Origin: Thermoflavimicrobium daqui
Lineage (GTDB): Bacteria; Bacillota; Bacilli; Thermoactinomycetales; Thermoactinomycetaceae
Assembly: GCF_003313465.1 (NCBI RefSeq)
Contig: NZ_KZ845667.1
Location: 186,001-250,000, forward strand
DNA: 64,000 nucleotides
Reading direction: 5' to 3'
Part shown: piece by piece, positions 1 to 64,000 of the stretch
Layout of the letters: each line of letters opens with the position of its first letter
Position numbering within the stretch: the stretch's first letter is position 1
Program-made: the position numbers and the translations under genes
The notes under the pieces: model-generated
What the model was told of the DNA's origin: nothing
What the model saw: the letters and a program-made list of their open reading frames with translations, nothing else
Databases searched by the model: none

Positions 1-391
1 GAGCATGCCCTGCAGCTTCATGAATAATATCAGGAGCTGGAGTATATGCGATATGCTCTAAAGTACGAATATCTGTAGCGATTGGAAGTAATCCACGAGC
101 CTGAAAATCAAAAAAGGCAACACCTGGGATTAAACCATCAATCGGGACAGCTCCCCAGCCAAATGGTTGAAGACACTGGTCCATTTCCTCAATTCGAGGA
201 ATACGTTCAATAGAAATACCTGATTGGGTAAGTCCATCCCGATAAGCAATATGAGCTCTCTCTTTAAAGAAATGAAAGTTTTGTCTCATTACATAACGCC
301 ATACTGCCTGATTTATTGGGGTATATTGTTCATACCTCTGTTTAGAAATATAGCGTTTTAAATGTGCCGGAATTTGGACTTGATTAAGCAT
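1..391 (-). CDS. aromatic amino acid (phenylalanine 4-) hydroxylase, N-terminal part
   Basis: Partial gene running off the left edge; about 130 N-terminal residues are visible, starting at the ATG at 391 behind AAAGGAGTG. The translation begins MLNQVQIPAHLKRY and includes YEQYTPINQAVWRYVMRQ and, at the edge, IHEAAGHA, the start of the His-x3-His iron site of tetrahydrobiopterin-dependent hydroxylases. The family oxidises Phe to Tyr (or Tyr/Trp) with O2 and a pterin cofactor in the cytosol. The start is typical of the long Bacillus-type enzymes. A T-box lies in its leader, so expression probably responds to uncharged tRNA. The exact amino acid substrate cannot be fixed from this fragment. Confidence 0.85.
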   Translation of the reverse strand, partial: MLNQVQIPAHLKRYISKQRYEQYTPINQAVWRYVMRQNFHFFKERAHIAYRDGLTQSGISIERIPRIEEMDQCLQPFGWGAVPIDGLIPGVAFFDFQARGLLPIATDIRTLEHIAYTPAPDIIHEAAGHA

Positions 392-414
392 GGTTCTTGT
401 TACACTCCTTTACA

Positions 415-700
415 AAAATAAAAGAGCCTCCTTCCCTTATATAGGGACGAAAGCTCCGCGGTACCACCCTACTTGACAAATTGCATATCTTACAAAATTT
501 GTCCACTTTATTGATCTCATCCTTTTAAGCCAGTTGTAATTCATTGTACGATGTACCCAGATTTGCACCAACCATCTGGTCTTTGTTTGCTGTACAGTTC
601 GCCAACTACTTCTTCTAGCGGATGAAGTCATATGCTTTTTTTACGAAAAAACTTTATCGCATTTTTGCTTATATGCTTTTAAGTGATAAAGCAATTGTAA
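415..700 (-). promoter_or_regulatory. T-box riboswitch leader of the aromatic amino acid hydroxylase
   Basis: Minus-strand leader with the canonical T-box core AGGGTGGTACCGCG at 457-470. It is followed by a terminator hairpin at 424-456 (13 of 14 pairs including G-U) and a U run. Upstream, CCAGATGGTTGGTGCAAATC (near 562-583) resembles the Stem I distal bulge and loop. T-boxes sense tRNA charging. The specifier codon is not certain: a UAC (Tyr) triplet at 536-538 lies on the 3' side of a possible Stem I internal loop and would make sense for a Tyr-forming enzyme, but other registers are possible. Confidence 0.85.
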
Positions 701-766
701 TGAAAGCTTCTCTAGCTGTCAACCAAAAAATATTCCTAAATTAATATAAAAATTTTTCAAGTTTCA

Positions 767-1471
767 TTACGGTAAATCAATTAACATAAAAAATGCCCCA
801 CTATCTGTTTGTATTTCTAAATTGGATAATTCTGTGATTCTAGCTGAATCTCGTTGTTTTAACTTATGAGCTTGGTTAAGAGTGAGATCCCCTTCGATTA
901 CAAAAAGAAAGATTCTTCGATTCACTTCTTGTATAAACGAGATCTTTTGATTCTCTTCAAGTTTAGAGAGATAGATCGTCATATCCTGATGGATAAAGGC
1001 TATTTCCTCTGATTGATGAACATTTGAAACCACTGGCAATAAATGATTTCTTAGTGCTTTTGGATTATATGCTTTTTGTTCATAGGAAGGAGTTAATCCT
1101 CTTACGCTTGGCATAAACCAAAGTTGCAAAAGATTTACTTCCTCTGTAGAAGAAGGATTTATTTCGGAATGCAATATTCCCGTTCCAGCTGTCATTCGTT
1201 GAACTTCTCCAGGATAGATAATTTCGGAGTTTCCAGCACTATCCTCGTGTTTCAACTGCCCTTTTAGAACGATTGATACGATCTCCATTTCTTGATGTGG
1301 ATGCATGCCAAACCCTGTTTGAGGTTTAATAAAATCGTCATTAAGCACACGCATAGGTCCGAAACTTAAATTGTTGGGATCATAGTATTCGGCAAATGAA
1401 AAACTAAAATTACTTTTTAACCATCCATGGTCTGTTGTATAGCGGGATTCCGCTGGATATATTTTAATCAT
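767..1471 (-). CDS. pirin family protein (bicupin)
   Basis: A 234-residue pirin/YhhW-type cupin. Metal-site motifs are visible: MHPHQEMEIVSIVLKG (HxH plus Glu) near residues 56-70 and GILHSEIN near 98-105. Pirins are cytosolic metal-binding bicupins; some members have quercetin 2,3-dioxygenase activity and others modulate transcription, so the substrate is unknown. The ATG at 1471 follows AGGAGAG. The gene is divergent from an HxlR regulator at 1722, a common pairing for redox- or electrophile-induced genes, and has a good sigma-A promoter with a repeated octamer. Confidence 0.88.
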   Translation of the reverse strand: MIKIYPAESRYTTDHGWLKSNFSFSFAEYYDPNNLSFGPMRVLNDDFIKPQTGFGMHPHQEMEIVSIVLKGQLKHEDSAGNSEIIYPGEVQRMTAGTGILHSEINPSSTEEVNLLQLWFMPSVRGLTPSYEQKAYNPKALRNHLLPVVSNVHQSEEIAFIHQDMTIYLSKLEENQKISFIQEVNRRIFLFVIEGDLTLNQAHKLKQRDSARITELSNLEIQTDSGAFFMLIDLP

Positions 1472-1541
1472 GTTATCTCTCCTAATTATAATAAACTCCT
1501 CTTTTTACTTTTATATATTTATCTACTTATTTTATTAAAGT

Positions 1542-1576
1542 ATAATAACTAAGCAGCTTACTTTTGTCAAGCAGCT
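1542..1576 (-). promoter_or_regulatory. sigma-A promoter of the pirin gene with direct repeat
   Basis: TTGACA (1565-1570) and TATTAT (1542-1547) are separated by exactly 17 bp on the minus strand. The octamer AGCTGCTT occurs twice, just upstream of the -35 box and inside the spacer, 18 bp apart. That is a plausible binding site for the divergently encoded HxlR protein (inference). Confidence 0.6.
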
Positions 1577-1721
1577 ATGATAAAATAATTTATAGGAGTT
1601 AAGAATAGTAGATGAAATGAAGATAAAAGGAGGAAAACTGCTATAGATTAAGCATTTCAGAGTACAAGAACGCTCAATATCACGCTTTTGTTTATGTATC
1701 TAATAGCAGTTTATGATGTAA

Positions 1722-2036
1722 ATGAGTGATCTACATTTGTGCCCTAAATTTGAAGCTGCCTTTTCTTTACTTGGTAAACGTTGGACTGGGTTAATTATTC
1801 GCGTCTTAATGGATGGAACTAAAAGATTTAAAGAAATCAAAGATCTAATTCCTGAAATGAGTGATCGGATGTTGACAGAACGTCTGAAAGAATTAGAAAA
1901 TGTCGGAATCCTTACTCGTCATGTTTATCCTGAAATTCCCGTTCGAATTGAATATGAGCTAACTGAAAAAGGACGAGCCTTAGAGGCATCGATGAACGAA
2001 ATTCAAAATTGGGCCGAAAAATGGATGGATTCATAG
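1722..2036 (+). CDS. HxlR family winged-helix transcriptional regulator
   Basis: A 104-residue HxlR/DUF24 protein. CPKFEAAFSLLGKRWTGLIIRVL near the N-terminus carries the conserved Cys (residue 7) that senses thiol-reactive compounds in relatives such as HypR, YodB and CatR. MSDRMLTERLKELENVGILTR is the recognition-helix and wing region. It is a cytosolic dimer that probably controls the divergent pirin gene. The ribosome binding site before ATG 1722 is poor. A strong terminator follows at 2069. Confidence 0.9.
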   Translation: MSDLHLCPKFEAAFSLLGKRWTGLIIRVLMDGTKRFKEIKDLIPEMSDRMLTERLKELENVGILTRHVYPEIPVRIEYELTEKGRALEASMNEIQNWAEKWMDS

Positions 2037-2068
2037 AAAAGGTTTCGAAAAATAAGGTTCTAGAATAA

Positions 2069-2116
2069 CCAAAAACCCGATTTTCAACCATATTAGATTG
2101 ATTATCGGGTTTTTGG
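2069..2116 (+). terminator. Rho-independent terminator after hxlR
   Basis: A perfect 13-bp inverted repeat (CCAAAAACCCGAT and complement) around a 22-nt loop. The arm ends in a T run on the plus strand and is also usable on the minus strand. Confidence 0.75.
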
Positions 2117-2123
2117 TTGAGTG

Positions 2124-2151
2124 AACCAGCGTTGTATCAAAAACGCTGGTT
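2124..2151. repeat. second stem-loop between convergent genes
   Basis: AACCAGCGTT repeated inverted around an 8-nt loop, with no clear U tract. It lies between the hxlR terminator and the end of the OYE gene. It may contribute to termination on the minus strand. Confidence 0.45.
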
Positions 2152-2181
2152 CTTAAAATAAAATCTGTTTAATGACTATTT

Positions 2182-3213
2182 CTATTTTTTAGGAAACCCT
2201 GTCTCATATTGCTTAGGTATTGTTATTTCTTTATTGAGTTTAGCTGCGGCTTCCAATGTCCAATATGGATTTCTAAGCATTCCTCTTCCTACAGCCACAA
2301 GATCTGCATCTTCGTTCCCTATTATAGCGTTTGCCAGTGCTGGTTCATCTAACCTTCCAACCGCAATAACCGGAATATTAAGGGCTTTCTTAATTTCTCT
2401 AGCTAATGGCACTTGATAGGCAACATGTGTACCCGGTTTTCCTGCAGCAGCGATAGGGCCCTCCCCACCAGCACTAACATGAAAAGCATTTACACCCGCT
2501 TTTTGATATTCCCTAGAAAACTCTATACTTTCTTCAATTCCATATCCACCTTCTACATATTCTTTAGCCGATATACGCATAATTAACGGCATATCTGAAG
2601 GCATTTCACTTTTTGCAGCCTGAATGACTTCTTTACCAAACTTAGTTAACTCTTTCCCATACTCATCCGTTCTTTTATTCGTTAGTGGTGAGTGGAATTG
2701 ATGAATTAAGTATCCATGTGCCCCATGAATTTCAATAGCATCCATTCCGGCTTTTACAGCGCGCCGTACAGCAAAGCGGAATTTTTCCACCATTTCTTGC
2801 ACTTCTTCTGTAGATAATGCTCTTGGTGTTTTTGATTTATTGTCAAAAGGGATAGCTGATGGCGCTACAGGAACAGCAGCATCTTCAGCTTTACGCCCTG
2901 CGTGAGCTATTTGAATACCAACTTTAGCTCCATATTGATGACAAGCGTCTACAATACGTGTTAATGCAGGAATTTGGTCATCAGACCATAATCCTAAATC
3001 ATAATCGGTAATGCGACCATCAGGCTCCACGTCCGTCATTTCAATAATAATGAAACCCGCCCCTCCAATTGCTCTACTTACATAGTGCAAATAATGCCAA
3101 TCTGTTGCTATTCCATCTTTGTTGGTAACAGAGTATTGGCACATAGGGGGCATAACAACACGGTTTTTTAATTTCAATCCTTTTAATTGGTATGAGCTAA
3201 ATAGATGATCCAT
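2182..3213 (-). CDS. YqjM/NamA-type NADPH dehydrogenase (old yellow enzyme)
   Basis: About 343 residues from the ATG at 3213, which has AAGGAGA at the right distance. A longer frame to 3282 lacks a good ribosome binding site and its extra 23 residues do not fit the family. The (beta/alpha)8 flavoenzyme shows KNRVVMPPMCQYS at the FMN site, IQIAHAGRKA, IHGAHGYLIHQFHSPLTNKRTDEYG with the His pair that binds the substrate carbonyl, and VAVGRGMLRNPYW at the C-terminus. The family reduces activated C=C bonds and nitro compounds with NADPH. A MarR gene lies upstream on the same strand, with a repeat-rich gap holding a perfect palindrome at 3470. Confidence 0.92.
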   Translation of the reverse strand: MDHLFSSYQLKGLKLKNRVVMPPMCQYSVTNKDGIATDWHYLHYVSRAIGGAGFIIIEMTDVEPDGRITDYDLGLWSDDQIPALTRIVDACHQYGAKVGIQIAHAGRKAEDAAVPVAPSAIPFDNKSKTPRALSTEEVQEMVEKFRFAVRRAVKAGMDAIEIHGAHGYLIHQFHSPLTNKRTDEYGKELTKFGKEVIQAAKSEMPSDMPLIMRISAKEYVEGGYGIEESIEFSREYQKAGVNAFHVSAGGEGPIAAAGKPGTHVAYQVPLAREIKKALNIPVIAVGRLDEPALANAIIGNEDADLVAVGRGMLRNPYWTLEAAAKLNKEITIPKQYETGFPKK

Positions 3214-3342
3214 TATAATCTCCTTCTTCTTAGTATTTGTATCAACTTCATGACGGCGAAAATAGATTTCCCATTTTTCCACATAACAATTCGATACTTT
3301 CTTGATAAGATAAGTTATAAAATCAATCTTAATTAAAGTCGA

Positions 3343-3466
3343 GGTTTCCCTCCTAATCAGTCGCTCATCGTTTCCCCACTCACACCTGTAGCCTTACACA
3401 AAAACGATTCGCGGCTTCATCTAGGAATAATCTAGGTCTTGACTCGAGCTATGTAACATACTGAAA
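3343..3466. repeat. dispersed degenerate repeat, copy A
   Basis: About 120 bp related to 35472-35612: both have CTCCTAATYAGYCGCTCATC, then a TTCCCCA...CACTC stretch, then a CTAG(G/A)AATRATCTAG tail. Fragments of the same pattern occur near 27570-27612 and possibly at 54280-54330 and 57540-57570. No reading frame. It is probably the end of an old transposable element or a MITE-like unit. Confidence 0.5.
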
Positions 3467-3469
3467 GTC

Positions 3470-3503
3470 TAAAATTAAATGCATGCACATGCATTTAATT
3501 TTA
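3470..3503. promoter_or_regulatory. perfect 34-bp AT-rich palindrome upstream of the OYE gene
   Basis: Two perfect 16-bp arms (TAAAATTAAATGCATG and its complement) are separated by CA. It lies 257 bp before the OYE start and 148 bp after the MarR gene. No U tract follows on either strand, so it looks more like a binding site or cruciform than a terminator. It could be the operator of the adjacent MarR protein (inference). Confidence 0.5.
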
Positions 3504-3650
3504 CATAAAATAAATCGTGCCGTCAAATACTAATTTTCTAACTTATTCATAACAGGTTTTGACGGAATCGACTGACCTTTTCGGCTTTATTATAAAAAGA
3601 TCCCTTCAAAAGAAGGAATAAATGTGAAAATATAGCTTTTAATAGGAGCA

Positions 3651-4082
3651 TTATCTATTTAGCTGAACCATTAAGTTTTGCAACTCATCTTGGAGATCTA
3701 CTTTCGAAAATGCTTGTAAAAGTGTTTCATTAAAAGTAATTAAAGCTTTTTCAACTTTTTCTTCACCGATTTGGGTCAAAGAAGTATAGATATTTCTACG
3801 ATCATCCTCGCAAATCGTTCTTTGTAATGCACCACAACCTTTGGCTTCAAATCTACTTACAAGCCTTGACATCGCACTTTGACTCAAACCAACCATGTTC
3901 TGTAATTGTTGTAATTTTAATTTTTTAAGAGGGGCTTCGGATAAGAATAATAACACGTAGAATTCTTTTAAAGTTAATTGATGTTCTCTTTGTAGAGTGG
4001 CTTCCAATTCATTGGTAATGATTGTGTGGAAATGAGTTAGAGTTAGCCAACTCTTTATAGGATTTTTTTGATTTGTTTTCAT
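3651..4082 (-). CDS. MarR family transcriptional regulator
   Basis: A 143-residue winged-helix protein. LKLQQLQNMVGLSQSAMSRLVSRFEAKG is the recognition helix and CEDDRRNIYTSLTQIG is the wing with the conserved DxR. Two Cys (GCG and TICEDD) near the wing could be redox-sensitive. ATG 4082 follows AGGTGAAG. It is transcribed toward the OYE gene and may control it. Confidence 0.88.
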   Translation of the reverse strand: MKTNQKNPIKSWLTLTHFHTIITNELEATLQREHQLTLKEFYVLLFLSEAPLKKLKLQQLQNMVGLSQSAMSRLVSRFEAKGCGALQRTICEDDRRNIYTSLTQIGEEKVEKALITFNETLLQAFSKVDLQDELQNLMVQLNR

Positions 4083-4224
4083 ATGCTCTTCACCTATTCT
4101 AGGATTATATAGCTTTTTTAATTCAGATATTATCTTTTATACTTAGGTGTCATTTCATTAACTGTTTGAAATTAATAGTAACAAGGCAGTGTTTCAATAG
4201 TCAAACTGTACCTTTTTTAGTTCT

Positions 4225-4312
4225 ATTGACCACTCCACACTACAGCCCGTGGGATTCTTGAATAGTTAACATTTGCAGTCCGTTTCCGTTTTGAGCAATC
4301 AAGCTCAGGTTA
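4225..4312. mobile_element. IS200/IS605-type right-end scar 1
   Basis: A decayed copy of the sequence at 17251-17345. Both share GTGGGATTCTTG-like sequence followed by an identical 20-mer, GCAGTCCGTTTCCGTTTTGA. GGCTGAAGCC-type hairpins followed by GTGGGATTCTTGG are typical of the ends of TnpB-carrying IS605/IS1341-type elements. Here the hairpin is damaged and no tnpB remains nearby. Confidence 0.55.
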
Positions 4313-4494
4313 AGTTAAAATTTGCTTAACGTTAAATGCGTCGACAGATTTATAAGCTGCTTTTCGTTACTAGCTTTGGCAATCGGAAATTGATATGCTC
4401 TTCCAATAATATTGTTTTACTATTCAAAAACAAATAAAGTTATTGTCATTTTAATCTCCTCCAATTATAAGTAATAGTGAAAACTAATCTATCA

Positions 4495-5862
4495 CTAGAT
4501 GTCTTTTCTCTTTGATCTACCAAACTTGAAATAGTAAAACAACAGAATACCTATATGCAAAGCAGCAAGAACCAAATATATATTGCTATAAATAGTACCT
4601 TTAGGAAAAACATTCACTGGATTCCAATGAAAATTAGAGCCAAGATCAACCACCTTACCATAAACTCCTGAAGCCATCCCCCCTGCTATGAAATTCACCA
4701 TGGATAATAGCCCCATTCCCACTCCTTGTTGATCCTTGTGCAATGTTATAGAGACTGAATTTGACAAAGCAATCATTATAAAGGTTTGACCCACATTACC
4801 TAAGATTATAAAGATGGCAATGAATATTGGAGATATTCCAGTAAAGGTTGATAGTAAAATAAAACATGTCAATAGCAGGACAGATGCAACATAAAATAGA
4901 TACGTATTTCCTCTCAAGTCTGCCAGTTTCCCACCTACTCTTCCTAGAACTGCTGAAGCTACTGCAGCAGGAACCATTGCAAAACCGATTAAACTAGGCT
5001 GCAACTGTTGTACATGAGCCAAAAGCAATGGACTTAAAAACTGAAGAGAAAAACCAATTCCACTTATGAGAAAAGCAATCAATATTCTCAAAGTGTAGTT
5101 CTTATTTATAAAGATTCTAGGTTGAACAAATGGTTCGGAAACAGAACGAATTCGTACGATAAACAGCACTAAAGCAAGTAATCCGAAAATAGGAAACAAC
5201 CATGATCCATTCGTAACACCTAGAAGCAAAAAGGCTATTACCATAGCTAGTAAACAACCGCCAACCCAGTCAAATTTTCCAGACTGCTCTTCATCTTCAT
5301 TCTTTAAATATTGACGGTAAAAAGGTACCGTAAGTAAGCTAAAGAGAGGAATACAGAATAACCAACGCCAATGCGCAACACTTACAATTAATGCAGAAAT
5401 AATCGGACCAAGGGCACTGCCAATAGCCAAACCGACAAACACCGTACTCATAGCTGAACCTCTCTGGTCAGGGGGAAAATAACGTAATGGGATAAGCATA
5501 GCTGTTGCTGGAATAGCAGCAGCTCCTGCAGACTGTAAGCATCTTGCAACAAGTACCACCCAGAATGCCTGAGATGCTAAACCGATTAGTGAACCAAAAG
5601 CAAAAAATAACAATCCAATAGTTAACAAATTTTTGAGCCTAAAACGATCTGCAAGTTTCCCATAAATAACCGTCCCTATCCCATAAATCAAAGCATAAGA
5701 TGAAGTGACCCAGCTTACTTGAGCAGTGGTAAGCTTAAACTCTTTACTGATCTCTGGCAGTACAAAGTTAAACATCAATACACTCATCGCCGAAATGACA
5801 AGTGTGAACATTAAAACGCGTATCAATTTCTTGCCTACGTGTTTCCGATTATAATTTTCCAT
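4495..5862 (-). CDS. MFS drug exporter (Tet(L)/DHA2-like)
   Basis: 455 residues, highly hydrophobic, with about 14 predicted membrane segments. Motif A variant GKLADRFRLKNLLTIG lies after TM2, ARCLQSAGAAAIPATAMLIPLRYFPPDQRGSAMS in TM4-5 includes antiporter motif C-like Gly/Pro residues, and GGKLADLRGNTYLFYVA repeats motif A in the second half. Length and layout match Tet(L)/Tet(K)-type proton antiporters, but the substrate is unknown. ATG 5862 follows AAAGGAGTG. The TetR gene at 6048-6635 lies just upstream on the same strand, and a perfect palindrome touches the ribosome binding site. Confidence 0.88.
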   Translation of the reverse strand: MENYNRKHVGKKLIRVLMFTLVISAMSVLMFNFVLPEISKEFKLTTAQVSWVTSSYALIYGIGTVIYGKLADRFRLKNLLTIGLLFFAFGSLIGLASQAFWVVLVARCLQSAGAAAIPATAMLIPLRYFPPDQRGSAMSTVFVGLAIGSALGPIISALIVSVAHWRWLFCIPLFSLLTVPFYRQYLKNEDEEQSGKFDWVGGCLLAMVIAFLLLGVTNGSWLFPIFGLLALVLFIVRIRSVSEPFVQPRIFINKNYTLRILIAFLISGIGFSLQFLSPLLLAHVQQLQPSLIGFAMVPAAVASAVLGRVGGKLADLRGNTYLFYVASVLLLTCFILLSTFTGISPIFIAIFIILGNVGQTFIMIALSNSVSITLHKDQQGVGMGLLSMVNFIAGGMASGVYGKVVDLGSNFHWNPVNVFPKGTIYSNIYLVLAALHIGILLFYYFKFGRSKRKDI

Positions 5863-5877
5863 TAAATTTCACTCCTT

Positions 5878-5894
5878 TGTACCATGTTGGTACA
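5878..5894. promoter_or_regulatory. perfect palindrome upstream of the MFS exporter
   Basis: TGTACCA-TGT-TGGTACA, 7-bp arms, ending immediately before the AAAGGAGTG ribosome binding site. This size and position fit a repressor operator, probably of TetR type (inference). Confidence 0.55.
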
Positions 5895-6013
5895 GCGCAT
5901 TTTTTAGAAGGTTGATATGGGTGTCACCTCTGACTGACAAATACTTCATTTAAAAAGCTAGGGGAGTTTAAAGACCTAGCTCAAATCTAGCTTAATGTAA
6001 TTCATCAAGGGGT

Positions 6014-6025
6014 GTTAGTACTGAC
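6014..6025. promoter_or_regulatory. TetR-like half-palindrome between tetR and the exporter
   Basis: GTTAGTACTGAC closely matches GTCAGCACTGAC upstream of the tetR gene (6659). It lies inside a G4/C4 hairpin between tetR and the exporter, so the regulator may act at both places. Confidence 0.4.
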
Positions 6026-6047
6026 TGACTCATCCCCTTATAAAATA

Positions 6048-6635
6048 CTAGGGAGTTAATGCCCTAGTGAATGTTTGCACTGTCTCTATTATAAATGTGT
6101 CTAGAGATACGTTTATAATATCATCGGAATCTAAGTTGTTCATAAAGGCACCGAAATTCAGCATCATAAACGATAACGCCTGAACCTTAAAGTCTGTTCG
6201 AATCAGTTTTCCCTTTTCGTACATAGTTACAAAATAATTAGTCAAAATATCCAGTAATTGTTGAGGGTGTTTTTGTGTTCTTTCTCTAAGGCCGGGTAAG
6301 TTACCTTCCTCCTTAATGCTGATCATAATCATTTTTCGATTACGATTCATAATTTCATGATATGTCCGACTGATTAGGAGCAAATCGGTCTGCAAATCCC
6401 ATACGAGCTTCTCGTTAAAAAGTTTTGTTATCTCTTCGGCATAATGAAAACGGTCAAATGCCTTTTCGAGAAGGTTTCGTTTGCTTCCGAATCGGCGAAA
6501 CAGCGTTTTTTCACTTAAGCCTGCTGCGGTAGCGATCTCCTGTGTGGATACACCATTATATCCTTTCGCTGCCATTAGATCAATGGTCGCTAACAGTAGC
6601 TTATCATCGTTGCTTAAATTATTACCGTTGCTCAT
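6048..6635 (-). CDS. TetR/AcrR family regulator (paralogue 1)
   Basis: 195 residues with an N-terminal helix-turn-helix: DKLLLATIDLMAAKGYNGVS, TQEIATAAGLSEKTLFRRFGSKRNLL. The rest is the ligand-binding domain. It is a clear paralogue of the protein at 18787-19380, with the same length, shared EIMNRNRKM, LVWDL and identical FTRALTP/FARALTP ends. It is upstream of and codirectional with the MFS exporter, which it probably represses. A GTCAGCACTGAC dyad lies upstream of its start. Confidence 0.9.
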   Translation of the reverse strand: MSNGNNLSNDDKLLLATIDLMAAKGYNGVSTQEIATAAGLSEKTLFRRFGSKRNLLEKAFDRFHYAEEITKLFNEKLVWDLQTDLLLISRTYHEIMNRNRKMIMISIKEEGNLPGLRERTQKHPQQLLDILTNYFVTMYEKGKLIRTDFKVQALSFMMLNFGAFMNNLDSDDIINVSLDTFIIETVQTFTRALTP

Positions 6636-6658
6636 ACTTTCATCCTTCCCAGCTGATT

Positions 6659-6670
6659 GTCAGCACTGAC
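6659..6670. promoter_or_regulatory. candidate operator of TetR paralogue 1
   Basis: GTCAG-CA-CTGAC is a perfect 5-bp dyad, flanked by TGTCA, 24 bp upstream of the tetR start. It recurs in degenerate form at 6014, consistent with autoregulation (inference). Confidence 0.5.
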
Positions 6671-6720
6671 TGTCATTTGATTACATCATATTTTTTTGTT
6701 TTAAATTTGTCAAGGAAAAT

Positions 6721-6792
6721 TTTAGTTGTGTGAATACCTGAACCCTGCTCTTTAACACCACCATAGGGTACACCTATAATAACGGCAGTGTG
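6721..6792 (-). pseudogene. possible aldehyde dehydrogenase C-terminal remnant
   Basis: The minus strand reads HTAVIIGVPYGGVKEQGSGI, which resembles the PFGGVKxSGxG segment near the C-terminus of aldehyde dehydrogenases. Nothing else of the gene is present. The rest of 6793-7111 shows no coding sequence that I can recognise. Confidence 0.3.
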
Positions 6793-7111
6793 TTTCTTTT
6801 ACTTATCAAAATCTTTCAGCAGTAAAAATCTGCCACAATTTTGATTCCTAACCTGTTATTATATGAAACTAATTTCTTTGTACCTTATGGACCATGCCCG
6901 CCTGATTAGAATATTTATGGAGGATTTTTCGAATACCTCGATCAGTATATTTCTTCTTCCAAGACGATTCAAAAAAGTAAATAGCCCCTTTCCTTTTGTT
7001 TGGTATTTTCATATTATTACGAATGAACACTACTGTTGAAATAAACAACTATTAATGAAACTCCAATTATATTATACTTAAATAGTAAAAGAAAAAAATG
7101 GAGGAACACCA

Positions 7112-7558
7112 ATGGCAAACAATCTAGAACAATCAAAAAACATTGGAGAAGAGGAATACTTACTTGTAGAACAGTATAAAGATATTACGGCGTCCCGCCA
7201 ACATTATAGCAGCCTTCGATTTGCGCTTTTACCAGTTTTTCTTGCCATACAAGGAGCGATTCTAAATTCTGCAATTAATATTAAAGCGGACCAAGCGATT
7301 CAAATCCCCATTTATTTATTTGCTCTTGCTGCCTGTTTAATTACATATGTCTTTTGGACGATTGAGGAACGTATTAATCTATATTATCAACAGCTGGAGA
7401 GCATTGGTGCTGAATTAGAGGACCTTTTAGGCTATCAGGTGAAAATGATAAAAAAATGGTCAAAAACCTCGTTTAGTAATAATACAAAACTATCTATTCG
7501 CATTATTCACTTTTCTTTCCCTGTAGTATGGTTGTATATCGTTATATTTCTTTCATAA
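7112..7558 (+). CDS. small membrane protein, three predicted TM helices
   Basis: 148 residues, not assigned to a family with certainty. A charged N-terminus (EEEYLLVEQYKDITASRQHY) leads into a TM helix near 34-56, a second near 64-82 ending in FWTIEERINLYYQQLESIGAELEDLL, and a C-terminal helix (SFPVVWLYIVIFLS). The two-helix-plus-cytoplasmic-helix plan resembles SLATT-type membrane modules found near defence NTPases. ATG 7112 follows TGGAGGAACACC. A terminator-like hairpin separates it from the STAND NTPase downstream. Confidence 0.75.
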   Translation: MANNLEQSKNIGEEEYLLVEQYKDITASRQHYSSLRFALLPVFLAIQGAILNSAINIKADQAIQIPIYLFALAACLITYVFWTIEERINLYYQQLESIGAELEDLLGYQVKMIKKWSKTSFSNNTKLSIRIIHFSFPVVWLYIVIFLS

Positions 7559-7779
7559 TTGAATTTCATGTTAACCCAATTGACATAGTCAGAGAATTCA
7601 AGTGTCAGATGCTTAAGACTGGTATCAGTCAGTGGACGAACAAATTCGGTTTTGAATTATTACATTGCTATAGCCATCTTAAAGCACAGATTCAAATAGA
7701 AAGTTGGGAAGAACAAGTCCATTCATTAATGGTGTTTTTAAAATATATACATATTAGATCCCGAACGTATATTCCCTTC

Positions 7780-7819
7780 ATCGGCTTCTTCTGGTATAAT
7801 GAAACCAGAAGAAGCCGAT
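7780..7819 (+). terminator. stem-loop between the membrane protein and the STAND NTPase
   Basis: A perfect 16-bp stem (ATCGGCTTCTTCTGGT and complement), 8-nt loop, followed by TTTAGTTT. It could terminate the upstream gene or attenuate transcription into the NTPase. Confidence 0.6.
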
Positions 7820-7905
7820 TTAGTTTATGAATGAATCATATTAAAGAAGGTGAGGATTTAAACTGAATAAGTTTGATGTATTTCTTAATAAACTGGAGGA
7901 TGAAA

Positions 7906-10900
7906 ATGATTAAGCCGTTTAACAACTGGGAAAGATGCTGGATGAAACGTGTTGAATATAAAATCTATCATGAAAAAGGAATTTCAGATAATACGGTTGG
8001 ATCAAAACCGAAACTATATACAACCGATGAAATTTCTCAGAAATCATGGCTAGTGATCCTTGGGGAACCAGGAATCGGTAAAACAACCGTCTTACGAAGT
8101 GAATATGAAAAATGTAAACAAAAATATAAAGGTAGTAAAGATGAGGTTCACTTTATTGATTTGCGTCATGTAAACACATGGGAACATTTTAAGAAGACCC
8201 TCTTTCAGCAAGACTTTATTCAAAGGTGGATCAAACAGGATCATCATTTATATCTCTTCATTGATCATGTTGATGACATCATCGGAGAAGATCAAGAATT
8301 TAAAAGGGATGCATATGAATATTGGTATGATTCCTCATTTATGGAGGAAGTGTACGGCCTGGATGAAAAAAAGGACCGTCATCGTCTTACAATTCGCATG
8401 GCTTGCAGAACGGGAGTTTGGGCATCTGGCTTAACGAATTTCATCGAAGGTTTCTGGTGGGAGGAAGAAGAATGTTTTGGTGTTTATCAGTTGTTACCTT
8501 TAAATCAGCAAAATGTGATTCAAACCCTGACATCCTATGGAGTGGATCAAGCTGCAATTGAATCTTGCCTACAACATCTACAAAACAAAAAGATAGCTTC
8601 CTTTGTGTTTCAACCAGAAGCATGCAATATGTTTCTACAGCTATTTTTAAATGGAACAAAATCACTCCCTCATTCCAAAGTAGATCTTTATGAGCAAACT
8701 TGTCGAGTGTACTGTAAAAAAGTGGATAATAAAACCGCTGTATCACTCCTAGAAAAAGCTTCAGAGATGGCGGCAATGATAATTTTCTCCGGCTGAGATA
8801 CCGCTAATCTTGACAAAATACTTCAAACATTAAGTGAATCATTTGACGAACAGACCATACAGAAAATCTTGGAGACGGGTTTATTTACGGTACAAAAGCA
8901 AGATGGAACAGTCGGTTTCCATCAAACTTATGTTGAATATTTAGCTGCTCGTTATATTTCTCAAATCGATAGCACTGACAAAATCATGAAGCTTTTGATG
9001 CATCCTCAAGACAACGGGAAGGTTGTTCCGCAATTGCAACATACGGCTGCTTGGGTAGCCACTATGAATACGAAGGTTTTTGACCGAATATTTCTAACTG
9101 ACCATAACACATTATTTTTGATTCATTCTTCTGATTTAAGTGAACAACAAAAAGCCAAGCTAACTCGGAAGTTCTTGGAAACGGTACAATCGAAGGATCG
9201 AGTTAATTGGAATGCTAATTATTTGAATTATAAACAGTTTAATTGTAAAGACCTCCCTGATATACTGCGTGAATTTTTCATGTCTCCTGATTACAATGAA
9301 TTTAAACGTCTGATCGCTTTAGAAATTGCTTTACAAAACCAACTCACTGTTTTAAAAGAAGATTTGCTTCATTTGGTGTTTCACGAACAACCTTCGGAAA
9401 AAATTCAATGGAAAGCAATCTATGTTTGGATGCATTTATCTAATAAACAGGAATGGATTCAGCTAAAGCCGCTACTCTTTGCTGAAAACCGATTAAATAT
9501 ATCTATGCGTAAGTTTTTGTTTAAACACCTTCTAAAAAATCAGTTATTGTCAATGCAGGAATTTACTTTTGTAAGTGAAATTATGCATCAAAAAAAGGAA
9601 GGTACTGAAGAGGTCATCTCCACATTGGACGATAAAGTACTTATACAGATCTTTCAGTGGTATCTTGCCGATCCAAATCCATCTGAAATAATGGAAATAA
9701 TGATGGATCAGTTATTGGTTTATGCTGTTCCCTTTATTCATGTACCACAAGTAGCAGAAGTATGGTATCAAGTGGTCTCCTTTCGGTATCAACAGAACCG
9801 AGAAATTGCCACTTTTTTACGTTTCTCTTCATGTGATCATGTTGTCGCTAAGATTGCCAATAGCTATCAGAATGAAACACTACGTCAACAGTTTATCCTT
9901 CTATTGATCAATCCGGAACAAAAATTCGACTTAGATAATTCTAAACCCTTACAAGTACAGGACTTCCATCAAATCCTATTCCGTGAGAAACAAAATTTAT
10001 TAAACTCAGCGGATGCAACTTGGGCAAGTAAGCATAGAGAGGCTAGTAATGACACAAAAAAACCACTTTGGGATTGGATATTGAAACATTTGCAAGCAGA
10101 AAAGGAAGAACTCAGAGCTTTTTTTGGCATACCTGAGTTTCAGAAGTCAGTCGATCAAGCAAAAGAAGAAGTGGAAGAGTTAGAAATTTCGGATGAGAAA
10201 ATAGTATCCTCTTGGTCTTCTATCAGCGACTTTGATCCATTAATCGGTGAACCACCTATTGTTAGAGAAGCAACTGAAAAATTATACCAAGATCCAAAAA
10301 TACAGGAAAAGCTAATTACAGCATCCATTAAATTTATCTACCAGTGTCAATTGGAAGAAGCAGAATATATGAATGAATCTTCAAAGATAGCGGAGGCTGC
10401 GCGTATGGCCTTTCGGATTCTTTGTAAAATCAACTTAGATTTATTACAAAAGCTTCCAAATGAAGTATGGCGAAAATGGAGTCCTTTCCTTATTTTCCCT
10501 GATCCAAAACAGGATTCGTTAACCGCTAACTTTAGTAGAGAAAAGTATAAACTCGACCAACAAATTTTATCAATCGCTTTAACAAAAATTCCGGAAACAG
10601 TGGAAACGGTATTTTTCCAGCTAGTAGAAAAGATGGATCATCCCCATTATTTAATTAAGAACTTTTTTCAAATTCATTGGAGCTCTTCAATGGAAAATCA
10701 CTTCTTTCAAAAACTACAAAGCAAAGATTTTCCTTTACATAAGCTTGGAGTAGTCCTTGGAGAGTTGCTTACAAAAAACTGTAAACAAACAGTAAAATGG
10801 GTTCAGTCTATCTTAATAAATCCATCTTTCGAGTCTGTTATAGAGAGAGAAAAAATTGTTATTGCAACTTATTGTTATCTCATTACACATCCTAACGATG

Positions 10901-11301
10901 AAGGATGGAAAATCGTTTTAACATTGTTTTCCAAAGATCCTGCATTGGGGTTGGAAATCGTTTCCACACTGGTAGATGGCATCGTCGGATTTCGAAGAGG
11001 GTTTATTACTTACGAATTAGCTTGGCAATTTCGTACTTTGCATGAAAAAACACTGGAGGCTTTTTATTTATGGCTATGCGAAAACCAAGATCGGTTAGAT
11101 CAAGAAAGCTATGTTTATAGTATAGTCCAGCAGTGGACGACCGTAATTCTTAACGAACTGCGTTATCGAAAAGCCGTTCCAGCTTATGAAACCTTAAAAC
11201 GATTGTTAACTATCTATCCCGATAACCCTGAGATAAAGCACTACTGGGACTGGTGTGAAACAGACTATCTACGAGCTATATGGGAACCGAAGCCGATTTA
11301 A
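7906..11301 (+). pseudogene. STAND (NACHT-like) NTPase with helical-repeat C-terminus, interrupted by one in-frame TGA
   Basis: One continuous frame of about 1,131 codons broken only by TGA at 8794-8796 (codon 297). ATG 7906 is chosen because GGAGG lies 6 nt upstream. Walker A GEPGIGKTT is at 53-61, Walker B LYLFIDHVDD at 115-124, then RMACRTGVWASG (sensor region). After the stop the frame continues at once, with HQTYVEYLAARY at 339-350, the typical end of STAND ATPase modules, then about 780 residues of helical, HEAT-like sequence. Such proteins sense phage or cell stress and trigger defence. No strong ribosome binding site was found for a second start, so the gene is either recently inactivated, a sequencing error, or read through. 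Confidence 0.8.
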
Positions 11302-11470
11302 TCCCATATTTGATCAAAGAACTACTTGAATTTGTTTCGCAGAGCTCTATTTATAATACTTTATTTCGCCTGCAAACTATGAAAACTCCCCCTCCTGTTA
11401 TTGGATTCTTCTCTAATACGGGCTCTAGCAGCTTTAGACCGAGTATTACAATAAACCTACTTTATATACG

Positions 11471-11515
11471 AAACATCGGTTTTTCGCTACTCATAACGAA
11501 AAATCGATGTTTTTT
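11471..11515 (+). terminator. terminator after the STAND NTPase
   Basis: AACATCGGTTTTTCG pairs with CGAAAAATCGATGTT around a short loop and runs into TTTTTTC. The 11302-11470 gap before it holds no other gene. Confidence 0.7.
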
Positions 11516-11569
11516 CACTTCTGCCTCCATTCCTTTTTATATTTATAATCCTTCAAATTTCACTGGAGA

Positions 11570-11998
11570 CTATTCCTTCGCAAGAATTATTTGGACTGAA
11601 GAATGCCCTAGATATGCTCTCCAAGGACCTACCTCTTCATGATAATTCTTTGCCATCACTCTGACGATTTGCCCGATGTGATTGCGGATGGTTTCAAATT
11701 CATCGAGCAGTATTTCAATAGCATTATGTTTTTTCTTATGAAGATGGGCGAATCGATCAACAGGGTCAAATATCTTTGTGTCCCCATGATTCATAATAAT
11801 TTGAATGCGATTAACCCAATCTGTTTTTTCTCCATGAATCAAATGCCCTAACACGTCAAAAGGTGACCAAGTATTCTCTCCTTCATTAGAGTGGAGCCAA
11901 TCATTTGGTAAGCCTTCTAGCATCAAACGCAATACCTTTGGTGTTCTTGAAAGAATGTCCAGCACATCATCTATACGAAATCTCGAATTATTAGACAT
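11570..11998 (-). pseudogene. DinB family protein with internal deletion
   Basis: 142 residues. The N-terminal half is normal (WSPFDVLGHLIHGEKTDWVNR) but LLDEFETIRN is joined directly to HIGQIVRVMAKNYHEEVGPWRAYLG. In relatives a segment of roughly 45-55 residues ending in W-x-x-HDxxHIxQ lies between these. The deletion removes most of the second metal-binding helix, so the His triad is incomplete. The C-terminus HSSVQIILAKE also looks replaced. ATG 11998 has a usable GAGAGGG. Probably non-functional. Confidence 0.65.
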
Positions 11999-12111
11999 TT
12001 TGCAAAACCCTCTCTCTTTTATATTTACATCAAATTATTGCTCACTCCTGTTCTGTTCAGATACACTTAAAATAACTAGATTTGTATAATGTTTCTATTA
12101 GGAGTGATTAT

Positions 12112-14163
12112 ATGAAATCTTCATCAAATAGATTTCGTTCTGTTTGTCCTCTTGATTGTCCAGATACATGTAGCTTATCTGTTGAAGTACAAGATCATCG
12201 AGTTATTTCTGTTACTGGAAACTCAGAACATCCGATTACTAAAGGTGTAATATGTCATAAAGTACGCAAGTTTCCCACTCGTGTCCATCATCCCGAGCGA
12301 ATTCTGTATCCACTGAAACGAACTGGAAAAAAGGGTGACTTTGCTTTTCAGCGTATTTCTTGGGAAGAAGCTTATGAAGAAATAATCACTAAGTTCCAAG
12401 AGATTATTCAAATTCATGGAGCAGAAGCTATTCTTCCCTATAGCTTTTATGGAAATATGGGCATTTTGAATAGCGAAGGAATGGACCGGAGATTTTTTCA
12501 TCGTTTGGGAGCTAGTCATTTAGAACGAGCCATTTGTAATAGTGCGGGTAAACAAGGGGTTCAGTATACCATGGGGATGTCTGCTGGTATTGATCCTGAA
12601 GATTCGATCCATGCAAAGCTGTTTATTATCTGGGGTAGTAATCTGATTAGCACAAACATGCATCAAGCTGTTTATATCAATGAAGCTAAAAAAAGAGGAG
12701 CAAAAGTGATCGTCATTGATGTTCACCGAAATAGAACAGCTAGATTAGCTGATCAATTTATCCAATTACGCCCAGGAACGGATACAGCCTTAGCTTTAGG
12801 ATTAATACATATACTTATCCATGAAAATTATATTAATCAAGATTTTATCAATAAGTATACACATGGCTATCCCGAACTAGAAAAAGCAGCACAACCATAT
12901 ACACCTGAATATGTCTCGGCGATTACAGGAGTTTCTAAAGAAGATATTATTCAATTAGCTAGAATGTACGGTAAAATCTCCCCTTCCCTCATTCGTGTCG
13001 GAAATGGTCTACAACATCACGATAATGGCGGAATGATGATCCGTACGATTTTCTGTTTACCTGCTTTAACAGGACAATGGGGACAAAAAGGCGGTGGTGC
13101 CCTAAAAGAAAATAGCGGATTTTTTGATTTTAACCGTGACTTGATCCAACGCCCTGATCTTCATCCCAATCCTAAAGCTCGTTCGATCAATATGAATCAG
13201 CTTGGAGATGCCCTTTTATTTTCTCAACCTCCAGTCTATGCTCTTTTTGTCTACAATAGCAATCCTGCTCAAGTCGCACCAGATCAGACTGCTGTTCGTA
13301 AAGGACTCATGCGTGAAGATTTATTTACAATCGTACATGATTTATTTTTAACGGATACTTGCCGCTATGCCGACTTGGTTTTACCAGCTACTAGCCATTT
13401 TGAAAACCTTGATCTCTATCGTTCCTATTGGCATTTATATCTTCAACTTCATGAGCCTGTCATCCAACCGATTGGCGAATGTAAATCGAACTTTACTCTC
13501 TTTAAGGAACTAGCACATCGAATGGGATTTACTGAAGAAGCTTTTCAAGTTACAGAAGCTGAAATGATTCAAGAGATCTTAGAGGGTTCAGATAGTCCTT
13601 ATCTCAAGGAAATTACCTATGATAAATTAAAGGAACAAGGATTTATCAAACTAGCTGTTCCTAAAGAGCTTACTTTTCCAGCAACCATCCCAACTCCATC
13701 TGGAAAAATCGAATTTTATTCAGAACAAATGAGACAAGTTGCTCTTCCACCTGTGCCTACTTATATACCGATCCAAGATGATCCCAACTATCCACTCATC
13801 TTTGTTTCAGGTCCAAATCATCAATACCTTAACTCTACATTTGCGAATATCCCCTCACTGCAACATTTAGAGGGTAAACCGATTTTACATATTCACCCAG
13901 AGGATGCACAAGAGCGTTTGATTCAAACGGGGGATAAGATCGAGGTATATAATAAACGGGGGTATTGTAAATTGTATGCCAATGTTACTACGGATGTTTT
14001 ACCTAAAACAGTTGTTAGTCAGGGGCTTTGGTGGGATGACCAAGAGAAACATCTTGAGTCGGTCAACCATCTTACTTCCCAAAAACTAGCCGATATGGGT
14101 GGTGGAGCTACCTTTTTTTCTACAAATGTCGAAGTTCGTGTAGATACACGGGCAAATCGTTAG
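12112..14163 (+). CDS. molybdopterin (Mo-bis-MGD) oxidoreductase, YyaE-like
   Basis: 683 residues from ATG 12112, which has AGGAGTG upstream; a frame opening 10 codons earlier has no such site. An N-terminal Cys cluster CPLDCPDTC plus GVICHK is the [4Fe-4S] site. The family fold follows: LFIIWGSNLISTNMH, IVIDVHRNRTARLADQFIQLRPGTDTALALGL, LTGQWGQKGGG, and a C-terminal cofactor-binding domain PLIFVSGPNHQYLNSTFAN. It has no Tat signal, so it is cytosolic. The substrate is not predictable; relatives include B. subtilis YyaE and BisC-type reductases. A terminator follows. Confidence 0.9.
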   Translation: MKSSSNRFRSVCPLDCPDTCSLSVEVQDHRVISVTGNSEHPITKGVICHKVRKFPTRVHHPERILYPLKRTGKKGDFAFQRISWEEAYEEIITKFQEIIQIHGAEAILPYSFYGNMGILNSEGMDRRFFHRLGASHLERAICNSAGKQGVQYTMGMSAGIDPEDSIHAKLFIIWGSNLISTNMHQAVYINEAKKRGAKVIVIDVHRNRTARLADQFIQLRPGTDTALALGLIHILIHENYINQDFINKYTHGYPELEKAAQPYTPEYVSAITGVSKEDIIQLARMYGKISPSLIRVGNGLQHHDNGGMMIRTIFCLPALTGQWGQKGGGALKENSGFFDFNRDLIQRPDLHPNPKARSINMNQLGDALLFSQPPVYALFVYNSNPAQVAPDQTAVRKGLMREDLFTIVHDLFLTDTCRYADLVLPATSHFENLDLYRSYWHLYLQLHEPVIQPIGECKSNFTLFKELAHRMGFTEEAFQVTEAEMIQEILEGSDSPYLKEITYDKLKEQGFIKLAVPKELTFPATIPTPSGKIEFYSEQMRQVALPPVPTYIPIQDDPNYPLIFVSGPNHQYLNSTFANIPSLQHLEGKPILHIHPEDAQERLIQTGDKIEVYNKRGYCKLYANVTTDVLPKTVVSQGLWWDDQEKHLESVNHLTSQKLADMGGGATFFSTNVEVRVDTRANR

Positions 14164-14172
14164 AGAATGAAT

Positions 14173-14215
14173 AAGTCACTGTTTTTCTAATCGGCCCATA
14201 GAAAAACAGTGACTT
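14173..14215. terminator. bidirectional terminator between convergent genes
   Basis: A perfect 17-bp stem (AAGTCACTGTTTTTCTA and complement), 9-nt loop, followed by TTATTT on the plus strand. It serves the oxidoreductase and perhaps the convergent DinB gene. Confidence 0.8.
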
Positions 14216-14220
14216 TATTT

Positions 14221-14742
14221 CTAATAGAAAATCTGTTGATCCAACCTTTCTTTTTGCCGTAAATGATGCTTAACATGCATAGGTATCAATTGAAACCATT
14301 CCTCTGCAGTTAAATGCCCAAACACTAGATGTTTTCGGGTACGATCTTTAGGAATACTCGAGATAGTCGGTTCTAGCTCTTTCATTTTCTCTATTACAAG
14401 AAATAGTTGCTGTTTTATTGCATTCTTATCCGTAGGATTATCAGGGACAAATCGCGAATCATTAGGCAATTTAACGCGAATATTCGGAAACTCACCTTTT
14501 GCAAAAACTTCTTTGCCTACATCGGTTTTTTCTCCCCAATCAGCCTTTTCCCCACGAGCACAATGTTCAATTTGCAGAAAAAAATATCGCGTACTATCGA
14601 TTAAATGCTGGTAGACTTGAGCAATCGACCATTCTATTGGTGTTGGCTTCCAAGTTAGCTGTTCTGTAGAATATTTTTCTAGCTCATTTGCATAATATCC
14701 CGTGAGACTTGAAAATGTCTCTAGTACTTCTTGGGTGTTCAT
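14221..14742 (-). CDS. DinB superfamily metal-dependent hydrolase-like protein
   Basis: A 173-residue four-helix DinB/DinB_2 protein. His residues in QVYQHLIDSTRYF and HVKHHLRQKERL form the expected metal triad. Function is unknown at the biochemical level; some relatives act in mycothiol or bacillithiol-dependent transfer. ATG 14742 follows AAAGGGGATAAG. It is one of three DinB genes in the window (also 11570 and 37655). Confidence 0.85.
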   Translation of the reverse strand: MNTQEVLETFSSLTGYYANELEKYSTEQLTWKPTPIEWSIAQVYQHLIDSTRYFFLQIEHCARGEKADWGEKTDVGKEVFAKGEFPNIRVKLPNDSRFVPDNPTDKNAIKQQLFLVIEKMKELEPTISSIPKDRTRKHLVFGHLTAEEWFQLIPMHVKHHLRQKERLDQQIFY

Positions 14743-14896
14743 TTGCTTATCCCCTTTCTATCATTTATATTCCCTTTATACAAATTTCCTAGCTTTTAAC
14801 ATTCTTAGGTAGATACCTTAAAATCATATAACCAGCCTGCATCTTTCTATTTTAGATTTCCCGAAATGTCAAAAGAGATATAAAAAACAAAATGCC

Positions 14897-14927
14897 TTGA
14901 CTCTAACCTTTGAGGAGCCTTTAAGCT
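14897..14927 (+). promoter_or_regulatory. MerR-type promoter with 19-bp spacer
   Basis: TTGACT (14897-14902) and TAAGCT (14922-14927) with a 19-bp spacer, the long spacing typical of promoters that MerR proteins activate by DNA distortion. It lies directly before the MerR gene and suggests autoactivation. Confidence 0.6.
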
Positions 14928-14941
14928 AAAAAAGAAAGGTG

Positions 14942-15700
14942 GTGAAACAAGTACTCTACACGGTCAAAGAGATTTCATTATTAGCGAATGTAACCATAAA
15001 GACTTTGCATCACTATCATAAAATCGGTCTTTTACTACCATGTAAGATTAGTGAAGCTGGCTACCGTTTGTATGGAATAAAAGAACTTGAACGTTTGCAA
15101 CAAATTCTTTTTTATCGGGAACTTGATTTTCCTTTAGAGAAAATCAAGCAACTTCTTAAAAATGAACCTGAGAGATTATCGATTTTGATGAACCAAAAAG
15201 AGTTACTTCTTGCCCGGAAAAAAAGATTGGAGCACGTAATTCACACTCTGGAAAAATCAATAGATTGTACAATGAAAGGAGAAATTATGGATAAAACAGA
15301 AATGTTCAAAGGATTTAAGTGTGAAGCAGAATGGCAGGAAGCACTAGTAGAGCAAAATCAATATTTGCAAGAGACTTATGACTATAATTTGTTGGATAAA
15401 AACACGATTGATGTTGAAAAGATGAATGAAACAGCTATCGAAGCAAAGCATTTTACAGATGGGATGGCTAGTGCTCTTAAAGCTGGACTAAAATTTGATC
15501 ACCAGATCGTACGAAAACTAATTAGTAAGCATATTGATTTCTTAAATAATCATGGACATACAATAAGCCCTAAGGATTTTATGGAACAAGCACGTTTCTT
15601 TTTGGATGATGACTTTCACCGCAATATGTTAGAATCACAACAGATTGGTCTTGCTTACTATCTTTTTACTGCTGCGGAATCATTTGCAGCAAACCAATAG
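14942..15700 (+). CDS. MerR family regulator with TipAS ligand domain (Mta/TipAL-like)
   Basis: About 252 residues from a GTG start; two GTG codons are in tandem at 14939 and 14942. N-terminal MerR helix-turn-helix: YTVKEISLLANVTIKTLHHYHKIGLLLPCKISEAGYRLY. Then a coiled-coil linker (LNNEP-ERLSILMNQKELLLARKKRLEHVI region), and a C-terminal TipAS-like drug-binding domain (MFKGFKCEAEWQEALVEQNQ, MEQARFFLDDDFHRNMLESQQIGLAYYL). Relatives bind thiopeptides or other lipophilic drugs and activate efflux. No efflux gene is adjacent, so it may act mainly on itself or elsewhere. Confidence 0.88.
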   Translation: MKQVLYTVKEISLLANVTIKTLHHYHKIGLLLPCKISEAGYRLYGIKELERLQQILFYRELDFPLEKIKQLLKNEPERLSILMNQKELLLARKKRLEHVIHTLEKSIDCTMKGEIMDKTEMFKGFKCEAEWQEALVEQNQYLQETYDYNLLDKNTIDVEKMNETAIEAKHFTDGMASALKAGLKFDHQIVRKLISKHIDFLNNHGHTISPKDFMEQARFFLDDDFHRNMLESQQIGLAYYLFTAAESFAANQ

Positions 15701-15701
15701 G

Positions 15702-15748
15702 AATAATCGAGTAGGAGTAGGTGAATAACTCCCTCCTACTCGATTATT
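15702..15748. terminator. stem-loop between convergent genes
   Basis: AATAATCGAGTAGGAG pairs perfectly with its complement around a 15-nt loop, between the MerR gene and the convergent reductase. There is no long U tract. Confidence 0.6.
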
Positions 15749-15807
15749 GGTAATGCATATTTTGCGATGATCTACTCAAGAAATCACATCGGTCCTAATT
15801 ATGTGAC

Positions 15808-16731
15808 TCATTTTACTTTTAAAACAATTTTACCTGTAGCTTGACCAGATTCAATTAATTCATGGGCTATAACAGCTTGTTTTAAAGGTAATGTTTTAGT
15901 GATATGTGCGGGTTTGATTTTCCCTTCTTCAATCAATGCAGCAATCCTTTCTAGATCTTTACCACTCAAATCCTGCCAAACTAATTTACCTTGTACTCTT
16001 TTCTGTTTAGAGATTACTGGGTCTGGCATAGAAATAGTAGATACTAAAACGCCATTCTCTTTTAAAACTTCAAAACTTTTCAATTGAATGTCACCGCCAA
16101 TGACGTCAAGTACAATATCAACATCAGCTACAATTTTAGAAAAATCCTCTTTCAGAAAGTCTACTACTTCGTTTGCCCCAAGGGATTTTACGTATTCGAT
16201 CTGTTTACCTGTAACAGTGGTAACCGTAAAGCAATTAAATATTTTAGCAATCTGAATAGCATATCCTCCAATTCCACCAGCACCACCATGAATCAAAACT
16301 CTATCTCCTTGTTTTATACCTGCTACATTAACTAATGCATCCCAAGCAGTAAGTGCTGCCATCGGAATAATCGAAGCTTCTTCAAACGTAATGTTTTTTG
16401 GCTTTAGAGCGACTTCACTTTCATTAACGGCAACATACTCGGCATATGAACCATTCCGATGGTTTTCGGTATTGCTAAAAACCTCATCACCGATTTTAAA
16501 ACCTGTTACATCTTTCCCAACCTCTGCAATTACACCCGAAACGTCCCAACCGAGAATTAAAGGAAACTCATGAATCTTCATATAACCTTCTCGGAATTTC
16601 CAATCTGCAGGATTCACTCCAGCTGCATGTACCTCAATCAAGACATCTCTATCACCAATAGTCGGCATAGGAATGTCTGTATATTTCATTTGATCACGTC
16701 CGCCATATTGGTTAATAATGACTGCCTTCAT
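15808..16731 (-). CDS. zinc-independent NADP-dependent quinone/alcohol oxidoreductase (MDR family)
   Basis: 307 residues from ATG 16731, which follows AAGGAGGACATACG; a frame open to 16779 adds an unlikely leader. GroES-like N-terminal domain (VIINQYGGRDQMKYTDIPMPTIGDRDVLIEVHAAGVNPADWKFREG), then a Rossmann fold with GDRVLIHGGAGGIGGYAIQIAK. The structural-zinc Cys residues of alcohol dehydrogenases are missing, as in quinone oxidoreductases. It is divergent from an HxlR regulator at 16878, which fits quinone- or electrophile-induced control. Confidence 0.9.
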   Translation of the reverse strand: MKAVIINQYGGRDQMKYTDIPMPTIGDRDVLIEVHAAGVNPADWKFREGYMKIHEFPLILGWDVSGVIAEVGKDVTGFKIGDEVFSNTENHRNGSYAEYVAVNESEVALKPKNITFEEASIIPMAALTAWDALVNVAGIKQGDRVLIHGGAGGIGGYAIQIAKIFNCFTVTTVTGKQIEYVKSLGANEVVDFLKEDFSKIVADVDIVLDVIGGDIQLKSFEVLKENGVLVSTISMPDPVISKQKRVQGKLVWQDLSGKDLERIAALIEEGKIKPAHITKTLPLKQAVIAHELIESGQATGKIVLKVK

Positions 16732-16877
16732 CGTATGTCCTCCTTGGTTGTTCTTAATCTTTTTTATCAGAGGGTTCACTTGTTATACTAAAGAGTTTAC
16801 TTTAAACTGTGAAGTACAGATATTTTTATACTTTGTTTCATAAAATAAACTTACTATCATTTTGTAAGGGTGATTAA

Positions 16878-17207
16878 ATGGTTGAAACTCCAACTACAAG
16901 ATGCTTATCGTTTATTGGAACAGCCACCAATATTATTAGTGGAAAATGGTCATTTCTCGTTTTAAGTCAACTTTATACTGGATCTAAACGATTCAATCAG
17001 CTACAAAGAGCTCTAAATAACATTAGTTCAAAGGCACTCACAAACTCATTGCGTCAATTGGAGTCTGCTGGAATGGTACAGCGTCAGGTTTATCCAACGG
17101 TTCCCGTAACTGTGGTGTATTCATTAACGGATAAGGGTATTGATTTCCAATATGTATTAAGGGAAATGAATAATTGGGGAGAAAGATGGTTGAGTGAAGA
17201 AGAGTGA
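16878..17207 (+). CDS. HxlR family winged-helix regulator
   Basis: 109 residues with the conserved N-terminal Cys (TTRCLSF, residue 9) and IISGKWSFLVLSQLYTGSKRFNQLQRALNNISSKALTNSLRQLE. Relatives such as YodB and CatR repress quinone reductases until the Cys is modified. The divergent NADP-dependent oxidoreductase 146 bp away is the likely target; the gap holds an AGTTTACTTTAAACT dyad near 16793-16807. ATG 16878 follows AAGGGTGATTAA. Confidence 0.9.
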   Translation: MVETPTTRCLSFIGTATNIISGKWSFLVLSQLYTGSKRFNQLQRALNNISSKALTNSLRQLESAGMVQRQVYPTVPVTVVYSLTDKGIDFQYVLREMNNWGERWLSEEE

Positions 17208-17250
17208 GTCGAAACATCATTTATTTAAAGTGCAAAGTTTACCTATCCAT

Positions 17251-17345
17251 TGACACTCCCACGGCTGAAGCCGATGGGATTCTTGGGTAGTTAGCGTTCG
17301 CAGTCCGTTTCCGTTTTGAACAACTCCCAAGTTCAGGGGTGTGTC
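17251..17345. mobile_element. IS200/IS605-type right-end scar 2
   Basis: The hairpin CCCACGGCTGAAGCCGATGG (one inserted base) is followed by GATTCTTGGGTAGTTAGCG and the 20-mer shared with 4225-4312. This is the form seen at the ends of TnpB-type IS605 elements, which overlap the omega RNA. Related-looking non-coding sequence may continue to about 17440. The scar abuts the 5' side of a broken response-regulator gene. Confidence 0.6.
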
Positions 17346-17460
17346 ATCACCCCGTCCCATGCAGTTAGAAATGTACCCACATAGGCGGAACGCCTATCAC
17401 CAGCGTTCTAGTTCCTTTTCACTCACTCTCATGATTTTACCTAGTGGGAGAGAATTGGAT

Positions 17461-18126
17461 ACTATTTCAATTATGCTAGTCGATGATCAGGAGTTAATTC
17501 GTGAAAGTTTATCCATTGTCTTAGGTATGGATAAAGAACTGTATATTCTTCATTTAGCAGAAAACGGAGAAATTGCTATCTAGTGTTGTGAAAAAGAAAC
17601 ACCAGATATTATTTTAATGGATATCCATATGCCGAAAATGAACGGAGTTGAAGCAACAGCCAAGATTAAAGAGAAATGGCCTCAAATTTCTGTCATTATG
17701 CTAACCACCTTTCAAGAAGTACATTATGTTGTAGATGCTTTAGAGGCTGGTGCAGAAGGATATTTGTTAAAAGCAATTCATCCCAAAGAGCTGATTGCGG
17801 GAATTAAGTAGGTTTACCAAGGAGGCAATCTTATTCCAGCAGATATAGCGAATCTACTTATCTCCGAAATAAAAAGCTCTTCTGCTAGCAAAAATTTATC
17901 TAACTCCACTAAAAACACTCAAAATCAAAACAAATATGGTTTAAGCAAAAGAGAAGTTGAAGTACTACAAGCGATTGCGCATGGCTTAAGTAATCGAGAA
18001 ATTGCAGAAAAGCTTTTCTTAACAGAAGGACCTGTAAAAAACTATGTATCGAATATCTATTCGAAATTGGATGTGAAAGATCGGTTTCAAGCTAGATTAA
18101 AAGCCCAAAAAGAAGGATTAACATAA
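17461..18126 (+). pseudogene. NarL/LuxR-type response regulator, broken by two amber codons
   Basis: One frame encodes a complete response regulator except for TAG at 17581 and TAG at 17809. Receiver domain: TISIMLVDDQELIRESLSIV, phospho-Asp in IILMDIHMPKMNGVEA, and MLTTF...GAEGYLLKA. C-terminal LuxR helix-turn-helix: LSKREVEVLQAIAHGLSNREIAEKLF. Both TAGs sit where Gln or a similar residue is plausible, so C-to-T decay is likely. The original start is missing next to the IS605-type scar and no partner kinase is adjacent. Confidence 0.85.
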
Positions 18127-18154
18127 TCTTTACCTCTACTAAATAACTTTGATA

Positions 18155-18195
18155 TGACAAGAGAAGGGATTGAATTGATCTCCCTTCTCTTGTCA
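18155..18195. terminator. stem-loop after the response-regulator remnant
   Basis: TGACAAGAGAAGGGA and its complement around an 11-nt loop, between convergent genes. Confidence 0.65.
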
Positions 18196-18213
18196 GTAGA
18201 GCTCTCCCTCCTA

Positions 18214-18714
18214 TTAAGGAGTTGAAAGCTTGCTTCCTTTATCTAAATTATTGATCATCCTTGTTAATACTTTAATTACTATTTGATACTCTTCTTTCGT
18301 AACACCATAAAATACTCTTTGATCAAATTCATATAGAATTGCATCAAGACTGGGAAACTCCTTTTTACCTTTTGAGGTAAGTTCAAGCTTGGTTATCTGT
18401 TGGCCAGAAGATTCATTACGTATCATCCATCCTCTTTCTACCAAAGAATGAATAACCTCATCCAATTTCTTCTTATCAACATAATCTTGTACTAATTCAT
18501 GTAAGCTTTCTTTTGTCTTCGTGCCTTCATGATAAGTGTTGTTTAATGCTTGCCAGTGGAAACGGGTTAACTCTTTATCTTTGAATAGCTCATTGACATG
18601 AGACGTAATCAATTTATCCAAACGTTTTAAATACCAACCAAATGGCTTTTCCGAATAATGCGAGAAATGTTTTCTCCTCTTTACTTTTTTATAAGATTCT
18701 TGATTTATATCCAT
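18214..18714 (-). CDS. MarR-like winged-helix regulator
   Basis: 166 residues. Basic N-terminus (SYKKVKRRKHFSHYSEKPFGWYLKRLDKLI), then a winged helix: LVERGWMIRNESSGQQITKLELTSKGKKEF is the wing and its approach. It resembles MarR-type proteins with a long N-terminal extension. It is downstream of and codirectional with TetR paralogue 2 (18787), mirroring the TetR-1/exporter arrangement. The target is unknown. Confidence 0.75.
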   Translation of the reverse strand: MDINQESYKKVKRRKHFSHYSEKPFGWYLKRLDKLITSHVNELFKDKELTRFHWQALNNTYHEGTKTKESLHELVQDYVDKKKLDEVIHSLVERGWMIRNESSGQQITKLELTSKGKKEFPSLDAILYEFDQRVFYGVTKEEYQIVIKVLTRMINNLDKGSKLSTP

Positions 18715-18737
18715 TGGGAATCCTCCCTATTTATTAC

Positions 18738-18781
18738 TACTCTTATGATGATAGTTGGTGCTAACTATCATCATAAGAGTA
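18738..18781. promoter_or_regulatory. 19-bp perfect hairpin with TetR-like dyad
   Basis: TACTCTTATGATGATAGTT and its exact complement flank GGTGCT. The centre AGTTGGTGCTAACT resembles the GTTAGTAAATACTAAC dyad upstream of tetR-2. It lies between tetR-2 and the MarR-like gene, so it may be an operator, a termination hairpin, or both. Confidence 0.5.
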
Positions 18782-18786
18782 AAAAA

Positions 18787-19380
18787 CTAGGGGGTTAATG
18801 CCCTAGCAAATAGCTGTACACTTGTTCTTATAAATTCTTCCATTGATATACTTGTAAGTGGTACATCGCTAACCAAATTACTTATAAATGCACCATAGTT
18901 CATCCACATAAAGGACATCGCTTGAGCTTCTGTATTGGTTGAGATCATCTTGCCTCTCTCTTGCATAGTGGTGAAATATTTTACCAATAACTCTTTGAGC
19001 TGCCGGGGATGCTTATTCATTTTTTCATAGGAATTGGATAAATGATTCCCTTCCTTTAAGGCGATCAGAAACATCTTCCGATTCCGATTCATAATTGCAT
19101 GATATGATTTACTAATAAGAAGCAAATCTTCCTCTAGATCCCATACTAGATTTTGACTAAACAGTTTTTTCATCTCTACAGAATAATGAAAACGATCAAC
19201 TGCTGTTTCTAAAAGGTTTTTCTTGCTACCAAAATGGCGAAATAGCGTCATCTCACTGACACCAGCCACAGCAGCAATTTCCTTTGTTGATACTCCCTTA
19301 TATCCTTTTTCCGCCATTAAATCAATGGCTGCCAACATAATTTTATCACTGGTACTTAAATGAATATCGTTTATTTCCAT
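18787..19380 (-). CDS. TetR/AcrR family regulator (paralogue 2)
   Basis: About 197 residues from ATG 19380 (AAGGAAGGAATAAAATAC upstream). Helix-turn-helix STKEIAAVAGVSEMTLFRHFGSKKNLL. Extensive identity with paralogue 1 at 6048 (GVST, EIMNRNRKM/AIMNRNRKM, LVWDL, ARALTP). The perfect dyad 19402-19417 lies 21 bp upstream of the start and suggests autorepression. Its neighbour is a MarR-like gene rather than an exporter. Confidence 0.9.
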   Translation of the reverse strand: MEINDIHLSTSDKIMLAAIDLMAEKGYKGVSTKEIAAVAGVSEMTLFRHFGSKKNLLETAVDRFHYSVEMKKLFSQNLVWDLEEDLLLISKSYHAIMNRNRKMFLIALKEGNHLSNSYEKMNKHPRQLKELLVKYFTTMQERGKMISTNTEAQAMSFMWMNYGAFISNLVSDVPLTSISMEEFIRTSVQLFARALTP

Positions 19381-19401
19381 GTATTTTATTCCTTCCTTGA
19401 T

Positions 19402-19417
19402 GTTAGTAAATACTAAC
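19402..19417. promoter_or_regulatory. operator dyad upstream of tetR-2
   Basis: GTTAGTA-AA-TACTAAC, a perfect 7-bp dyad directly upstream of the tetR-2 ribosome binding site. Confidence 0.6.
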
Positions 19418-19560
19418 AACACCCTACATTCATTATATTTTGACCACTAATTGTTGTCAAGAATTATTTTCTAACTCTTCATTTTATTATTTAGCAGTTG
19501 TTTTTCAACATCCAAATTGGTATAATTTTGGATATAAAACAGTGAAAGGAGAGTATCCAT

Positions 19561-19677
19561 ATGAAAAAGAAGTCACTTCAGTTTCTAGCAAAGGGAATCG
19601 GATACTCAACTGCTGTTTTTTTTAATTATTCTAACCACGGGATTAGTCTGTCTAAAATGAGCATTGAAGCGACTTGA
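19561..19677 (+). CDS. short membrane peptide gene with T8 tract (probable frameshift remnant)
   Basis: ATG 19561 follows AAAGGAGAGTATCCAT, and TATAAT-like sequence lies upstream, so it looks expressed. As read it gives 38 residues starting MKKKSLQFLAKGIGYSTAVF. At a run of eight T (19616-19623), losing one T gives AVFLIILTTGLVCLK and a stop, a far more membrane-like sequence. It may be a decayed N-terminus of a membrane protein or a slippery phase-variable peptide. Family not recognised. Confidence 0.4.
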   Translation: MKKKSLQFLAKGIGYSTAVFFNYSNHGISLSKMSIEAT

Positions 19678-19751
19678 TATCCTTGTTGGTTAGAAGGAAT
19701 ATGTGGAATAAAACACCACAGGTCGCTTCCCTGTGGTTGGATATATATCGT

Positions 19752-19786
19752 AAAAACACCACAGGTATGCTCTGTGGTGTTTTTTA
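19752..19786 (+). terminator. terminator, second of two related hairpins
   Basis: AAAACACCACAG...CTGTGGTGTTTTTT. A sibling hairpin with ACCACAG/CTGTGGT lies 40 bp upstream (near 19714-19737), and both start AAAACACCACAGGT, so this is a tandem duplication of the terminator. Confidence 0.7.
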
Positions 19787-19813
19787 TTGTTACTAAAAAG
19801 GAGGAAAAGCGAA

Positions 19814-20362
19814 ATGAAAATGACAGGGAATAATATTTTCGTCAAAATATTAGAAAACTCGGATGCAGAAGCTTTGGCACGTTTAGAATCAAATAATCGA
19901 GACTTTATCCAACAATATACCCCTTTACGAGATGAAAGCTTTTACACAGTTGAAGGACAACTGGAGAAGATTAGAAAAGCCAATGAAATGAAAGATCAAG
20001 ACCTGAAATACTTTTTTGGTATATATTTGATTGAAACCAACGAACTAATCGGAACGATAACACTTTCAGAAGTAGTACGAGATGCTTTGCAGTATTGTTT
20101 TATCGGTTATTATTTAGATCAAAATCACAATGGCAAAGGTTACATGACAGAGGCTGTTCGTTTGGTGGTATCTTATGCATTTGATAACCTCAAGCTCCAT
20201 CGAATTGAAGCAGGGGTTATGCCACACAATATAGGATCAATGAGAGTCTTAGAAAAAGCAGGATTCCATAAAGAAGGAATCGCAAAGAAAAATGTAAAAA
20301 TCAACGGACGATGGGAAGACCATCAAGTGCTCGCCATTATTAATGATCAAGAGGAAAATTAG
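19814..20362 (+). CDS. GNAT acetyltransferase, RimJ/RimL-like
   Basis: 182 residues from ATG 19814 with AGGAGG upstream. The GNAT core is clear: IGYYLDQNHNGKGYMTEAVRLVVSYAF (acetyl-CoA loop, variant of RGxGY) and HRIEAGVMPHNIGSMRVLEKAGFHKEG. Relatives acetylate the N-terminal residue of ribosomal proteins or small molecules; the substrate here is unknown. It stands alone between terminators. Confidence 0.88.
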   Translation: MKMTGNNIFVKILENSDAEALARLESNNRDFIQQYTPLRDESFYTVEGQLEKIRKANEMKDQDLKYFFGIYLIETNELIGTITLSEVVRDALQYCFIGYYLDQNHNGKGYMTEAVRLVVSYAFDNLKLHRIEAGVMPHNIGSMRVLEKAGFHKEGIAKKNVKINGRWEDHQVLAIINDQEEN

Positions 20363-20375
20363 AAGCAAAATTTAT

Positions 20376-20409
20376 CCGACCCACTTCATCTATAAATGAA
20401 GTGGGTCGG
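20376..20409 (+). terminator. terminator after the RimJ-like gene
   Basis: CCGACCCACTTCAT and complement around a 6-nt loop, followed by TATTCTT. Confidence 0.65.
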
Positions 20410-20616
20410 TATTCTTATTCACTTTATATCCATCAATACCATTGTCAATCGTACGAGTTATACCGATGACATTCACTCCAAGTAATTGAGTGGATCAAAT
20501 CATACCATGATATGTAGGCCTGTACCTGTACAGAGCAAAAATATAAATCTTTTATCAATGATTTGTATCCATTATACTTAAAAAAATCGAAATTATAAAC
20601 TTTCGGAGGGGTACAG

Positions 20617-21033
20617 ATGGAATGGGAACATGAACATTTGCCATATAAAATGAGTGATTGCAAAGAACTATTGGACCTAGATACAGTTTATACTCTACTA
20701 CAAACAACTTATTGGGCTAATGATCGTACAAAAGAAAAGATTAGAGAGAGCATTGAAAATTCGTTATGCTTTGGTGTTTATCATGAATCAGGACAAGTCG
20801 GGTTTATGCGAGTAGTTACCGACTACGCTACATTTTCATGGATTTGTGATGTGATTATTCATCAAGACCATAGAGGGCAAGGCTTGGGTAAATGGTTAAT
20901 GCAAATTCTAGTAGAGTACGAAGCGATACGGCATACTCATATGTTATTGGGAACCCGTGATGCACATGGTCTTTATGAACAGTACGGTTTTCAACGAAAA
21001 GAGATGATGAGGAGAAAAGCTCGCATTGAATAA
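20617..21033 (+). CDS. GNAT family N-acetyltransferase
   Basis: 138 residues. Acetyl-CoA motif HRGQGLGKWLMQILV near 89-103, preceded by SWICDVIIHQDH and followed by LGTRDAHGLYEQYGFQ. This short form, with a one-residue-class match to YitH/YhbS-like proteins, acts on unknown small molecules. ATG 20617 follows CGGAGGGGTACAG. The 20410-20616 gap shows nothing else that I recognise. Confidence 0.87.
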   Translation: MEWEHEHLPYKMSDCKELLDLDTVYTLLQTTYWANDRTKEKIRESIENSLCFGVYHESGQVGFMRVVTDYATFSWICDVIIHQDHRGQGLGKWLMQILVEYEAIRHTHMLLGTRDAHGLYEQYGFQRKEMMRRKARIE

Positions 21034-21107
21034 GAGACTTATGCTTAATAACGACTCATACATATGGATCGTGATTAACAAAAGAGGAAAGATACACGTT
21101 TAAATAC

Positions 21108-21154
21108 AAATCAACCGACTACCTATACGTTAGCCAAAAGTAGCCGGTTGATTT
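21108..21154. terminator. terminator between convergent genes
   Basis: AAATCAACCG and CGGTTGATTT arms with extra pairing (CTAC/GTAG) around a short loop, then TTATT. Confidence 0.65.
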
Positions 21155-21185
21155 GTTATTTATCGACTTCGAACATAATAATTGA

Positions 21186-21653
21186 CTAATATTCCATCAT
21201 CTGCTCATCGAGGCGAACAAGCACGATCGGCCACGCGTCTTCATGTTGGTCTCTTGACTTCTCGTCTGGAAACCCTGCATGTGTGAGTCGCAAGTGTGTT
21301 CCAGTGCCATTAGGAGTAAATTCAACAGTGACCACTGTTTCAGCTCCCTTGGTTCCCTCAAGTCCAGTAACCCATGTCAATTCAACAAGAGTATCACGTT
21401 CAAGTCTTAGAAAACGGCCATAATGCGGATGACGTTGTACCTCGCTATGCGTCTCAAATTGATGGATTGTCTCAAAAAAGAATACAGAGTTAACTTCCGC
21501 TTTCATCAACACCGTTCCGGATGCCGCAAACCAGCGATCAATCTGCTCAGTCCATGCTCGGTACAGCACTTCAGGAGATGCAACCATCAGACGTTCCACG
21601 GTCAGACGATATGGTCTTGATGAAAGATCAGGCAAAGTAATAGGATTTGACAT
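21186..21653 (-). CDS. SRPBCC (AHSA1-like) domain protein
   Basis: 155 residues with the helix-grip fold: [28 protein letters not shown] at the start and [32 protein letters not shown] near the end, the usual AHSA1/YndB pattern. These cytosolic proteins bind hydrophobic ligands; the ligand is unknown. ATG 21653 follows AAAGGTTAA. GC content appears a little higher than in the neighbours. Confidence 0.85.
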
Positions 21654-21787
21654 TTAACCTTTATTCCCTTCATGTAAAAAATACTCGTTAGTTTTCAAAT
21701 CAAAAATAGATCATCGTATTTGAGAGTTCGTTATTTTATTGTTTCTCTCCATCGTGGATTCAGATAGTGTAGCTTCTCATTAAATAT

Positions 21788-22183
21788 TTAGTTTGGAAGA
21801 TTAAGCTGCCATGAAACACCAAACTTATCGACAATCCAACCAAACTTTCTACTAAAGGAATAATCGCCTAACGGCATAAGAGTACTCCCACCCTCAGTCA
21901 AAGCTTTATAAAGTCTATTAATTTCCTCTTCTGTATCACATGTAACAAACAAGGAAAATGAAGGTGTAAACGTAAATGAATGCTCAACATTACTATCAAT
22001 GCACATCATTTCTTGTCCCTTTAATGAAAAGGTAGCTTGCTTCACACTTCCCTCTTCACCTGCTTCATTTGCTCCATAACGAGTCATACTGATTATTTTT
22101 GACTCCTCAATCAGTGTAGTGTAATAATTCATAGCTTCTTCTGCATTTCCTTGAAACATTAAGAAGGGCGTAACCTTTTCCAT
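21788..22183 (-). CDS. PhnB-like VOC family protein
   Basis: 131 residues from ATG 22183 (GGAG 9 nt upstream); an ATG three codons earlier is less well placed. It begins VTPFLMFQGNAEEAMNYYTTL and ends FGWIVDKFGVSWQLNL, the pattern of the PhnB/glyoxalase-like 3-demethylubiquinone methyltransferase-type domain. Catalytic activity is not established for this group. Confidence 0.87.
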   Translation of the reverse strand: MEKVTPFLMFQGNAEEAMNYYTTLIEESKIISMTRYGANEAGEEGSVKQATFSLKGQEMMCIDSNVEHSFTFTPSFSLFVTCDTEEEINRLYKALTEGGSTLMPLGDYSFSRKFGWIVDKFGVSWQLNLPN

Positions 22184-22352
22184 TACGAACATCTCCTATA
22201 ACAATCAATTAAGTTGATTACATGATTTTTTACAAATGTGTAATATCCACACACATGAACCCCCATAAGGGATATTGTTTCCAATGAAAAACTTATTATA
22301 GAGATATAAGAAGTTTCTTTTTATAATACGGCGATACAATTTTTCTCCTAAC

Positions 22353-22399
22353 AAAAACAAGAGGGGTACAGTCACTCTCGCTGAGTCTCTCTTGTTTTT
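22353..22399. terminator. stem-loop upstream of the PhnB-like gene
   Basis: AAAAACAAGAGGG pairs with CTCTCTTGTTTTT around an 18-nt loop. It lies in the 22184-22552 gap, which holds no gene. Confidence 0.5.
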
Positions 22400-22477
22400 C
22401 CTCATTTTGTTTTAAAGTTGAGGATCTATCTTATCTCTCCATCATAATGTCAATCCTCTTAGTAAACTATATACGAA

Positions 22478-22512
22478 ATGACTTGAGTTGCTTGTATAGC
22501 CTCAAGTCATTG
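22478..22512. terminator. terminator of the alpha/beta hydrolase gene
   Basis: AATGACTTGAG and its complement around a 13-nt loop, just past the hydrolase stop codon on the minus strand. Confidence 0.55.
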
Positions 22513-22552
22513 ATTGGAGTGAAACCGTTCATATAAATAAAATTGAACCGTT

Positions 22553-23302
22553 TTACAGTGAAAAATATTTTAAAAACCAATCCGTCGCCAATTTCTCCAC
22601 AAGAGGTAGATGATTTGTAAAGCTATGAGTCGCCCCTTGAATTACTTCTAACCTTGACTCTTTAGATAACCATTTCATTCCTTGCTTAGTTAGTTGACAT
22701 AATTCTCTTTCCTCTTCATCTGCATCCCCATGAATAATTAAGACTGGACATTTTATGCTGGAAAGTAATTTTTTTTGATCTACTAACTCAAAATCTAATA
22801 ACATTTGTTGGTCGATGAGGATCTTTCTCTTTTCACTATACTCTGTAATATATCCCTTTTCTTCCAACTCTTGCAGTTGCTCTTTTGTAAAATGGTCTTC
22901 CCAATTGTATTTCATTGGACCTGTACACGCTCCTGTTAAGACCATTGCAGAGACTTGAGGAGTATAGCATTCTAGACAAACCCGGGTACCTAGGCTATGA
23001 CCATGGAGGGCGATATTCACATAATCCAAAGATTTGACAAAAGAAATAGCAGACTGTAGGTCATCGATCTCTTTCGCAATGGTGATTCGATCATTATCAC
23101 TTTCTCCACAACCACTAAAATCAAAGGCTAACACACTATATCCAAGCTGTTGATAAGCAGTTGCGAATCGGTCGAACCTTCCTCTAGAAGACTTATCTGA
23201 TCGAAAACCGTGACACATCATGATGATCGATTGGGGAGATGAGATATATAGATTGCCTACTAATGTTAGATTCTGGGAATTTTTAAAGGCGACTCTTTTC
23301 AT
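22553..23302 (-). CDS. alpha/beta hydrolase (serine esterase/thioesterase-like)
   Basis: 249 residues. Oxyanion region MMCHGFRSDKSSRGRFDRFA, nucleophile elbow LHGHSLGTRVCLE (Ser about residue 102), acid in LIIHGDADEEE and catalytic His in QGATHSFTN. It has no signal peptide, so it is cytosolic. It resembles feruloyl-esterase/YqkD-like enzymes and the substrate is unknown. ATG 23302 follows GAGGAGTAGAG. It lies just downstream of hrtA on the same strand but behind a 69-bp gap. Confidence 0.88.
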   Translation of the reverse strand: MKRVAFKNSQNLTLVGNLYISSPQSIIMMCHGFRSDKSSRGRFDRFATAYQQLGYSVLAFDFSGCGESDNDRITIAKEIDDLQSAISFVKSLDYVNIALHGHSLGTRVCLECYTPQVSAMVLTGACTGPMKYNWEDHFTKEQLQELEEKGYITEYSEKRKILIDQQMLLDFELVDQKKLLSSIKCPVLIIHGDADEEERELCQLTKQGMKWLSKESRLEVIQGATHSFTNHLPLVEKLATDWFLKYFSL

Positions 23303-23371
23303 TTACTCTACTCCTCTGTTATTACCCAGTTGAAGTCCTTATTTTATAATTCTATATATTCCCAATATCAC

Positions 23372-24103
23372 TTAGGATATGAAATTATTTGAATAGGAAG
23401 CCTTTAAATTAGTCTTTTGGGTACTATTCATCTCAAGTAACCTACCATCTTTAATTGTCAAAACCCGATCACATAGGTCGAGTACTCGTTCATCATGGGT
23501 CACCATAATAGCAGCTTTTCCTCTTGACTTTACCCCTTCCGCTAACATTTCTACCACATCTCTACCCCGTTTGGAATCAAGACTAGCTGTTGGTTCGTCA
23601 GCGAGAATGATTTCTGGATCATTCATCCACGCACGAGCAATGGCTACTCTTTGTCTTTCTCCTCCGGATAAATTCTCAGGATAATGATTACGACGATGGG
23701 ACAATCCAAGGCGCTCCAATAGTGTATCCGCTTTATAATCGGCTACTTTACTTCGTTTCTGAGCCAATTCAGCCACTAGCAATAACTGGTCACGTACGGT
23801 TAAAAAAGGAACTAGATTAGATGATTGAAATACGAATCCGATTTTTTCTAGCCGGAGATTGGTCATTTCTTTCGATGAAAGAGTGGTGATATCCTTATTG
23901 TCAAGAAGAAGTCGTCCTTTGGAAGGAGACAATAAAACCCCAGCGATCGATAATAATGTACTTTTCCCTGAACCAGATGGTCCAACAATCGCCACAAATT
24001 CCCCCTCATTAATGTGAAAAGAAACGCGATCTAATGCCTTTACTTCTGTGTCTCCTTCCCCGTAAATTTTACTAACTTCTTCAAATATCAATTTTTCTCT
24101 CAT
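23372..24103 (-). CDS. hrtA: HrtA-like ABC transporter ATPase (haem efflux)
   Basis: 243 residues. Walker A GPSGSGKST, Q-loop FVFQSSNLVPFLTV, signature LSGGERQRVAIARA, Walker B IILADEPTASLD, H-loop VTHDERVLD. The MacB/LolD-type ATPase shares the FQSSNLVP(F/Y)L region with Staphylococcus HrtA. Its ATG shares one base with the stop codon of the permease gene (TAATG), so the two are translationally coupled. It powers removal of excess haem or a similar membrane-active compound. The symbol is given by homology of the whole four-gene set. Confidence 0.85.
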   Translation of the reverse strand: MREKLIFEEVSKIYGEGDTEVKALDRVSFHINEGEFVAIVGPSGSGKSTLLSIAGVLLSPSKGRLLLDNKDITTLSSKEMTNLRLEKIGFVFQSSNLVPFLTVRDQLLLVAELAQKRSKVADYKADTLLERLGLSHRRNHYPENLSGGERQRVAIARAWMNDPEIILADEPTASLDSKRGRDVVEMLAEGVKSRGKAAIMVTHDERVLDLCDRVLTIKDGRLLEMNSTQKTNLKASYSNNFIS

Positions 24104-25212
24104 TACTCCGCCCTCCCAATCGCTTCCACAGCATCTACTTTTGCGATGCGATATAATGATAACAATGAGCCCAAGACTGAAACGACCAACAATAAACCAG
24201 AGAACAGTATAAAGGTTTCGGTTTCTATTTTAAAAGGAACACTTGCTGGTAAGATCTGTTGGGTTCCATACGTGAATCCGATACTCAAAAGAATAGCCAC
24301 AATGGTGAGTAGTATCACTTGACCAATCAGACTGCGAGCCAGATAAGAAGTTTTAGCACCAATTGCTTTCAAAACACCAAATTGATTGGTTTTTTGTAGA
24401 GTTATTACATAGAAAAAGACAGCTTGTACAAAGGAAGCAATCACAAAAAGGAACGCGATCATCATATTAAGAGAACCTTGCTCTTCTTTATATCCAGGAA
24501 TATTTTGTAGTGCTTCATCTTTTGTAATGACATCCATATCTTTTACTTCATTTTTTAGATTAGCGACTTGATTGTTTTCAATTTGCAAAGCAATCGCACT
24601 ATAGTAAATTTTCTTCTGCTGAGGGTTGGTATGAATCAGGGACTCCCAATCTTTTAAATTCATAAAGATAACTGGAGAATGACTAAATGTTTGTCCTTCT
24701 GTAAATCCGACTACTTTCCATTTTTGTTCTGTCTCAGGGTCTTGAATCCAATCTCCCAATTGAATCCCCTCTTGCTTTAGAGATTGATCTACAACAATTT
24801 CTTGTTTTGTGGTGTTATTAAATTGATTTCCCTCTACAACAATTGGAGCGAGAATGCCACTTGCATCTGTAGCAAAAATGGTAATGTCCATCTTATCTTT
24901 TGTTCCCATTTTCGTAACAGAAAGTATCTTTAGCCCTAATGGAGCGGATGCATGAATCGATGTTTGTTTTTGAATTTCTTTCCACTGTTCATCTGTAATC
25001 TGGGAACGATTTAATTTATTTTCTGCATCGGGTTGGATTACAAAATGGTCTGCTTTCATATTTTGCAAAGCTGAAGCATTATCTGATGAAAGGCCATTGG
25101 CCAGTCCAGAAATTATAAATACCAGCCAAGCAATGAGAATCATGATAAAACCAATTAGGAAATAGCGTAATTTAGAAAACTTTAATTCTCTGAGGGCCAG
25201 AAACATCTTCAT
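24103..25212 (-). CDS. hrtB: HrtB-like FtsX-type permease (haem efflux)
   Basis: 369 residues: an N-terminal TM helix (LIGFIMILIAWLVFIISGLANGLS), an extracellular MacB-like domain of about 200 residues, then three TM helices. LNMMIAFLFVIASFVQAVFF followed by YVITLQKTNQFGVLKAIGAKT is strikingly like the HrtB core. The start is ATG 25212 or, with better ribosome binding site spacing, ATG 25206. A candidate HssR box and a -10 lie just upstream in the 68-bp gap after hssS. It works with the HrtA-like ATPase at the cell membrane. Confidence 0.87.
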   Translation of the reverse strand: MKMFLALRELKFSKLRYFLIGFIMILIAWLVFIISGLANGLSSDNASALQNMKADHFVIQPDAENKLNRSQITDEQWKEIQKQTSIHASAPLGLKILSVTKMGTKDKMDITIFATDASGILAPIVVEGNQFNNTTKQEIVVDQSLKQEGIQLGDWIQDPETEQKWKVVGFTEGQTFSHSPVIFMNLKDWESLIHTNPQQKKIYYSAIALQIENNQVANLKNEVKDMDVITKDEALQNIPGYKEEQGSLNMMIAFLFVIASFVQAVFFYVITLQKTNQFGVLKAIGAKTSYLARSLIGQVILLTIVAILLSIGFTYGTQQILPASVPFKIETETFILFSGLLLVVSVLGSLLSLYRIAKVDAVEAIGRAE

Positions 25213-25241
25213 TCACTCCTTCAATGCTGTTTTCTGACCCC

Positions 25242-25274
25242 ATTATAGGAATGGAATATGAACAATAGATGAAT
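25242..25274 (-). promoter_or_regulatory. hrtBA promoter with HssR-type direct repeat
   Basis: On the minus strand ATTCATCTA-TT-GTTCATATT (25255-25274) is followed 7 bp later by TATAAT (25242-25247). The known S. aureus HssR box is two GTTCATATT half-sites with a 2-bp gap. Here the promoter-proximal half is exact and the distal one is degenerate. So hrtBA probably has its own haem-inducible promoter inside the four-gene cluster. Confidence 0.7.
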
Positions 25275-25280
25275 AGAAAT

Positions 25281-26663
25281 TTACATATAAGGTAGATGAA
25301 TGATAAATGTAGTTCCTTTTCCTTCTGCGCTTATCACTTCAATAGATCCAAAATGCAATTCAATGATTTTTTTGGCGATCGATAATCCGAGCCCACTACC
25401 AGGATGATTCCGTTTTCGAGCTTTGTCTACTTTGTAAAATCGATCAAAAATATATGGTAGATCCTGTTTAGGGATTCCAATACCCGAGTCCTCAATTCGT
25501 ACAACAACCTCCTTTTTGCTTGTGTTAACAATTTGAAGAGAAATCATCCCCCCCTTTTCTGTAAATTTGATACTATTTGTAATCAAATTAATCCATACTT
25601 GATATAACAATTTTGAATCTCCTTGAATAATGGTGCTTGGTAGATCCATATCAATCGCTAATTCTTTTTCACGCCATCCCCATTCTGTCATAAGTACCGC
25701 TTGTTTCATTTGGTCAGCTAAATCAAACGACGTTATATCAAGTTCGCCCTTATCCCTATCTAAAGACGCCAGCGTTAATAGCTGTTTACTTAATAAAGAT
25801 AGTCGACTACTTTCTTCTTCAATAATCGATAAATAGTGTTGATGTTGTTCAGGAGGTAAATCATTCGCTTGCAGCGTTTTGGAGAAGCCTTGGATCGAAG
25901 CAAGAGGGGACTGAATTTCATGTGACACATTAGAGACAAACTCTTGTCTCATCTCTTCCAGACGTTCTAAGCTTCGAGCCATTTGGGTAAAGTGCTGTGC
26001 CAATTGACCAATCTCATCTCTTCGATTCACATGTAATTGGATATTGTAATCTCCATGAGCGATTTTTTGGGTGGCTCTGCTCAACACTCTTATTGGCTTA
26101 ACAATGTAGTAGGCACCGATAAAAACCAATAAAACACTAAGTCCGATCATCAGTGCGACTAGAACAGCAAAAAAGATCCGCATTTCCCCAAACTGATACT
26201 CGATATCAGGGCGGATAAAAAGAGCATAGTTTTTACCATTCGCATCTATTGGGACACCAATGGTATTTCTCAATTCGTCATCAAAAAAACCAGTAACAAA
26301 AGCTTGTTTTGGAAATTGAACAATCCCATGATAAGTTTCTCCACGTAAAACTTGATTAATGGTGCTTTGGGTTAAATTGTGCTGGCTAAAAGGTTTTCCA
26401 TAGTACACTTTCTGTTTATCTTCTTTAATTAAAAGCATTTGAAATCCTAAATGAGAAATGCCCTTCAAATAGTGATCAAGATTAACCGTAGGATGTGTTT
26501 CATAAAATGAAGCAATATTACTAGCCATTTGAGTAATTTTACGATCGTTATATGGTTTTAATTTTATTTGGTAATACACATTACTTAATAAAAAAGCGAT
26601 AAGCCCACTGAGAAACATAATAAAAATCGTAGTAAGAGCAAATCGAAAATAGAGTGTTTTCAC
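25281..26663 (-). CDS. hssS: HssS-like sensor histidine kinase
   Basis: 460 residues. TM1 (LTTIFIMFLSGLIAFLLSNVYY), an extracellular sensor of about 130 residues with YHGIVQFPKQAFVTGFFDDELRNTIGV, TM2 near 165-187, HAMP, then FVSNVSHEIQSPLASIQGF (phospho-His, with Q instead of the usual K/R next to SP), and the ATPase boxes NSIKFTEKGG, DSGIGIPKQDLPYIFDRF and GSGLGLSIAKKI. Sensor and TM regions match S. aureus HssS (LTNVYYHYNLKASNDAKI-like). The ATG overlaps the hssR stop codon. Confidence 0.87.
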   Translation of the reverse strand: MKTLYFRFALTTIFIMFLSGLIAFLLSNVYYQIKLKPYNDRKITQMASNIASFYETHPTVNLDHYLKGISHLGFQMLLIKEDKQKVYYGKPFSQHNLTQSTINQVLRGETYHGIVQFPKQAFVTGFFDDELRNTIGVPIDANGKNYALFIRPDIEYQFGEMRIFFAVLVALMIGLSVLLVFIGAYYIVKPIRVLSRATQKIAHGDYNIQLHVNRRDEIGQLAQHFTQMARSLERLEEMRQEFVSNVSHEIQSPLASIQGFSKTLQANDLPPEQHQHYLSIIEEESSRLSLLSKQLLTLASLDRDKGELDITSFDLADQMKQAVLMTEWGWREKELAIDMDLPSTIIQGDSKLLYQVWINLITNSIKFTEKGGMISLQIVNTSKKEVVVRIEDSGIGIPKQDLPYIFDRFYKVDKARKRNHPGSGLGLSIAKKIIELHFGSIEVISAEGKGTTFIIHLPYM

Positions 26664-27337
26664 TTAGCTTGAACCTCCAATTTGTATCCAATCCCACGAA
26701 CCGTTTTAATACTAAAATCATCGGTTCGCTTAGCAAAGCGTTCACGTAAACGTTTGATATGAACATCAACCGTTCTTATATCCCCTTCAAAATCGGGACC
26801 CCAAATTAACTGTATCAATTCCTCGCGTGTGAAGACACGGTTCGGATAGCTAGCAAGTTGGGATAATAACTCAAATTCTTTGAGTGGTAAGATAATGATA
26901 TGACCATTACAACGGACTTCGTAGCTTTTTCGATCAATGATAGTTTGATTAAACTGAATGTAGTTTGCATTAATCATCTGATAACGGCGCAGTAAAGCTT
27001 TCACACGAAATATTAATTCTCTCGGTTCAAATGGCTTAACGATATAATCATCTGTTCCATGCTGGAAGCCCTTTTCTTTGTCTACTAGCTGATCTTTTGC
27101 TGTAAGTAGGATAATTGGAATATCATAATAACTCCGAATCTCCTTACATAGTTCATATCCATCTTTAAAAGGCATCATAATATCCACAATCGCTAAATGT
27201 ATCTGTTCCTTTTCGAGAACATGTAGAGCATCTTCTCCATCCACTGCTTCAAAAACGACATATCCTTCTTTTTGTAAATGAAAGCGGACTAGCTCTCTAA
27301 TATTTGAATCGTCGTCTGCAATTAAAATATGTAGCAT
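26660..27337 (-). CDS. hssR: HssR-like OmpR-family response regulator
   Basis: 225 residues. Receiver with IADDDSNIRELV, phospho-Asp in LAIVDIMMPFKDGYELC, LLTAKD and GTDDYIVKPFEPRELIFRVKALLRRY. C-terminal winged helix VFTREELIQLIWGPDFEGDIRTVDVHIKRLRERF. It is close to staphylococcal HssR throughout. ATG 27337 follows TTTGGAGGTTTAAAT. It heads the order hssR-hssS-hrtB-hrtA on one strand, whereas in S. aureus the two pairs are divergent. The 27338-27626 gap upstream holds no gene, only a small hairpin (27478-27513) and a repeat fragment. Confidence 0.87.
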   Translation of the reverse strand: MLHILIADDDSNIRELVRFHLQKEGYVVFEAVDGEDALHVLEKEQIHLAIVDIMMPFKDGYELCKEIRSYYDIPIILLTAKDQLVDKEKGFQHGTDDYIVKPFEPRELIFRVKALLRRYQMINANYIQFNQTIIDRKSYEVRCNGHIIILPLKEFELLSQLASYPNRVFTREELIQLIWGPDFEGDIRTVDVHIKRLRERFAKRTDDFSIKTVRGIGYKLEVQAK

Positions 27338-27626
27338 ATTTAAACCTCCAAATAAACACTTCTGGAATACTAGGTTAAATTTTTAATATTTATTATATCA
27401 TTTATATACTGGAGGAAAATGTTACTGTAAGTTTAGGTATGAGGGTGAGTTGATATGCTGGTAGAGTCAAATAAATTAGGAGGCTTTGCTATATGATATT
27501 AGCAAGCCTTCTTATCATTTTTAACAGATTTAATATCGAAAGCTTAATCTTAAAGGTTGTTGCATAAAACAGTCACTCATCGCTTTTGGTCGAATTATTA
27601 GGAATGATCTCTTATTATATAGTCTT

Positions 27627-30131
27627 TTATCTTAAATATTTCTCTTTTAGGAATTGACCTGTAAAAGACTCTTTAACCTGAGCTACTTCCTCAGGTGTTC
27701 CTTCGGCTACGATAGCCCCTCCTATTTCTCCTCCTTCAGGTCCGATATCGATAACCCAGTCGGAATGCCAAATCAGATCTAAATTATGTTCTACAAGAGT
27801 AATGGTATTTCCAGCATCAACTAGTTTATTCAACAGAATAAGCAACTGCTTGATATCATCTGGATGAAGTCCAGTTGATGGTTCATCTAGCAAATATAAT
27901 ATATGATTTTTCGTTTTTTTGATTAACTCCTTAGCTAGTTTGATCCGTTGTCCTTCCCCACCCGAGAGTGTTCGAAGAGATTGCCCCCATTTTAAGTAGC
28001 CAAGTCCCACTTCACATAGTAACTTTGTCATTTCAGTTATTTTTGGTTGATCATCGAGAATGGACAAGCTTTCTTGAACAGTCATATCGAGAAGGTCTGA
28101 AATGGTATAACCTTTATAAGTAACACATAAAATCTCCTTTTTAAAACGCTTACCACGGCAAGCTGGGCAACATACTTCTATCTCTGGGAGAAAATGCATG
28201 TGAACGGGTACAACACCAAGTCCTTGACAAGTTTCACATCTACCACCTGGTGTATTAAAAGAGAAATGCTTTGCTGTAAGTTGATGATGTTTTGCTTCTG
28301 GTAAACTAGCAAACACCTTTCTTAAATGTGTATAGACTTCGGTATATGTAGCAATGTTGGAACGCTGCATACGCGACAGGGGTGACTGGTCAACAGTAAT
28401 CATCTTTTCAATCTCTTCCCAACCAGTAATGTTCTTGCACCCCATGGATTGCCCTTTTTTCTCGTTACTCGCGGCCAATACGTCAAACAAAAGTGTAGAT
28501 TTTCCTGAACCCGAAACACCAGTAACGGATATAAGACAACCTAGAGGAATGGAAACCGTGATATTTTTCAAATTTCGCAAATGTGCATCATTGACTGTCA
28601 GAAAATTGCCGTTTCCCATTCTCCTTTTGTGTACCTGTTTATGAGAGTTTTTCTCTTTCAAATATGAGCCAGTAACAGAATCAGGAATACTCATCAAATC
28701 CTCTAATTGCCCCTGACCAACCACTTGTCCTCCAAAACTGCCTGCACCAGGTCCCATGTCAATAATATGATCAGCCTGCCTCATCACCTCTTCATTATGC
28801 TCAATAACCAGAACGGTATTTCCTAAATCACGTAATTGTTTTAATACCTGAATTAACCCCCTTATATCCCTTGGATGTAGTCCTGCCGTCGGCTCATCTA
28901 AAATATAAAGTACACCTGTTAATCCTGAGCCTAGTATCGACGCTAACCTTAACCTCTGCGCCTCTCCTCCAGACAGTGTGACTACTTGCCTGTGAAGTGA
29001 CATATATCCCAATCCTACATCCATGATGCGTTTTATTCGTACTTGCATATCATGCAGGACAGACTCTAACATTATCCTGCTCTTTGATGATAATTTGTCC
29101 TGAAGCTTATTCAACCAAGCCAATAAATCATTGAATGACCATGAGGACACTTCAGCAATAGAAGCTCCGCTAATTGAAACTAGACGGCTCTCCTTCTTTA
29201 ACTTCGCTCCTTGACAGTCAGAACACAACTGCTCATGAAATAACTCTGACCAGTTAGATTCACCTCCCTTCTCCCTGTATCTTCTCCATATCCCTGTGAT
29301 CACACCTTCGAATTTTCCCTGTCCTACTGTTTTAGGTTGTTTTATATTTGGAAAATGCCTAGTAAACTCTTCACTCTCTACTCCATAAAAAAGTAAATCT
29401 CGTTGAATAGCATTGTAATCCTTGATAGGTAAATCTACATCAAAATGAAATCCATAATGCTTGGCGGCTGCTTTTAGAATACTTACATTGTATTTGATTA
29501 AAGAATTATACCAAATCAACACACCTCCACCAAGTAAACCTTTTTCCTGATCAAATACTAAGCTCATGTCTAGAGTTGCAACGTGACCTAGCCCACTACA
29601 GGTTTCACAAGCTCCTTCTGGCTTATTAAATGAAAAATGAGACATCGTTAGTTTCTCAAGGGAATGACCGCAATTTAGACAATGGATCATCTTATGTGGC
29701 TCATGGATCTCATCCTCCGACAACCCGTTATGAAGAACTTCATCTTCTATGGAAGGTATGACCAATATCCCGCAAGATGGGCATGATCGTTCTCCAAGTT
29801 TGGCAAATAGAATTCGCAGTAATGTATATATATCTGTGACAGTACCGATGGTAGATCTCGGGTTACGGTTGGTAATATGTTGCCCTACACTTATGGATGG
29901 AGAAAGACCTTCAATGGAGTCAACCTTTGGTTTGCTAATTGAATCTGTAATCATGCCCATTGATTCCATGTACTGGCGCTGGCATTCCCGTTGCAACGTA
30001 TCCATTGCCAAGGTAGATTTTCCGGAGCCAGAAGGCCCAGTGATGACAATAAACTTGTATTTAGGTATTTCCAGTGAAATATTTTTCAAATTATTCTCTC
30101 GTGCCCCTTGGATTTTTATCTTATCTTGCAA
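27627..30131 (-). CDS. UvrA paralogue (class II, drug-resistance type)
   Basis: About 834 residues from TTG 30131, chosen because GAGGGGG lies 8 nt upstream and the protein then begins LQDKIKIQGARENNLKNISL, as in UvrA; an ATG at 30170 gives an odd extension. Two ABC ATPase halves: Walker A GPSGSGKST and GVSGSGKST, signatures LSGGEAQRLRLAS and LSGGEGQRIKLAKEL. Zinc modules: CPSCG...CLNCG, CETCSGLG and CETCQGLG...CCPACRGKR. It is about 100 residues shorter than housekeeping UvrA, consistent with loss of the UvrB-binding domain, as in DrrC-like self-resistance proteins. Divergent from a tandem-MerR regulator. Confidence 0.9.
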   Translation of the reverse strand: MQDKIKIQGARENNLKNISLEIPKYKFIVITGPSGSGKSTLAMDTLQRECQRQYMESMGMITDSISKPKVDSIEGLSPSISVGQHITNRNPRSTIGTVTDIYTLLRILFAKLGERSCPSCGILVIPSIEDEVLHNGLSEDEIHEPHKMIHCLNCGHSLEKLTMSHFSFNKPEGACETCSGLGHVATLDMSLVFDQEKGLLGGGVLIWYNSLIKYNVSILKAAAKHYGFHFDVDLPIKDYNAIQRDLLFYGVESEEFTRHFPNIKQPKTVGQGKFEGVITGIWRRYREKGGESNWSELFHEQLCSDCQGAKLKKESRLVSISGASIAEVSSWSFNDLLAWLNKLQDKLSSKSRIMLESVLHDMQVRIKRIMDVGLGYMSLHRQVVTLSGGEAQRLRLASILGSGLTGVLYILDEPTAGLHPRDIRGLIQVLKQLRDLGNTVLVIEHNEEVMRQADHIIDMGPGAGSFGGQVVGQGQLEDLMSIPDSVTGSYLKEKNSHKQVHKRRMGNGNFLTVNDAHLRNLKNITVSIPLGCLISVTGVSGSGKSTLLFDVLAASNEKKGQSMGCKNITGWEEIEKMITVDQSPLSRMQRSNIATYTEVYTHLRKVFASLPEAKHHQLTAKHFSFNTPGGRCETCQGLGVVPVHMHFLPEIEVCCPACRGKRFKKEILCVTYKGYTISDLLDMTVQESLSILDDQPKITEMTKLLCEVGLGYLKWGQSLRTLSGGEGQRIKLAKELIKKTKNHILYLLDEPSTGLHPDDIKQLLILLNKLVDAGNTITLVEHNLDLIWHSDWVIDIGPEGGEIGGAIVAEGTPEEVAQVKESFTGQFLKEKYLR

Positions 30132-30303
30132 ACTGATTCCCCCTCGTAAAATATTTATTTTTGTTAACATGACAAATCCATCTTACTACATTCGTGCAAG
30201 TGCTAAAGTTTAAGCTATTTTCCCTTGTTATTTATTAAATTTACTTGCAAAAATCCGTCATGGAACTTTAAGCTTTATTTATAATGTTAAATGGGGTGGA
30301 TCC

Positions 30304-31017
30304 ATGAAAATAAGACCCATTGATATTGCCAGAAAGCTAAGAGTCAGTACTAGTGCGCTAAGGCATTATGAAAGTTGGGGAATTGTTCCTCCAGCACCGC
30401 GTGAACCAAACGGTTATCGCATATATACTAAAGAGCATATGGCTTATTTTGAATGTATACGGGCTATGATCCCCGGATTTGGCATGGACATCACTAAGAA
30501 AGTTATGCTGAAAATAAAAGAGAAAGCGATGGACGACGCACTCTGGTTGGTAAATGAGCAGCAAGCTCGCCTTCATCAAGATAAGAGGATGGCAGAAAAA
30601 ACCATTCGGGTGCTAGAAACGGAAGAGCTGGACAAGTGGGATTCGAGAAGGAAAAGAAAGTGGATGACCATTGGGGAAGTTTCTTTTGAAACGGGTGTAC
30701 CAAGATCTGCTATTCGACACTGGGAAAAAGAGGGGCTAATCACACTTCCTCGAGACCAGGAAAACGGTTATCGGAAATTTAATCGTGCTCAAGTTAGACA
30801 AATTCTGATGATCCGTACTCTTCGATCAGCTGGACATCCACTTGAAGTAATAAGACATGTTATGAAAGAGTTAGATCATAACCATATTGAAAACGCTAGA
30901 CGTATCGCCCGCGAATCTCTGGCCTATCTGAATCATCTCAACCGTAGTCAAATACGAGGTGTTCACTATTTATACCAGTTATGCCAAGTGGTAGGTTTAT
31001 TTCAAAATGGAAAATAA
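30304..31017 (+). CDS. tandem MerR regulator (two MerR DNA-binding domains in one chain)
   Basis: 237 residues with two MerR domains. The first is RPIDIARKLRVSTSALRHYESWGIVPPAPREPNGYRIY (about 4-41), the second MTIGEVSFETGVPRSAIRHWEKEGLITLPRDQENGYRKF (about 120-158). Each is followed by helical sequence. No separate ligand domain is left beyond the C-terminal helices. Divergent from the UvrA paralogue, which it probably controls. ATG 30304 follows GGGGTGGATCC. Terminator at 31106. Confidence 0.88.
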   Translation: MKIRPIDIARKLRVSTSALRHYESWGIVPPAPREPNGYRIYTKEHMAYFECIRAMIPGFGMDITKKVMLKIKEKAMDDALWLVNEQQARLHQDKRMAEKTIRVLETEELDKWDSRRKRKWMTIGEVSFETGVPRSAIRHWEKEGLITLPRDQENGYRKFNRAQVRQILMIRTLRSAGHPLEVIRHVMKELDHNHIENARRIARESLAYLNHLNRSQIRGVHYLYQLCQVVGLFQNGK

Positions 31018-31105
31018 GACTACTCAAATAAGTATTATTGAACTTTCGATGACACCAATAGATGTATGTTGCCGGGTTTGAAAAATGTCATCTTATAAGA
31101 ATATA

Positions 31106-31147
31106 AATCCAAAAGGTGATTTCTAGTCGAAATTACCTTTTGGATTT
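31106..31147 (+). terminator. terminator after the tandem-MerR gene
   Basis: AATCCAAAAGGTGATTT pairs with AAATTACCTTTTGGATT (one mismatch) and ends in TTTTAA. Confidence 0.7.
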
Positions 31148-31212
31148 TAATGAGCAACTGCTTTATTTAATTACTAAAGATGTAATTTTTTATAGACTTA
31201 AAAGCGATCTAA

Positions 31213-32061
31213 TTACCTTTTGTTTACTCTCGGCCATTGATAGCGTGGTACGTACTGAACCATTGTTTTAAAAACAATTCCCCATTGGCTTTCATTGAGT
31301 GTTCCAATAGGCTGTTCATGATTAATTTTTAGATTTCTTCTCAAATGCTTCATTTGAGGAGGAGTAAAGATCCCTTGTAAAGCAAAATCAATCGGGGCTT
31401 GTGGTTTCTTTAGTGCATATTCAGCAAGCCCTCGAAAAGCCATGTAATCTTTATGGGGTATTACCGTTTCTTTTTTTCGAGTTATCATCACCATTGCTGA
31501 GTCCACCCTTGGAGGAGGGGAGAAATGTTCCCTAGAAATTTCTTTAACAATGCTTATATCAAACCACATTTTCCAAACTAATACATAAGAACTTTTAATT
31601 CGTTTTGAAGTAAATCGTTTGGCTGCTCCTTTTTCCATGATGATAATACCTCTTTGAAAGCTACTCGATGGATTGTTCAGAAGCATCTTCATAATGGGTG
31701 TTGTTATAGCATACGGATTATTGGAGACGACAACAAACTTTTCTTTTGGCAAATGAATGTTCATAATGTCTTGATGAATAATAGTGGTATTTACATACTG
31801 TCTTGTTTTCCATTTGAGTATCTTAACAAATTTGGCATCATATTCTACCGCTAATACCTTTCCAGCTCTTTGATTGAGTACAGTTGTCAAAGCGCCTTTT
31901 CCGGCTCCTAACTCTAAAACCGTATCTTCTATGCTTACATTTGCTTGATCCACAATTTCATTAAGCAACTTTTTATTATGCATTAAATGCTGCCCTGAAA
32001 AATTGGGAGGTTCACCACGGCTTAACTTTTTCCCACTGTACTTATGAATTTGTTTGGTCAT
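31213..32061 (-). CDS. Erm(D)-like 23S rRNA (adenine-N6) methyltransferase
   Basis: About 282 residues from ATG 32061 (AAAGGTGGAG upstream). It is close to Erm(D) along its length: [41 protein letters not shown] (SAM motif I) and [17 protein letters not shown]. The catalytic motif IV reads [10 protein letters not shown] where most Erm proteins have N-I-P-Y. It dimethylates A2058 of 23S rRNA and gives macrolide-lincosamide-streptogramin B resistance. It sits behind a 380-nt leader with two small ORFs and two terminators, so expression should be drug-inducible by attenuation. Divergence from known Erm(D) looks large enough for a separate class; this needs an identity calculation. Confidence 0.92.
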
Positions 32062-32082
32062 TTTTCTCCACCTTTCGAAAGT

Positions 32083-32113
32083 AAAAAAAATCACAGACGA
32101 TCTGCCTGTGATT
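32083..32113 (-). terminator. erm leader attenuator 2, immediately before the erm ribosome binding site
   Basis: AATCACAG...CTGTGATT stem followed by eight U on the minus strand, ending about 20 nt before the erm start codon. Confidence 0.75.
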
Positions 32114-32184
32114 CAGAGTAAAGGGAAGAAGACCTATCCTTATTCGATTAGGGTGGGTTATGCCCAAGGTAACCATCACCAAAT

Positions 32185-32216
32185 AAACCTTCCTTTTGCC
32201 TTGTAAAAGAAGGTTT
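32185..32216 (-). promoter_or_regulatory. erm leader stem-loop between the two attenuators
   Basis: AAACCTTC...GAAGGTTT with inner pairing around TTTTAC/AAAAGG; it contains the stop codon region of leader ORF 2. It may be part of an anti-terminator. Confidence 0.45.
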
Positions 32217-32313
32217 ACAAATAAAAAAAGAAAGGCAGAACGATCCGCCTTTCTACATAGTACATTATTTTCACGAAAATGAAGATTATTAAAAAAGGAC
32301 AGACTGATCCCAT
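32215..32313 (-). CDS. erm leader ORF 2 (VCPFL leader peptide)
   Basis: A 32-codon ORF from ATG 32313, beginning MGSVCPFLIIFIFVK. It spans attenuator 1. The N-terminus matches the leader ORF of the ABC-F gene at 51044-51100 (MTGEVCPFLDI), sharing V-C-P-F-L. The ribosome binding site is weak (AGAG). Role inferred: drug-dependent ribosome stalling that stops terminator formation. Whether it is translated is not proven. Confidence 0.5.
   Translation of the reverse strand: MGSVCPFLIIFIFVKIMYYVERRIVLPFFFYL
32222..32254 (-). terminator. erm leader attenuator 1, inside leader ORF 2
   Basis: AGAAAGGC...GCCTTTCT stem followed by a seven-U run, lying wholly within leader ORF 2. A ribosome translating or stalled in that ORF would decide whether it forms. 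Confidence 0.75.
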
Positions 32314-32354
32314 TTACTCTGCATACACAGACAGAGCCTTTTGAACGTATTTAA

Positions 32355-32399
32355 TTACCGGTTCAAAGTTGGGAAACGAAGTCTCATATAGTGTGTCAC
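32355..32399 (-). CDS. ErmD-type leader peptide (leader ORF 1)
   Basis: GTG start at 32399 with AAGGAGGA upstream; the 14 residues read V(M)THYMRLRFPTLNR. The classical ErmD leader is MTHSMRLRFPTLNQ, so this is a direct homologue with only two changed residues besides the start. In that family the ribosome stalls at the MRLR segment in the presence of macrolides or ketolides. Confidence 0.9.
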   Translation of the reverse strand: MTHYMRLRFPTLNR

Positions 32400-32438
32400 T
32401 TTTTAATAATCCTCCTTAAAATTAAAAATACTATGCCT

Positions 32439-32467
32439 AGTTTAGAGTGTATTTTAAGAAAAGTCAA
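32439..32467 (-). promoter_or_regulatory. sigma-A promoter of the erm leader
   Basis: TTGACT (32462-32467) and TAAACT (32439-32444) with a 17-bp spacer, about 40 bp upstream of leader ORF 1. Confidence 0.7.
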
Positions 32468-32591
32468 TTCCCCTGCCTCTTTAGGAACATACTTTTTTTC
32501 ACATACAATCTTTGTGCATTTCCATAATCTTTATAAAGAACGACTCCAATGCTGATTTGTTGATACTTTTTTTAAGTGCGAGCTTCATTGA

Positions 32592-33464
32592 TCAATAAAT
32601 TTTGGTAGCATCTGGTGGCAAACTTTGAACATGCTTTAAATAATTTGTTACATGCTGATCTTCTTCATGAGGATACTCATAATGGAAATGATCTGCAACA
32701 TATTTTGCAGTTCTACGAAAAAGACTTCCCATAGCAAATAGCGCTTTCCATGTTCCTTCATAACTTCCATTGGCATAAGTAGAGAGAAGGTCATTCCAGT
32801 TTTGTTTCGATAGATACCTCTCCAAGTATTTTCCGTTTTTGCCAATACTGACAGAAAAATCTGTTTGAATCCCTACTTGCCATTCCAGCATTTTTATTAG
32901 CATGGGCCTAACGTATTGGTTTAGATGATCTTGGGCAAAGAGTATCTCTTTCCTCCATAGTCCTTTTGCCACATACGTAGAGACCCACCAAAATTCATTG
33001 CAGCAGTCTGCAAAATACTCGGCCGAAGGACATTTCACCCAATAATCTTGGTCAGTAGGAGCCGGAACTCTGGGAAAATCACCATCTTTATCTAATAAAA
33101 CCATCATTAACTTATCTTCTTTGCAATACTCTTCTTTCTCCTCTAGCGGGATTAAAGTCAAATCTACACGATTCCCATCAGTAAATAGCATAAGATAAGA
33201 AAAACGTCTGCCTAGTTCTGGAGGAAACATGGACATAGCTTCAGGAGTCTGCATGATAATCCGCTCTCCAAAAATATCAATCCACTCCGGATGCTGGATA
33301 AAGGATTCCATGTCTGTAACATGAAAGCTGACATCATAATCTTGAAACATATCCTTAGGGACATTTGGATTGGTTCTTGAACCTTCTAGCGTTACGGCGC
33401 GAACTCTTTCATCATTTTTGGCAAACCCGAGAATTAAATCAAACATTTCTTTTTCATTTCTCAT
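32592..33464 (-). CDS. aadK: aminoglycoside 6-adenylyltransferase (AadK/ANT(6)-like)
   Basis: 290 residues from ATG 33464 (MRNEKEMFDLILGFAKNDERVRAVTLEGSRTNPNVPKD...), the same start as B. subtilis AadK; a GTG four codons upstream is also possible. Nucleotidyltransferase motif EGSRTN plus DYDVSFHV, and VDLTLIP as the third Asp. CNEFWWVSTYVAKGLWRKEILFA lies in the C-terminal helical domain. It adenylylates streptomycin at the 6 position. It is the gene upstream of the erm leader on the same strand, 124 bp from its promoter. Confidence 0.92.
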   Translation of the reverse strand: MRNEKEMFDLILGFAKNDERVRAVTLEGSRTNPNVPKDMFQDYDVSFHVTDMESFIQHPEWIDIFGERIIMQTPEAMSMFPPELGRRFSYLMLFTDGNRVDLTLIPLEEKEEYCKEDKLMMVLLDKDGDFPRVPAPTDQDYWVKCPSAEYFADCCNEFWWVSTYVAKGLWRKEILFAQDHLNQYVRPMLIKMLEWQVGIQTDFSVSIGKNGKYLERYLSKQNWNDLLSTYANGSYEGTWKALFAMGSLFRRTAKYVADHFHYEYPHEEDQHVTNYLKHVQSLPPDATKIY

Positions 33465-33721
33465 ATTTGTACACAACCTCTATCCTTCATAGTCCTTGAG
33501 TGTAATAAAGTGACAACTTACCTTACGTTATCTTTTTGATAAAATATCCTTCTATGGAAGACAGATCAAAATCCAGATACCAAGTTTTCTATTGGAAGCA
33601 ATAATTGCTATACGATTTAACAGATAAAGATTCAATTTTTATTCCTATAATAACTCCATAGAATTTAATGGTTCTATAAAATCACAATATTGTCAATGAT
33701 ATCCCGTAAATTAAATGAAAA

Positions 33722-33750
33722 TTGATCTTTGTATATGTATGTGATATATT
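33722..33750 (+). promoter_or_regulatory. sigma-A promoter of the GntR/EamA operon
   Basis: TTGATC (33722-33727), 17-bp spacer, TATATT (33745-33750), 33 bp before the GntR start. Confidence 0.6.
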
Positions 33751-33783
33751 TCTGATAAAACTGAAAAGGGGAATCTTATACTT

Positions 33784-34452
33784 ATGCCTATACCAATAGA
33801 TTTTTTACCACCCGCACGAATATCTGCTAAGGAAAAAGCTTTTAATCAATTACAACGATGGATCATCGATGGAACTCTGATGCCAGGTGAAAAATTATAC
33901 GATGCAGAAATTGCTGAGGCCTTATCTATTAGTCGTACTCCGGTCAGAGAAGCATTTCAGCTATTACAAATACAGGGATTTATCGAAACATTTCCTGGTA
34001 GAGAAACGAGAGTGACAACTATTTCCAAAAAAGATGTACTGAAAATATATCCTCCTCTTGCTTCTCTACAAGCTCTAGCTGCTGAAGAAGCTACAAAGGT
34101 AATTTCAATAGAGCAAATTGAGCAATTAAAGGAAATAAATCAAAAGTATGAGCTAAGTATAAATAACCAGCAATTCTTTAGGAGTATGGAAATCGATGAA
34201 GAATTTCATAATCTTATACTCGATATTGCCGATAATCCGTATATTTCTGATTTTTCATCTACATTACAACTACACATCCGTCGTCTCAAATACATCTTTT
34301 TAAAACAACAGTTGACATCAAAAAATGATTCGTTAAAGGAGCATGGATTAATCATTAAGTCTTTCACTGAACGTGATGGAAAAACTGCATCAATCATTAT
34401 GAAGCAAAACTGGTTAAGACCGATGGAAGAGCTTTATAAAGTACTCGACTAG
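33784..34452 (+). CDS. GntR family (FadR/FCD-type) regulator
   Basis: 222 residues. N-terminal winged helix: KAFNQLQRWIIDGTLMPGEKLYDAEIAEALSISRTPVREAFQLLQIQGFIETFPGRETRVT. The C-terminal FCD domain has EFHNLILDIADNPYI and a later H (LKEHGLII) as metal or ligand residues. It is followed 30 bp later by an EamA transporter on the same strand, so they probably form an operon in which the regulator controls export of the ligand. Confidence 0.9.
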   Translation: MPIPIDFLPPARISAKEKAFNQLQRWIIDGTLMPGEKLYDAEIAEALSISRTPVREAFQLLQIQGFIETFPGRETRVTTISKKDVLKIYPPLASLQALAAEEATKVISIEQIEQLKEINQKYELSINNQQFFRSMEIDEEFHNLILDIADNPYISDFSSTLQLHIRRLKYIFLKQQLTSKNDSLKEHGLIIKSFTERDGKTASIIMKQNWLRPMEELYKVLD

Positions 34453-34482
34453 TAGACTTAAATTAAAAAAGGAAGTGTAAGA

Positions 34483-35430
34483 ATGGAAACCCAGTCTGCA
34501 CAAAAAAATATATCAATCTATTTTTGGTTATTGTTCGTTCCACTGTTTTGGGGAGGTGCTTTTGGGGCAGCTAAACATGTAATTACCGAAATATCACCGA
34601 TAAAAGCTGCAACTCTTCGGTTTGGATTTGCTGGATTGATTTTACTCACTATTGTTCTAATTCGCTCAAACTGGAATTCAGACATGTTAAAAAGACAGTG
34701 GTTCGGACTCCTCCTTATGTCTATTACAGGGATATTTAGTTATAATGCTTTTTTCTTTATCGCTTTAAAATATACTTCGGCTATTAATGGATCTTTAATT
34801 ATGGCAACCTCCCCTGTATTCATTATCTTGGGAGCTATTCTTTTTTTGCATGAGTCTTGGAGCAAACGTATCATATATGGACTCCTACTATCATTAACCG
34901 GTGTATTTCTTGTAATTACTAAGGGATCATTCCAGATATTCCTTTCTCTTTCTTTTAACAAGGGAGATTTGTTGTTTATAGCTGCATTAGTTAGTTGGGT
35001 CATTCATGGACTAATTGGAAAGGTTGTCATGCAAGGGGTTTCTCCCTTATTTACAACAACAATCACTACTTTAGTTGGCTCTATATTTCTTGCTATTTGG
35101 TCTTTTTTTGAAGATGACTGGTCAAGTATTTTATCTTTATCCAAGCAATCATGGATTGAGATGATCTATATGATTGTATTTGCAACCGTCATCGCATTTT
35201 TTCTATGGAATAAGGGGATTCATGAGATTGGCGCTAGTAAGTCAAGTATTTATATGAATTTTGTACCCATTAATGCTGCCTGGATTGCTGTTTTATTTTA
35301 TGATTCGACTATTACATGGCAACAAGTTGTTGGCATGATGTTAGTTGTTATTGGTGTCTGTATATCGACCTTTAGTAAAAGATCCAAAAATATAAAATCA
35401 AAGCGTCCATTATCTCAACAATTCCCTTAA
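34483..35430 (+). CDS. EamA/DMT family transporter (10 TM)
   Basis: 315 residues with two EamA repeats: SIYFWLLFVPLFWGGAFGAAKHVI opens repeat 1 and GDLLFIAALVSWVIHGLIGKV opens repeat 2. About ten TM helices. It ends in a basic tail (KRSKNIKSKRPLSQQ) on the cytoplasmic side. Relatives (YdcZ, RhaT, PecM-type) export metabolites or amino acids. ATG 34483 follows GGAAGTGTAAGA. Likely controlled by the GntR protein encoded just upstream. Confidence 0.9.
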   Translation: METQSAQKNISIYFWLLFVPLFWGGAFGAAKHVITEISPIKAATLRFGFAGLILLTIVLIRSNWNSDMLKRQWFGLLLMSITGIFSYNAFFFIALKYTSAINGSLIMATSPVFIILGAILFLHESWSKRIIYGLLLSLTGVFLVITKGSFQIFLSLSFNKGDLLFIAALVSWVIHGLIGKVVMQGVSPLFTTTITTLVGSIFLAIWSFFEDDWSSILSLSKQSWIEMIYMIVFATVIAFFLWNKGIHEIGASKSSIYMNFVPINAAWIAVLFYDSTITWQQVVGMMLVVIGVCISTFSKRSKNIKSKRPLSQQFP

Positions 35431-35471
35431 ATACGGAGAGTTATGCATTCAATATAGAAAACTATATTATG

Positions 35472-35612
35472 AGTTGCCCTCCTAATTAGCCGCTCATCGC
35501 TTCCCCATTCACTCCCGCTAATGGTTTGGCGCAAAAACGATCCTATACTAAAACAATTCGCTCTAGTTCTAGAAATGATCTAGATTTTGTCCCGAATTAT
35601 GAAATATGTTGT
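35472..35612. repeat. dispersed degenerate repeat, copy B
   Basis: The counterpart of 3343-3466: CCTCCTAATTAGCCGCTCAT, CTTCCCCATTCACTCCC, then TTCTAGAAATGATCTAG. The rest of the 35431-35960 gap holds a terminator at 35644 and no recognisable gene. Confidence 0.5.
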
Positions 35613-35643
35613 TATTTATATTGTAATTAAGAGGAATTTTTTT

Positions 35644-35674
35644 AAAGCCACTTCCATCATAAGTAGTGGCTTTT
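35644..35674 (+). terminator. terminator downstream of the EamA gene
   Basis: AAAGCCACT...AGTGGCTTTT hairpin with a T tract, 213 bp after the EamA stop codon. Confidence 0.6.
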
Positions 35675-35960
35675 CCCTATTCTATACTAACTTTACAGTA
35701 TGCTTTCATAGTCATGATTTTGGAGATAGGTAATCATTTATAAATAAATAACACAAAATAAATTATAAAAAACTGTTACAAGAGCAATAATTTATTCGAT
35801 AAAGCATTTTTCTTCCCACTGGATTGTGTCTTCGTATATTGATCAAGTAAGTCAACTTCATAACCCTATTACACCTTGTCATGAAAAATAAATTTTAAAG
35901 TGGTATGTTAATTTACTCCTACTACTTTACATAGAAAATAATTAAAAAGGAGACTTCATA

Positions 35961-37481
35961 ATGAATACACTTGGAAATCTATTACAAAACCGAGCGAACG
36001 AATCTCCTACCTTAGAAGCCTTTCGATCCAATCTTTTTTGTTATACTTTTAAAACCTATAATGAAAGAGTTAATCAACTTGCTCATTTTTTATTAGACCA
36101 TCACGTTCAAAAAGGAGATCGAATTGCGATTCTCTGTAAAAATAACCATCCTTTTCCTACCATCCTAATGGCAACCTTAAAGATTGGGGCTATTGCCGTT
36201 CCACTCAGTTGGCAACTTACCTCTTATGAATTAAAGGACATACTAGAGAACTTTCAGCCTAAAATCATTTTCTATGATCGTGAATTTTCGGATTCGTTAA
36301 CCTCTTATCACCCATCTTCGTATTTTACTGTGGAAGTGGGAGTAGAAGACAATACAACTGAAGAATATGACCGTATCTTTGTTCAGTATCCGTCTTCTGA
36401 ACCCAATGTGAATGTAAACGAACAAGATATCGCGATGATTCTTTTTACCTCGGGTACAACCGGAAATGTAAAGGGGTGTATTTTTAAACACGGTCCCCTC
36501 TTCTCCTACATATCAAAAACAAAAACTCAAACAACTCAGTCAAATGGGAAGCGTTTTTTGGCTAGCCATCCGTTTTATCATATGAGCTCTATTACAACGA
36601 TTTTAATAACGATATACAATGGAATTACCTTAATTCCTCTAACAAACCCGACACCAGCTAAGATTTGGGATGCGATTGAAGAACATCAAGTGACCATGAT
36701 GCTAGCGTTTCCTTCTACATACATCTACATGTTAGAAGAATGGAAAGCTCGAGAAAAACAAGGCAAGAACACCTCTCTCCTTCAAATAGCATTTTCAGGA
36801 GGAACGAAAGTTCCTGCAAATTTAATTTTAGAATATAAAAAGATGGGTATCCCTATGTTACAAGGATATGGAAGTACAGAGTCCTGGGTAGTAACCAGAT
36901 GGCACCCAGGCATGGGATATGATAAGGTTGAATCTGTAGGGAAACCGTTTGACGATGTACAAGTAAAAATTGTCAGCCCGGATTCAGGTAAGGAAGTCGG
37001 GACTGGCGAAATTGGAGAAATACTTGTAAAAAGCCCTTATATGTTCGAAGGATATTGGAATAATCCAACAGCAACAGAAAAAATATTAAAAAACGGTTGG
37101 TTACATATGGGTGATTCTGGAAAGATAGATGAAGAAGGCTTCCTTTATGTACTAGGTCGTTATAAAGACGTGATCGTTTATGGCGGAGACAACATTTATC
37201 CAGATCAAGTGGAAGAAGTTATAGAGCAAATCGAAGGAATATTAGAGGCAGCCGTGATTGGTGTTCCAGATCCGATCTTTGGCGAAAAACCGAGAGCGTA
37301 TGTTGTTAAAGATAAAACTTCCACAGTGACGGAAGAAGAAATTAAAAAGTACTGTAGAGAGAGACTTGCTAGCTATAAAGTTCCTGAGATTTGCTTGGTT
37401 GATACCCTTCCTAAAAATTATCTAGGAAAAGTATTGAAAAGGGTCTTAAAAGATGAAGCAGAGAAAGATGTTCAAAAGTAA
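35961..37481 (+). CDS. AMP-dependent acyl-CoA ligase (long-chain/medium-chain type)
   Basis: 506 residues of the ANL adenylating superfamily: P-loop motif MILFTSGTTGNVKGCIF (the usual Lys before G is followed by C), SHPFYHMSS, YGSTESWVV, NGWLHMGDSGKIDEEGFLYVLGRYKDVIVYGGDNIYPDQVEEV and the C-terminal catalytic Lys in NYLGKVLKRVL. It activates a carboxylic acid with ATP and loads CoA. ATG 35961 follows AAAAAGGAGACTTCATA. It stands alone, so the substrate (fatty acid or O-succinylbenzoate-like) is not defined. Confidence 0.9.
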   Translation: MNTLGNLLQNRANESPTLEAFRSNLFCYTFKTYNERVNQLAHFLLDHHVQKGDRIAILCKNNHPFPTILMATLKIGAIAVPLSWQLTSYELKDILENFQPKIIFYDREFSDSLTSYHPSSYFTVEVGVEDNTTEEYDRIFVQYPSSEPNVNVNEQDIAMILFTSGTTGNVKGCIFKHGPLFSYISKTKTQTTQSNGKRFLASHPFYHMSSITTILITIYNGITLIPLTNPTPAKIWDAIEEHQVTMMLAFPSTYIYMLEEWKAREKQGKNTSLLQIAFSGGTKVPANLILEYKKMGIPMLQGYGSTESWVVTRWHPGMGYDKVESVGKPFDDVQVKIVSPDSGKEVGTGEIGEILVKSPYMFEGYWNNPTATEKILKNGWLHMGDSGKIDEEGFLYVLGRYKDVIVYGGDNIYPDQVEEVIEQIEGILEAAVIGVPDPIFGEKPRAYVVKDKTSTVTEEEIKKYCRERLASYKVPEICLVDTLPKNYLGKVLKRVLKDEAEKDVQK

Positions 37482-37654
37482 CCTTTGATATAGAGGGACT
37501 ATGCGTCCTTTTTTATTTATCATCTTCTCTTTTAAGATAATAAAAATAAAAACTTGACAGTTTACACTTAACTACAGCAAAATTGATTAGTTTGTTATAA
37601 TAATAGTGGTTAGATTGATGTACATAACTAAAATGAAATGGAGAGTATAAAACT

Positions 37655-38116
37655 ATGACAAAAGATTATGCATTAGGCCACATTCAACTTGTTCGTGGTT
37701 TGCTTTTTAAAGCATTAGAAAATGTGACAGAAGAGCAAGCAAAGGTAATACCTACAAACTTTAACAACAACATTTTATGGAATGTGGGCCATATTTATGT
37801 TTCTTTCGAACATATCGTACTTGGATCAGTGGGTAAAGCACAAAAAATAGATTGGGCAGACCTATTTGTACCTGGTTCTAAACCAGCTGAATGGACAAAA
37901 GAAGCCCCTACCTTAGAAGAACTTAAAGGTCTTTTACAAGAACAGACTAGTCGGGTCGCTGAGGTATTGGAAGGACACTTAGATGATCAAGCAGAAAATC
38001 CGTTTAAATTAGGAGAATTAGCAACGTTTACCACTGCTCGTGAATGCATCAGCTTTTCTCTTTTCCATGAGGGACTTCATGTTGGAACGATCAATAATCT
38101 GAAAAAACTAGTTTAA
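37655..38116 (+). CDS. DinB superfamily protein
   Basis: 153 residues, four-helix bundle: NILWNVGHIYVSFEHIVLGSVGK and ISFSLFHEGLHVGTINNLKKLV hold the three metal-ligand His residues. It is similar to Bacillus YfiT/YuaE-type DinB proteins. The enzymatic role is unknown. ATG 37655 follows GGAGAGTATAAACT. A terminator follows at 38176. Confidence 0.86.
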   Translation: MTKDYALGHIQLVRGLLFKALENVTEEQAKVIPTNFNNNILWNVGHIYVSFEHIVLGSVGKAQKIDWADLFVPGSKPAEWTKEAPTLEELKGLLQEQTSRVAEVLEGHLDDQAENPFKLGELATFTTARECISFSLFHEGLHVGTINNLKKLV

Positions 38117-38175
38117 TATTCCATTTGGGCTAATCCAAAAGTATAAAACAGAATTCAACCTAGCCACCAAAAAGT

Positions 38176-38208
38176 AAACCCGTATCACACCGAAAGTGAT
38201 ATGGGTTT
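38176..38208 (+). terminator. terminator after the DinB gene
   Basis: AAACCCGTATCAC / GTGATATGGGTTT (one G-U) around ACCGAAA, followed by ATTATAT. Nothing else is recognisable in 38209-38415. Confidence 0.65.
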
Positions 38209-38415
38209 ATTATATAATTTTTGTAATTTCTACTCATTTTCTTTCACTTGAAGAACATCTTTTAAATAGGTTCGTATCAACTCTATTTACCCAGCTACAC
38301 CTATTTTTTCTAAATGTCTGGTGATTCCGTTTATTATTGCAAATTAACCATTCTATACATTTAAATTTACTATATTTTTATTAAATAGACAGTGCATCTA
38401 TCATCAAATCCTTAT

Positions 38416-39162
38416 TTAAGATTTAATAATCAGCTTATTACCTTTAAATATAAACTTTTTCCCTTCATCTTCATAGACTATGATTTCCATATTATTTAAC
38501 CTATTTAACATCTCTCTAATCTGCATAGATATATGATTCTTTTCGTTATAGAGTAGCTGTTTTCCAAAATCGTCCCTCTCAAATTGGTTTAGTTCATTTT
38601 TTATGATTTGAAGCTCACTTGTATTGATTCCCCTATCCAACATTAACCTAGCCAATTCTATCTTAAAGACGATATCTCTACTAAACTTGCTACATTCTTG
38701 TAATCGATCCATGATCTGATTAGCCATTTCTTCCTTATTTTCGATATTATTTAATTCATCGATTATCTTTTGATAATACCAAGCATGATCATATTCATCT
38801 AATGCTTCATCTGAAAGATCTACTTCAGAGCGATCTGTAGAAACAAACCTTAATGTACGAGGAAATCCATATCTTCCACATATCAATTCATGATGATGCA
38901 AGCTGATTCTTCCACCCCTTTCGTACAATTGAATGATAGGATGATACAAATTTTTAAATTGAATCGCCTCTTTTATTTCTTGATCCACTAAATAAGCCCA
39001 TTCTAAATAAAATGTACACAGATATCTTGCTATCCACCCTTTTGTTATTTGGTTTAGTTCCGAGCAAGTTTTTTCAATATCTTTGGGTAGTTTAGCATGA
39101 ATAACATTTGCAGCACTAAAAATAACAGGTCTTTTTTTCGAGTTTCTAAGATGATAATCCAA
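38416..39162 (-). CDS. hypothetical protein, possibly N-terminally truncated
   Basis: 248 residues from TTG 39162; not recognised. The frame stays open and coding-like for about 31 more codons upstream (to about 39255: reads VQNIDWEYKDEYKPSHAKLV...) but offers no ATG/GTG and then a stop, so the true start is uncertain or lost. The composition is soluble and rich in charged helices (EYDHAWYYQKIIDELNNIENKEE), with HHHELICGRYGFPRTLRFVST in the middle and a short beta-like C-terminus (KKFIFKGNKLIIKS). No neighbour suggests a role. Confidence 0.5.
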   Translation of the reverse strand: MDYHLRNSKKRPVIFSAANVIHAKLPKDIEKTCSELNQITKGWIARYLCTFYLEWAYLVDQEIKEAIQFKNLYHPIIQLYERGGRISLHHHELICGRYGFPRTLRFVSTDRSEVDLSDEALDEYDHAWYYQKIIDELNNIENKEEMANQIMDRLQECSKFSRDIVFKIELARLMLDRGINTSELQIIKNELNQFERDDFGKQLLYNEKNHISMQIREMLNRLNNMEIIVYEDEGKKFIFKGNKLIIKS

Positions 39163-39383
39163 GAATAATTTACCTCTTCTTAGAAATTCAGATACTAACT
39201 TAGCGTGTGAAGGTTTATATTCATCTTTATACTCCCAATCTATATTTTGAACACGGATTTAGGCTACTTCAAAGTATTCACCCAGTTTCATTCACCTCAC
39301 TATCTAATGTTCTTACAAACACTTGGGTTTACTAAAAAACCAGTATATAATATTAGAAGCAAATAATAGGAAGGGATTAAGCA

Positions 39384-40277
39384 ATGTCTTTAGATTATCA
39401 AGTACTCTTATATTATAAATATGTACCGATCGAAGAACCTCAAAAAATTGTAGAAAAACAAAAAGAGCTTTGTCAGAGATTAAATCTCAAAGGGAGAATT
39501 CTTGTCGCAGAAGAAGGACTAAATGGTACAGTTTCAGGTACGATCGAAGAAACAAACAGCTATATGGAAGCAATGAAAAAAGATCCTCTCTTTCATGATA
39601 TGCCCTTTAAAGTAGATTTGCATGATGGACACGCTTTTCGAAAACTGTCTGTGAAACTGCGCCCAGAAATTGTTGCATGGCATATGGAAGAAAAGGTCGA
39701 TCCCAATGAGATTACTGGCATACACCTTTCTCCAAAAGAGTGGTACCAAACCATGCAAGAAGAGGATGTTATTATTATTGATGGCCGAAATGATTTCGAG
39801 TATGACCTTGGGCATTTTCGTGGTGCAATTCGCCCAGATGTTCAAACAACCCGTGAGTTTCCAGAGTGGATTCAAAAGCATAAAGAGGAATGGAAAGGTA
39901 AAAAAATACTTACCTATTGTACGGGTGGAATTCGGTGTGAAAAGTTAAGTGGGGTCTTACTCAAAGAAGGTTTATCGGATGTCTATCAGTTAGACGGTGG
40001 GATTGTCACATATGGAAAAGATCCAGAAGTACAAGGGGCGCTCTTTGATGGACAATGCTACGTTTTTGACGATCGAATCTCTGTTCCGATCAATCAAAAG
40101 GAACATGTGATTGTAGGAAAGTGCTATCACTGTAAAGCTCCAGCAGAAAAATATCTAAACTGCAACTATGATCCATGTGATCGTCGTCATCTCGTCTGTC
40201 CGGAATGTGAGGAAAAATACACCGGATATTGTTCTATAGAATGTAAAGAGAAAGATAAAACAAAAGAACAAGTGTAA
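39384..40277 (+). CDS. trhO: tRNA uridine 5-hydroxylase TrhO (rhodanese-like, YbfQ/YceA family)
   Basis: 297 residues. An N-terminal acylphosphatase-like domain ([14 protein letters not shown]), a rhodanese domain with the active-site loop [20 protein letters not shown] (catalytic Cys), and a C-terminal Cys-rich metal-binding tail with [23 protein letters not shown] and YCSIECKEK. The family makes 5-hydroxyuridine at position 34 of certain tRNAs using prephenate-dependent or O2-dependent chemistry. ATG 39384 follows AGGAAGGGATTAAGCA. A strong terminator follows. Confidence 0.93.
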
Positions 40278-40348
40278 AGACAAAACCATTGATGGATCAT
40301 TCCAGCGAAATAAATAACAAGTAACGGATTTTAAAAATCCTCATAGCT

Positions 40349-40411
40349 AAAATAGCAAAAGGATTGAGATTTCTTCATTTTACGATAGGAATCTCAATCC
40401 TTTTGCTATTT
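40349..40411. terminator. strong terminator after trhO
   Basis: AAATAGCAAAAGGATTGAGA and its complement around a 20-nt region. The 40412-40798 stretch that follows has no recognisable gene. Confidence 0.75.
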
Positions 40412-40798
40412 ATTCTACATCTACTAAGAACCAGTGAGCCTCTTACTGTTATCTCCAATAAAATACCATCTCCACTAAGCTCTCTACGAATTGAACTTCT
40501 TCTACTTGTCCTTTTAAAAAGTGGTAGGGGTAAATTGAAATTGCTGATGGTAACCATTAAGTTTGCGAGATATACATTTTTCTTCTAATCCTAATTGCTT
40601 AAATATATCAATCAATTGCATTATGGGAAGATACAGGCAAATCTTCACGATGTTAAAAAGTAAACCTATAACACTTCCGTTCTAATACATCTAGATCTGA
40701 TTCAACCCTAATAGGGTGCGAGAATATTAACGCTGTCTGTTCACAGTTATCTACAAAATAATTAGCAGTATATAAATAAATATTCCCTCTAAATTACC

Positions 40799-40883
40799 TT
40801 GACACCTAATATTTAATCCTATAATGTTATTCATGAGTAATGTTACTTTTAAGTAATGTTACTTTTAAGTAATGTTACTTTAA
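40799..40883 (+). promoter_or_regulatory. tetR/doxX promoter with three tandem operators
   Basis: TTGACA (40799-40804) and TATAAT (40820-40825; 15-bp spacer). Just downstream are three back-to-back 16-bp units of AGTAATGTTACTTTTA at 40836, 40852 and 40868. Each unit holds an AGTAA-TG-TTACT dyad, so sites are spaced 16 bp apart. This is a likely array of binding sites for the TetR protein encoded next. Confidence 0.7.
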
Positions 40884-40908
40884 AGTATTTTTTAGGAGAT
40901 TGATAATT

Positions 40909-41514
40909 ATGATACAAAAGAAGGAATCAAAAGGTGAAAAAACTAGAGCTCGTTTGCTAGAAGTGGCTGCTGAGGAATTTGCCAAGCGGGGATTTCATGA
41001 GACCAAAGTAAGTACCATTGTTACTCGGGCTGGATTGACTCAGCCATCTTTCTATCTCTACTTTGCAAGTAAAGAGGCGATATTTGATGAGTTAATGGCT
41101 AGCTTTCGTTCCCAACTTCATGAACTAGTGACAAAGATCCGCTTATCCTCTATCGAGGAAAAAAATGAGGTTCCAAATCAAGTGTTAAAGGCCTCAGAAA
41201 CTGTTTTTCAGTTTTTAGCTCAAAATCCCAACTTAACACGAATTGGTTTTGTTTTATCTCCAGAAGCTGATCAATTACGAGCAGAACTAGTCTCATTAGT
41301 TACCCAGAACTTACTAGCAGAACAACAGAGTGGGTACTTTCGTGATGATCTATCGATGGATTTTGTAGCAGAGTGTATGGTTGCTATTATCGAGCGCCTC
41401 ACCATTTCAAGACTGCTACCTGGTATTGATAATGCCAAAAGCTTAGCTAAGCAACTCGTAAACTTTATTATGTATGGTATGGTTTCAAACACTAGTGCTA
41501 AGTCCCATTCGTAA
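40909..41514 (+). CDS. TetR family regulator
   Basis: 201 residues from ATG 40909 (TTAGGAGATTGATAATT upstream). Helix-turn-helix: TRARLLEVAAEEFAKRGFHE, TKVSTIVTRAGLTQPSFYLYFASKEAIFDEL. It has three tandem dyads in its own promoter and a DoxX-like gene 40 bp downstream, so it probably represses both. The ligand is unknown. Confidence 0.9.
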   Translation: MIQKKESKGEKTRARLLEVAAEEFAKRGFHETKVSTIVTRAGLTQPSFYLYFASKEAIFDELMASFRSQLHELVTKIRLSSIEEKNEVPNQVLKASETVFQFLAQNPNLTRIGFVLSPEADQLRAELVSLVTQNLLAEQQSGYFRDDLSMDFVAECMVAIIERLTISRLLPGIDNAKSLAKQLVNFIMYGMVSNTSAKSHS

Positions 41515-41554
41515 TTACTAAGCTTTATACTATTCTTATGAAAGAGTGGGTTAG

Positions 41555-41914
41555 ATGAAAACCTTTACCCTTGTCATTCAAATTTTATTGGCAATTAATT
41601 TTTTATCAGGTGGTTTCGTAAAACTTTTTCGTGTACCATTTCAAGTTGAACATTGGCAAGCTTATCAATATCCTTTATGGTTTATGTCTGTCATCGGTTT
41701 TATCGAAATAATAGGAGCCCTTGGATTAGTAGCTGGAATTTGGAATCGATATATAGCCATTAGCACATGTATCATACTTGTATTTATACTAATAGGAGCT
41801 ATTTATACTCATATTTTTCGAGCAAATCAAGCATTCGTAACGATCATACCGGCAATGGTTTGTTTAATCCTATGTATCATCGTAATTATTCAAAAATGGA
41901 GAGTAGAAATATAA
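41555..41914 (+). CDS. DoxX-like membrane protein
   Basis: 119 residues, four TM helices: FTLVIQILLAINFLSGGFVKLF (with the GxxKL motif typical of DoxX/DoxD), WFMSVIGFIEIIGALGLVAGIW, ISTCIILVFILIGAIYTHIF and a C-terminal helix. DoxX-family proteins are small membrane proteins linked to redox or thiol stress and quinone chemistry; no firm function here. It is the second gene of the TetR operon. Confidence 0.85.
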   Translation: MKTFTLVIQILLAINFLSGGFVKLFRVPFQVEHWQAYQYPLWFMSVIGFIEIIGALGLVAGIWNRYIAISTCIILVFILIGAIYTHIFRANQAFVTIIPAMVCLILCIIVIIQKWRVEI

Positions 41915-41922
41915 TAAAAAAT

Positions 41923-41948
41923 AACCGGCAGCCCAATGGATGCCGGTT
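41923..41948. terminator. short terminator-like stem between convergent genes
   Basis: AACCGGCA and TGCCGGTT around a 10-nt loop, preceded by A-rich and followed by TAAAT sequence. Confidence 0.55.
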
Positions 41949-41984
41949 TAAATAGCCTTTTTCTATAAATTCTTGAACCCTAAT

Positions 41985-42917
41985 CTAGCTGGATAATAAC
42001 TGCGTAAGTAGAGATTCTACCATTTCCTTACCACGTAACTGATTAATCCATTTTTCTGGAATTCCAGCTAGTCCATCCCGTATACCTGCTAATCCACCTG
42101 CAACAGCAGCATTGGTGTCTGTGTCGTTCCCAAAAGAGATGGCTGTTTTCACGACTTTTTCATAGCTCTCCTCTTGGATCACAATTCTAGCGCAATTAAA
42201 AGTATCGACAACATAGCCACTTCCATCGGTAGTTGGTTTAAGATCAGGACGAAGAGTAAATTCTAATTCGGCTTGATAAGTCGAATTGTCCGGATAGATT
42301 TGACGTAATGTACTTAAGGCTTCTTGATAAGCCTCGTGTGGATGTAATCCTTCTAACATGCGTCTTGCCCATAGAATATAGAGTGCGCAACAAACTTGGT
42401 TTGTCTCATGTCCATGCGTAACCATTGATTGAATATGTGCATCATGAACTAAATCCTCATCTGATCCCTGATGCCACAATGCTAATGGTAATACTCGCAT
42501 GAGTGAACCATTTCCTTTCCCATTTGGGCGAACAAGCCCTGCTTTGAGTGGAGGCATTCCTTTTTCGTATGCGAGTATGGCTTCTTCTGTTTGAATTCCA
42601 CAATCGAAAACAACAGCATCAATAGCCCATTTTCCCTTTCTCAGCCATTGTTGTATCTGGTTAGCGAAATGCCCTGAATCAAGTCTCCCGCACGTAAGTA
42701 GAGAATCTAATAAACACAATGCTTGCGCCCCATCATCCGACCACGTTCCAACAGGTATATGTGGATAGGTACGATTAAATCCAAGCGGTGGATTCATTTC
42801 TATCTCAGATAGTGGCGGGATTTGTGTAGCTAAATGAAACTCATATGGAACCCCAAGGGCATCGCCTACCAAAAGCCCAAACAGCCCCCCACGAATTCGT
42901 TCAGCTTTTGTAAGCAT
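41985..42917 (-). CDS. ADP-ribosylglycohydrolase (ARH/DraG family)
   Basis: 310 residues. Metal-binding motifs: FGLLVGDALGVPYEFH, TWSDDGAQALCLLDSLL (SDD), NGKGNGSLMRVLPLAL and the C-terminal SFGNDTDTNAAVAGGLAGIRDGL (D-T-D-T). It removes ADP-ribose from proteins, nucleic acids or small molecules using two Mg2+. It stands alone, so its substrate is unknown. ATG 42917 follows AAAGAGGATATATCC. Two palindromes lie just upstream. Confidence 0.92.
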   Translation of the reverse strand: MLTKAERIRGGLFGLLVGDALGVPYEFHLATQIPPLSEIEMNPPLGFNRTYPHIPVGTWSDDGAQALCLLDSLLTCGRLDSGHFANQIQQWLRKGKWAIDAVVFDCGIQTEEAILAYEKGMPPLKAGLVRPNGKGNGSLMRVLPLALWHQGSDEDLVHDAHIQSMVTHGHETNQVCCALYILWARRMLEGLHPHEAYQEALSTLRQIYPDNSTYQAELEFTLRPDLKPTTDGSGYVVDTFNCARIVIQEESYEKVVKTAISFGNDTDTNAAVAGGLAGIRDGLAGIPEKWINQLRGKEMVESLLTQLLSS

Positions 42918-42943
42918 GGATATATCCTCTTTTCTATGATGGA

Positions 42944-42981
42944 TGAATATTCATGCTACATTGTATCATGAATAATTATTC
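42944..42981. promoter_or_regulatory. two palindromes upstream of the ADP-ribosylglycohydrolase gene
   Basis: TGAATATTCA (42944-42953) and GAATAATTATTC (42970-42981), both perfect, about 26 bp apart centre to centre. They are possible operator sites; the cognate regulator is unknown. Confidence 0.35.
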
Positions 42982-43061
42982 TTCTGTCTATTTCTTGATA
43001 ATGTAAAAACAAGCCATTCAACTTAGATAATTAAACTTTTTTTAGCATTCACAATAACTTC

Positions 43062-43163
43062 TTACTTGCCAGTTTGTATAATCAAAGAGTCATCTTTGTT
43101 TTGCAAAGTATTAGCATTTAATCCTTCTCCAGTGTAGGAAAGAAGCGGAGAAATTTCAATCAC
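43062..43163 (-). pseudogene. C-terminal remnant of a UDPGP-type sugar nucleotidylyltransferase, copy 1
   Basis: The minus strand reads VIEISPLLSYTGEGLNANTL then QNKDDSLIIQ and a stop. EISPLLSY(A)GEGL is the signature near the C-terminus of UAP1/UDPGP-family uridylyltransferases. A second, frameshifted copy lies at 49138-49257. The two share about 150 bp including sequence past the stop (42976-43130 versus 49096-49262). Confidence 0.5.
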
Positions 43164-43303
43164 TTAATTTTTTTATTTTGGTTGGTATACCCGCTCTCAC
43201 TATTCATTTTTTTCCGTTCTTCTGTGAAGAGCTTTATATTAATCTTTCGGACTAGCTTAATTAAACGATCACCATTTATCAATAAGACTTATCATTAAAA
43301 TTC

Positions 43304-43337
43304 AGCATAGGATTTTACAGTTGTGGAATCCTATGCT
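43304..43337 (-). terminator. terminator of the amidohydrolase remnant
   Basis: AGCATAGGATT and its complement around a 12-nt loop, directly after the stop codon on the minus strand. Confidence 0.6.
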
Positions 43338-43347
43338 TCTAACTATG

Positions 43348-44435
43348 TTACTTTTCGTTAATCGACTTCGTTTGATCATAAACGACTTTACCATCAACAA
43401 TGGTTAACTGTACCTTTGTATCTGATATTTCTTCTACAGGTATTTCAAAGAGATTGCGTTCCAAAACAACAATATCGGCAAGTTTTCCTACTTCAAGTGT
43501 ACCTAGCTCATGTTCTCTGAACGTACCGTAAGCTGAACCCAAAGTGTATGCTTTCAACACTTCAGCAAGTGTGATCCGTTCATGGGGATGCCATACAGTT
43601 TTTCCGCTGCTGTCAATTCTTGTTACTGCACGATAGATTTGTAGAAGTGGATTAAAAATATCTATAGGGAAGTCGGTTCCGAATGCTAATTTTGCCCCTG
43701 ATTTCTTCAATGTATGAATGGCAAATACATATTTTTCCCGTTCATTCCCTATTCGTTCGGTGTAAACACCTCGCTCGGACATCGCCAGGTGATCTGGCTG
43801 TATCGAAGCGGTAACACCAAGCTCTTTGAAACGATGGATATCATCAGGGTGGATCACTTCTACATGTTCTATGGAATGACGTGAATCTCGCTTACCGTTG
43901 GTCTTCTGTGCTTCCTCATAAGCATCTAAAGCAAGGCGAATCGCCCCATCTCCTATCGCATGGAAACGAATACTAAACCCCTCTCTATCCGCATCAACTA
44001 CCCATTTCTTAATCATCTCAGACGGGAAAGTAGTCTCTCCACGGGTTTCGGGTTGATCCGCATAAGGTTCGAGTAAATAAGCGGTTCGAGCAGTAATAAC
44101 GCCATCGATAAATTGTTTCAGTCCCGAAACACGGGGTTTATCCGATTGATACTTATCCCGCAATTGTTTGGCAGATTCAAGATTACCATTTAAAGCAGGC
44201 CATAGATGAATCCGTGTAGTTAATTCCCCTTTATCTTCGAATTCCTTGAAAATATCCAATGCTTCTATTGATTTTAAAGCATGCAAGTCATGGACAGCAG
44301 TTACTCCTAGACTTGCTGCATATCTCAAGAAATTGGCGAAAATCCCATGCTTTTGTGTATTTGGAAAATTGAATGCATGGAGTACAACAGCATCCATTGC
44401 TTTTTCATATGATGGATTGTAAGATGAAGTGCGAC
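43348..44435 (-). pseudogene. YtcJ-like amidohydrolase, N-terminally truncated at an IS30 scar
   Basis: The C-terminal two thirds (about 360 residues) of an amidohydrolase-3/YtcJ protein: LGVTAVHDLHALKSIEA, GLKQFIDGVITARTAYLLEPYAD, RFHAIGDGAIRLALDAYEEA, SRHSIEHVEVIHPDD, FGTDFPIDIFNPLLQIYRAVTR and the C-terminal GKLADIVVLERNLF. The N-terminal 170-190 residues, including the HxH metal motif, are absent. The frame is open past the ATG at 44397 to about 44435, where IS30 sequence begins. An insertion or deletion removed the rest, so it should be inactive. Confidence 0.85.
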
Positions 44436-44760
44436 AAAAAAAATAATAGAAAAGCTCATGAAATGATTCGTGTAAAATGGAGTCACCACAACACCTTTAC
44501 ACAAGGAGAATCATTTATGAGCTATACGCATCTTACCACAGAAGAACGCATACAGCTAGAGTTACTAAACAAACTAGGCTGGTCTACACGGAAGATCGGT
44601 AAGCAATTAGGGCGCCATCATTCGACCATAGCACGGGAACTAGGGCGAAACCAAGAAGAAAAGTATTCTGCTGAGAGAGATCAAAAAGCTTATCAAGTAA
44701 GAAGGCGAAATCAGCCATCCAAAAGAAAAGAAGAACAGACCTTTACGACTGTGCCATAAT
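44433..44760 (+). mobile_element. IS30-family fragment with transposase N-terminus
   Basis: From about 44433 a non-coding end leads to ATG 44517 (AAGGAGAATCATTT upstream). This opens an 80-codon frame, MSYTHLTTEERIQLELLNKL, then GWSTRKIGKQLGRHHSTIARELGRN, the IS30 helix-turn-helix. It stops at 44759 while a full transposase has about 320-340 residues. So only the left end remains. It lies between two truncated genes, marking a deletion junction. Confidence 0.8.
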
Positions 44761-44821
44761 GGGAACTTAGTACAGTAGATTGGATTTTCATTTTTATCTA
44801 CTACCTATCATTAAATTGAAC

Positions 44822-45518
<697 letters not shown>

Positions 45519-45617
45519 CTAACATCAATTTAACCGTAAAAAACCGTCATCGATAAAAGATAACGGTTTTATATCATGAATTTATTTTTAGTCCTATAAA
45601 AATGTTCCTATTGGGAA

Positions 45618-46910
45618 TCAATCTAACATAAACATTTGTGAAAATATATCATTATCCATTTGATTATCTTGTATAAGGAGTGTTAATAAAATAGATATAA
45701 TACCATCTAACATTGAGAGTGAGTCACTCTCTGTCATTTCTCCTGACTCTATATCTAGATCATATTTCTTAAAGAGGAATGGATTACTAACATCTTTCAA
45801 TGAGATGATCTTTTCTAATAACTCTTCTGCATAATCTTTATAAATAGAAATTCCTGTATCTCTATAAAACAAATTAAAGATATGAAAAGCACCCGCATAG
45901 CCATGACAAAACGTAGGACAATCAAAGCTTAGATCTTCTAATTTTCTTTGCGAAACTTTCATCATAACCTCTTTAGAAAGCTGTTCTAATTCTGCATCAT
46001 GTATTATCTTGGATGAAAGATATAAGGCTCGAGCGATACCTGTTTCTCCGTAACACCAACTGGGTCTCATGGGTCTACCTTTCATATGCGGTTGTGGTTC
46101 CATATTCTTATTCGCCTTTAATATTTTGGGCCAATATATTCTTTCTTTTTCTATAATCACATGATTTCTATATATTTCTATCAATTTTTGAATCGCTTGT
46201 TCTTGTCCACTTACAACCATTCCTTCCCTCATTGCAAGTGATAAAAATACAAGAGGAGAAGCGATCCCATGTGACAAACCTAAATCCAGATAGCCATACG
46301 GAAAATTTGCTTTATGTTCTGCATGGATAATATTATCATATAAGATAAAATACTTATTGTATATCATCTGATTCGTACCAGGGTTACCTGTCAGCTCAAT
46401 TAGATATTGAACCAACTGAATTAAAATTTCCCTATTTTTTTCATCTTCTTTATACTTTAATAGATATCTTCCTATGCCACTCGCTCCAAAAAATAAATCA
46501 TAGTCTCTAATGGTTGTACCATTTTTTCTCCAATATTGAGTCAAGGATAAATTTGTTTGTTTTACTATTAAATTATTCAATTGAGTGATAAATCGTTGAT
46601 AATACTTCCCTTTATTAGATAGAAAATCGGCCAGATAACCAATACCTATCAGTCCATTACATATCAACTTTGTGGAAAGTACTGGTTCCATCAACTCATT
46701 CAGCTCTTTAAATAAACGATGTGCCTTATTGACATAGATTTCTTTTAAATTTGGATCGTTTAAAAAGTAGCCTATATAGGTGCATAATACCGTATAGTCA
46801 TATAAGAATGATACATGTTGTAGAGCTCCTTCTTGCTTACAATTTTGATAATACTTTTCAATCCGATTTTCCACTTCAATACACAACGAAATAATCCTTT
46901 GATCACTCAT
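45618..46910 (-). CDS. LanC-like lanthionine cyclase
   Basis: 430 residues with the LanC alpha,alpha-toroid motifs: GLSHGIASPLVFLSLAMREG (His214), PSWCYGETGIARALYLSS (Cys286) and CPTFCHGYAGAFHIFNLFYR (Cys335, His336). The three zinc ligands are intact. LanC enzymes catalyse addition of Cys thiols to dehydrated Ser/Thr to close (methyl)lanthionine rings in a leader-bound precursor. ATG 46910 follows GGGGGGAATCTT, 28 bp after the glycosyltransferase gene. With the precursor at 48569 it makes a compact locus, but no dehydratase is in the window. Confidence 0.9.
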   Translation of the reverse strand: MSDQRIISLCIEVENRIEKYYQNCKQEGALQHVSFLYDYTVLCTYIGYFLNDPNLKEIYVNKAHRLFKELNELMEPVLSTKLICNGLIGIGYLADFLSNKGKYYQRFITQLNNLIVKQTNLSLTQYWRKNGTTIRDYDLFFGASGIGRYLLKYKEDEKNREILIQLVQYLIELTGNPGTNQMIYNKYFILYDNIIHAEHKANFPYGYLDLGLSHGIASPLVFLSLAMREGMVVSGQEQAIQKLIEIYRNHVIIEKERIYWPKILKANKNMEPQPHMKGRPMRPSWCYGETGIARALYLSSKIIHDAELEQLSKEVMMKVSQRKLEDLSFDCPTFCHGYAGAFHIFNLFYRDTGISIYKDYAEELLEKIISLKDVSNPFLFKKYDLDIESGEMTESDSLSMLDGIISILLTLLIQDNQMDNDIFSQMFMLD

Positions 46911-46938
46911 AAGATTCCCCCCATTTTTCTTGCAAATA

Positions 46939-48264
46939 TCAGATTGAGTCTAACATTTCTATTACTAAATCTAATCTCTCTTCCGTTTTACTTTGATACA
47001 ATTCTACCGCATACTCCTTGATTGCTTGTTTATATTTCGAATCAAATAATAACTGTAAGATCATTTCACCCGTTGTCATATAATGCTCTCGTTTTTTGTA
47101 GGTTGTTAGTCCTAAGCCTAATTCCTCAATCAATAGCCCATTCATTACTTGTTCCGCTGAAATTGGTTTTACCAACATGGGCACTTGATTATAAATTGAT
47201 TCTAAGATACTATTCATTCCTCCCGAAGTAATAAATAATGAAACATATTTTAAGATAGCTTTTTGTGGCAAATATTTGCGAATGAATAGTTTATCTGGAT
47301 TGTAATAATCTTTTAATAGCTCTTTTACTAGCTTTTCATCCTTATTCCATGAGATCAGAAGTTTATAATTCGTACTATGAAATGCCTCTATCAAACTTAG
47401 GTAGTAATTATCCTGTTCAGTGACAAATGAACCAGTCGCAATGTAAATCAGTTTCTCTTCCCCTTGTATGAAATGGTAAAGCTCGGGATCTTCATTGAAC
47501 GAAAGTTCTTCCGAAAAACTTTCGATCTGTGGTGGGACAATAATATATTCATTATTTTCATTTAATTCAGCAGGCTGGAGAAAGTCTGTAGAAAAAATGA
47601 TATTATGCTTCTCATTTGGATCAAAATGACAATATGTAGGTATTTGGAACGTATTTAATTTAGTAGCAACTTCAGCATATATATCTGTAGCTATCGAATG
47701 AAAATTTTTATATTCCTCCTCTGAAAGAAGATCATCCACTTCTGTGATTCTAAGAAAATGGGAATAGTAATATTTTGGATCTTTTGCAAAGTACAGGTCT
47801 GAATATAAATTACAAGTAATATAGCCTATTCTCTTCATGTTTAATCGACGGGCAATCTGTTTTCCTGCTATATCAACAGCATCTCTAAACACCACATCAG
47901 GTTGGATTTTTCTTACTATATTGGTAATACTTAGCATATCTTGTTCTCTGAAATCATAGTGATTCATGATATCTTTTTTTATAGTAAACCAAAATAGCTC
48001 TTTTAATTGATGAGCCTCCGTACAATTATTAATCTTGCGATCTATCTCATCTAACATAACATCTAACTTTTCATTGCATTTAAAATCATAAAATCCCTTA
48101 GGATACTCCATGAACTCAGCCCCATTCATTTCTAAGACATCTTTATTGTTCATGGTGGAAAAACAATATACATCATAACCTTCCTCTTTTAATCTTTTAA
48201 TTAACGGAATAATAGGGTTAATATGGCTGAATGATTTGCCTGTGAAAAATAGAATTTTTTTCAA
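46939..48264 (-). CDS. GT-B (MGT/UGT-like) glycosyltransferase
   Basis: 441 residues from TTG 48264. N-terminal FFTGKSFSHINPIIPLIKRLKEEGY carries the His (H14) that acts as catalytic base in macrolide- and UGT-type glycosyltransferases. The donor domain has LIYIATGSFVTEQDN and LFITSGGMNSILESIYNQVP (345-364), then KPISAEQVMNG. The usual H of the T-H-G-G donor motif is Ser347 here, which could change donor use. It lies between the lanthipeptide-like precursor and LanC, so it probably glycosylates the peptide; the acceptor could also be another molecule. It is transcribed with lanC. Confidence 0.85.
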   Translation of the reverse strand: MKKILFFTGKSFSHINPIIPLIKRLKEEGYDVYCFSTMNNKDVLEMNGAEFMEYPKGFYDFKCNEKLDVMLDEIDRKINNCTEAHQLKELFWFTIKKDIMNHYDFREQDMLSITNIVRKIQPDVVFRDAVDIAGKQIARRLNMKRIGYITCNLYSDLYFAKDPKYYYSHFLRITEVDDLLSEEEYKNFHSIATDIYAEVATKLNTFQIPTYCHFDPNEKHNIIFSTDFLQPAELNENNEYIIVPPQIESFSEELSFNEDPELYHFIQGEEKLIYIATGSFVTEQDNYYLSLIEAFHSTNYKLLISWNKDEKLVKELLKDYYNPDKLFIRKYLPQKAILKYVSLFITSGGMNSILESIYNQVPMLVKPISAEQVMNGLLIEELGLGLTTYKKREHYMTTGEMILQLLFDSKYKQAIKEYAVELYQSKTEERLDLVIEMLDSI

Positions 48265-48314
48265 CTATATTCGCTACCTTCCTTTAAAAATTTGACTACA
48301 TTTTAGAAAAGAGC

Positions 48315-48339
48315 AGGCGCATGAATGACTCATGCGCCT
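48315..48339 (-). terminator. stem-loop between precursor and glycosyltransferase genes
   Basis: AGGCGCATGA-GTCAT-TCATGCGCCT, a perfect 10-bp stem followed by GCTCTTTTC on the minus strand. It may be partial termination or RNA protection that keeps precursor mRNA in excess over the enzymes, as is common in peptide clusters. The rest of 48265-48568 is AT-rich and non-coding. Confidence 0.6.
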
Positions 48340-48568
48340 AAGATTAGAGGTAGACAAAACGCTAGATTTACTTTGTTGTTTATTTTTTATTATAAATTTT
48401 TGATTTAAAATAAAACCTTTCTTCACTAATTCTAGTAATTTATCACTTGGTCCTTATTTGAAAACGAGCCCGTTTTAATTGTTTTCTATAACAGTTGTTG
48501 ATTTCTTGTTGTTAAAATAAACAGAAGCAAAGGGAAAGAAACTGAATAGTTAAACTATCATCGAATTA

Positions 48569-48742
48569 TTAACCGCAAGGAACTCCGGTACAATCTCGCA
48601 CTTCAGTTGCTGTAGGTGCTGTCGATGGTGTCAGAGTCCAACATGTATAAGTAAAAAAGAATTGGGCATCAGCGTTCCCACTAGTTTGTGCTGTTTCTTT
48701 TACTTTTACATTTAAATCGAAATCTTTTAGGTTATTTGACAT
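48569..48742 (-). CDS. lanthipeptide-like precursor peptide
   Basis: 57 residues from ATG 48742, which follows AAAGGAGAGG. The leader, MSNNLKDFDLNVKVKETAQ plus TSGNADAQ, has the F-D-L-N box of class I leaders (compare FNLD in nisin, FDLN in epilancin) and a Gln end like Pep5/epilancin. The predicted core has 30 residues, FFFTYTCWTLTPSTAPTATE then VRDCTGVPCG: eight Thr, one Ser and three Cys. Thr4-Cys7, Thr19-Cys24 and Thr25-Cys29 could form three methyllanthionines. The central Thr/Pro-rich stretch looks like a glycosylation site. An in-frame upstream ATG (48799) lacks such a ribosome binding site. Confidence 0.82.
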   Translation of the reverse strand: MSNNLKDFDLNVKVKETAQTSGNADAQFFFTYTCWTLTPSTAPTATEVRDCTGVPCG

Positions 48743-48858
48743 AAAAACCTCTCCTTTTTTGTTCCTTTCCCTTTGCTCGTAACAGCCATTTCTAACCATT
48801 TATTAATATTGCATATTTATGGTAAAATCCATCTAGTCAGAAAATACTGCTAAGTAAA

Positions 48859-48886
48859 TTATAATTATAATAGATAAAAAATCAAT
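48859..48886 (-). promoter_or_regulatory. promoter of the precursor gene
   Basis: TTGATT (48881-48886), 16-bp spacer, TATAAT (48859-48864) on the minus strand, giving a 5' untranslated region of about 110 nt. Confidence 0.55.
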
Positions 48887-49137
48887 AGTTATTTAAATAT
48901 TTATTTAATACCTAGTAAACTTATAATTATATTCAAATAAAAACTTGTTCTGATTAAATACATTAGATTTAATTGAGAGGTGAATTTTGAAAAATATTTA
49001 AGACAATAAAAAAACAAGAGATACTGGCTAAAAGAAAGATCGCTCCAAAGAGCAACTCGTTTTTATTCTAGAGTCGAATATAACTTGATTTTTCATTCCT
49101 CCCTGTCTATTTTCTGATAATGTAAAAAACGAGCCAT

Positions 49138-49257
49138 TCACCCTAGCGAGAATAGCTCATTAATTACTTTTTTGGCATTCAAAATATCGTTTAATTCTCT
49201 TATTTGTATAATCAAAGAATCATCTTTGTTTTGTAGTGAATTAGCTTTTAATCCTCC
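49138..49257 (-). pseudogene. UDPGP-type C-terminal remnant, copy 2
   Basis: The minus strand reads GGLKANSLQNKDDSLIIQIR then ELNDILNAKKVINELFSLG and a stop. It matches copy 1 (43062-43163) over the LQNKDDSLIIQ core. The upstream SY...GGL region carries a one-base shift. The homologous DNA extends to 49096-49262. It forms the right border of the decayed lanthipeptide island. Confidence 0.5.
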
Positions 49258-49336
49258 TTATGAAGTATGAATCAAAATAAAAGATGTTTGGGGATAGTTA
49301 AAATTCCTTTATACCAGATAAAGTCATCTGAACAAC

Positions 49337-50875
49337 TTATGTCTGACACCAATCTTGTATTTTCCAAATTTGTGTCACCCATTTTTTATAAAATGCCGGC
49401 TCATGCGAAACAAGAAGTACCGTACCTGTATATTTTTTGAGAGCTTCCTTAAATGCTTCTTTAGCATAGATATCTAAATGATTCGTCGGTTCATCTAAAA
49501 CAAGAACATTGCTATTTGTTAAGATTAGTTCACATAAACGTACTTTAGCTTGTTCTCCTCCACTCAATGAACAAAGTGGTTGCCGAATATGTTGTTCCGT
49601 TAGCCCAGACCTTGCTAATTCTTGTCGAATTTCTCTTTGTGTTAGATCTGGTCGAATTGACCATAGTCGTTCAAGAGGCGTTTCTTTAGAATCCAATTCT
49701 TCTTGTGCAAAAAAAGCAGCTTTGACTCGATCATTTAATTGAACTGTGCCACCTAAAGGTTTCAGGTATCCGAGTAATGTTTTTAACATCGTTGACTTTC
49801 CAATACCGTTATGACCGATGATAGCGATTTTTTCACCACGCTTTATCTGCAGATCAAGAGGTGCAAATAACGGTTCAGCATACCCGATTAACAGATCTTT
49901 GGTCTCCAAAATATAGCTCCCAGGATCACAATGAACATGAAATAGAAAACGTGGCTGTGCCACCCAAGTCGGTTTCTCAATGCGGTTCATTTTTTCTAAT
50001 ACTTTTTCACGGCTTTTTGCTTGCTTTGCCTTTCGAACTTTATTCTTTTGAATAAAACTCTCTAACCTGCTTATTTCTCTTTGCTGTCTTTCATACGCTA
50101 ATTGGATTTGTTTTTTATTTTGTTCATAGCTTTTAACAAATGTCGTATACTTACCTGCATAGCGTTTAATCGTTTGATGCTCTAAGTGAAAAATAGTCGT
50201 TGCAATTTCATTTAAGAACCGTTCATCATGGGATACTACCATATATGCATGTTCATAATTCTTTAAATAGCTTATCAGCCATTCGATATGCATATCATCA
50301 AGGTAGTTCGTTGGTTCATCTAATAATAAGATTTGGGGCTCTTCTAGTAATAGTTTTCCTAATAGTAGTTTCGTACGTTGTCCTCCACTTAATCTGCTGA
50401 CATCGCGATCCATACCCATTTCTAAAATACCTAATCCACCAGCAACCTCTTCAATCTTGGCATCCAAAGTATAAAAATCAGAGTGATCTAGCTTACTCTG
50501 TAACTTACCATATTGTAGTAACAATGTCTCCAAGCTATCCCCTGCTGTAGCCATTTTTTCTGTTATTTGCAATATATTTCTTTCTATCTCATACAAGTGT
50601 GCAAAAGCACTTTGTAAATGCTGTTTAATGGTTGTTCCTGGCTGTAAATCGATATGTTGCTGTAAAAAACCTACTTTTACTTGAGGCATCCATTCCACTT
50701 TTCCGGTATCAGGAATTAAATCCCCTGCTAATATACGAAGTAATGTTGATTTTCCCGCCCCATTTCTTCCTACAAGACCGACATGCTCTCCACGTAGCAA
50801 TCGAAAACATACATTTTGAAAGATGATTTTATCCCCAACCATATGGGTTAAATTTTCAACAGATAACATACTCAT
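49337..50875 (-). CDS. ABC-F ribosome-protection ATPase (VmlR/Vga/Lsa-like)
   Basis: 512 residues without TM helices. Two ABC cassettes: Walker A GRNGAGKST and GHNGIGKST, signatures LSGGQRTKLLLGKLL and LSGGEQAKVRLCEL, Walker B ILLLDEPTNYLDD and VLVLDEPTNHLD. The linker (about residues 195-300, YEQNKKQIQLAYERQQREISRLE...) is the ribosome-reaching domain. The family displaces lincosamide, streptogramin A, pleuromutilin or macrolide drugs from the peptidyl transferase centre. ATG 50875 follows AAAGGAGAG. A 260-nt leader with terminator and small ORFs precedes it, which supports an antibiotic-resistance role. Confidence 0.9.
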   Translation of the reverse strand: MSMLSVENLTHMVGDKIIFQNVCFRLLRGEHVGLVGRNGAGKSTLLRILAGDLIPDTGKVEWMPQVKVGFLQQHIDLQPGTTIKQHLQSAFAHLYEIERNILQITEKMATAGDSLETLLLQYGKLQSKLDHSDFYTLDAKIEEVAGGLGILEMGMDRDVSRLSGGQRTKLLLGKLLLEEPQILLLDEPTNYLDDMHIEWLISYLKNYEHAYMVVSHDERFLNEIATTIFHLEHQTIKRYAGKYTTFVKSYEQNKKQIQLAYERQQREISRLESFIQKNKVRKAKQAKSREKVLEKMNRIEKPTWVAQPRFLFHVHCDPGSYILETKDLLIGYAEPLFAPLDLQIKRGEKIAIIGHNGIGKSTMLKTLLGYLKPLGGTVQLNDRVKAAFFAQEELDSKETPLERLWSIRPDLTQREIRQELARSGLTEQHIRQPLCSLSGGEQAKVRLCELILTNSNVLVLDEPTNHLDIYAKEAFKEALKKYTGTVLLVSHEPAFYKKWVTQIWKIQDWCQT

Positions 50876-50904
50876 TTTTATTCTCTCCTTTACGCTTCAT
50901 ATGA

Positions 50905-51068
50905 AGCCAACCGAGAGAACAGCAAAATAAAGGGAATATTCTGTTTAGTGAAATAGATAACTTAAATAACCATAAAAAATGGGCAAGATGAACATACACC
51001 TTACCCATTACAAGTATCATTTGAAAGAAAGGAGTATCGTTCTTTATCTACTGTTCTCTGATTGGCTT
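50905..51068 (-). promoter_or_regulatory. long-range stem in the ABC-F leader
   Basis: AGCCAATCAGAGAACAG (51052-51068) is nearly complementary to CTGTTCTCTCGGTTGGCT (50905-50922), which ends about 30 nt before the ABC-F start. Pairing of these arms would enclose the terminator at 50972. They may belong to an alternative fold that controls read-through or translation. Confidence 0.5.
50972..51009 (-). terminator. ABC-F leader attenuator
   Basis: AATGGGTAAGGTG pairs with CATCTTGCCCATT (13 bp with two G-U) around TATGTT and runs into a six-U tract on the minus strand, about 100 nt before the coding sequence. Confidence 0.8.
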
Positions 51069-51100
51069 ATATCCAAAAATGGGCACACTTCTCCCGTCAT
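51044..51100 (-). CDS. ABC-F leader ORF 2 (VCPFL leader peptide)
   Basis: 18 codons from ATG 51100, MTGEVCPFLDISQSENSR. It ends 34 nt before the attenuator hairpin. Its N-terminus matches the second erm leader ORF (MGSVCPFL). The nucleotides for CPFL (TGCCCATTTTTG) also repeat the 3' arm of the attenuator, so they could pair with the AATGGG arm as an anti-terminator. Translation is inferred; the ribosome binding site is weak (TTAGG). Confidence 0.55.
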   Translation of the reverse strand: MTGEVCPFLDISQSENSR

Positions 51101-51104
51101 AAGC

Positions 51105-51140
51105 CTAATCTCTAATAAGAACAGTCGATAAAGTTTGCAT
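51105..51140 (-). CDS. ABC-F leader ORF 1, 11 codons
   Basis: ATG 51140 preceded by GAGGTGGAAAGGAA; reads MQTLSTVLIRD then TAG, 4 nt before ORF 2. The good ribosome binding site and tight spacing suggest it may deliver ribosomes to ORF 2 by coupling. Function inferred. Confidence 0.45.
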   Translation of the reverse strand: MQTLSTVLIRD

Positions 51141-51304
51141 TTCCTTTCCACCTCATTGTTATGAATGATAATCTTACAATACTAAGTATATGCAGCTATA
51201 AGACTTAATGTCAAGAAACCGAACGGCTTTTATATCCATCAATAGTCTACCACCGGCTTGCATCTCTGACTCACTAATTCCATAAAGACCGGCATTTTTC
51301 TACC

Positions 51305-52396
51305 TCACCCTACTTCAGCCAAAAAATCCTTTAACTCTTCCCGATTATTAAAATACGGTAAACCATATCTTTCTAAAGACAATGTAGTATCTGCATATTC
51401 CCAAATCGGTTCAACTTCAGTCATAGCCTGTAATACAAGTATTTGCTCCTTAGTTAAATCACTAAATGTAAGCTTTGTCTCTTGTTTTCTAAATACGATA
51501 AATAATAATACTCGCATAAACGTTAAACATCCCACATCACTTTTTTGAAAAACACCAACTAAATCAGGAATAAATGGGATGATCTGATTTTCGGGTAATC
51601 GTCCAAGACATAAAAAGATTTCTGCACTTAACCCATATTCTCTCCAAGGAAGTTGATCGAATAAAGAGGTGATTGTATCATCTGGGTTTTTCAAGGTATC
51701 TACCAATAGCTGAATGGCCTTCAGGTGACCAGGGTCTAAACGTAAAATGGCCAATGCTGATGTGATACCTAACAGCGAATAGTTTGTTTGAATAAATTGA
51801 TTCATCAAAGTGATCGTTTGTGGATGCTTATCTCTTAAGTCTCCCAAACTGAGTAGGATGCTTGCTTTAACAACTTCATCTTTTTCAGTCTGTAATAAGG
51901 AACGTAACTGGCTTCGAACCTCTTCTGTTTGCTCTCCAATCTCTCCCAACACATAAGCAGCGGCGTTACGTATTTTAGCATTTGGATGGTTTAAAAGCTG
52001 GGTATAAACAGGTATTCCCTTTCGGACCGCAAGATGAGTTTCTTTTACCCAATCGTTATCTCGATTGAACTTGACTCCTTCATAAAACTCTTCATCCAGA
52101 TCAAATTCTTCAAAATAAGAGGTTCCATTCGCTAAATGAACGAGATAGATTAAGATTTGATGTCGATCAGGAACTGACTCATACTCCAAGAGTTCAAGCA
52201 AAAAAGGAACTGCACGGGCTGCTGCTTCACAAATGGTCCCTTGGTGATAAATATTACTATATAGTGAACTCCAAGCGGTACGACGAACCTTTTCATCTAA
52301 TGAAGTTAAATCTCGTATTAAATCAGGAACATCTTCGGCCGGTCCATAAGCATGTCCTAAACTTTTCCATTCAATCTGATCTAATGTTTCAAGCAT
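51305..52396 (-). CDS. HEAT-repeat protein
   Basis: 363 residues. It starts IEWKSLGHAYGPAEDVPDLIRDLTSLDEKVRRTAWSSLYSNIYHQG, a pattern common to bacterial HEAT-repeat proteins of unknown role. Helical repeats follow: PVYTQLLNHPNAKIRNAAAYVLGEIGEQTEEVRSQLRSLL and KDEVVKASILLSLGDLRDK. It is soluble and probably a protein-binding scaffold; similar proteins occur as immunity or associated factors near toxins. ATG 52396 follows AGAGGGTAGAGT, 13 bp after the 522-residue gene upstream, so the two form an operon. Confidence 0.78.
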   Translation of the reverse strand: MLETLDQIEWKSLGHAYGPAEDVPDLIRDLTSLDEKVRRTAWSSLYSNIYHQGTICEAAARAVPFLLELLEYESVPDRHQILIYLVHLANGTSYFEEFDLDEEFYEGVKFNRDNDWVKETHLAVRKGIPVYTQLLNHPNAKIRNAAAYVLGEIGEQTEEVRSQLRSLLQTEKDEVVKASILLSLGDLRDKHPQTITLMNQFIQTNYSLLGITSALAILRLDPGHLKAIQLLVDTLKNPDDTITSLFDQLPWREYGLSAEIFLCLGRLPENQIIPFIPDLVGVFQKSDVGCLTFMRVLLFIVFRKQETKLTFSDLTKEQILVLQAMTEVEPIWEYADTTLSLERYGLPYFNNREELKDFLAEVG

Positions 52397-52409
52397 ACTC
52401 TACCCTCTT

Positions 52410-53978
52410 TCATGATTTAATCATTATTGATCTATTTTTCAGTTGCGGATATTTCCTCTGAATTTGTACAATGATCCACAACATTTTCTCAAAATGTTGC
52501 TTTCCACTCGTTCGTATTACGTCAGATAACATCGATAGAATCTGCTCACCTAATTCAGATGAAATCATCCCCAATACTTGGAAAAGCTCGAAAACCCTCT
52601 TTTTTAGTTGCCTACTTCCCCCTACATAGAATAATACTTTACGGAAGAAGTATGTCATTTGTTTAAATGTTTGGATATTCCATCTTGCACGGTTAGCCAG
52701 TTCTAAAGCATATGCTTGTACTTCCAAAGATGGACTTTCACTCGCATGAATCATCAACTCTGTTACATCAATTCTAGTTGGATAGATTTGAACCATCTCT
52801 TTGGCAAATTGTTGTACTTCAGGATAAGAGCTGTCAAGTAACCCATAGATTAACCTAGATGTTACCTGCTCATCGGAGAGGGTCTTTAAATAGCCAAACA
52901 TCCAATGTCGTGTATCCTCCCATTCGGTTTCAACAAGGGCAATTAGTTTATCTTCGTCAAGCTGATTGATTACCTGAACCAACCAATTTCGTGCGATTCT
53001 CCTAACCTCAGCTTGCCGAACGTGTGTAAAATGTACTATTTTTTCTAAATCGATTTTATTTATATCGGGTTGCATCGTTTCAATTAGCCTTTGAGCAAAA
53101 GCAAAGGCTTGTAACTCTATCTGCTCGTGCGAGAGCAAAGAAAATACCTTTTCAATTGAAATCATCTGACATACCTCGGGCCAGAGCAACGTTCCTAATA
53201 CCTGTTCACGCACAAAATCTTGTGCTTTTTTTACTTTTTGAGCATCCCAACGATAATTTAATAGATTAGGCTTGTCATTCCGACTGATCCGATTCCATAG
53301 TTTATTAATAAGCTCTGGTAAAATAGGAATGAACTTTTTTTTATTCTCTTGGACAAAGTTCACAAAAAATTCTTGCTTAACCTCTTCAAAGGTAAAGGCT
53401 ATGTCCACCAAAAATGATGGAGAAATCTTAATATGTTTAATATCTTGTATCAATCTCTCACGAGCAACTGAAGCAATTCCATAATATTCTTCATCTAGTA
53501 ACAGTGGTAATAGGTCTTCACCTTTATATGGATATCGAGAGACATCTACATGATTTAATACTTGAATAATAAATTTCTCACACTTCCATGTAGACCATTT
53601 TAAAAAGCCCTTCAAACTCTGTACCGATGCCCATTGTTTCCACTTCTTATTTAGCGGTCCCTCAATCAGTGGAAGCCAATCGTCTAGATCATCGATTCGC
53701 TCTTCACTTACTCGCTGTAACATCATTTGAATCAAACAGTTGATTTGTGCATCTGTCCATTTACTACTATTTTTAGTGATGAAGCAAATTGCTTTTTGGC
53801 GGAGGATGGATAAATCATAGGATAAGATATCTACGAGCAAGTTGATATCTGGCTCATTTTGATCTAAACGTTTTATAAGCTCGTCAATCGCAAACTCCCT
53901 TCGATCTGGTAGCCAGCCATAGTCACGATTACGCTCTAATAAATCAAACAGATCCTGAGTAGTTAACTTGGAAATCAT
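52410..53978 (-). CDS. large alpha-helical (HEAT-like) protein of unknown function
   Basis: 522 residues, not recognised. Predicted all-helical with degenerate HEAT-like repeats, such as LVDILSYDLSILRQKAICFITKN, ELQAFAFAQRLIETM and EVQAYALELANRARWN. N-terminal ISKLTTQDLFDLLERNRDYGWLPDRREFAIDELIKRLDQ. It has no catalytic motif and no signal peptide. The ribosome binding site is weak. It is upstream of and coupled to the HEAT protein at 51305; the pair could be part of a larger stress or defence system whose enzyme is missing. Confidence 0.65.
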   Translation of the reverse strand: MISKLTTQDLFDLLERNRDYGWLPDRREFAIDELIKRLDQNEPDINLLVDILSYDLSILRQKAICFITKNSSKWTDAQINCLIQMMLQRVSEERIDDLDDWLPLIEGPLNKKWKQWASVQSLKGFLKWSTWKCEKFIIQVLNHVDVSRYPYKGEDLLPLLLDEEYYGIASVARERLIQDIKHIKISPSFLVDIAFTFEEVKQEFFVNFVQENKKKFIPILPELINKLWNRISRNDKPNLLNYRWDAQKVKKAQDFVREQVLGTLLWPEVCQMISIEKVFSLLSHEQIELQAFAFAQRLIETMQPDINKIDLEKIVHFTHVRQAEVRRIARNWLVQVINQLDEDKLIALVETEWEDTRHWMFGYLKTLSDEQVTSRLIYGLLDSSYPEVQQFAKEMVQIYPTRIDVTELMIHASESPSLEVQAYALELANRARWNIQTFKQMTYFFRKVLFYVGGSRQLKKRVFELFQVLGMISSELGEQILSMLSDVIRTSGKQHFEKMLWIIVQIQRKYPQLKNRSIMIKS

Positions 53979-54538
53979 TATACCAAACTTATATTCGATT
54001 CATCAGATAAAATCAGTATATATGTTCGTTTTTTTTGTGTCAACAAAGTCATTTTTATATTGGTTAATGATTTATTAATCAATATTATCTGGACTCATAT
54101 CGTTGCATGTGACTAATGGCATAGAGAATATAAATATTATGCTTATAATCATCATTTTTTTACCTTCCAGTCGATGTGGGTATCTCCTTTCATTTGCTAA
54201 TCTTGATACACACAACGTTAGGGTGTGATAGCAGTGTCGATCCTATTGGAAACCTATCGAAAAGAGAAAGGGAAAATGGACAAAAGCGATTCGTGACTTC
54301 CTAGATTTTCAATCGAAATATGCAACATGCTGAATTAGGCTTAAAAGTATTCCCACTAAGATTTTTAACATACATATAACTTTCCTGCTGAATATTGTCA
54401 GACAAACAAAAAGCAGAACATATAAATGTTCTGCTTTTTAAAGATTCTACGATCTAAGTGTATGAATCGTGAATTTAGGAAAGCGTGCATGTTGGAATAT
54501 GATATGAAATAGCTGTTTTTTTCCGATCAAAGCAATAT
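53979..54538. other. intergenic stretch with terminator and repeat-like sequence
   Basis: No gene recognised in 560 bp. 54280-54330 weakly resembles the dispersed repeat of 3343/35472 (AAAGCGATTCGTGACTTCCTAG). A terminator lies at 54408-54439. Confidence 0.4.
54408..54439. terminator. bidirectional terminator downstream of the guanine deaminase gene
   Basis: AAAAAGCAGAACAT-ATAA-ATGTTCTGCTTTTT, a perfect 14-bp stem with T/A tails on both strands. Confidence 0.85.
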
Positions 54539-55000
54539 TTAAAAGTTCATTTCCTTCCAAAGTACAAAAGGATTCTTTTGTTTAGGATTCTTATCCAGCT
54601 TAATTAATTTAACATCTCGTTTTTCCATTGGAAGAGCTACTTGATGATAAACATATTTTGTACCTAACCCAATTTCTTCTGACTCTTCTGCAGTATAAGC
54701 ATAATAAACATTTTTAAAATTCGCCAAGTAAATGGCACTTAAACACATGGAACAAGGCTCCCCACTTGCGTATAGTTCACAGTCAGAAAGATCCGATGTG
54801 CCAAGGCTACGAGATGCTTCACGAATAGCTTGAAGTTCAGCATGGGCAGTCGGATCATGTGTTTGGAGAACCTCATTGACTCCTTTAGCAACAATCTGCC
54901 CATCCTTAACGATAATTGCGCCATACGGCTTTCCCTTTTTGTTTTTGGCATTTTCATAAGCTAACTCAATTGCCAATTGCATAAATTCTGTGTGACTCAT
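54539..55000 (-). CDS. guaD: guanine deaminase (CDA-superfamily type, GuaD-like)
   Basis: 153 residues from ATG 55000 (AAAGGAGAG upstream). Zinc motifs PTAHAELQAIREA (HAE) and SGEPCSMCLSAIYLA (PCxxC). C-terminal NPFVLWKEMNF as in B. subtilis GuaD. It deaminates guanine to xanthine for nitrogen salvage. It is 56 bp downstream of a purine-type permease on the same strand, which supports the call over other nucleoside deaminases. Confidence 0.88.
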   Translation of the reverse strand: MSHTEFMQLAIELAYENAKNKKGKPYGAIIVKDGQIVAKGVNEVLQTHDPTAHAELQAIREASRSLGTSDLSDCELYASGEPCSMCLSAIYLANFKNVYYAYTAEESEEIGLGTKYVYHQVALPMEKRDVKLIKLDKNPKQKNPFVLWKEMNF

Positions 55001-55056
55001 CAATAAGCACTCTCCTTTTGAATAGTTGAATTTTATAAAATGTGATATTTATTGTT

Positions 55057-56358
55057 TCAACAATCTACTATCTTTTCTCTTTTTTTCCATAGTTGTTCCA
55101 GTAGGATTACTATTATTGTACCCACAAGCAAACCATTATTTAAAATATATTGCAGAATGGTTGGAAGACCTTGAAAAATACCTTTAGGAAGAATCATTAA
55201 ACCAATAGAGATTATTAGTGTGACTCCTAAAATGGTTAATTGACGCTGGTCTAAATCTTCTTTCCGAAGAGTTTGAAAAGCGATCCCTATCACTTGGACA
55301 AAGGACGCCAAAAGTGCAGCGCTTGCAATAGGACCTGGAAGCAAAGCTAAGAAGTTGACAATGGGTGGAATGACTGCTATACATGATAAAGCCAAACTTG
55401 CTATCAAGAAAGGTCCTATTCTTTTCTGACCCGTTAATTGGATAAAACCCACAGATACCGGTAAAGGAACTATTCCGATCGTAGAAAAAAGAGAAGATAT
55501 AACATGTGAAATACCACCTGTCCAGATGCTACGATTCATTGTTTGCTTATCCTCTTTTTCGGATTTTGGATATACTTGTTTAGCAGCCGAAACTGCTGCA
55601 ATCTTATTAGAAACTAAAATAAATGTAAACAAGATGGATGTTATAATCATTCCGGTATTTAACCGTGGAGTCCCCCAAGCAAAAATTTCTGGTAATTTAA
55701 CCAAGGAAACCGGTTCGGAAATGGTCGTGGAGTTTTTTCCTAATAAGAAATAGAGTAACCAACCCAATAAAATCCCCATCAATACAGCGTAACTTTTAAT
55801 CCATCCTTTTCCTTTATTCGATAATATAATAACAAGTATAAATACACCAAATGAAATCGCCACTGTTTCATAATCCATGATGGATTGTCCTTGTATTCCT
55901 ATCATTCCTTCTAAAAAAATACCACTAAGTTGAAGTGATAAAATCAAAAGAAAGGACCCCGTGACCAAAGGAGTAAACAAAAATAACAGTCGAGTAACTA
56001 AACCAGCTGCTCCCAGAATGAAGAGCAGAAGACCTGCAACAATCAATCCTCCTTCTAAAAGTTGCAAGGTTTCCTCAGTACTTTGTCCCTGTGGAATAGC
56101 TATGCTTGCGAAAATCACAAATACACTAACCCATGAGCCCCCTGGACCGTCTGCAATTGGATAGCGATGTCCCAGCCATCCTTGTAAAAAAGAGCTAATT
56201 CCAACCACGAAAAATGTTCGTTGCATTAATTCAGAAATTTCTTCAATCGATAAATGAAATACTCCCCCAATTACAATGGGTAATGCAATAGAATTGGCCA
56301 GTAGGAAAATGAACCATTGAAATATACTTAAACCGTTATAAAAATGTTGTTTCTCCAT
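55057..56358 (-). CDS. NCS2-type purine permease (YwdJ-like)
   Basis: 433 residues, about 12-14 TM helices. NCS2-like features are ANSIALPIVIGGVFHL in TM1, GHRYPIADGPGGSWVSVFVIF and FIQLTGQKRIGPFLIASLALS. It imports a nucleobase, probably guanine/xanthine, with cations. It is cotranscribed with the guanine deaminase and divergent from a LysR regulator. No purine riboswitch core was found in its leader. Confidence 0.85.
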   Translation of the reverse strand: MEKQHFYNGLSIFQWFIFLLANSIALPIVIGGVFHLSIEEISELMQRTFFVVGISSFLQGWLGHRYPIADGPGGSWVSVFVIFASIAIPQGQSTEETLQLLEGGLIVAGLLLFILGAAGLVTRLLFLFTPLVTGSFLLILSLQLSGIFLEGMIGIQGQSIMDYETVAISFGVFILVIILSNKGKGWIKSYAVLMGILLGWLLYFLLGKNSTTISEPVSLVKLPEIFAWGTPRLNTGMIITSILFTFILVSNKIAAVSAAKQVYPKSEKEDKQTMNRSIWTGGISHVISSLFSTIGIVPLPVSVGFIQLTGQKRIGPFLIASLALSCIAVIPPIVNFLALLPGPIASAALLASFVQVIGIAFQTLRKEDLDQRQLTILGVTLIISIGLMILPKGIFQGLPTILQYILNNGLLVGTIIVILLEQLWKKREKIVDC

Positions 56359-56653
56359 AGTGTTTCACCTAAATTGGTTTATTCATAAAAATGCGGTGAG
56401 TAATGAACCTCATCTTTATAAATAGTGCTCTCCATATCTTTTAAATAAGCTCATCTCACAAAAAGAGCTTTTTCCATATGCGAATTAACAGCTTAAAAAA
56501 TAGGATTTCTAGCTATTTTATACAAGCTCATTTCAAAACGAGATACAATTTCAATCTATACTTATGATATCTTAAGAAGTAGTATATGAAAAATATAAAA
56601 AAAATTAATTTCACTTAGGTTTTTCATATATAAAAAGGAGTGTTTTTCTACCG

Positions 56654-57541
56654 ATGGATATAAGACAACTGCGATATTTTATAGCAATTGTAGAAGAAAA
56701 AAAAATTTCTGCTGCTGCTAAGAGGCTTCATATTTCTCAGCCTCCTCTAAGTCAACACTTGAAAGCCATGGAAGATGAACTAGGAACAAAATTAGTAGAG
56801 AGAAATGGAAAATTTTTAGAGCTAACGGAAGCAGGAAAATCTTTATATCAATATGCCTTACAAATGACTCAATTAATGGACGAAGCAATGATGGAAATCA
56901 AGGAGATCAGTAACGGAGTAAATGGAAGACTTACGATAGGTATCAATACTATTTCGGTAGTCGAATTATCTAAAATGCTTCACCAATTCCACCAAAAATA
57001 TCCTAAGGTTACCTATAAAATTCAACAAAATGAATCATCTCATCTTTGTAAATTAGTGAAGGATCGGATTGTAGAGTTAGCAATTATACAATTACCGCTC
57101 GAGTTAGATGATTTTTCAGTGATCCACCTTAATACCGAACATTTCTACTTTTTAACTTCAAATAAACAACAAACTTTTAATCATGAGGTCACACTTGCTG
57201 AAATTCAAGACTATCCACTGATTATACCAAGTACAGAAGGACTAGGCGTGCATTATATGATTTTGGAAGCATTTTCGAAATCCCATTTACATCCGCACAT
57301 TGTTGCCGAATGTTCTGATATCTCCCTTTTATTGGACTTAGTCGCATCTGACTTTGGCACAGCTATTGTTCCAGAAACCGTAATTAAACAATACAAATAC
57401 CACCATATCCAAGCTTCCAAAATTATAGATACAGAGCTAATTGCATCTACGGGGTTAATTTGGTTAAAAAATCATTATCTATCAAAAGCCGCTCAAAACT
57501 TTATTAATCTCATAAACCGATACAAAAACATTGCACTCTAA
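56654..57541 (+). CDS. LysR family transcriptional regulator
   Basis: 295 residues. N-terminal helix-turn-helix: MDIRQLRYFIAIVEEKKISAAAKRLHISQPPLSQHLKAMEDELGTKLVERN. The C-terminal substrate-binding domain follows. It is divergent from the purine permease-guanine deaminase genes across a 295-bp gap and is the likely regulator of purine breakdown here. ATG 56654 follows AAAAGGAGTG with a long spacer. Confidence 0.9.
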   Translation: MDIRQLRYFIAIVEEKKISAAAKRLHISQPPLSQHLKAMEDELGTKLVERNGKFLELTEAGKSLYQYALQMTQLMDEAMMEIKEISNGVNGRLTIGINTISVVELSKMLHQFHQKYPKVTYKIQQNESSHLCKLVKDRIVELAIIQLPLELDDFSVIHLNTEHFYFLTSNKQQTFNHEVTLAEIQDYPLIIPSTEGLGVHYMILEAFSKSHLHPHIVAECSDISLLLDLVASDFGTAIVPETVIKQYKYHHIQASKIIDTELIASTGLIWLKNHYLSKAAQNFINLINRYKNIAL

Positions 57542-57603
57542 TTTTAGAAATGACCTGGGTTTTTGATCAAATTATACAAGGCTCTAGTATCTTTCAGCAA
57601 ATA

Positions 57604-57661
57604 ATCCCCTTTGATTGACTGTGTTTGGTAATACGGACGACCACAGTCAATCAAAGGGGAT
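57604..57661. repeat. 20-bp perfect inverted repeat
   Basis: ATCCCCTTTGATTGACTGTG and its exact complement around an 18-nt loop. It lies between convergent genes but has no U tract, so it is either a long terminator stem or a small transposon-derived palindrome. Confidence 0.5.
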
Positions 57662-57751
57662 CACATCACTATAACTAGGACTTTACTTAATTGAATGAAT
57701 AAAAACAGTGTATATCATCAGCTAGCAATGTTTAAATGTTGAGCATACTCC

Positions 57752-58231
57752 CTATTCTAACTTAAGATATTTTACAAATAAAACTCGCTCTTGTCCCTGA
57801 CCGTCATAATCCTTATGAATGGATATTCCATTTACTTCGTAATCCCCTTTTTCTATCTGAAATCCCATTTTCGTATGGAATGCAATCGATGTATGATTTG
57901 CTGGTGAAGTTAAACATCGAACAATTTCGCAACCTCTTTTTTGTACCGCCTCAAAAAATAGTTCATATAAGCGCTTTGCAATCCCCTTTTTTCTATATTT
58001 CGGATGAACTCCAACAAAATGAACATAGGCTTCATTAAGATAAGTTTGTGAAATAAATCCAATTAAAAAACCAATGATTCTTCCATCCTTTTCAATTATA
58101 AAGCTTGTATTTTGAAAATGTACAAAAAATAGTTTAGGCAGCATATCTGTCATCTGTCTGCCACCCCACCATTCATTCAGGACAGAAATCACTTCTTTAT
58201 AATCAGCAGCACAAACTGAACGTGTCAACAT
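57752..58231 (-). CDS. GNAT family N-acetyltransferase
   Basis: 159 residues from ATG 58231 (AAAAGGTGATTATC upstream). Motif A VHFVGVHPKYRKKGIAKRLYELFFEAV and B-region SPANHTSIAFHTKMGFQIEKG are typical. The closest pattern is Bacillus YhfO/YkkB-like acetyltransferases with unknown small-molecule substrates. Confidence 0.87.
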   Translation of the reverse strand: MLTRSVCAADYKEVISVLNEWWGGRQMTDMLPKLFFVHFQNTSFIIEKDGRIIGFLIGFISQTYLNEAYVHFVGVHPKYRKKGIAKRLYELFFEAVQKRGCEIVRCLTSPANHTSIAFHTKMGFQIEKGDYEVNGISIHKDYDGQGQERVLFVKYLKLE

Positions 58232-58390
58232 GATAATCACCTTTTCTTTTATACGTTTTATCTAGCAAACGAAAGTAAGGAAGAAACATTGCGGTCAATG
58301 CTGATAACTTAATCATACCAATCACAAAAGATTTCTTACACCTAGATTCGACCATGAAATGTCAGTAATGGATTTTGACATGATTCGTTG

Positions 58391-58495
58391 CCAATGTGCA
58401 AGCTGTTTCTTGAAGAAGCGGGCAAACGTATCTGCTAAGGTTTCCAACAAGGATTGCAAGCAACGGGCATCCACTTCTTTTAGCCATTCAAGCTC
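58391..58495 (-). pseudogene. IS605 TnpB (OrfB) N-terminal fragment
   Basis: The minus strand reads ELEWLKEVDARCLQSLLETL then ADTFARFFKKQ, matching the conserved WLKEVDSxxLQxxLxxLxxAFxxFF segment of TnpB. Only about 35 codons are left. The surrounding 58241-58860 is otherwise non-coding. With the scars at 4225 and 17251 it shows past IS605-type activity. Confidence 0.7.
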
Positions 58496-58860
58496 AAATT
58501 AAATACTGAATGATTATTACTATCTAATTTTATATGTATATCAACCTTTTATCTATTCGAAACCGATTATATCATATGCAACAAGTAGATTTAATATTCA
58601 AAAAATAAATACTATTAGGCTGTATCCTAGCTGGATTTCATCTCCTATTTAGCTAGTTTGAAATGGGAGTACTCTCTCAGAAAGACTAAGATATTGAAAG
58701 ATGGGAATAAACGATTGTTTAATTAATTGTTGGATTGTATATGTTTAAGGTTTGAAATACAAACTGGTTTTTATTTAAAAGAAACACAAATTGACTTAGG
58801 GTTCCTTAAGGGATGTCCTAAGTCTTTGTTTTATTATGAAGTAAATCAATTGGAATCCAT

Positions 58861-59208
58861 TTAATTTGATGAATTTGCCCCCTTTCCCGTTCTATTAGAA
58901 AAATTCAACAAGAATACACCACCAATAATTAGTATTAGACCTGCAAATGTCATAAAATTAAATGGATCTTCCCATAAGAGAATGCCGATTAATGCAGTTA
59001 AAGCGGTACCTACACCCGACCATATTGCATAAGCTAAACTTAATGGAACTGTTTGAAGACATAAGGATAAGCAATAAAATGATAATCCAAAGCCAATTAT
59101 CACTCCAATAGAAGGAAATGGTTTTGTAAGTCCTTCTGACATTTTAAGCATGGTCGTACCAAACACTTCACTCATAATAGAAATTCCCAAAGCAATATAT
59201 CCTTTCAC
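58861..59208 (-). CDS. ebrB: SMR multidrug efflux subunit (EbrB-like)
   Basis: 115 residues, four TM helices, GTG start at 59208 (GAGGTGGTATA upstream). SMR signature: EVFGTTMLKMSEGLTKPFPS with the essential Glu in TM1 (ISIMSEVFG) and YAIWSGVGTALTALIGILLW. C-terminal tail SNRTGKGANSSN, longer than its partner's, as in EbrB. It works as a heterodimer with the gene at 59238, 29 bp upstream. Confidence 0.88.
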   Translation of the reverse strand: MKGYIALGISIMSEVFGTTMLKMSEGLTKPFPSIGVIIGFGLSFYCLSLCLQTVPLSLAYAIWSGVGTALTALIGILLWEDPFNFMTFAGLILIIGGVFLLNFSNRTGKGANSSN

Positions 59209-59237
59209 TATACCACCTCACATTCTCTATCTATTAA

Positions 59238-59564
59238 TTAAGAGACTCCACTTGAAAGCTTCAAAACAATAACTCCCCCAATGATTAAAACTAAACCTAA
59301 TAATTTTTTCAGATTGAATGATTCTTTCCAAATAACGATTCCGATCAATGCAGTTAAAGCTGTACCTACACCTGACCATATTGCATAAACCAATCCTAAT
59401 GGTAACTCTTTAAGCGATAAAGATAAAAAATAGAAAGCCAAGCCCATTCCTATTACTACACCTATGGAAGGTAGCCACTTTGTAAATCCTTTTGAAACTT
59501 TAAGCATGGAACTACCAAATACCTCACTAATAATAGCTATTACTAATAAAACATATGGGCTCAT
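59238..59564 (-). CDS. ebrA: SMR multidrug efflux subunit (EbrA-like)
   Basis: 108 residues, four TM helices. IAIISEVFGSSMLKVSKGFTKWLPS has the TM1 Glu; YAIWSGVGTALTALIGIVIW is nearly identical to the partner's. Paired SMR genes of this kind (EbrAB, YkkCD) expel cationic dyes or related compounds using the proton gradient, with opposed topologies. ATG 59564 follows AATAGGTGATTCATC. A promoter with a dyad operator lies upstream. Confidence 0.88.
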   Translation of the reverse strand: MSPYVLLVIAIISEVFGSSMLKVSKGFTKWLPSIGVVIGMGLAFYFLSLSLKELPLGLVYAIWSGVGTALTALIGIVIWKESFNLKKLLGLVLIIGGVIVLKLSSGVS

Positions 59565-59655
59565 GATGAATCACCTATTCTGTCATATGAATGAATTCTT
59601 ATGGAAGCCATTAATAAACCTGCTTAACCTAACATTTGATATTCCTCTCTCTATT

Positions 59656-59685
59656 ACCATACCGGCTGGACGGTTATCTTGTCAA
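59656..59685 (-). promoter_or_regulatory. ebrAB promoter with operator in the spacer
   Basis: TTGACA (59680-59685), 18-bp spacer, TATGGT (59656-59661). The spacer and -10 hold ATAACCG-TCCAG-CCGGTAT (59659-59677), a near-perfect dyad of the sort bound by TetR-type efflux repressors. No such regulator is adjacent. Confidence 0.6.
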
Positions 59686-59779
59686 CTTTACTGCTTCTAT
59701 GTACAGCAAGGATTTTACTGGATCTTATTACTAGATACAGTAAATAATCCTGATAGGATCAAAATTTTATGATTATTAT

Positions 59780-59796
59780 TTTGTATGTAATACAAA
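59780..59796. promoter_or_regulatory. palindrome upstream of the M20/GNAT/racemase operon
   Basis: TTTGTAT-GTA-ATACAAA, perfect 7-bp arms, followed by TATAAT at 59809-59814. A further GTTTGTATAA half-site lies at about 59817. Possible operator (inference). Confidence 0.45.
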
Positions 59797-60006
59797 CTAG
59801 TATTTAGTTATAATAGGTTTGTATAAAGCATCTTCTTTGATAATTTATACAAGATCATATTCTATCATTTTTATATTAGAGCAGAGTAAACCGTTACGAA
59901 AAGCAAGGCGCCTTCTATATGAATCAAACAAGACAACGGGGATTTTATATGAAAACGATAAGTAGCTGATAAAGGCAATATCCTCTCTTAGAAAGATGGG
60001 ATAAGA

Positions 60007-61140
60007 ATGAAAGAATTAATCAAAAAAATCAAACCCAGACTGATTGAGATCTTTGAATATCTACATCGTCATCCAGAGATTAGCTGGCAGGAAGTAAATA
60101 CCACCCATTATATCGCCAACATCCTTCATGAAAATAATAGTAAGGTAACTACATTTGATGACTGTACTGGAGTAATCGGTGAGCTCGGTTCAGGTCCGAT
60201 TACAGTCGCTGTTCGTGCCGATATCGATGCACTTTGGCAACAAGTGAATGGCTCTTTTCAAGCAAATCATTCTTGTGGACATGATGCACATATGACCATG
60301 GTTATTGGTACTTTTCTACTATTAAAGGAAATTGGACTTCCTCAAACAGCAAAATGCAAATTTATTTTTCAGCCTGCTGAAGAAAAAGGGACTGGCGCTT
60401 TAAAAATGATTGAGAAAAAAGTTGTCGATGATGTTGATTATTTATATGGTGTTCATCTCCGTCCAGCCGAAGAACTACCTGATGGAAAAGCAGCACCAGC
60501 AATTCTCCACGGAGGGGCGCAATTTATCAATGGAGAGATTCAAGGGCAAGATACACACGGGGCAAGACCTCATCTAGGAACCAATGCGATTGAAATTGGT
60601 GCTTCTCTGGTTCATGAGTTAAATAAAATTCGTTTAAATCCGATGATACCTTATTCTGTCAAGATGACACGCTTTGTATCGGGTAGTGAAAGTAGTAATA
60701 TTATTCCTGGACATGCCCAATTTAGCCTCGATTTACGTGCGCAAACCAATTCATCCTTACGTGATTTGGTAGAGAAAGTAAGAAAAGTGGTACAGAAAAT
60801 TTCTGAACTATATGAAATACCTATCCCCCTCTCACTTGGTGGGAGAACTGCTGCAGCTGAAGTAGATGAAGAGGCACAAACCATCATGTCCCAAGCAATT
60901 CAACAACGGTTAGGTGAAAATAATTTAGCGCATCCGATTATGACTTCAGGAGGAGAAGATTTTCACTTTTATACCCTCAAACGCTCCCATTTGAAAGCAA
61001 CTATGTTGGGATTAGGCTGCGATTTAAAACCCGGGCTCCATCATCCTTATATGACATTTAATCGAGAAGCTATCTTTTCAGGTATTGAAATTTTAACAAC
61101 GGCTGTACTTTTAACATTTGAAAAGAAGAAAGGAAACTAA
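60007..61140 (+). CDS. M20-family amidohydrolase (probable N-succinyl/acyl-L-amino acid hydrolase)
   Basis: 377 residues. Metal-binding motifs: HRHPEISWQEVNTTHYIA, RADIDALWQQVNGSF, HSCGHDAHMTMVIG, FIFQPAEEKGTGALKMI and SGGEDFHFY. It is similar to AmhX/aminoacylase-like M20D enzymes. With an N-acyltransferase 4 bp downstream and a MenC-type racemase next, it fits the last step (L-specific desuccinylation) of the N-succinylamino acid racemase route that turns D-amino acids into L-amino acids. Confidence 0.87.
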   Translation: MKELIKKIKPRLIEIFEYLHRHPEISWQEVNTTHYIANILHENNSKVTTFDDCTGVIGELGSGPITVAVRADIDALWQQVNGSFQANHSCGHDAHMTMVIGTFLLLKEIGLPQTAKCKFIFQPAEEKGTGALKMIEKKVVDDVDYLYGVHLRPAEELPDGKAAPAILHGGAQFINGEIQGQDTHGARPHLGTNAIEIGASLVHELNKIRLNPMIPYSVKMTRFVSGSESSNIIPGHAQFSLDLRAQTNSSLRDLVEKVRKVVQKISELYEIPIPLSLGGRTAAAEVDEEAQTIMSQAIQQRLGENNLAHPIMTSGGEDFHFYTLKRSHLKATMLGLGCDLKPGLHHPYMTFNREAIFSGIEILTTAVLLTFEKKKGN

Positions 61141-61144
61141 AAAG

Positions 61145-61993
61145 ATGTATCATCAAATCAAAATTCTACAAACCGTTGATGAATTAACGGAAGTGCAAAA
61201 ACTAGAACAACACATTTGGCAAATGGATCCCATTCCGGTTCATCAAACATTAACTTGTATCAAAAACGGAGGAATGATGTTAGGAATTTTTCATAAGGAG
61301 CAGCTAATCGGCTTTTGTTATGGATTTCCTGGTTTCGTCAACGGAAAAGGTTATCTCTGTTCACATATGCTAGGCATTCATCCTAACTATCAAAACCAAG
61401 GTTTAGGCGAAAAGTTAAAACAGGCACAACGAGAATGGGCCATCCATATGGGCTATCAATTAATCACTTGGACTTATGATCCTCTTGAAAGTATCAATGG
61501 TTATCTTAATTTAGAAAAATTGCATGGAATTTGTCAAACATATATCGAAAACTGTTATGGAGAAATGGAAGATGCCCTAAATCAAGGCTTACCTTCGGAT
61601 CGCCTCATGGTCGAATGGTGGATCCATACTCCTCATGTGATAGAAAAACAAAAACCTCCTTTTATAAAATACAAGCAACCATTACTACTACCTTGGAATC
61701 TAAATAAACGTGATTTCCCTTTTCTTGATGATCATGTGATTGATCTTCCAACCATATGGAGGGAACATTTATCAGAGCGAAAAGCAATATTCATACCCAT
61801 ACCTACTCAATTCCAAAAAATCAAACAAACTGATTTCTCGCTAGCTCTGGATTGGCGACTAAAAATCCGTTATCTTCTACAAGTCCTATTTGCAGAAGGG
61901 TATGCCCTCACTGGTGTCAAGCGCCAAACAGATGAGCCCATTCAATACTATGTAGCGATCGATGTCAAGCAGTTATCCATCCATGATTCGTGA
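61145..61993 (+). CDS. GNAT acyltransferase (candidate D-amino acid N-succinyltransferase)
   Basis: 282 residues from ATG 61145, starting 4 bp after the M20 stop codon. GNAT motif LCSHMLGIHPNYQNQGLGEKLKQAQREWAIHMGYQLITWTYDPLES lies in the first half. A C-terminal half of about 150 residues is specific to this family of MenC-associated GNATs. In Geobacillus-type clusters such a protein succinylates D-amino acids with succinyl-CoA. Function inferred from context. Confidence 0.8.
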   Translation: MYHQIKILQTVDELTEVQKLEQHIWQMDPIPVHQTLTCIKNGGMMLGIFHKEQLIGFCYGFPGFVNGKGYLCSHMLGIHPNYQNQGLGEKLKQAQREWAIHMGYQLITWTYDPLESINGYLNLEKLHGICQTYIENCYGEMEDALNQGLPSDRLMVEWWIHTPHVIEKQKPPFIKYKQPLLLPWNLNKRDFPFLDDHVIDLPTIWREHLSERKAIFIPIPTQFQKIKQTDFSLALDWRLKIRYLLQVLFAEGYALTGVKRQTDEPIQYYVAIDVKQLSIHDS

Positions 61994-62022
61994 AATATCA
62001 CGGCAGAAAGGAATACTAAATT

Positions 62023-63132
62023 ATGAATATACACTCAATTACACTTAGAAAAATGAATATGCCATTAAAAGCACCGTTTACTACAAGCTTTGGTACTTTC
62101 AAACAAAAAGACTTTATTCTTGTTGAGATCCGCGATCAAGAAGGGCTAAGTGGTTGGGCTGAGTCCGTAGCCTTTACTTCTCCGTGGTATAATGAAGAGA
62201 CGATCGAAACCAATTGGCATATGATAAAAGATTTTCTAATTCCTTTGCTATTGGAGAAGGATATCCAACATCCTCATGAAGTATCGCAGAGATTTGCCCA
62301 TATTCGAAGGAATTATATGGCGAAGTCCGCTTTAGAAGGGGCGATCTGGGATCTATTTGCCAAACGCCAACAACTACCACTCGCCAAAGCTTTAGGTGGG
62401 AAAAAAAAGCAAATTGAGGTAGGAGTAAGTATTGGGATACAAAATTCCGTCCAAGAACTTCTTACAATCATTGAACGACATGTCTCGGCTGGATATCACC
62501 GCATTAAAGTAAAAATCAAGCCAGGTTGGGATATAGAGATCATCCGTGAAATCCGAAATCACTTTCCAAATATTCTACTTATGGCTGATGCTAATTCAGC
62601 CTATCGACTAACAGATACACAACGACTCAAAGAGTTAGACGAATTTAACCTAATGATGATAGAGCAACCACTGGCCCCCGATGATATCATTGACCATGCT
62701 TATCTTCAACGTCAGCTAACCACTCCAATCTGTTTAGATGAGAGCATTCATTCTGTAGAAGATGCACGTAAAGCACTTGCCTTAGGAAGCTGTCAAATTA
62801 TTAATATTAAAATTGGACGGGTTGGTGGTCTAACCGAAGCAATGAAAATCCATGATTTATGTGAAACACAAAAGATCCCCGTTTGGTGTGGTGGAATGTT
62901 AGAGTCCGGGATCGGTAGAGCTCACAATATCGCATTAACCACACTCTCTAACTTTACCTTGCCGGGAGATACAGCTGCTTCTTCTAACTATTGGTATCAA
63001 GACCTTATAGAGCCAGAAGTAACTGTAAACCGTGGTATCATTCATGTTCCTGAAGAATGGGGCATCGGTTATGAACCCAATCGTTTAGCCATTGATCAAT
63101 TCACACAATATAGCGAAACATTACGCCCTTGA
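62023..63132 (+). CDS. o-succinylbenzoate synthase/N-succinylamino acid racemase (enolase superfamily)
   Basis: 369 residues. Capping domain then TIM barrel with the catalytic KxK in [12 protein letters not shown], metal ligands in [19 protein letters not shown] and CLDESIHS, and the second Lys in [11 protein letters not shown], followed by [16 protein letters not shown]. MenC-type enzymes of this subgroup often racemise N-succinylamino acids as well as making o-succinylbenzoate. No other men genes are nearby and the M20 and GNAT partners are, so racemase is the better call. ATG 62023 follows GAAAGGAATAC. Confidence 0.88.
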
Positions 63133-63209
63133 TCATGAGAGTGTATAGAAAAGGATTCTTCTTTATTTCCTTCATACCAAGAACAAACACTTAATTACAA
63201 ATGAATAAA

Positions 63210-63255
63210 TACAAAAGGACTTGAGATTCCAGAAGGGATCTCAAGTCCTTTTGTA
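63210..63255. terminator. terminator between convergent genes
   Basis: TACAAAAGGACTTGAGAT and its complement around a 10-nt loop, after the racemase gene; the T-rich arm faces the convergent CstR gene. Confidence 0.75.
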
Positions 63256-63289
63256 CTATACAGTTGACTTTGATTATAAAGATATCGAT

Positions 63290-63556
63290 TTATTTACTAC
63301 GTAGCATTAAATTCATGGCTTCTTTTAGAAGTTTTTTGGTATCTGCGTTTTCGCCTTTTTCTATCTCTTCTCTTAAACAATGCTCCAAATTATGAGTTAC
63401 GATATACGTAATAGACCGATCTACAGCTGAACGAATTGCAGATAATTGTGATACGACATCTTTACAATCTTGATCTTCATCCATCATACGAAGAACGCCA
63501 CGAACCTGCCCTTCAATACGCCGTAAACGTTTTTTTACATTATCATCATATATCAT
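63290..63556 (-). CDS. CsoR/CstR family repressor, CstR-like
   Basis: 88 residues of the all-helical CsoR/RcnR (DUF156) fold: NVKKRLRRIEGQVRGVLRMM, DCKDVVSQLSAIRSAVDRS and LEHCLREEIEK. The Cys residues fall at positions 31 and 60, as in the persulfide sensor CstR. His55 and His59 are close but do not obviously match the copper H-x3-C arrangement. The C-terminal LLKEAMNLMLRSK resembles CstR too. It lies downstream of a TauE-type exporter, which fits sulfur or sulfite stress. ATG 63556 follows CGGAGGATATACA. Confidence 0.85.
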   Translation of the reverse strand: MIYDDNVKKRLRRIEGQVRGVLRMMDEDQDCKDVVSQLSAIRSAVDRSITYIVTHNLEHCLREEIEKGENADTKKLLKEAMNLMLRSK

Positions 63557-63727
63557 TGTATATCCTCCGTACTTATTACCTTTTTCTAATTAGACCTTTT
63601 AGATCTTTCCAATGCATAAGTTTACTCATTGATGGAGCAAGTGTATAAGGAAATGATAACAAAAATCACCTAATCATACGATATTTACAACGAAAAAACG
63701 AATCAATAGATATCTTTCTCTTTTTTG

Positions 63728-63756
63728 AAAAAAATCCCCCAACAATTTTTTGGAGA
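63728..63756 (-). terminator. terminator of the TauE gene
   Basis: On the minus strand TCTCC...GGGGGA arms with A/T tract, followed by TTTTTTTC, immediately after the stop codon. Confidence 0.65.
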
Positions 63757-64000
63757 TTAGGAAAGAACATCAAGCCAAATTTTCGCTGATGTAGCAATAA
63801 TAAGGATAGATAAAATTACTTGTAATATTTTTGGATTTACTTTTTTCCCAAAGGATGCCCCCAGAGGTGAAGCAATCATACTGGCAATGACCAGAATAAT
63901 GGCAGGAAACAGAAGGACTTGACCGGTAATAACTTTTGCAGTGGTTGACCCAATAGAAGAAATGAAGGTGATAGCGAGCGATGTAGCGATTGTTATTCGG
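63757..64000 (-). CDS. TauE/SafE family sulfite/anion exporter, C-terminal part
   Basis: Partial; 80 C-terminal residues, running off the right edge. Reads [40 protein letters not shown] and [20 protein letters not shown], then [19 protein letters not shown]. This is the typical last repeat of TauE/SafE proteins (SSIGS loop, GA(S)xGKKVN). A membrane protein that probably exports sulfite, sulfoacetate or a related anion. The CstR-like gene follows 200 bp downstream on the same strand. Confidence 0.85.

What the first reader, a model, noticed from the sequence alone, without database searches (positions are those of the whole stretch)
7906..11301. STAND NTPase split by a single in-frame TGA
The frame is intact for 1,131 codons apart from TGA at codon 297, with conserved motifs on both sides (Walker A/B before, HQTYVEYLAARY after). 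No frameshift or other decay is visible, so the stop is recent, is a sequencing error, or is read through. Split or read-through control of a defence ATPase would be unusual.
Basis: seen in the sequence. Interest (0 to 1): 0.6.

Follow-up and report, generated by a model that had tools for sequence, protein, structure and literature searches.

The report
Broken copy of a phage-defence ATPase
This is a recently broken copy of a known type of bacterial anti-phage protein: besides the stop codon in its middle, it has also lost the nuclease-like part that every intact relative carries, so it looks like ordinary gene decay rather than a new kind of control.

Summary
In detail: 7906-11301 is one reading frame with a single internal stop, TGA at 8794-8796 (codon 297), and both halves belong to one gene. 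Both halves match, in order, the same NCBIfam model (NF058535, NACHT antiphage protein EruA). Fifteen relatives from genomes and plasmids, plus one viral contig, encode the protein as one uninterrupted frame of 1253-1427 aa. At the TGA column, 15 of these 16 have Arg or Lys, so a single Arg-to-TGA change explains the stop. The acidic Walker B residue and other conserved residues have also changed. I found no support for programmed read-through: no tRNA-Sec, no SelB above cut-off, no stable hairpin after the TGA, no good restart site nearby. Two further relatives are broken in other ways (one frameshifted, one 5'-truncated). Best reading: a young pseudogene of an EruA-like bNACHT defence gene. 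Leaky read-through, or an assembly error at the TGA, cannot be excluded, but neither explains the missing nuclease.

The parts
7896..7900 (+). Ribosome-binding site (GGAGG) for the ATG at 7906
   Evidence: Sequence; anti-SD duplex -9.3 kcal/mol
7906..8793 (+). N-terminal piece, 296 aa: STAND/NACHT ATPase core with Walker A (LGEPGIGKTT) and degenerate Walker B (LFIDHVDD)
   Evidence: Pfam AAA_22 E 5.5e-6; NCBIfam EruA E 2.2e-13; alignment to intact relatives
8794..8796 (+). In-frame TGA at a position that is Arg/Lys in 15 of 16 intact relatives
8797..11298 (+). Remainder of the same gene, 834 codons: end of ATPase module (HQTYVEYLAARY) and long helical/repeat-like region; terminal stop 11299-11301
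   Evidence: NCBIfam EruA E 1.7e-12; 25-26% identity to L012/G025 over almost its full length
11278..11301 (+). Truncation point: ends IWEPKPI*, right where intact relatives continue W-x-P into a ~200-aa nuclease-like domain that is absent here

Best explanation
The locus is a recently inactivated gene for an EruA-like bacterial NACHT/STAND anti-phage protein. In intact relatives the N-terminal ATPase, a long helical sensor-like region and a C-terminal PD-(D/E)XK-like nuclease form one chain of about 1,400 residues (shown by sequence; nuclease by motif only). By analogy with characterised bNACHT proteins, the ATPase would assemble on sensing a phage and switch the nuclease on (inferred). In the window copy the nuclease-encoding 3' end is missing and a single base change, most simply an Arg codon (CGA or AGA) to TGA, stops translation after 296 residues (the state is shown, the base change inferred from relatives). 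The product would be a fragment without most of the sensor and without an effector, so no defence function is expected (inferred). The frame is otherwise open, so the stop is young. That the nuclease was lost first and the stop came later under relaxed selection is inferred.
For: Fifteen intact relatives from genomes and plasmids plus one from a viral contig, 1253-1427 aa, each in a single frame with no stop and all with the C-terminal REVEI...GERTDI...IIEVKGCW domain. That domain is absent from the window gene and from 11100-12100 in all six frames. The TGA column is Arg/Lys in 15 of 16, and Arg codons CGA/AGA are one step from TGA. Of 73 columns kept in at least 15 of 16 relatives the window keeps 48, some losses lying around the TGA and in Walker B. 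Longest end branch in the tree, 2.57 against 1.65 for its nearest relative. No SelB above cut-off; the top tRNA-Sec hit is tRNA-Ser(UGA). RNA after the stop is not structured (z 0.36). No ribosome-binding site at the first in-frame starts after the stop. Other broken copies in the family: a frameshift in G1051/L122 and a 5' truncation in G852/L123. The gene is absent from both other same-genus genomes held.
Against: Coding periodicity and an open frame of 834 codons persist after the stop, so decay is very young at most. A divergent intact relative (L046) keeps as low a share of conserved columns (63%), so residue loss alone is weak evidence. No close relative was found, so dN/dS could not be measured. 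The nuclease-less state could in principle be an older functional variant rather than decay.
Confidence: 0.82

Rival explanations
1. The TGA is an assembly or sequencing error and the gene is a continuous 1,131-codon, nuclease-less STAND protein.
For: Frame intact on both sides; the genome is a 40-contig draft.
Against: A point error does not account for the missing nuclease or the changed Walker B; no reads are available to test it.
Confidence: 0.1
2. The TGA is real but leaky (near-cognate Trp tRNA), so a little full-length protein is made and the gene is still under selection.
For: Open frame and coding periodicity downstream. In-frame stops in bacterial genes that keep purifying selection have been reported in bulk (PMC7918605).
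Against: The position is Arg/Lys in relatives, not Trp; the effector domain is missing in any case; no stimulatory structure; no selenocysteine system; no relative examined shares the stop.
Confidence: 0.06
3. Two separate genes: a 296-aa ATPase and a restarted C-terminal protein act together, with a partner effector supplied by a neighbour (for example the small membrane protein at 7112-7558).
For: A small membrane protein gene (weak Pfam 8xMP match) lies upstream on the same strand.
Against: No start codon with a ribosome-binding site before 9034, and later ones lie inside conserved sequence; a strong hairpin (7780-7819) lies between the two genes; no similar neighbour was seen in the ORF lists of the first seven relatives (by eye); all intact relatives are single chains.
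Confidence: 0.02

Closest known systems
EruA (NCBIfam NF058535, NACHT domain-containing antiphage protein)
   Same: Both halves of the window gene and the full-length relatives match this model collinearly; several intact relatives match it over nearly its whole length, including the C-terminal part
   Different: All scores are far under the curated cut-off (1000 bits; best about 284), so these are a wider EruA-like group. The window copy is interrupted and lacks the C-terminal domain.
HyoA (NCBIfam NF058534)
   Same: Matches parts of two of the three full-length relatives scanned and weakly the window N-terminal piece
   Different: Lower scores than EruA; cut-off 1200 bits not approached
bNACHT25/32 (clade 6 bNACHT, PMC12169576)
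   Same: NACHT-type ATPase plus a PD-(D/E)XK-type nuclease effector in one chain
   Different: bNACHT25 has the nuclease at the N-terminus; in the EruA-like relatives the nuclease-like domain is at the C-terminus, and in the window it is missing

Membership tests
STAND/NACHT-type P-loop NTPase | Walker A P-loop at the start of the ATPase module | tested here: met
   LGEPGIGKTT; Pfam AAA_22 above cut-off, 27.2 against 27 bits; NACHT and nSTAND3 models hit below cut-off
STAND/NACHT-type P-loop NTPase | Walker B with acidic catalytic residue (DSxDE in relatives) | tested here: inconclusive
   Window has DHVDD: the E is replaced by D and the S by H
EruA (NF058535) | Score above curated cut-off (1000 bits) | tested here: not met
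   49.3 and 46.3 bits for the two pieces; about 134-284 bits for intact relatives
EruA-like wider family | Collinear match of ATPase and middle region | tested here: met
EruA-like wider family | One uninterrupted frame of 1250-1430 aa | tested here: not met
   TGA at codon 297; total 1131 codons
EruA-like wider family | C-terminal PD-(D/E)XK-like domain (E...GERTDI...EVKG) | tested here: not met
   Absent; no remnant in 11100-12100
Selenoprotein (UGA recoding) | tRNA-Sec and SelB in the genome | tested here: not met
   No SelB over cut-off; top tRNA-Sec hit is tRNA-Ser(UGA); a SelA-like protein alone
Anti-phage defence protein | Protection against phage | not testable with these tools
   Needs a plaque assay

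The most novel reading that the evidence does not exclude
A nuclease-less, sensor-only EruA-like protein kept under selection, whose production is throttled by UGA read-through, for example as a decoy or regulator of other defence proteins.
Probability: 0.03. Interest if true: 0.6.

Novelty: new member of a known kind. Interest (0 to 1): 0.12.

Why it matters
Mostly as annotation: the locus should be called a pseudogene of an EruA-like defence gene. It adds one example to the turnover of large defence genes (3 of 19 family members examined here are broken). It also shows a wider EruA-like family with a conserved C-terminal PD-(D/E)XK-like domain, spread over Firmicutes and conjugative plasmids of other phyla, for which no Pfam model matched.

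Tried and rejected
(1) A frameshift remnant of the nuclease just after 11292 (+1 frame reads ADLIPYLIKELLEFVSQS) looked similar by eye, but 69 of 1603 scored shuffles did as well: not counted. (2) A 12-mer shared by the hairpin at 7811 and the gene end at 11289 as a deletion junction: E 0.16-0.64, chance cannot be excluded. (3) Selenocysteine: rejected. (4) Hairpin-stimulated read-through: rejected. (5) Rfam elements at 6800-12100: none. (6) Close relatives in genome contigs, plasmids, phages and viral contigs: none close. (7) Structure of the nuclease-like domain (L046): pLDDT 48, not used; sequence searches of solved structures gave nothing usable. (8) Literature on EruA and HyoA as defence proteins: not found in the held library.

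Full report
Observation. The frame 7906-11301 (+) was translated: 1,132 codons, one internal stop, TGA at 8794-8796 (codon 297), and a terminal TAA. At this base composition about 82 stops would be expected in a random frame of this length, so this is one coding sequence with one internal stop. The ATG at 7906 has a strong ribosome-binding site, and its N-terminus lines up with the N-termini of intact relatives.

What the gene is. The 296-aa piece before the stop matches Pfam AAA_22 just above cut-off and NACHT/nSTAND models below it. Against NCBIfam both pieces match the same model, NF058535, 'NACHT domain-containing antiphage protein EruA', at positions 104-241 and 259-552. Running that profile through the genome reports a match with '1 TGA' inside. 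Searches across Firmicutes genomes and plasmids found relatives at about 20-30% identity.

What intact relatives look like. Fifteen relatives from genomes and plasmids and one from a viral contig (L046) are each one open frame of 1253-1427 aa. They run ATPase, long middle region, then a C-terminal domain of about 200 aa with the strongly conserved pattern REVEI...GERTDI...IIEVKGCW...QL..RYL...GLYLVGWF. The spacing E...D...ExK is the signature of PD-(D/E)XK nucleases (established knowledge). A two-sequence AlphaFold model was too poor to use (pLDDT 48), so the nuclease assignment rests on motifs.

What is wrong with the window copy. (a) TGA: 15 of 16 intact relatives have Arg or Lys in that column. 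CGA or AGA (Arg) is one substitution from TGA. (b) The gene stops at IWEPKPI*, just after the W-x-P where relatives continue into the nuclease-like domain, and that domain is not found in any frame of 11100-12100 nor, as a significant match, anywhere in the window. (c) Of 73 columns conserved in at least 15 of 16 relatives, the window keeps 48; losses include Walker B (DSxDE to DHVDD) and residues beside the TGA, where the window also lacks about 12 residues before and up to about 20 after the stop that most relatives have. (d) Its end branch is the longest in the tree. Points (c) and (d) are weak alone, since divergent intact relatives come close. Points (a) and (b) together are what make decay the best reading.

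Read-through and restart. The genome has no SelB above cut-off and its top tRNA-Sec-like hit is a tRNA-Ser with anticodon UGA. RNA after the stop is no more structured than shuffles (z 0.36). In-frame start codons before 9034 have no ribosome-binding site. No relative with a stop at this place was seen. In-frame stops kept under purifying selection do occur in bacteria (PMC7918605), so leaky read-through cannot be excluded by sequence; but even full read-through would give a protein without the effector domain.

Family-level decay. Two other copies are also broken, differently: in G1051 (L122) a frameshift splits the gene into 423- and 987-codon frames; in G852 (L123) only the C-terminal 601 codons remain. 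Broken copies are therefore not rare in this family (3 of 19 examined), and both of those keep the C-terminal domain.

How it would work. In characterised bNACHT proteins the ATPase links phage sensing to a nuclease or other effector (PMC12169576). The intact EruA-like relatives probably work the same way with a C-terminal nuclease (inferred). The window copy would make at most a 296-aa ATPase fragment. Verdict: young pseudogene; interest low.

Noticed in passing
window 11570-11998 (-): The convergent neighbour, a DinB_2 family gene, lacks about 42 residues (including the WVVHD segment) compared with a Hymenobacter DinB family sequence, which is itself annotated as two CDS, and has an unusual C-terminus: it may be decayed too.
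   Followed up: partly
window 7780-7819: Strong inverted repeat (ATCGGCTTCTTCTGGT...ACCAGAAGAAGCCGAT), terminator-like, between the small membrane protein gene and the broken gene; 12 bp of one arm recur at 11289.
   Followed up: partly
window 7112-7558 (+): Small membrane protein with a weak match to Pfam 8xMP (PF24838), on the same strand upstream of the broken gene.
   Followed up: no
window 7863-7913 (+): Short frame LNKFDVFLNKLEDEND* beginning at a CTG with a possible ribosome-binding site and overlapping the ATG at 7906; leader peptide or remnant.
   Followed up: no
window 6048-6635 (-) and 18787-19422 (-): Two TetR-type regulators about 74% identical in part of their DNA, a local duplication.
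   Followed up: no
L122 (G1051) 2518-6676 and L123 (G852) 4169-5974: Two other broken EruA-like genes: a frameshift in the middle and a 5' truncation.
   Followed up: yes
L010 3990-8216, L011 3999-8246: Intact EruA-like genes on conjugative plasmids of Dolichospermum and Bradyrhizobium, annotated hypothetical.
   Followed up: partly

Follow-up and report, generated by a model that had tools for sequence, protein, structure and literature searches.

A probable class I lanthipeptide pathway divided between two loci of Thermoflavimicrobium daqui, one of them carrying a glycosyltransferase

How could a locus that encodes a lanthipeptide-like precursor, a glycosyltransferase (GT) and a LanC, with no dehydratase at hand, give rise to a lanthipeptide? 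To dehydrate Ser/Thr, class I LanBs use glutamyl-tRNA to glutamylate these residues and then eliminate the glutamate (PMC7268733). The locus lies in a 64-kb stretch of DNA, here called the window, for which a first-pass annotation had offered two solutions: LanB and LanT encoded elsewhere in the genome, or dehydration through glycosylation followed by elimination. We favour the former and propose, with a probability of roughly 80%, that a single class I pathway is spread over two loci, the window holding the precursor-GT-LanC half and another contig, C2, the LanB-LanT half. Only the arrangement of the genes and the sugar enzyme would then most likely be unusual, not the chemistry of dehydration. 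The elements of the window locus are the following.

45618..46910, minus strand: lanC, 430 aa; zinc ligands and catalytic residues complete; MadC (8byk) is the best solved relative
46939..48264, minus strand: 441-aa glycosyltransferase with GT-B fold, YojK/YjiC/macrolide type, starting with TTG; retains His14 and Asp128, has Ser347
48314..48340, minus strand: hairpin separating lanA from the GT gene, 11-12 pairs; z -4.9
48569..48742, minus strand: lanA-like precursor of 57 aa with an FDLN leader; putative leader/core border, giving the core FFFTYTCWTLTPSTAPTATEVRDCTGVPCG
48858..48885, minus strand: promoter-like site TTGATT-16-TATAAT upstream of lanA; a consensus match only

Precursor, GT and LanC do follow one another in that order on one strand, as first described, and all three ORFs were recovered at these coordinates. 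The precursor ORF runs for 57 codons from an ATG at 48742, with a Shine-Dalgarno sequence, AGGAGAGG, closely 5' of the start; an alternative in-frame start, which would give 76 codons, is less likely. The leader is of the F(N/D)L(N/D) type of class I precursors, FDLN occupying residues 8-11, and the core is of the corresponding Ser/Thr/Cys kind, with 3 Cys, 8 Thr and 1 Ser (9 Ser/Thr). Against the NCBIfam family NF038155, 'FDLD family class I lanthipeptide', the precursor scores 18.3 bits (E 0.0031), slightly under the cut-off of 20. Among the listed ATG...F[DN]L[DN] candidates of the genome, class I-type precursors with Cys are confined to this ORF and the precursor of a cluster on contig C1; used without a ribosome-binding site the leader pattern is too loose, giving 168 matches against 119 in the control. 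No match to the precursor was found among plasmid sequences. A chance ORF was rejected in view of position, ribosome-binding site, leader, hairpin and the near-threshold family match. The hairpin is a probable attenuator or partial terminator; promoter-like TTGATT-16-TATAAT sites show no excess in the region. Immediately upstream of the precursor lies an ABC-F protein gene (window 49337-50875), which matches one family member at 51% and has no close orthologue in either congener.

The LanC appears fully equipped. It matches PF05147 with 169 bits, and an alignment of nine LanCs upheld the initial claim of intact zinc ligands and extended it to the catalytic residues: D138, H214, C286, C335 and H336, which correspond to NisC D141, H212, C284, C330 and H331, are invariant in 9/9. 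It is thus a stand-alone LanC with zinc ligands, as in class I. Apart from the C2 remains described below, LanC matches in the samples searched reach at most 34% identity, and the plasmid search gave distant matches only. Next to lanC, at 43348-45490, lie wrecked genes: an amidohydrolase missing its N-terminal portion, what is left of a transposase (HTH_38 domain), and an aminotransferase that is shortened and frameshifted. These broken genes suggest a rearrangement border.

The glycosyltransferase belongs to the GT-B fold by family profile and by predicted structure. It scores 52.9 bits against PF00201 (cut-off 19.5) and 123.6 against the stricter TIGR01426, under the cut-off of 260; its predicted structure, a fair model (pLDDT 77.6, weak at residues 60-110 and 150-215), matches YojK, YjiC and OleD. 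His14 and Asp128, which we take to be the catalytic pair of this family, are both kept. The HGG donor-site motif with its conserved His is changed to SGG, His347 being replaced by Ser, and the enzyme may accordingly use an unusual donor or be slow; the C2 remains carry SGG likewise. Neither family profiles nor the predicted structure revealed an added lyase domain. Beyond the C2 remains, relatives in the samples searched are at most 37% identical, two scans of the genome contig collection found none, plasmids gave distant matches only and phages none. The enzyme is a GT-B and not a GT-A glycosyltransferase of the SunS/ThuS type found in glycocins. Its position between lanA and lanC in the window, and between lanT and lanC on C2, suggests that its acceptor would be the peptide.

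The statement that the 64 kb contain neither dehydratase nor transporter held up on closer search. With both genomic LanBs as tblastn queries, no LanB or LanB remnant was detected in the window, nor was a LanT remnant, and PF04738 matches in the genome fall on contigs C1 and C2 only. The usual class I layout, in which lanB clusters with lanA and lanC, is therefore missing here, but such clustering defines the usual layout and not the chemistry. The sole LanT-resembling ABC gene of the window (23375-25212) is an ordinary ATPase beside a permease. It opens a row of ABC ATPase, permease, sensor kinase and response regulator (23375-27337), 18 kb from the locus; sets of this type respond to peptide antibiotics, and any role of this one is putative. 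There is also no LanM at the locus, as class II would have; the genome's long LanC-domain protein, with a frame of 1039 aa and probably a LanM, is encoded at C1 (G000:C1:216405-217418, L050). A LanM acting in trans on the window precursor was set aside, the leader being class I in form. A further LanC-like domain is split across two adjoining ORFs (G000:C9:89363-90050, L049).

Where, then, are the missing parts? The family search of the genome, which the first-pass annotation had recommended, returned two LanBs, one on C1 and one on C2, each with a LanT nearby. The C2 pair spans approximately C2:532436-537389, lanT following lanB. Its LanB carries both Lant_dehydr domains above cut-off (PF04738 386 bits, PF14028 170 bits) and aligns at the conserved motifs with NisB and with the dehydratase 9g04, its best solved relative, which is presumably MadB; plasmids gave distant matches only. 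Directly behind lanT, tblastn revealed GT pieces in shifting frames and then LanC pieces. Read through the frame changes, the GT remains share 62% identity with the window GT across 196 aa, and for LanC two pieces reach 53 and 75% against the window copy. As these remains are much closer than any other match in the samples searched, we assign the window GT-LanC pair and the C2 lanB-lanT pair to one cluster lineage. An intact lanB-lanT directly upstream of a decayed GT and LanC of the window type strongly supports the first of the two solutions. No precursor was seen beside the C2 pair. The pseudogenes have lost about 60% of the GT and LanC genes and show, in some 300 aligned codons, 4 in-frame stops and 5 frame changes; lanB-lanT shows zero lesions in 1654 codons. 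Were the nine lesions evenly spread, the chance that all would fall in the pseudogenes is about 5e-8, an estimate that presumes equal exposure and would be weakened by decay starting at the 3' end.

In each of the trees of LanB and LanC from 20 clusters (19 others, that on C1 included), the member from this system, the C2 LanB or the window LanC, forms a lone, long, outlying branch (2.62 and 2.64 changes per column, respectively), and the remainder of the two trees is mainly congruent; the matching positions depend on these long branches, which limit their weight. GC content is alike in the two half-loci, 31.5% for the window lanC and GT genes and 30.8% for C2 lanB and lanT, and differs from the 34-39% of the C1 cluster. 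The assembly consists of 40 contigs with an estimated contamination of 3%; tetranucleotide use agrees among C1, C2, C5 and C9 about as well as among parts of the window, which speaks against a foreign contig but does not exclude one. Gene content, the remains beside lanB-lanT, the intactness of that pair and the matching tree positions are all direct observations.

Other partners and other fates have to be weighed against this proposal. The C1 cluster belongs to a different lineage and has the full class I set of precursor, LanB, LanC and LanT. Its LanB, intact in both domains and part of a working-looking cluster whose own leader, FDLD, is similar, could dehydrate the window precursor in trans and leave the C2 pair as a leftover. 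We regard this as unlikely: the C1 LanB is paired with a LanC only 30% identical to that of the window and sits in a different part of the tree, the two precursors do not align, and the C2 lanB is still open beside wrecked genes. It is quite unlikely that both half-loci are remnants of a dying system with no product. The C2 GT and LanC are dead, the window locus has truncated neighbours (aminotransferase, amidohydrolase and a transposase remnant), no immunity or regulator genes were seen adjoining either half, and no relatives were found that would show conservation; yet 5/5 pathway genes have remained open, with start signals and catalytic residues, amid those wrecked neighbours.

The boldest alternative is that the GT replaces the dehydratase, glycosylating Thr/Ser whose sugar is then eliminated to Dhb/Dha for LanC, so that rings form without LanB. 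The GT adjoins LanC with no LanB within 64 kb, and its donor motif is altered. However, the genome holds a LanB of the matching lineage that formerly stood directly ahead of the same GT-LanC pair, the GT has no added lyase domain, and no such chemistry was found in the literature surveyed. We consider this route, the second solution of the first-pass annotation, very improbable indeed; it found no support and is not needed, since on C2 a GT of this kind used to follow LanB in one operon. With LanB and LanT beside a decayed GT and LanC on the other contig, the chemistry is most likely ordinary.

How would a class I pathway split over two loci operate? That the window and C2 proteins act together, as well as the sugar, its site and every chemical step, we infer from sequence. 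Transcription would start upstream of lanA and meet the hairpin before the GT gene; the signals are present and their function is putative. The C2 LanB, acting in trans and guided by the FDLN leader, would dehydrate the core's Thr/Ser residues in the usual way, glutamylation followed by elimination, and the window LanC, given its residues, could close up to three (methyl)lanthionine rings. The GT would place a sugar on the core, candidate acceptors being Trp35, Tyr32 and unreacted Thr/Ser. The C2 LanT would export the product, and an unlinked protease would remove the leader; cases of unclustered lanthipeptide proteases have been described (PMC8960859). Two related clusters that each lost what the other kept are the probable origin of the split; on C2 the order B-T-GT-C is still visible. 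An undivided A-B-T-GT-C cluster was not found in any relative in the samples searched, hence the ancestral order is inferred. With a difference of about 38% between the window and C2 copies of the GT, a recent division of a single cluster cannot account for the two loci; the C2 LanB must recognise a leader that belongs to a diverged sister cluster.

Is such an arrangement seen elsewhere? In the sampled class, LanB adjoins most LanCs, usually together with LanT. Two congeneric genomes, G191 and G210, nevertheless share an additional, conserved lanA-lanC locus that has FDLD precursors and shows no LanB in the 20 kb retrieved, and each has a full class I cluster elsewhere; a lone lanA-lanC with LanB elsewhere in the genome is thus not unique to the window. 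At these loci (L097:9701-11173 in G210, L098:9438-11187 in G191) the precursors, of 50-51 aa, end in VQVC/IQVC, the LanCs measure 416-417 aa and the same neighbours, dynamin-like GTPases, flank both. None of the 23 LanC neighbourhoods fetched from other genomes contains a GT, so the precursor-GT-LanC triad, whose recurrence had been suggested as a check, does not recur there. In another genome of the genus (G002, L040:10047-12104), a class I cluster is decaying: its C1-type LanC adjoins a LanB 3' end and an inverted fragment of LanB. Elsewhere, four identical 47-aa nisin-like precursors stand in tandem on the minus strand (L041), and arrays of at least 8 divergent FDLD/FELD precursors lie on the plus strand next to single LanBs (L043, L092).

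Among known systems, maddinglicin of Clostridium maddingley (PMC9889658; MadB PMC12241602) supplies the best solved relatives of the window LanC (MadC, 8byk) and of the C2 LanB (9g04), with identities to Mad proteins of only about 30%. Unlike the split genes here, the Mad genes form one complete cluster, and no glycosyltransferase is mentioned as part of it (PMC9889658; PMC12241602). NAI-112 resembles the window locus in having a dedicated glycosyltransferase, the Trp-glycosyltransferase AplG (PMC12328550, PMC10373908), and the window core also has a Trp; but NAI-112 is class III, with one LanKC enzyme and labionin rings. The glycocins sublancin and thurandacin are, like the predicted product of the window locus, Bacillota peptides with a cluster-encoded glycosylating enzyme (SunS, ThuS; PMC10373908), but those enzymes have an unusual GT-A fold and glycocins lack thioether rings, whereas the window locus pairs a GT-B with LanC.

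What would a split pathway imply? The window locus would belong among the 'unclassified' LanC loci without a nearby dehydratase (PMC7268733), which, like the unclustered proteases (PMC8960859), represent pathways relying on genes outside the cluster. Unlike those cases, the distant parts here are a dehydratase and an exporter, identified by the decayed homologues that adjoin them. In the literature surveyed, no macrolide-type GT-B was found paired with a class I lanthipeptide; the combination is a candidate route to glycosylated lanthipeptides. Where a lanthipeptide locus appears to have no dehydratase, a complementary and half-decayed cluster in another part of the genome can supply the explanation, and the same check could resolve some of the 1392 unclassified LanC loci (PMC7268733).
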